Assembly (NCBI GenBank): GCA_020630145.1
Contig: JAHDBX010000003.1
Span: 1 to 16,453, forward strand
Direction: 5' to 3'
DNA from: Gammaproteobacteria bacterium
GTDB taxonomy: Bacteria; Pseudomonadota; Gammaproteobacteria; HTCC5015
DNA: 16,453 nt
Part shown: one piece after another, positions 1 through 16,453 of the stretch
How the letters are laid out: every line of letters starts with the position of its first letter
How positions within the stretch are numbered: position 1 is the first letter of the stretch
Notes under the pieces: model-generated
What the model saw: only the letters and a program-made list of their open reading frames with translations
Told to the model about the DNA's origin: nothing
Databases searched by the model: none
Program-made: the position numbers and the translations under genes

Positions 1-213
1 GCTCTCATCATCTTTAATAGTTTGTTTAATAATGGATTGTAATGCCAAGGGTTGACCTTCTAAAACAGCCATGAAGTGGCCATGTCCACAAAGCAATATA
101 CCTGTAATACGGCGGCTTTTGAAAAACTCACATTGGTGGTCCAATACCGCAGATGATGCAGGTAGTTGAGAGGTTTTACCAACGATAATCAAACTTTCTA
201 AATATTGCTCCAT
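1..213 (-). CDS. BLUF-like domain protein, N-terminal 71 residues (cut by window edge)
   Basis: I translated this edge fragment by hand. It starts at an ATG (213) preceded by an AGGGG ribosome-binding site about 7 nt upstream, and stays open for 71 codons to the window edge. The stretch from about residue 36, beginning ITGILLCGHGHF and continuing through VLEG, matches the core of BLUF blue-light sensor domains (family pattern ITGLLLY...G.FLQVLEG), with the following helix ending in a D-D/E pair. BLUF domains bind FAD and use a Tyr, an Asn and a Gln in the photocycle. By alignment with AppA, the Asn position is F31, the Gln position is A49, and no Tyr lies in strand 1. Light sensing is therefore doubtful, and the protein may be a degenerate BLUF fold with another role. 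It lies 48 bp after aroE on the same strand and may be co-transcribed with it. Any C-terminal domain is outside the window. Confidence 0.65.
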   Translation of the reverse strand, partial: MEQYLESLIIVGKTSQLPASSAVLDHQCEFFKSRRITGILLCGHGHFMAVLEGQPLALQSIIKQTIKDDES

Positions 214-261
214 AATGTGCCCCTTGTGATTATGGTGCAATTATAGAAGCAAGATTTATTG

Positions 262-1100
262 TTAACTGTTAAGAAGTGTTGCGATATGCTTATGCGTGCT
301 AATACTGTTTGGTTTTTGATCATGCCAGATAGAAAACGCGAGGGCAGCTTGCTCAATTAGCATGCCGAGGCCGTCATAGGCATAAGCCACCTTTTGTTCT
401 TTTGCCCAACTAACAAAGGCTGTATCTGTTTTGCTATACATTAAATCGTAGCAAATAGTGTTTTTAGTAACTAAATTGCTTGGTATATCTAAGGTTTCAC
501 CAGAAATGCTGGCTGATGTACCGTTAATCAGCATATCAAATGAGGGTGTATAGGGCATAAGAGCTTGTTGAATAGCAAAAACCTCTGCATAGCTGGAGAA
601 CTTTTTGGCTATGGCGTGAGCTTTGCTATAAGTACGGTTACTGATCGTAATTGAACTTACCCCAGCATCAAGCAGGGGTTTGATTATGCCTTGTACGGCG
701 CCGCCTGCGCCTAATATCAGTACCGTTTTGTCTTTAAGGTTTATTTTTTTCGTTTCACTCAGGTCTTTTACTAAGCCTTGTCCGTCAGTGTTGTGTGCGG
801 CAATGGTATTGTCTTGGTTAAAAACCAGCGTGTTGCTTGCATTGGCTAACTGTGAATAACTGTCTTTAAAACTGGCTAAGTCAAACGCCTGTAGCTTAAA
901 AGGTACAGTCACGTTAACGCCGTGATAGCCCTTTTGTTGAAGTTGCTCAATAGTTTCTGCAAAACGCTCTTCTGGCGCTTCAATGGCTTCATAGCTTAGA
1001 TCGATATCAAATTGCTGAGCAAAATGCTGATGGATTTGTGGTGATAAGCTGTGCGAAATAGGGTTGCCAATAACAGCAAATTTTAAGGGTTCAGACATCA

Positions 1101-1101
<1 letters not shown>
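262..1101 (-). CDS. aroE: Shikimate dehydrogenase (NADP+)
   Basis: AroE reduces 3-dehydroshikimate to shikimate with NADPH in the cytoplasmic aromatic amino acid (chorismate) pathway. The 279-residue protein has the usual length. The shikimate-binding serines lie in SHSLSP (S18, S20). The catalytic Lys is K69 in NVTVPFK and its partner Asp is D106 in NTDG. The Rossmann loop GAGGA is at 131-135, the NADP-binding SNRT motif at 154-157, and the C-terminal substrate Gln is Q251. Two consecutive ATGs open the gene. The first forms TAATG with the hemB stop codon, a one-base overlap that implies translational coupling to hemB; the second ATG, three bases on, is equally possible. hemF–aroE adjacency is common in pseudomonads; here hemB sits directly upstream instead. 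Confidence 0.95.
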
Positions 1102-2151
<1,050 letters not shown>

Positions 2152-2229
2152 TTAATCAGGGTATAAAGAATGGCAAATAATAGCCGATAAGGTAGATAAC
2201 TCTTAATTTAATATTATATGGTTAGGTAG

Positions 2230-3560
<1,331 letters not shown>

Positions 3561-3581
3561 TTATGGTGTAAATATTTTTTA

Positions 3582-3600
3582 ATTGTACATGTTCTACAAT
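3582..3600. promoter_or_regulatory. Dyad ATTGTA-N7-TACAAT in the hemF divergent region
   Basis: ATTGTACATGTTCTACAAT is an inverted repeat with perfect 6-bp arms and a 7-bp centre, 34 bp upstream of the hemF start. On the minus strand its TTGTAG end is spaced about 17 bp from AATATT, a weak possible hemF promoter. The symmetry and location suit a transcription-factor operator, but the regulator is unknown. It is shorter than the GacA-type box near 14.7 kb. Confidence 0.3.
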
Positions 3601-3630
3601 CATGAAAAATTGAATTTCATATAGAAAGGT

Positions 3631-3659
3631 TTGTTATTTGCTCATTATTTGCATATTTT
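3631..3659 (+). promoter_or_regulatory. Candidate sigma-70 promoter of the secreted-protein gene
   Basis: TTGTTA (3631-3636) and TATTTT (3654-3659) are separated by 17 bp. A start near 3666 would leave a leader of about 30 nt before the GTG start codon and its strong AAGGGAG ribosome-binding site (3683-3689). The hexamers match the consensus only in part. Confidence 0.35.
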
Positions 3660-3693
3660 GTGAGTAAGATGAGGCCTTTTCTAAGGGAGCGTT

Positions 3694-4356
3694 GTGGTGT
3701 TAAATAATAAATTGAGTAAAAAATTAGCGTGGTTAAGTTTTTTGTGTTTTGGACCATTGCATGCAGCTGAGGGTCTAAAGGTAAATATAGATGTTTGGGC
3801 TGATAACTGGTTTGCCTTATATGTGAATGAAGACCTTGTTAAAGAAGATTCTGTATCGATCAACACGGAACGTTCTTTTAATGCGGAATCTTTTCAAACG
3901 GTTTTGCCTTTGCCGGCTACCATTAATATGGTGGTAAAAGATTTTAAAGAAAATGATACCGGCCTCGAGTATATAGGCTCACGCAGGCAACAGATGGGCG
4001 ATGGTGGCTTTATTATGCAAGTGAAGGATGCTCATAGTGGCGATATTGTTGCGGTTAGCGGTAGTCAATGGCGTTGCAAAGCCATTCATATCGCACCATT
4101 AAATAAAAGCTGCGAAAAGTCGAGCAACCCTGCTCAGGATTGCCAAGCTAATATTATTGATGAACCGGCAAATTGGAAGTCAGTTGGTTTTAATCATAAA
4201 GCATGGCCGCAAGCGATAGAGTATTCTGAGTCAGCGGTGAGTCCAAAGATGGGGTATGACCGCATCAATTGGGATTCAAGTGCTAAGTTAATTTGGACAC
4301 AGGATTTAGAAACGGATAATACCTTGCTTTGCAGTTATACAATAAAAGCAGGTTAA
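3694..4356 (+). CDS. Secreted protein of unknown function
   Basis: I do not recognise this family with certainty. The 220-residue product opens with a basic stretch (KLSKK), a hydrophobic core (LAWLSFLCFG) and LHA-AEG, a good signal peptidase I site near residue 24, so it is probably periplasmic or secreted. The mature part is rich in Trp and Asp and carries WADNWFALYVNEDLV (35-49), SFNAESF and a GLEYIG...QMGDGGFIMQV block. Four cysteines remain (C128, C140, C150, C213), enough for two disulfides. The strand-rich pattern and the W(K)SVGFNHKAWPQA motif resemble jelly-roll, galactose-binding-like domains, which is only a guess. Start: two GTG codons in tandem (3694, 3697). AAGGGAG lies 4 nt from the first and 7 nt from the second, so the second may be the real start. 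It interrupts the leftward operon between tsaC and hemF and is transcribed oppositely. Confidence 0.72.
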   Translation: MVLNNKLSKKLAWLSFLCFGPLHAAEGLKVNIDVWADNWFALYVNEDLVKEDSVSINTERSFNAESFQTVLPLPATINMVVKDFKENDTGLEYIGSRRQQMGDGGFIMQVKDAHSGDIVAVSGSQWRCKAIHIAPLNKSCEKSSNPAQDCQANIIDEPANWKSVGFNHKAWPQAIEYSESAVSPKMGYDRINWDSSAKLIWTQDLETDNTLLCSYTIKAG

Positions 4357-4392
4357 GCTACTGACTTTGCATATGCGCCGTTGAATATAGCT

Positions 4393-4950
4393 TTACCGTA
4401 AACGTTTGCCGCTAACTTGGTCAAATATTTTAGAGGGTGCTAGTGCTTTGCCTACGGGGGCGTCAATAATCGTGTTCACTTTTTCAGCAAACTGTTGTTG
4501 AACATGTAGTGCAGTTTTGGCTGGGTCTTGGCCTGATATATTGGCGCTAGTTGATACTATTGCTCGCCCATATTTTTCGCATAAGCTTTTTACAGTAGGG
4601 TGTGCTGATACACGTACGGCCAATGAACTGTGGTCGCCTGTTAAGTATGTGGACACCTTGGTTTTGCAAGGCATCACCCATGTTATAGGGCCGGGCCATT
4701 GTGCTTTTATATCAGGACGTAAATCGAAATGCTTTGCGTCTATAAATTCATGGAGCTGTTCTACGCTGCTAGCAATAATGATAAGGCCTTTGCCTTTGTC
4801 GCGCTGCTTTAAGGATAAGAGTTTTTTTAGTGCGCCGTCATTACTTGGATCACAACCCAAGCCATAAACAGCTTCTGTGGGGTAGGCAATTAAGCCGCCT
4901 GTGTTGAGTGTATCTACGGCGGCTTCTATTTGTTTATCGAGGTCTTGCAC
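4393..4950 (-). CDS. tsaC: Threonylcarbamoyl-AMP synthase, TsaC type
   Basis: TsaC (YrdC) makes threonylcarbamoyl-AMP from threonine, bicarbonate and ATP, the first step of t6A formation at position 37 of ANN-decoding tRNAs. The protein has 185 residues, the length of the short TsaC form (E. coli 190), and lacks the C-terminal domain of Sua5. Visible motifs are the YPTEAVYGLGCDP entry block (23-35), KQRDKGKGL (48-56), the WPGPIT turn (85-90) and STSANISG (133-140). It begins 7 bp after the topA stop and so lies in one transcript with topA, probably from dprA onward. The dprA–tsaC association is widespread in Gammaproteobacteria, and topA sits between them here. The gene is convergent with the secreted-protein gene across 36 bp, in which I saw no terminator. 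Confidence 0.93.
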   Translation of the reverse strand: MQDLDKQIEAAVDTLNTGGLIAYPTEAVYGLGCDPSNDGALKKLLSLKQRDKGKGLIIIASSVEQLHEFIDAKHFDLRPDIKAQWPGPITWVMPCKTKVSTYLTGDHSSLAVRVSAHPTVKSLCEKYGRAIVSTSANISGQDPAKTALHVQQQFAEKVNTIIDAPVGKALAPSKIFDQVSGKRLR

Positions 4951-4957
4951 TTTATCT

Positions 4958-7258
4958 TTAGGTGTCAGACTCGGCTTCTTCTTCGCTGTCTACAGACTCA
5001 CTAAAACCACAGCCATCTTGCGGACAAACAAGTTGTGTGCCGGCACGCTTGGTTGTTTTTTCTGTGAGCATTGGCCATTCGCAATCTGGACAAGCTTTAT
5101 TCTTCGGCTCATTCCAGACAGCATAAGAACAGTCTGGGTAACGTGCACAAGAATAAAATATTTTACCGCGACGAGAGCGGCGTTGTAACATTTCACCTTC
5201 TTTACAGGTTGGACAAGTCACGCCTGTTTCTTTGGGTTTTTCTATCGGTTCTATATGTTTACAGTCTGGGTAGCTGCTGCAACCAATAAATTTCCCATAG
5301 CGCCCAGCCTTAATGACAAGTTGTTGCTTGCACTCTGGACAAGGGTAGTCATCGAATGTTTCTGGTTCGCTATTCGCATCTTCATTTAAGTTGCGTGTAT
5401 AGTCACAATCTGGGTATTTTGTGCAACCAATAAACCGTCCACGTTTACCGAGTTTTATTTCTAATTTTTCACCGCAAGTCGGGCAGTCTTCATCTAAGGC
5501 TTCGGTTGTCACATCTTTGCGTGAAACATTGGCTTCTGTGTCGTCAATTTTAAAAATAAACGGTTTCCAGAATTCGTGCATTAATGGAATCCATTCTTTC
5601 TCACCACGCGAAACTGCATCAAGTTCATCTTCAAGTTTGGCCGTAAATTCATAATCGACGTATTGACCAAAGTAATTGGTTAAAAACTTATTGACGATCT
5701 CGCCGACTTCCGTTGGTGTGAAACGGCGCTTGTCCATCTCAACATATTCACGCTGCTGTAATGTGGAAATAATACTGGCATAGGTTGATGGTCTGCCGAT
5801 ACCAAATTCTTCCAGTGACTTTACTAAGCTTGCTTCCGTAAACCGTGGTGGTGGTTCAGTAAAATGTTGGGTTGTTACAATTTCATTTAACTTAACTTTC
5901 TTACCTTCTTCTAAAGGTGGTAATAGCTTGTCTTTGTCGTCGGTATCTTTTTTGTCGTCTTGACCTTCTTGGTAAACAGCCATAAAGCCAGCATGTTTGA
6001 TGCTAGAGCCATTGGCGCGGAAAACGTTTTTTGCGTTAGCTTGTAAATCGGCTGCAACGGTATCTAGTGTTGCATGGATCATTTGGCAAGCAATCGTTCG
6101 TTTCCAAATTAAGTCATACAGCTTGTTTTGGTCTGAGGTTAAATGCTTTTTAATCTCTTCAGGTATATTGTGTGCTGTTGTGGGACGAATGGCTTCATGT
6201 GCTTCTTGCGCATTTTTAGATTTAGTTTTAAATACGCGTACTTCATCGGGCACATTATCTTTGCCGTAACGATTTTCAATGAGTGTACGGATATCATCAA
6301 CGGCTTCTTGTGCAAGTGACACAGAATCCGTACGCATATAGGTGATTAAACCGACAGCACCGTCACCAATATCAATACCTTCATATAGTTGTTGTGCAGT
6401 ACGCATAGTGCGTGATGCAGAGAAGCCTAGTTTACGTACGGCTTCCTGTTGCAGTGTTGATGTTGTAAATGGTGGCGAAGGGTTACGTCTACGCTTTTTC
6501 TTTTCTACTTTGCTAATTAACAATTCGCCATTAGCTGCTTTCATTAATGCTTGTCTGGCGGCATGTGCTTGTTGTTCATTCGTAACGGTAAACTGTTTAA
6601 CTTTTTCATTGTCGAGTAATGATAACTTGCCGGTAAAGCCTTGCTTGTCCTTTTCTACTTGAGCTTCTATGCTCCAGTATTCTTTAGGGTCAAAAGCTCT
6701 GATAGCATTTTCTCGTTCGCAAATTAAGCGCAGTGCAGGGCTTTGTACGCGACCGGCAGATAGTCCGCGACGAATTTTTTTCCACAGTAATGGTGATAAA
6801 TTAAAGCCAACCAAATAATCTAAAGCGCGTCGAGCTTGCTGAGCATCAACCAAGTCTGTTGATAATGAGCGCGGGTTAGCAACAGCATCGTTAACAGCTT
6901 TTTTGGTGATCTCATTGAATACCACTCTAAAGACTTCTTTGTTTTTTAGCAGCTTCTGCTCTTCTAGCATTTCTTTTAAATGCCAGGAGATAGCCTCACC
7001 TTCGCGATCCGGATCGGTTGCGAGGTATAAATTGTCAGCTTTCTTTAATGCTTTTTTTATAGTGGCGTAATGCTTTTCATTACGTTCGATATGCTGGTAA
7101 GTCATGGCAAAATCGTTGTCAGGGTCAACAGCGCCTGTTTTCGGGATGAGGTCACGCATATGGCCATAAGAGGCCATGACATCAAAATCTTTACCTAAGT
7201 ATTTTTTGATGGTTTTACACTTTGCGGGTGACTCTACGATGACAATATTTTTAGCCAT
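4958..7258 (-). CDS. topA: DNA topoisomerase I (type IA, omega protein)
   Basis: TopA relaxes negative supercoils by cutting one strand through a 5'-phosphotyrosine. The TOPRIM domain begins VIVESPAK (Glu 9) and carries the acidic triad in DPDREGE (D82, D84, E86). The catalytic Tyr is Y307 in LITYMRTDS. GRVQSPAL and the HEAIRPT block are also present. The C-terminal tail has four zinc-ribbon-like CxxC units: CPTCGEK..., CPECKQQ..., CPTCKEG... and CPDCEWP.... The first three end in a C-x-x-YPDC pattern. From ATG 7258 the protein is 766 aa; the open frame continues 27 codons further upstream, but MAKNIVIVESPAK matches the family start. Nearly 120 bp separate it from dprA, so it may have its own promoter. 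Finding full-length topA between dprA and tsaC is less common than the direct pair; E. coli has a short topA-tail-like gene, yrdD, in that place. Confidence 0.96.
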   Translation of the reverse strand: MAKNIVIVESPAKCKTIKKYLGKDFDVMASYGHMRDLIPKTGAVDPDNDFAMTYQHIERNEKHYATIKKALKKADNLYLATDPDREGEAISWHLKEMLEEQKLLKNKEVFRVVFNEITKKAVNDAVANPRSLSTDLVDAQQARRALDYLVGFNLSPLLWKKIRRGLSAGRVQSPALRLICERENAIRAFDPKEYWSIEAQVEKDKQGFTGKLSLLDNEKVKQFTVTNEQQAHAARQALMKAANGELLISKVEKKKRRRNPSPPFTTSTLQQEAVRKLGFSASRTMRTAQQLYEGIDIGDGAVGLITYMRTDSVSLAQEAVDDIRTLIENRYGKDNVPDEVRVFKTKSKNAQEAHEAIRPTTAHNIPEEIKKHLTSDQNKLYDLIWKRTIACQMIHATLDTVAADLQANAKNVFRANGSSIKHAGFMAVYQEGQDDKKDTDDKDKLLPPLEEGKKVKLNEIVTTQHFTEPPPRFTEASLVKSLEEFGIGRPSTYASIISTLQQREYVEMDKRRFTPTEVGEIVNKFLTNYFGQYVDYEFTAKLEDELDAVSRGEKEWIPLMHEFWKPFIFKIDDTEANVSRKDVTTEALDEDCPTCGEKLEIKLGKRGRFIGCTKYPDCDYTRNLNEDANSEPETFDDYPCPECKQQLVIKAGRYGKFIGCSSYPDCKHIEPIEKPKETGVTCPTCKEGEMLQRRSRRGKIFYSCARYPDCSYAVWNEPKNKACPDCEWPMLTEKTTKRAGTQLVCPQDGCGFSESVDSEEEAESDT

Positions 7259-7378
7259 TTTGGGTATCTTTTTTTGAGGTTCTAGGGTTAATTCTTCTAT
7301 TAATAGTGGCAAAAAGCCTTTTTTACAATAGCATACCAATGAGAAAAACGTAAAATTGCATGTATAAGGCTTGTATTT

Positions 7379-8518
7379 TTATGTGCGACTATACAGACCT
7401 TGTTCGCTACGAATGAGTTCATTTAGCTCTAAAATCAATAACATAGAGGATATTTTTTCGGCTGAAAACCCTGTGCGTTGGAGTATTTGGTCTGGGGCGG
7501 TGGCTTCGTAATCGATCGCTTCAAGTAGTATTTGTTGTTCAGGATCTAGCTTGCTTGCCTCATTTCGTCGGCTTGGTGTAACTGTGTCGGTACTATGGTC
7601 TACGTTATCTATTATATAAGGTCTTAACTGTTGGCTGAGGTCTTGCAAAATATCGTCTACTGTTTCAACCAGTTTTGCACCTTGGCGAATAAGCTGATGG
7701 CAGCCTTTGCTTAGTGGGCTGTGAATAGAGCCAGGAATTGCGAAGACATCTTTGCCTTGTTCAAGTGCGTGCTTAGCGGTAATAAGTGAGCCGCTTTTGG
7801 CGGCGGCTTCTACCACTAATGTGCCCACGCTAAGGGCACTAATAATGCGGTTTCGTTTAGGGAAGTGACCGGCTAATGGACGTGTACCTAAAGTAAATTC
7901 TGAGATGATGGCACCATTGGCTACAATATTTTCAGCCAAGTCTTTATTGGACGCGGGGTAAATACGATCTAAGCCAGTGGCAACAACGGCAATCGTTTTG
8001 CCAAACTTGTTTGCTAAAGCGCCTTTATGTGCTTCTGCATCAATGCCACTTGCCAGACCGCTAGTAATGGTAATGCCGTGTTGACTTAAGCTCGCAGCAA
8101 AGTCATAAGCGATTTGTTTGCCGGCCCCGGTTGCATTACGGCTGCCTACCATTGAAATTTGTGGTTCGTGTAGCAAACGCCAATCACCTTTAACAAATAG
8201 AACAGGTGGCGCGTCATAGATATTTTTTAGGGCGTCGGGGTAGTGGTCTTGATCGGAGAATAGGATATGATTTTCAGGTGCGCCTAGCCATTCGAGCGTT
8301 TTCTCAACGGCAGCGTTTGTATCATTATTTTTAATCGCATCAATTTGCTTGGCGTTAAGTGATAGCTTTTGTAAGGTATCTCGTGAGGCCATGACGCTTT
8401 GTTCGGCGTTGCCAAAGTGCGAAAGCAGTTTTTGGTATGTGAGCGTGCCTATGCCATCACAATGTAATAAGGCCAAACGATCGTGTATATCGTTTGGCCT
8501 TATTAGTACATTATCCAC
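7379..8518 (-). CDS. dprA: DNA-processing protein DprA (Smf)
   Basis: DprA binds incoming single-stranded DNA during natural transformation and loads RecA on it; it is also conserved in bacteria not known to be competent. The 379-residue protein has an N-terminal SAM-like region (about 10-60), the Rossmann-like core with VGSRNAT (124-130), SGLASGIDAEAH (153-164), the FPKRNRIISALS block (219-230) and KSGSLITA, and a C-terminal winged-helix segment (about 325-379, from DPEQQILLEAI). The start is GTG at 8518, supported by an AAGGAC ribosome-binding site about 7 nt upstream and by the match of DRLALLHCDGIG to family N-termini. Two odd signals overlap its first codons: a DnaA-box-like 9-mer across the start codon and a perfect 17-bp inverted repeat. 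It follows the LysM gene by 36 bp. Confidence 0.95.
   Translation of the reverse strand: MDNVLIRPNDIHDRLALLHCDGIGTLTYQKLLSHFGNAEQSVMASRDTLQKLSLNAKQIDAIKNNDTNAAVEKTLEWLGAPENHILFSDQDHYPDALKNIYDAPPVLFVKGDWRLLHEPQISMVGSRNATGAGKQIAYDFAASLSQHGITITSGLASGIDAEAHKGALANKFGKTIAVVATGLDRIYPASNKDLAENIVANGAIISEFTLGTRPLAGHFPKRNRIISALSVGTLVVEAAAKSGSLITAKHALEQGKDVFAIPGSIHSPLSKGCHQLIRQGAKLVETVDDILQDLSQQLRPYIIDNVDHSTDTVTPSRRNEASKLDPEQQILLEAIDYEATAPDQILQRTGFSAEKISSMLLILELNELIRSEQGLYSRT
8465..8505. repeat. Perfect 17-bp inverted repeat within the 5' end of dprA
   Basis: TAATAAGGCCAAACGAT (8465-8481) and its exact reverse complement (8489-8505) flank a 7-nt loop. The element covers about codons 5-18 of dprA. As RNA it would form a very stable hairpin just after the GTG start. 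Sequence following the stem on the dprA strand is not U-rich, so it is not a canonical terminator. It could limit translation, attenuate transcription, or be a protein-binding dyad. Confidence 0.85.
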
Positions 8519-8519
8519 A
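8511..8519 (+). promoter_or_regulatory. DnaA-box match over the dprA start codon
   Basis: TTATCCACA matches the DnaA-box consensus TTATNCACA exactly. On the dprA strand it reads TGTGGATAA and contains the GTG start codon. A single box can occur by chance, so function is uncertain. It lies 5 bp from the 17-bp inverted repeat. Confidence 0.35.
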
Positions 8520-8554
8520 ATCGTCCTTGACCTGTGTTTGTGTCGTATTAATGC

Positions 8555-9808
8555 TTATTGGTAAGCGTTAACAACAGAGTTAGGGTTGCGAACAGCATCA
8601 TTTAAGTGAATGGTTCGTGTCGCATCGACGACTATGCCGTAGCTTACACGGTCCAATACACGGAAGACCATTAGCAAACCAATGCGCAACTCTGGTAAGT
8701 CAACTACATCGTTTTTCACTTTGGACCAGCGATCCCTTACTTTAGGAATTTTTTGATCAATTGCAAATACGTTGCCTACATCAACACCGTCACGTAGGCC
8801 CAGATTAATCACAACAATTTGGTTTTTAGCTGTATACGATATAGCGTCAACCAGCGAAATGATTTGACCGTTCATTTCATTGTCAGGGGCTTTAGGAATA
8901 AAGTTGTAATCCAAGCGGCCTTCTTCGGCCGGTAAAATACGGTCGCCGTTAAGTGTTTCACGCAAGCTGTTCGTGATAGTTAGGGTTGAAGGGTCACCCA
9001 GTTCATTTAGCTGTGCTTCACTCACTTTCAATGTTTGCATGCCTAGCAATTGCTTGGTATTTGGGTCGTAGAATTTTTTGCCAGGCCTAAAAATGTTATA
9101 TCTAGACTCGTTCGCATTTTCTAAACCACGTACATAAATACGGTTACCTTGCCCTGTTACCAAGTGGTTGTCTAAGCTGCTTAGCACATACGGTGCTGCA
9201 TCTAATTCTTCTTGAGAAACAATCCGAGGGTTGATTAAAAACGGTCTGATAGCATTTAATGGCACAGTTGGAATAGCGGATTTAATACTTTCACTACGTA
9301 CGCGAGGCGACAACTTAAATGTTTGTAAGCCCGGTTTGGTCGTAGGTATTTGTGTGACAATATTGTCATCACCATCACGTTGTAAACGTAATTGTGGCTT
9401 ACCATCGACATAGACAAGTGTAATGATGTCGCCGGGGTAAATAAGGTGAGGGTTGTCAATCTGTGGGTTGAAATACCAAATTTGTGGCCATAACCATGGA
9501 TCTTCAAGGAAGAAGGTTGCGATACCCCATAAAGTGTCACCAGGTTTCACAACATAGGAGTCGGGTGTGTTGTCGCGAATGGTAATACGCTCTTCAACAA
9601 TAGCAGGCGCTTCAGAAACGAGTGTGGCTACGGGTTTCTGGTTTGTAGGCGCAGTATCTAAAGGTTCATCTTCATTTATAGTAATGACTTCGGCTGGTGT
9701 GTTGTCATTATCGCCAAAATCAGTGCCTTTTTGGGAACCGCTTGACGAACAGCTTGCTAAAAAAGCTGTCATAATAAAGGATACGGTAAATGCGCGGATT
9801 ATCGCCAT
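8555..9808 (-). CDS. LysM-domain lipoprotein
   Basis: A 417-residue envelope protein with a lipoprotein signal peptide: hydrophobic VSFIMTAFLASC with the lipobox LASC, lipidated at C20. A low-complexity acidic linker (about 21-80) follows, then one LysM peptidoglycan-binding domain (about 84-134) with YVVKPGDTLWGIA and a Pro-rich LIYPGDIITL end. The remaining 280 residues form a conserved region that I cannot assign to an enzyme, with NLGLRDGVDVGNVFAI, RIGLLMVFRVLDRVSYGIV and similar strand-rich stretches. In Pseudomonas the homologous gene sits in the same place, between def and dprA (PA0020 type). A strong AGGGGAG ribosome-binding site precedes ATG. It is the first gene of the leftward cluster and is divergent from def. 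Confidence 0.9.
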   Translation of the reverse strand: MAIIRAFTVSFIMTAFLASCSSSGSQKGTDFGDNDNTPAEVITINEDEPLDTAPTNQKPVATLVSEAPAIVEERITIRDNTPDSYVVKPGDTLWGIATFFLEDPWLWPQIWYFNPQIDNPHLIYPGDIITLVYVDGKPQLRLQRDGDDNIVTQIPTTKPGLQTFKLSPRVRSESIKSAIPTVPLNAIRPFLINPRIVSQEELDAAPYVLSSLDNHLVTGQGNRIYVRGLENANESRYNIFRPGKKFYDPNTKQLLGMQTLKVSEAQLNELGDPSTLTITNSLRETLNGDRILPAEEGRLDYNFIPKAPDNEMNGQIISLVDAISYTAKNQIVVINLGLRDGVDVGNVFAIDQKIPKVRDRWSKVKNDVVDLPELRIGLLMVFRVLDRVSYGIVVDATRTIHLNDAVRNPNSVVNAYQ

Positions 9809-9991
9809 TGAACTCCCCTGTGTGTTCCTGTTGTACGTTAGTATTGTGTAAAACCTGCTTTATTGTATGTTGTTTTTAAGAAAAATTACAGCAATATGCT
9901 ATTATAATCATAGGTTTAGACCACATTTTTGTAAAACTACGCGAGAATTTGCTTTTAAAACACGATTTTTGCTTTTTTGACCCTATAAATT
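9809..9991. promoter_or_regulatory. Divergent control region between the LysM gene and def
   Basis: This 183-bp AT-rich gap must hold the start signals of both clusters. ATTATAAT at 9901-9908 contains a TATAAT on each strand, but neither has a good -35 element at 16-18 bp. CTATAAAT directly before the def ATG could be a -10 only if def is nearly leaderless. def has no visible Shine-Dalgarno, which is compatible with that idea. I cannot assign exact promoters. Confidence 0.4.
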
Positions 9992-10576
9992 ATGGCCCTA
10001 TTAGAAATATTACATTTTCCTGACCCACGCTTACGTCGGATGTGTCAGCCCATTGATGATATTAATGATGATATTCGTGTGTTAGCGACTGATATGCTGG
10101 AAACGATGTATGAAGCACCCGGTATAGGCTTGGCTGCTGCGCAGGTAAATGTACAAAAACGTTTATTAGTGGTTGATGTATCAGAAGATAAGAATGAGCC
10201 CTTGGTATTTATTAACCCTGAAATTCTTGAAAAGAATGGTGTTGAAGTCATGCAAGAGGGCTGTTTGTCTGTACCTGGGTTTTATGAAGATGTTGAGCGT
10301 GCTGACTCCATTAAAGTTAAAGCTTTCGATCAGCATGGTAATGAATTTACTTTGGGTGCTGATGGCTTGTTGGCCGTTTGTATACAACATGAAATTGATC
10401 ACTTGGATGGCAAATTATTTGTAGATTATATTTCACCATTTAAGCGTCAGCGCATTAAAACTAAGCTGGAAAAACAAAAGCGCAAAGGTTTGTTAGAACA
10501 GCCGAGTGATCGTTTACAACGCTACCGAGACCAATCCTCATCTGATCCACTCGCTGATAAAGGTTCAAACGTTTAA
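9992..10576 (+). CDS. def: Peptide deformylase
   Basis: Def removes the formyl group from the N-terminal Met of nascent proteins at the ribosome exit. All three family motifs are present: GIGLAAAQ (44-51), EGCLS (89-93; C91 binds the metal) and QHEIDHLDG (132-140; H133 and H137 bind the metal and E134 is catalytic). The protein is 194 aa, about 25 longer than E. coli Def, through a charged C-terminal tail ([15 protein letters not shown] and onward). Such tails vary among type 1 enzymes. fmt starts 5 bp after its stop, giving the classical def–fmt pair that couples formylation with deformylation. No Shine-Dalgarno is visible before the ATG. Confidence 0.96.
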
Positions 10577-10581
10577 ATACC

Positions 10582-11535
10582 ATGAATAGTTCGCCCTTAC
10601 GCGTTATCTATGCGGGTACGCCAGATTTTGCTGTGCCTGCTTTACAAAGCCTATTAGCATCTGAACATGACGTGCTTGCTGTTTATACGCAGCCAGATCG
10701 CCCTGCTGGACGCGGCAAAAAAATTCAAATGAGCCCAGTTAAACAAGCCGCATTAAGCGCTAATGTTGATGTGTTGCAGCCATTAAATTTTAAAGCTGAA
10801 GCAGATATGCTTGCGCTTGAAGCATATCAAGCAGATCTTATGGTGGTGGCAGCTTATGGCTTGATTTTGCCACAGCGTATTTTGGATGCGCCTACATTTG
10901 GTTGTTGGAATATTCATGCGTCATTGCTGCCGAGGTGGCGTGGAGCAGCGCCGATACAACGTGCAATTTTAGCGGGTGATGATGTAACGGGTGTTACCTT
11001 GATGCAAATGGCGGCTGGTTTGGATACTGGCGATATGTTGTTAAAGGCAGAAACGCCGATTAATGAATTTGATACAGCACAAAATGTACATGATAACTTG
11101 GCCGATATAGGTGCCGACTTGCTTATGCGGGGTATTGCCCAGTTGCAGCAAAATGATATTGTTGCGGAAAAGCAAAATGATGCTTTGGCTAATTATGCAC
11201 ATAAAATTAGTAAGCAAGATGCGCGTATCGATTGGAGCTTGTCAGCTGTAGAAATCGACCGGCATATTCGGGCATATTATGGCTGGCCAGTGGCTTTTAC
11301 GGCTTTGCATGATAAACCTAATGACAATATTAGGCTTTGGTCTGCATTAGTAGATAAGGGCCAAGCGCAAGCCGGCGAAATAGGTGAAATACTGACTTGT
11401 GATAAGCAAGGTATCCTCGTGCAAACAGGTGAAGGGCAAATTAATATACAAAGTTTGCAAATGGCGGGTGCGAAACGCTTAGATGCAAAAGCCTTTGTTA
11501 ATGCAAATAATTTAAGCGGTTTACGTTTTGTTTAA
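10582..11535 (+). CDS. fmt: Methionyl-tRNA formyltransferase
   Basis: Fmt formylates initiator Met-tRNA from 10-formyltetrahydrofolate. The catalytic triad is visible as N110, H112 and D148 in CWNIHASLLP and GLDTGDM, and the SLLPRWRGAAPI signature is at 114-125. The C-terminal domain that recognises the tRNA follows from about residue 205. The length of 317 aa is normal. It is 5 bp downstream of def. In E. coli and Pseudomonas rsmB follows fmt, but here a 103-bp gap leads straight to trkA. Confidence 0.97.
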   Translation: MNSSPLRVIYAGTPDFAVPALQSLLASEHDVLAVYTQPDRPAGRGKKIQMSPVKQAALSANVDVLQPLNFKAEADMLALEAYQADLMVVAAYGLILPQRILDAPTFGCWNIHASLLPRWRGAAPIQRAILAGDDVTGVTLMQMAAGLDTGDMLLKAETPINEFDTAQNVHDNLADIGADLLMRGIAQLQQNDIVAEKQNDALANYAHKISKQDARIDWSLSAVEIDRHIRAYYGWPVAFTALHDKPNDNIRLWSALVDKGQAQAGEIGEILTCDKQGILVQTGEGQINIQSLQMAGAKRLDAKAFVNANNLSGLRFV

Positions 11536-11585
11536 GCCATATCGGCATAATTTAGTTAAATTTTATCATTAAGTAAGTGACATCA

Positions 11586-11639
11586 ATGCAGATGGCTTCT
11601 ATTATGCGTAATATCAGAAAATATAGGCAAGAGCATTAA
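11586..11639 (+). other. Possible 17-codon leader ORF before trkA
   Basis: A short frame, MQMASIMRNIRKYRQEH, ends with TAA sharing its last A with the trkA start codon (TAATG). That arrangement would allow translational coupling of trkA. There is no convincing Shine-Dalgarno, the peptide resembles nothing I recognise, and it does not look like the end of RsmB. It may be chance. Confidence 0.2.
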
Positions 11640-13021
11640 TGAAAATCATCATTATAGGTGCAGACCATGTAGGTGCATCGATAGCGCGCATTCTAGAAGT
11701 AGAAGAAGGCAATGACATTACGATTGTCGATACTGAAGAGCGTAGAAAAGAACTGGATGATTTACAAAATAGTTTAAATATTAAAACGGTTGTTGGTGAG
11801 GTCTGCTACCCCAATGTACTGACCGAGGCCGGTGCGGATGATGCGGATATGTTAATTGCCTTAACCGCAGTTGATGAAATCAACATGTTAGCATGCCAAA
11901 TAGCCGCAACTATTTTCCATATCCCTACAAAAATTGCGCGCATACGCGCCAATGAATATTTGGCTCATACCGAGCTTTATAATCCTATACACCTACCCAT
12001 AGATGTGATTGTTAGTCCTGAACAAACAGTGACTAAGCATATTAAAAAACTCATTGAATACCCCGGCAGTTTTCAGGTTTTGGACTTTGCTAACGGCAAA
12101 GTAAAGTTAATAGCGATGGAAGTGTATGAGGGTAGCCCGCTTGACGGTCATACCTTGCGTACTTTGAAGCAGCATATTCCTAATGTTAAAGCAAAAGTCG
12201 TTGCTATTTACCGCCAAGATCGAGCAATTTTCCCCACTGGCGATACGGTTATTCAACCCGGTGATGATTTGTTTTTTCTAGCACCTAGCGGTGATATACG
12301 TGAAGTTATGAAGGAAATGCAGCCTGCGTATAAAAAAATGAAGCGTATTGTTATAGCGGGTGGTGGACATATTGGTAAGCGTTTGGCAGAGGCTTTAGAG
12401 GATAAATATCAAGTTAAGCTGATTGAGTATGATAGTAAGCGGGCGCAAAACTTATCTGAAACTTTGCATAACACTGTTGTGTTGCAAGGCGACGTTTCGG
12501 ATCAGGAACTCCTACGCGAAGAGAATATTGATCGCATTGATTTATTCTGTTCTGTGACCAATAACGATGAAGCCAATATTATTTCGACCATGCTGGCAAA
12601 GCGGATGGGTGCAGGTAGAGTGATGGCGATTGTTAATAACCCTGCTTATGCTGATTTAGTGGAAGGCCGTGAAATAGATACGGTGATTTCACCTCAGCAA
12701 ACGACTTTAGGTGCATTACTAACGCATATTCGCAGAGGGGATATTGAAGCGGTTTATTCATTGCGTAAAGGTGCAGCTGAAGCTTTGGAATTAACGGCGC
12801 ATGGCGATAGTAAAACGTCGAAGGTGGTTGGGCAAGCTGTCGATAAACTGCCTTTGCCACCTGGCAGTACAATTGGTGCTGTGGTGCGTGGCGATGAAGT
12901 GTTTGTGCTAGAAAAAGAAGTCATTGTGCAATCGGGTGACCATGTCATTATTTTTGTTTCTGATAAAAAGTATATTTCTCAAGTAGAAGCCTTGTTTCAG
13001 GTTTCGTTTGGGTTCATTTAA
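11639..13021 (+). CDS. trkA: Trk system potassium uptake protein TrkA
   Basis: TrkA is the peripheral, nucleotide-binding gating subunit of the Trk K+ transporter. The 460 residues form two tandem RCK_N/RCK_C units (E. coli 458). The second Rossmann unit has an intact glycine motif, AGGGHIG (240-246). The first reads GADHVG (7-12), with Asp at the second glycine, and the normally small-residue GxAS turn reads GEVC (53-56). NAD(H) binding in the first unit may therefore be altered. Other family blocks are AGADDADMLIALT, CQIAATIFHIPTKIARIR and NNDEANII. The ATG is preceded by an AGGCAAGAG stretch acting as a moderate ribosome-binding site. It lies upstream of trkH with a 10-bp gap, a likely operon. 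Confidence 0.96.
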   Translation: MKIIIIGADHVGASIARILEVEEGNDITIVDTEERRKELDDLQNSLNIKTVVGEVCYPNVLTEAGADDADMLIALTAVDEINMLACQIAATIFHIPTKIARIRANEYLAHTELYNPIHLPIDVIVSPEQTVTKHIKKLIEYPGSFQVLDFANGKVKLIAMEVYEGSPLDGHTLRTLKQHIPNVKAKVVAIYRQDRAIFPTGDTVIQPGDDLFFLAPSGDIREVMKEMQPAYKKMKRIVIAGGGHIGKRLAEALEDKYQVKLIEYDSKRAQNLSETLHNTVVLQGDVSDQELLREENIDRIDLFCSVTNNDEANIISTMLAKRMGAGRVMAIVNNPAYADLVEGREIDTVISPQQTTLGALLTHIRRGDIEAVYSLRKGAAEALELTAHGDSKTSKVVGQAVDKLPLPPGSTIGAVVRGDEVFVLEKEVIVQSGDHVIIFVSDKKYISQVEALFQVSFGFI

Positions 13022-13031
13022 GAGTTTAGCT

Positions 13032-14483
13032 ATGCAATTTCTTACCGTTCAACGTTTGTTTGGCTTACTTTTATTATTGTTTAGCTTGTGCATGTTGGTG
13101 CCTTTGCCGGTTGTATGGATATATGGGGAAAACACAGGTAGTGCTTTTTGGTTAGCGGCTTTTGTTACATCAGCAATGGGTTTTTTATTATGGTTTCCAG
13201 CACGACATAAACGTGCAGAGTTACGTACGCGCGATGGCTTTGTACTTGTCGTCGCATTCTGGGCATTGTTTGGTGTGGTGGGAGCGCTGCCGCTATGGTT
13301 TATGCAAGCACCTTCATTAAGTTTGACAGATGCTATTTTTGAATCTATTTCAGGCCTGTCTACCACGGGTGCAACTATCATCACTGGTCTTGATGATTTG
13401 CCGCGTTCAATTTTATTTTATCGCCAGTTCTTGCAGTGGATCGGTGGTATGGGGATTGTTGTTTTAGCTGTTGCCGTCTTGCCTTTGTTGGGCGTAGGTG
13501 GTATGCAGTTGTATCGAGCTGAAACGCCGGGGCCAATGAAGGACGCGAAGTTAACACCGCGTATAGAAGATACGGCTCGAGCGCTATGGTTTATTTATGT
13601 AAGTTTAACGATTGCCTGTGCATTGTTTTATTGGGCTGCGGGTATGGAATTGTTTGATGCTGTTGGGCACAGTTTTTCAACTATTGCGATTGGTGGCTTT
13701 TCTACGCATGATGCAAGTATAGGTTTCTATGATAATGCGTGGATAGAAGCTATTGCTATTATCTTTATGTTGCTAGCGGGCATGAACTTTAGTTTGCACT
13801 TTATGGCCTTTCGTTCCGCCTCGTTAAAATCGTATAGTTATGATGAAGAGTTACGCTTTTATTTATTCGTTATTATCATCGTCGCTATAATTGTTGTGGC
13901 CTATTTGTTTTGGCATAACATTTATGACACGACTGCTGAAACGCTGCGGCATGGTCTATTTCAAACGGTATCTATTGCGACCACAACGGGCTTTGCTACA
14001 ACTGACTTTAGTATGTGGCCATTCTTATTGCCGGTACTACTTATTTTTACGAGCTTTATTGGTGGTTGTTCAGGTTCGGTCGGTGGCGGTATAAAGGCGG
14101 TGCGTGTTTTGCTACTATTTAAACAGGGTTTTCGTGAGTTAAACCGTTTGGTTCACCCCCGTGCAATGATTACTGTAAAGATAGGTAGAAAGCCTTTGTC
14201 TGGCAGGGTGATAAATGCTGTCTGGGGGTTTTTCTCTGCCTATGTGGGTATATTTGTCATCGTTATGTTGCTGTTATTAGCCTTTGGTCATGATCAAGTC
14301 ACGGCTTTTTCAGCGGTGGCTGCATGCTTAAATAACTTGGGTCCAGGTTTGGGTGAAGTAGCCGCTAATTATTCGAGCCTTGATGATCCTTCGAAATGGG
14401 TATTGTGTTTCGCAATGCTGCTGGGGCGTTTAGAGATTTTTACTTTATTGGTATTGTTTACGCCAGCTTTTTGGAAGGCATAA
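13032..14483 (+). CDS. trkH: Trk potassium transporter membrane subunit TrkH
   Basis: TrkH is the inner-membrane K+-conducting subunit gated by TrkA. It is very hydrophobic, with four M1-P-M2 repeats. The four pore loops are visible as GLSTTGA (108-114), STIAIGGFST (216-225), ATTTGFATT (316-324) and CLNNLGPG (432-439). Each supplies one filter glycine. From ATG 13032 the protein is 483 aa, the E. coli TrkH length. A TTG at 13008 in the same frame would overlap trkA, but ATG lies 10 bp after the trkA stop with AAGAG just before it. The GCSGSVGGGIKAVR segment after the third repeat is typical of the family. A terminator hairpin follows 22 bp after the stop. Confidence 0.96.
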   Translation: MQFLTVQRLFGLLLLLFSLCMLVPLPVVWIYGENTGSAFWLAAFVTSAMGFLLWFPARHKRAELRTRDGFVLVVAFWALFGVVGALPLWFMQAPSLSLTDAIFESISGLSTTGATIITGLDDLPRSILFYRQFLQWIGGMGIVVLAVAVLPLLGVGGMQLYRAETPGPMKDAKLTPRIEDTARALWFIYVSLTIACALFYWAAGMELFDAVGHSFSTIAIGGFSTHDASIGFYDNAWIEAIAIIFMLLAGMNFSLHFMAFRSASLKSYSYDEELRFYLFVIIIVAIIVVAYLFWHNIYDTTAETLRHGLFQTVSIATTTGFATTDFSMWPFLLPVLLIFTSFIGGCSGSVGGGIKAVRVLLLFKQGFRELNRLVHPRAMITVKIGRKPLSGRVINAVWGFFSAYVGIFVIVMLLLLAFGHDQVTAFSAVAACLNNLGPGLGEVAANYSSLDDPSKWVLCFAMLLGRLEIFTLLVLFTPAFWKA

Positions 14484-14504
14484 TAAGTGTTAGAGCTATA
14501 AAGT

Positions 14505-14541
14505 AAAAAGGCCTCTTCAACTTCATGTAAAAGAGGCCTTT
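14505..14541 (-). terminator. Intrinsic terminator between trkH and the small RNA
   Basis: An 11-bp perfect stem, AAAGGCCTCTT (14507-14517) with AAGAGGCCTTT (14531-14541), encloses a 13-nt loop. On the minus strand the stem is followed by TTTTTACTTT (five T from 14509 to 14505), a good Rho-independent signal for the small RNA. On the plus strand only TTT follows, so it may also stop trkH transcripts, less strongly. Confidence 0.85.
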
Positions 14542-14676
14542 CGTAGTACCGTCCTGGCTGTCTTAGGTGATGATGAGCAATGTTCGAATTTATCGAATCA
14601 TCCTGCTCGGTACGCCTAATTCCTTAAGGCGTTGCTTCCTTTCGCGGCATCCTTGCTTAAGTCCTTTTTCGATTGG
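14505..14676 (-). ncRNA. CsrB/RsmY/RsmZ-type CsrA(RsmA)-sequestering small RNA
   Basis: Read on the minus strand this intergenic stretch has six GGA motifs in about 115 nt, at plus-strand positions 14662, 14650, 14637, 14621, 14601 and 14552. Their contexts are AAGGAC, AAGGATG, AAGGAAG, AAGGAAT, CAGGATG and CAGGACG; the last two match the CsrB repeat CAGGA(U/C/A)G exactly. Several GGA lie in predicted loops: GCA-AGGA-TGC, GCG...AAAGGAAGC...CGC, and CGCCT-TAAGGAATT-AGGCG. The RNA ends in a strong intrinsic terminator, and no protein frame covers it. Upstream is a GacA-type palindrome at the expected distance. Such RNAs titrate CsrA/RsmA and so release translation of target mRNAs under control of the GacS/GacA (BarA/UvrY) two-component system. 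The 5' end (about 14676) is inferred from a weak -10. I infer the family from motifs and architecture, not from an alignment. Confidence 0.78.
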
Positions 14677-14682
14677 TAGAAT

Positions 14683-14688
14683 CTCATA
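14683..14688 (-). promoter_or_regulatory. Likely -10 element of the small RNA
   Basis: On the minus strand TATGAG lies about 7 bp upstream of a plausible start near 14676. The facing -35 region (GTAAGT) is poor, as expected for an activator-dependent promoter. An alternative -10 slightly downstream (GATTCT) would shift the start to about 14670. Confidence 0.35.
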
Positions 14689-14725
14689 AAATAAAAAGCT
14701 GAAATACTTACATAGGCGTAATAAT

Positions 14726-14745
14726 TTGTAGGATGTTACCTACAA
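14726..14745. promoter_or_regulatory. GacA/UvrY-type upstream activating palindrome
   Basis: TTGTAGGATGTTACCTACAA is a dyad with perfect 7-bp arms around 6 bp. It follows the TGTAAG-N6-CTTACA form known upstream of rsmX/Y/Z and csrB, with G in place of A at arm position 5 on both sides, so symmetry is kept. Its centre is about 60 bp upstream of the inferred small-RNA start, the position seen for GacA boxes in Pseudomonas. A further half-site, TGTAAG on the minus strand (14707-14712), lies between it and the -10. It could also influence dtd on the other side. Confidence 0.68.
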
Positions 14746-14757
14746 TATGTATACAGC

Positions 14758-14786
14758 TTGTACACATGTTATCCACAGCGCATACT
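14758..14786 (+). promoter_or_regulatory. Candidate dtd promoter containing a DnaA-box match
   Basis: TTGTAC (14758-14763) and CATACT (14781-14786) are 17 bp apart. The spacer holds TTATCCACA (14769-14777), an exact DnaA-box match. An inverted repeat CCACAG-N6-CTGTGG (14773-14790) overlaps the -10. If both are used, a protein bound to the box would block this promoter. The hexamers are only fair, so this is tentative. Confidence 0.3.
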
Positions 14787-14820
14787 GTGGCCTATTAATC
14801 TCACCAAAACAGGCATAGAA

Positions 14821-15258
14821 GTGAATTGTTTGCTACAACGCGTCTTAAATGCAAGGGTCGAAGTATCGGCTAATATTGTTGGTCAAATTGAATCCGGTTT
14901 ATTAGTTTTTGTTGGTATCGAACAACAAGATGACAAGCACATTGTAAAGAAAATGGCGGAGAAAATCATTGCTTATCGACTATTTGCTGACGAAAATCAC
15001 AAAATGAACTTAAATGTACAAGAAGCGCAAGGTGACATCTTACTTGTTTCACAATTTACCTTAGCGGCTAATACCCGTAAGGGGATGCGACCAAGCTTTT
15101 CGACCGCAGCCAAGCCCGAGATTAGTGAGCCATTATTTATGCAACTATCTGAAATGATTACAACTTTATACAAGCCGCCGCAAATGGGCGTGTTTGGTGC
15201 GGATATGCAAGTTAGTTTGTGCAATGATGGGCCAGTGAGCTTTGTATTGAGCTTATAA
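14821..15258 (+). CDS. dtd: D-aminoacyl-tRNA deacylase
   Basis: Dtd hydrolyses D-amino acids (and glycine mischarged on tRNA-Ala) from tRNA, a proofreading step in the cytoplasm. The SQFTLAA motif (77-83), GMRPSFS (88-94) and the Gly-cis-Pro motif in NDGPVSF (GP at 137-138) are all present. I chose GTG at 14821, giving 145 aa, the exact E. coli length, with the family N-terminus xxCLLQRVLNARVEV. An in-frame ATG 63 bp upstream (14758) would add 21 residues lacking homology and would fall in the promoter region. AGG about 9 nt upstream of the GTG serves as a weak ribosome-binding site. It stands alone between the small-RNA promoter region and the his genes. Confidence 0.94.
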   Translation: MNCLLQRVLNARVEVSANIVGQIESGLLVFVGIEQQDDKHIVKKMAEKIIAYRLFADENHKMNLNVQEAQGDILLVSQFTLAANTRKGMRPSFSTAAKPEISEPLFMQLSEMITTLYKPPQMGVFGADMQVSLCNDGPVSFVLSL

Positions 15259-15271
15259 ATAGTGAGAAACC

Positions 15272-15300
15272 TTGTTATTCGCTCTCCACATTGGGATAAT
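15272..15300 (+). promoter_or_regulatory. Sigma-70 promoter of the hisB operon
   Basis: TTGTTA (15272-15277) and GATAAT (15295-15300) are separated by exactly 17 bp, a good match to the consensus. Transcription would start near 15307, leaving a leader of about 36 nt before hisB. I see no leader peptide with a histidine run, so classical his attenuation is not evident. Confidence 0.55.
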
Positions 15301-15342
15301 ACGCCCTAAATTTATGATACGCATATGCGCTTTGGAGTAAAA

Positions 15343-15936
15343 ATGTCTAACCGTAAAGCGGTTGTTAACCGTGATACATCAGAAACACAAATTCAAGTTA
15401 GTATAGATTTGGATGGTAGTGGTAAAGTTAATTTTGATACAGGTGTTCACTTCTTAGACCATATGCTCGATCAAATTGCTCGACACGGTTTGATCGATAT
15501 CGATGTAAAAGCGAAAGGCGATTTACACATTGATAATCACCACACCGTTGAAGATATTGGTATTACGCTAGGACAAGCTTTTGCTAAGGCGCTTGCAGAT
15601 AAACGCGGTATTCGTCGTTATGGTCATGCATATGTACCACTTGATGAAGCTTTATCACGCGTAGTTATTGATTTTTCAGGCCGCCCAGGTTTATTTTACC
15701 GAGTTGAATATACGCGCTCGATGATTGGCGATTTTGATGTCGACTTATTTGGTGAGTTTTTCCAAGGCTTTACTAACCACGCGATGGTAACTTTGCATAT
15801 TGATAATATGCATGGAAAAAATTCACACCATATTGCTGAAACAATATTTAAAGCATTTGGGCGTGCTGTGCGCATGGCGATTGAGCCAGATCCGCGTATG
15901 GGTGACCAAATGCCATCGACAAAAGGCAGCTTATAA
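15343..15936 (+). CDS. hisB: Imidazoleglycerol-phosphate dehydratase
   Basis: HisB dehydrates imidazole-glycerol phosphate to imidazole-acetol phosphate, the sixth step of histidine synthesis. This is the monofunctional form, without the histidinol-phosphatase domain fused in E. coli. Metal-binding repeats are seen as [13 protein letters not shown] (from 37), [10 protein letters not shown] (65-74) and [12 protein letters not shown] (from 161). I chose the ATG at 15343 (197 aa, the Pseudomonas length) because GGAG lies 5 nt upstream. The in-frame ATG at 15325 would place this ribosome-binding site inside the gene. hisH follows after 13 bp, the usual hisB–hisH order. Confidence 0.96.
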
Positions 15937-15949
15937 AGCCCGGTTTTTT

Positions 15950-16453
15950 ATGCAAACAATCGCTGTTATTGATTATGGTATGGGCAACCTTCGCTCGGTT
16001 GCTAAAGCGCTAGAGTGCGTGTCCAGCGCTGATCAGAAAATTATAGTTACCCAAGATAAGGCTTTGATTCAAGGAGCTGATCGAATTGTTTTTCCTGGTC
16101 AGGGTGCCGGGCGTGCCTGTATGCAAGCTTTGCAAGAGCATGATTTGCTCGATTTGATAAAAGACGCATGCAAAAATAAGCCTGTGCTTGGTATCTGTAT
16201 GGGTTTACAAGTGCTTATGGAGGCCACGGAAGAAAATGGTGGCGTTGATTGCTTGGGTTGGTTTGATGGCGACGTTAAAGCATTTGCTAATACGTTTACA
16301 AATCAAGGTTTAGCCACAAAAGACCTAAAAATCCCTCATATGGGCTGGAATCGGGTTAAACAAGCCCAGAATCACCCGCTTTGGCGCGATATTGAGGACG
16401 ATAGCTACTTTTATTTCGTTCATAGTTACTATGTAAGCACCCAAAACGAACAC
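15950..16453 (+). CDS. hisH: Imidazole glycerol phosphate synthase, glutaminase subunit (cut by window edge)
   Basis: I translated this edge gene by hand: 168 codons from ATG 15950 stay open to the end. HisH hydrolyses glutamine and passes ammonia to HisF for closure of the imidazole ring. The N-terminus IAVIDYGMGNLRSV is typical, PGQGA (49-53) forms the oxyanion region, and the nucleophile is C83 in GICMGLQVLME. IPHMGWN and FYFVHSYYV follow. The catalytic His-Pro-Glu motif near the C-terminus lies beyond the window. No Shine-Dalgarno is visible in the 13-bp hisB–hisH gap, so it probably depends on coupling to hisB. Confidence 0.95.
   Translation, partial: MQTIAVIDYGMGNLRSVAKALECVSSADQKIIVTQDKALIQGADRIVFPGQGAGRACMQALQEHDLLDLIKDACKNKPVLGICMGLQVLMEATEENGGVDCLGWFDGDVKAFANTFTNQGLATKDLKIPHMGWNRVKQAQNHPLWRDIEDDSYFYFVHSYYVSTQNEH

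Follow-up and report, generated by a model that had tools for sequence, protein, structure and literature searches.

Small RNAs of the Csr/Rsm type diverge fast. In Pseudomonas, RsmX, RsmY and RsmZ (RF00166 and kin) carry GGA hairpins, have a box near −60 and fall in a size class similar to that of the RNA described below; the Pseudomonas box is TGTAAG. A study by Kulkarni and co-workers is said to have predicted CsrA-antagonist RNAs. Zere and others proposed, in the part of the paper available (PMC4682653), that BarA-UvrY drives RNAs of this kind throughout the Gammaproteobacteria. Pf2 and Pf3 of Pseudoalteromonas were found through their GGA motifs, according to the accessible sections of PMC11882849, and the excerpted text of PMC9788540 places rsmZ next to fdxA and names a set of Rfam families among which the Alcanivorax pair does not appear.

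We analysed 16,453 nucleotides of gammaproteobacterial DNA, termed the window below, in which an earlier note had proposed a Gac/Rsm-type small RNA between trkH and dtd. Our results indicate that this gap very likely encodes a UvrY/GacA-activated RNA of the Csr/Rsm type, ~170 nt in length, that antagonises CsrA. What the sequence itself shows is the box, the density of AGGA, the fold and its terminator, and the conservation and position of the locus.

The gap between trkH and dtd

Upstream and downstream of the gap lie trkH (13008..14483, plus strand; Pfam PF02386, 338 bits), which is convergent with the predicted RNA, and the divergent dtd, encoding D-Tyr-tRNA deacylase (14758..15258, plus strand; PF02580, 173 bits). 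In a comparison with relatives, dtd homology begins at 14830, and the real start of the gene is probably further in, near 14815-14830. Elsewhere in the window, an incomplete ORF on the minus strand (1-240) encodes a blue-light sensor domain of the BLUF type (PF04940, 30 bits), and two plus-strand ORFs (2230-2622 and 3694-4356) had no Pfam match at E 0.001.

The perfect activating palindrome that the earlier note had read on the minus strand, TTGTAGG-TAACAT-CCTACAA, is indeed exact (14726..14745), and relatives carry the same box form in the same place. It was the sole match in the window when up to 2 mismatches were allowed (0.04 expected; 8 of 200 shuffles had one). We regard it as a putative upstream box of the UvrY/GacA type, in a variant of the published TGTAAGN6CTTACA. 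A weak candidate −10 element, TATGAG (14688-14683), ~50 bp past the box, and a putative start near 14676, ~60 bp from the box centre in agreement with the earlier note, were recognised by reading the sequence (14676..14690, minus strand). From here the predicted RNA would extend over ~170 nt of the minus strand (14505..14676), as judged from its AGGA motifs, its fold and its relatives.

This stretch displays the enriched, largely unpaired A(N)GGA of Csr/Rsm-type RNAs. The six A/C-AGGA motifs and two exact CsrB repeats counted previously were recovered, and both numbers exceed those of shuffled sequences: [AC]AGGA occurs 6 times in 171 nt against 0.99 expected from dinucleotide shuffles (P 0.0005), and CAGGA[ACT]G twice in the same 171 nt against 0.06 (P 0.002). 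No other stretch of this length in the window, whether on the plus or the minus strand, surpasses its AGGA count. Plain GGA was not significantly enriched in the 171 nt (6 versus 4.2 expected, P 0.18), and the signal thus resides in AGGA; the GGA enrichment is specific to this strand. The RNA folds with a z of −3.43, equalled by 1 of 200 shuffles, and the predicted fold puts most GGA in hairpin or internal loops, in agreement with the hairpin loops of the earlier note. Toward the 3′ end lie a conserved ATCACCT element, TCATCACCTAA (14563..14573, minus strand), which recurs in part of the RNAs compared below and is complementary to the csrA leader, and a predicted GCC-AGGAC-GGT hairpin (14548..14558, minus strand) with GGA in its loop and identical letters in genome G001. 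The strong intrinsic terminator claimed for the locus is seen in the fold as a long GC-rich hairpin followed by T5, with arms spanning 14541-14505 (14505..14541, minus strand), but a simple promoter/terminator scan listed none, nor a sigma-70-like site at the expected place. By the fold, the terminator is that of a free-standing gene.

Covariance searches with Rfam gave no family above the gathering threshold anywhere in the window, and no Csr/Rsm family (CsrB, CsrC, RsmX, RsmY, PrrB_RsmZ) in the gap even at E 10; E. coli csrB, the positive control, scored 380 bits. This is consistent with the expectation of the earlier note that sequence searches would miss an RNA of this kind. A 651-base nucleotide query found no match among plasmids. 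With an RNA model of the locus (R1), no convincing second copy was detected in the source genome (best extra match E 0.1), and G003, a 63% complete genome of the same family, had neither a match to the model nor dtd. A direct DNA search of 75 genomes reached, beyond the source genome, only G001, over 32 bases; the search by pattern proved the productive one.

Box loci and gene order in Gammaproteobacteria

The exact pattern TGTAGGN6CCTACA was present in 63 of 369 gammaproteobacterial genomes. A reversed control pattern occurred in ~37 of the 369 (hand count), so that many TGTAGG sites must be chance occurrences and the palindrome by itself is weak evidence. Besides the window, 73 class-sample loci were taken from the matches listed and judged by a rule that was set after the loci had been inspected: at least 5 A(N)GGA, with no fewer than 2.5 per 100 nt, before an intrinsic terminator is reached. 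Of the 73 TGTAGG loci, 26 passed and 47 failed; of 4000 random positions within the same loci, none passed. A phylum-wide sample, from which at least 3 further listed sites were left out, gave no passing locus among 27 new ones, which again indicates that the exact palindrome alone is insufficient. The box was extended to TGTAGGA-N4-TCCTACA in 20 of the 26 passing loci.

A set of 32 RNAs was assembled from these 26, two loci added by eye (L108, L145), the window and three named loci (L042, L047, L061). The last three were the only ones with an exact box and an RNA among 80 named trkH loci, within the DNA examined; L054 and L078, where dtd lies near trkH in the other orientation, showed no box and no matching RNA. 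Over the 32 RNAs, whose ends were set by hand, GGA was unpaired at a frequency of 0.58, compared with 0.42 for other triplets. Covariation among four alignable relatives was thin, with two-sided change in 1 of 32 pairs. At the gathering threshold, Rfam matched neither the window nor any of the other 31 RNA loci, and it matched none of ten loci with a TGTAAG box. When TGTAAGN6CTTACA was searched in the same 369 genomes, 4 of 50 loci passed the rule, 20 of the 50 having been hand-picked from the listing. The TGTAGG form therefore accompanies more Csr-like RNAs in this sample than the exact textbook TGTAAG form, a comparison limited to exact boxes.

Several other box sites were inspected. In the source genome, site C95 lies inside a 532-codon oxidoreductase ORF and was rejected as an RNA locus. 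Site C10:13539 (L004 1501-1518), a box with 1 mismatch, was likewise rejected; it lies ~20 bp upstream of an ORF for an NADPH-dependent FMN reductase (PF03358, 110 bits) and may be a UvrY target. Several genomes of family f160 contain TGTAGGGCGATCCCTACA or closely similar sequences (L298, L301-L306), and a site of this type in L304 is followed by an ABC-transporter-like ORF (by eye), with no GGA-rich RNA. G001 has a further GGA-rich RNA, longer than the first and preceded by a TGTAGG box of its own (L116, C3 188912); none of pip, dtd, ttcA and typA occurs there in the DNA examined.

The RNAs share a genomic position. One or more of pip, dtd, ttcA and typA were nearby in 23 of the 32 RNA loci, compared with 1 of 45 box loci without RNA, and the sample loci among the 23 span 14 families, that of the window included. 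In 20 of the 23 the RNA is directed away from pip or dtd (strands read by hand), four of these being separated by ~600-760 bp; in the remaining three, which belong to one genus (L106-L108), a partial match resembling pip is found upstream, on the strand of the RNA. Past the 3′ end of the RNA the genes are ttcA, typA, trkH or others. Within the family of the source genome, G002 has trkH-RNA-dtd as in the window and G001 has RNA-pip-dtd, with box half-sites, CATCACCT and GCC unchanged in both. The recurrence in close relatives on which the earlier proposal depended was thus observed: G002 has box, GGA motifs and terminator at the orthologous position, and in G001 they adjoin pip-dtd. The earlier note, to which trkH-dtd was unfamiliar as a locus for this family of RNAs, did not recognise it as one form of an old, conserved pip/dtd-linked position, nor that its box reads TGTAGG where the textbook form reads TGTAAG.

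We also approached the locus from dtd, in 80 genomes other than those known to carry TGTAGG RNAs. The gene was present in 58, and 57 loci were read (G004 was omitted). Within ~2.2 kb upstream of dtd, and directed away from the gene, five more RNAs were found; the boxes of two are mixed (TGTAGG-N6-CTTACA and TGTAAG-N6-CCTACA), and three have no pattern match. A sixth candidate, L336, was judged by eye to be coding sequence. In L354 (G046), the region upstream of dtd contains two successive GGA-rich stretches, each with a terminator, which gives the impression of a tandem duplication of the RNA gene. The gene order suggests that the RNA of the window very probably belongs to an inherited lineage situated head-to-head with (pip-)dtd in many Gammaproteobacteria.

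UvrY, CsrA and the ATCACCT element

The earlier note held that the genome should encode CsrA and UvrY/GacA. A csrA homologue is present (89 bits). In the source assembly, which is 73% complete, uvrY was not found, the best match being MctR-like, and neither was uvrC. The two genes are neighbours in G001, G002 and G003, all of the same family (UvrY matches of 208-239 bits, below the NCBI cut-off of 280). Since uvrC is missing along with uvrY, and the two adjoin in three relatives, a gap in the assembly is the likely reason for the missing uvrY. The source genome also has a response-regulator-like sequence (L162, C210) whose receiver looks degenerate by eye and whose DNA-binding part is UvrY-like.

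The recognition helix of UvrY was compared between genomes with the two box types. Ser occupies one position of this helix (mostly PKT-V/I-STY) in all 24 genomes that combine a TGTAGG box and its RNA with a clear uvrY, while the same position in 8 TGTAAG-type genomes, E. coli included, is Asn in 6, Thr in 1 and Ser in 1 (Fisher 2.4e-6, descent not corrected for). By homology to NarL, we take this residue to touch DNA. Of the seven genomes that make up the TGTAAG group besides E. coli, three satisfy the strict RNA rule (G086 Thr, G222 Ser, G366 Asn); G141 fails it, being without terminator, and the RNAs of G072, G191 and G299 are weaker. The count leaves out G000 (uvrY missing), G161 and G338 (no clear uvrY), a second uvrY-like gene of G129 (Ser), G003 (Ser), G007 (Asn), G219 (Ser) and G250 (Asn), for which no RNA was verified, as well as G244 (Asn), which had entered by error, and G322, whose TGTAAG locus passes the rule. 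A fast-method tree of UvrY, limited to the receiver domain, has 5 changes of box label and 4 of the residue; with only 1 independent pair on starred branches, it does not establish an association of box and residue beyond shared descent. The Ser/Asn difference makes the DNA-reading code of the Gac system testable.

Concerning the conserved element, 13 of the 32 RNAs contain TCACC in the 60 nt on the 5′ side of the terminator (1.6 expected; maximum of 6 in 500 single-base shuffles), where it often takes the form TCAATCACCT followed by GCC-AGGA-GGC or similar. In the source genome the csrA leader contains TTAGGTGATGA, 7 nt ahead of an SD-like CAGGAG and 18 nt ahead of the ATG, which is an 11-nt perfect complement of TCATCACCTAA. 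None of 2000 shuffled csrA leaders reached 11 nt with the element, and 0.15% did so with the whole RNA. As csrA and dtd were examined first as targets, few hypotheses had been tried. That the element pairs with the csrA leader is a lead that we consider clearly less likely than not.

We consider it likely that ATCACCT serves a sponge RNA simply as an anti-Shine-Dalgarno-like or structural motif and that its fit to the csrA leader arose by chance. The element resembles the 3′ end of 16S rRNA, many of the RNAs do not contain it, and complements of 11 nt to a Csr RNA abound across a genome, numbering 165 over both strands in 1.6 Mb of G001; moreover, with the whole RNA the csrA leader (−27.9 kcal/mol) is slightly outdone by those of trkH (−29.1) and tsaC (−28.1). 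This chance reading is opposed by the energy of the element alone, which pairs with the csrA leader at −23.6 kcal/mol, a value not attained by any of 500 shuffled leaders (mean −11.0, sd 2.65) or by the leaders of 14 other window genes, for which runs were at most 6 nt and the best energy −13.1 kcal/mol (starts partly approximate). The pairing idea rests on one genome, as csrA was not found in the 1.6 Mb of G001 examined. In G001, a 13-nt complement of its own element lies between tRNA-Gly and tRNA-Cys and a 16-nt complement elsewhere, in apparent coding sequence (by eye); both are near what chance would give.

A short ORF (ATGAAAAAAAACAGG...) overlaps the csrA start out of frame in the source-genome leader (L001, upstream of 881). 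In L295 (G495), a TGTAGGN6CCTACA box stands directly upstream of csrA (start 1440, minus strand), and this leader contains no complement of the above kind. To our knowledge, the Csr circuit is known only for protein sequestration, and if the pairing with the csrA leader is true, it would add an RNA-RNA arm to the circuit. A broader proposal, which we consider rather improbable, is that the RNA would be a two-way antagonist, its AGGA sites sequestering CsrA and its ATCACCT pairing with the csrA leader just upstream of the ribosome site, lowering both the activity and the synthesis of CsrA, and that Ser or Asn in UvrY, with TGTAGG or TGTAAG boxes, would represent two dialects of Gac DNA reading. 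In Marinomonas mediterranea, the TGTAGG half-box TGTAGGGGAATTCTTACA is reported upstream of csrA1, as in L295, in the available part of PMC8523701.

Proposed function and comparison with known systems

Concerning the function of the RNA, we infer its transcription, its control by UvrY and its binding to CsrA. Phosphorylated UvrY would bind the TGTAGG palindrome ~60 bp upstream and switch on transcription, which would stop at the GC hairpin. The RNA would present its six AGGA sites, most of them in or near loops, to CsrA dimers, and dimers bound in this way would be drawn off their target mRNAs.

The palindrome might instead be an operator of the dtd (or pip-dtd) unit for another regulator, with the GGA-rich hairpin stretch representing the 3′ end region of trkH. 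Such an arrangement would suit a box that ends ~70-85 bp from the probable dtd start, a hairpin downstream of trkH and the many class-sample loci that fail the rule, where the palindrome by itself serves another purpose or is fortuitous; yet a GGA-rich terminated stretch follows the box in 20 loci, away from pip/dtd and whatever gene lies beyond, and with the strand-specific enrichment of GGA this makes an operator very unlikely. A short protein in place of a regulatory RNA has next to no probability, as the 23-codon minus-strand ORF (14616-14687) that overlaps the stretch is set against a gap whose longest ORF is 40 codons and against spacings between conserved blocks that, in G001 and G002, differ in part by non-multiples of three (alignment, by eye).

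Taking the stretch as a Csr/Rsm-type RNA, none of the 32 loci is reached by Rfam models, and the pip-dtd location, the TGTAGG palindrome and the short element provide a handle for finding more. Among the literature matches listed, with subscription journals mostly outside the scope, the locus, the TGTAGG box form and the element were absent from titles and the openings of abstracts.

The RNA resembles CsrB of E. coli and Salmonella (RF00018), which is driven from a UvrY box, contains many A(N)GGA and ends in an intrinsic terminator. It differs in size (~170 nt, compared with 369), in the number of GGA (6, compared with 22) and of CAGGA[ACT]G repeats (two, compared with nine in csrB), and in its neighbours. 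Its TGTAGG box lies ~60 bp from the putative start, whereas the csrB box, TGTGAGAGATCTCTTACA, is centred at −183/−182 according to the portion of PMC4682653 available. From the Pseudomonas Rsm RNAs it is set apart by the lack of an Rfam match, by its TGTAGG box where theirs is TGTAAG, and by its neighbours, rsmZ being placed next to fdxA. It is also like the Csr RNAs of non-model marine Gammaproteobacteria, namely CsrB/CsrC of Marinomonas mediterranea (PMC8523701), Pf1-3 of Pseudoalteromonas (PMC11882849) and CsrR2 of Alcanivorax (PMC9788540), as presented in the accessible parts of these papers, which describe no dtd or pip neighbour for them. In Marinomonas, the accessible text of PMC8523701 places the TGTAGG half-box before csrA1 and not before the RNAs. 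UvrY-driven Csr/Rsm RNAs as such are already known; what appears to be new, among the literature matches listed, is the TGTAGG form of the box, the pip/dtd-linked locus and the conserved element.
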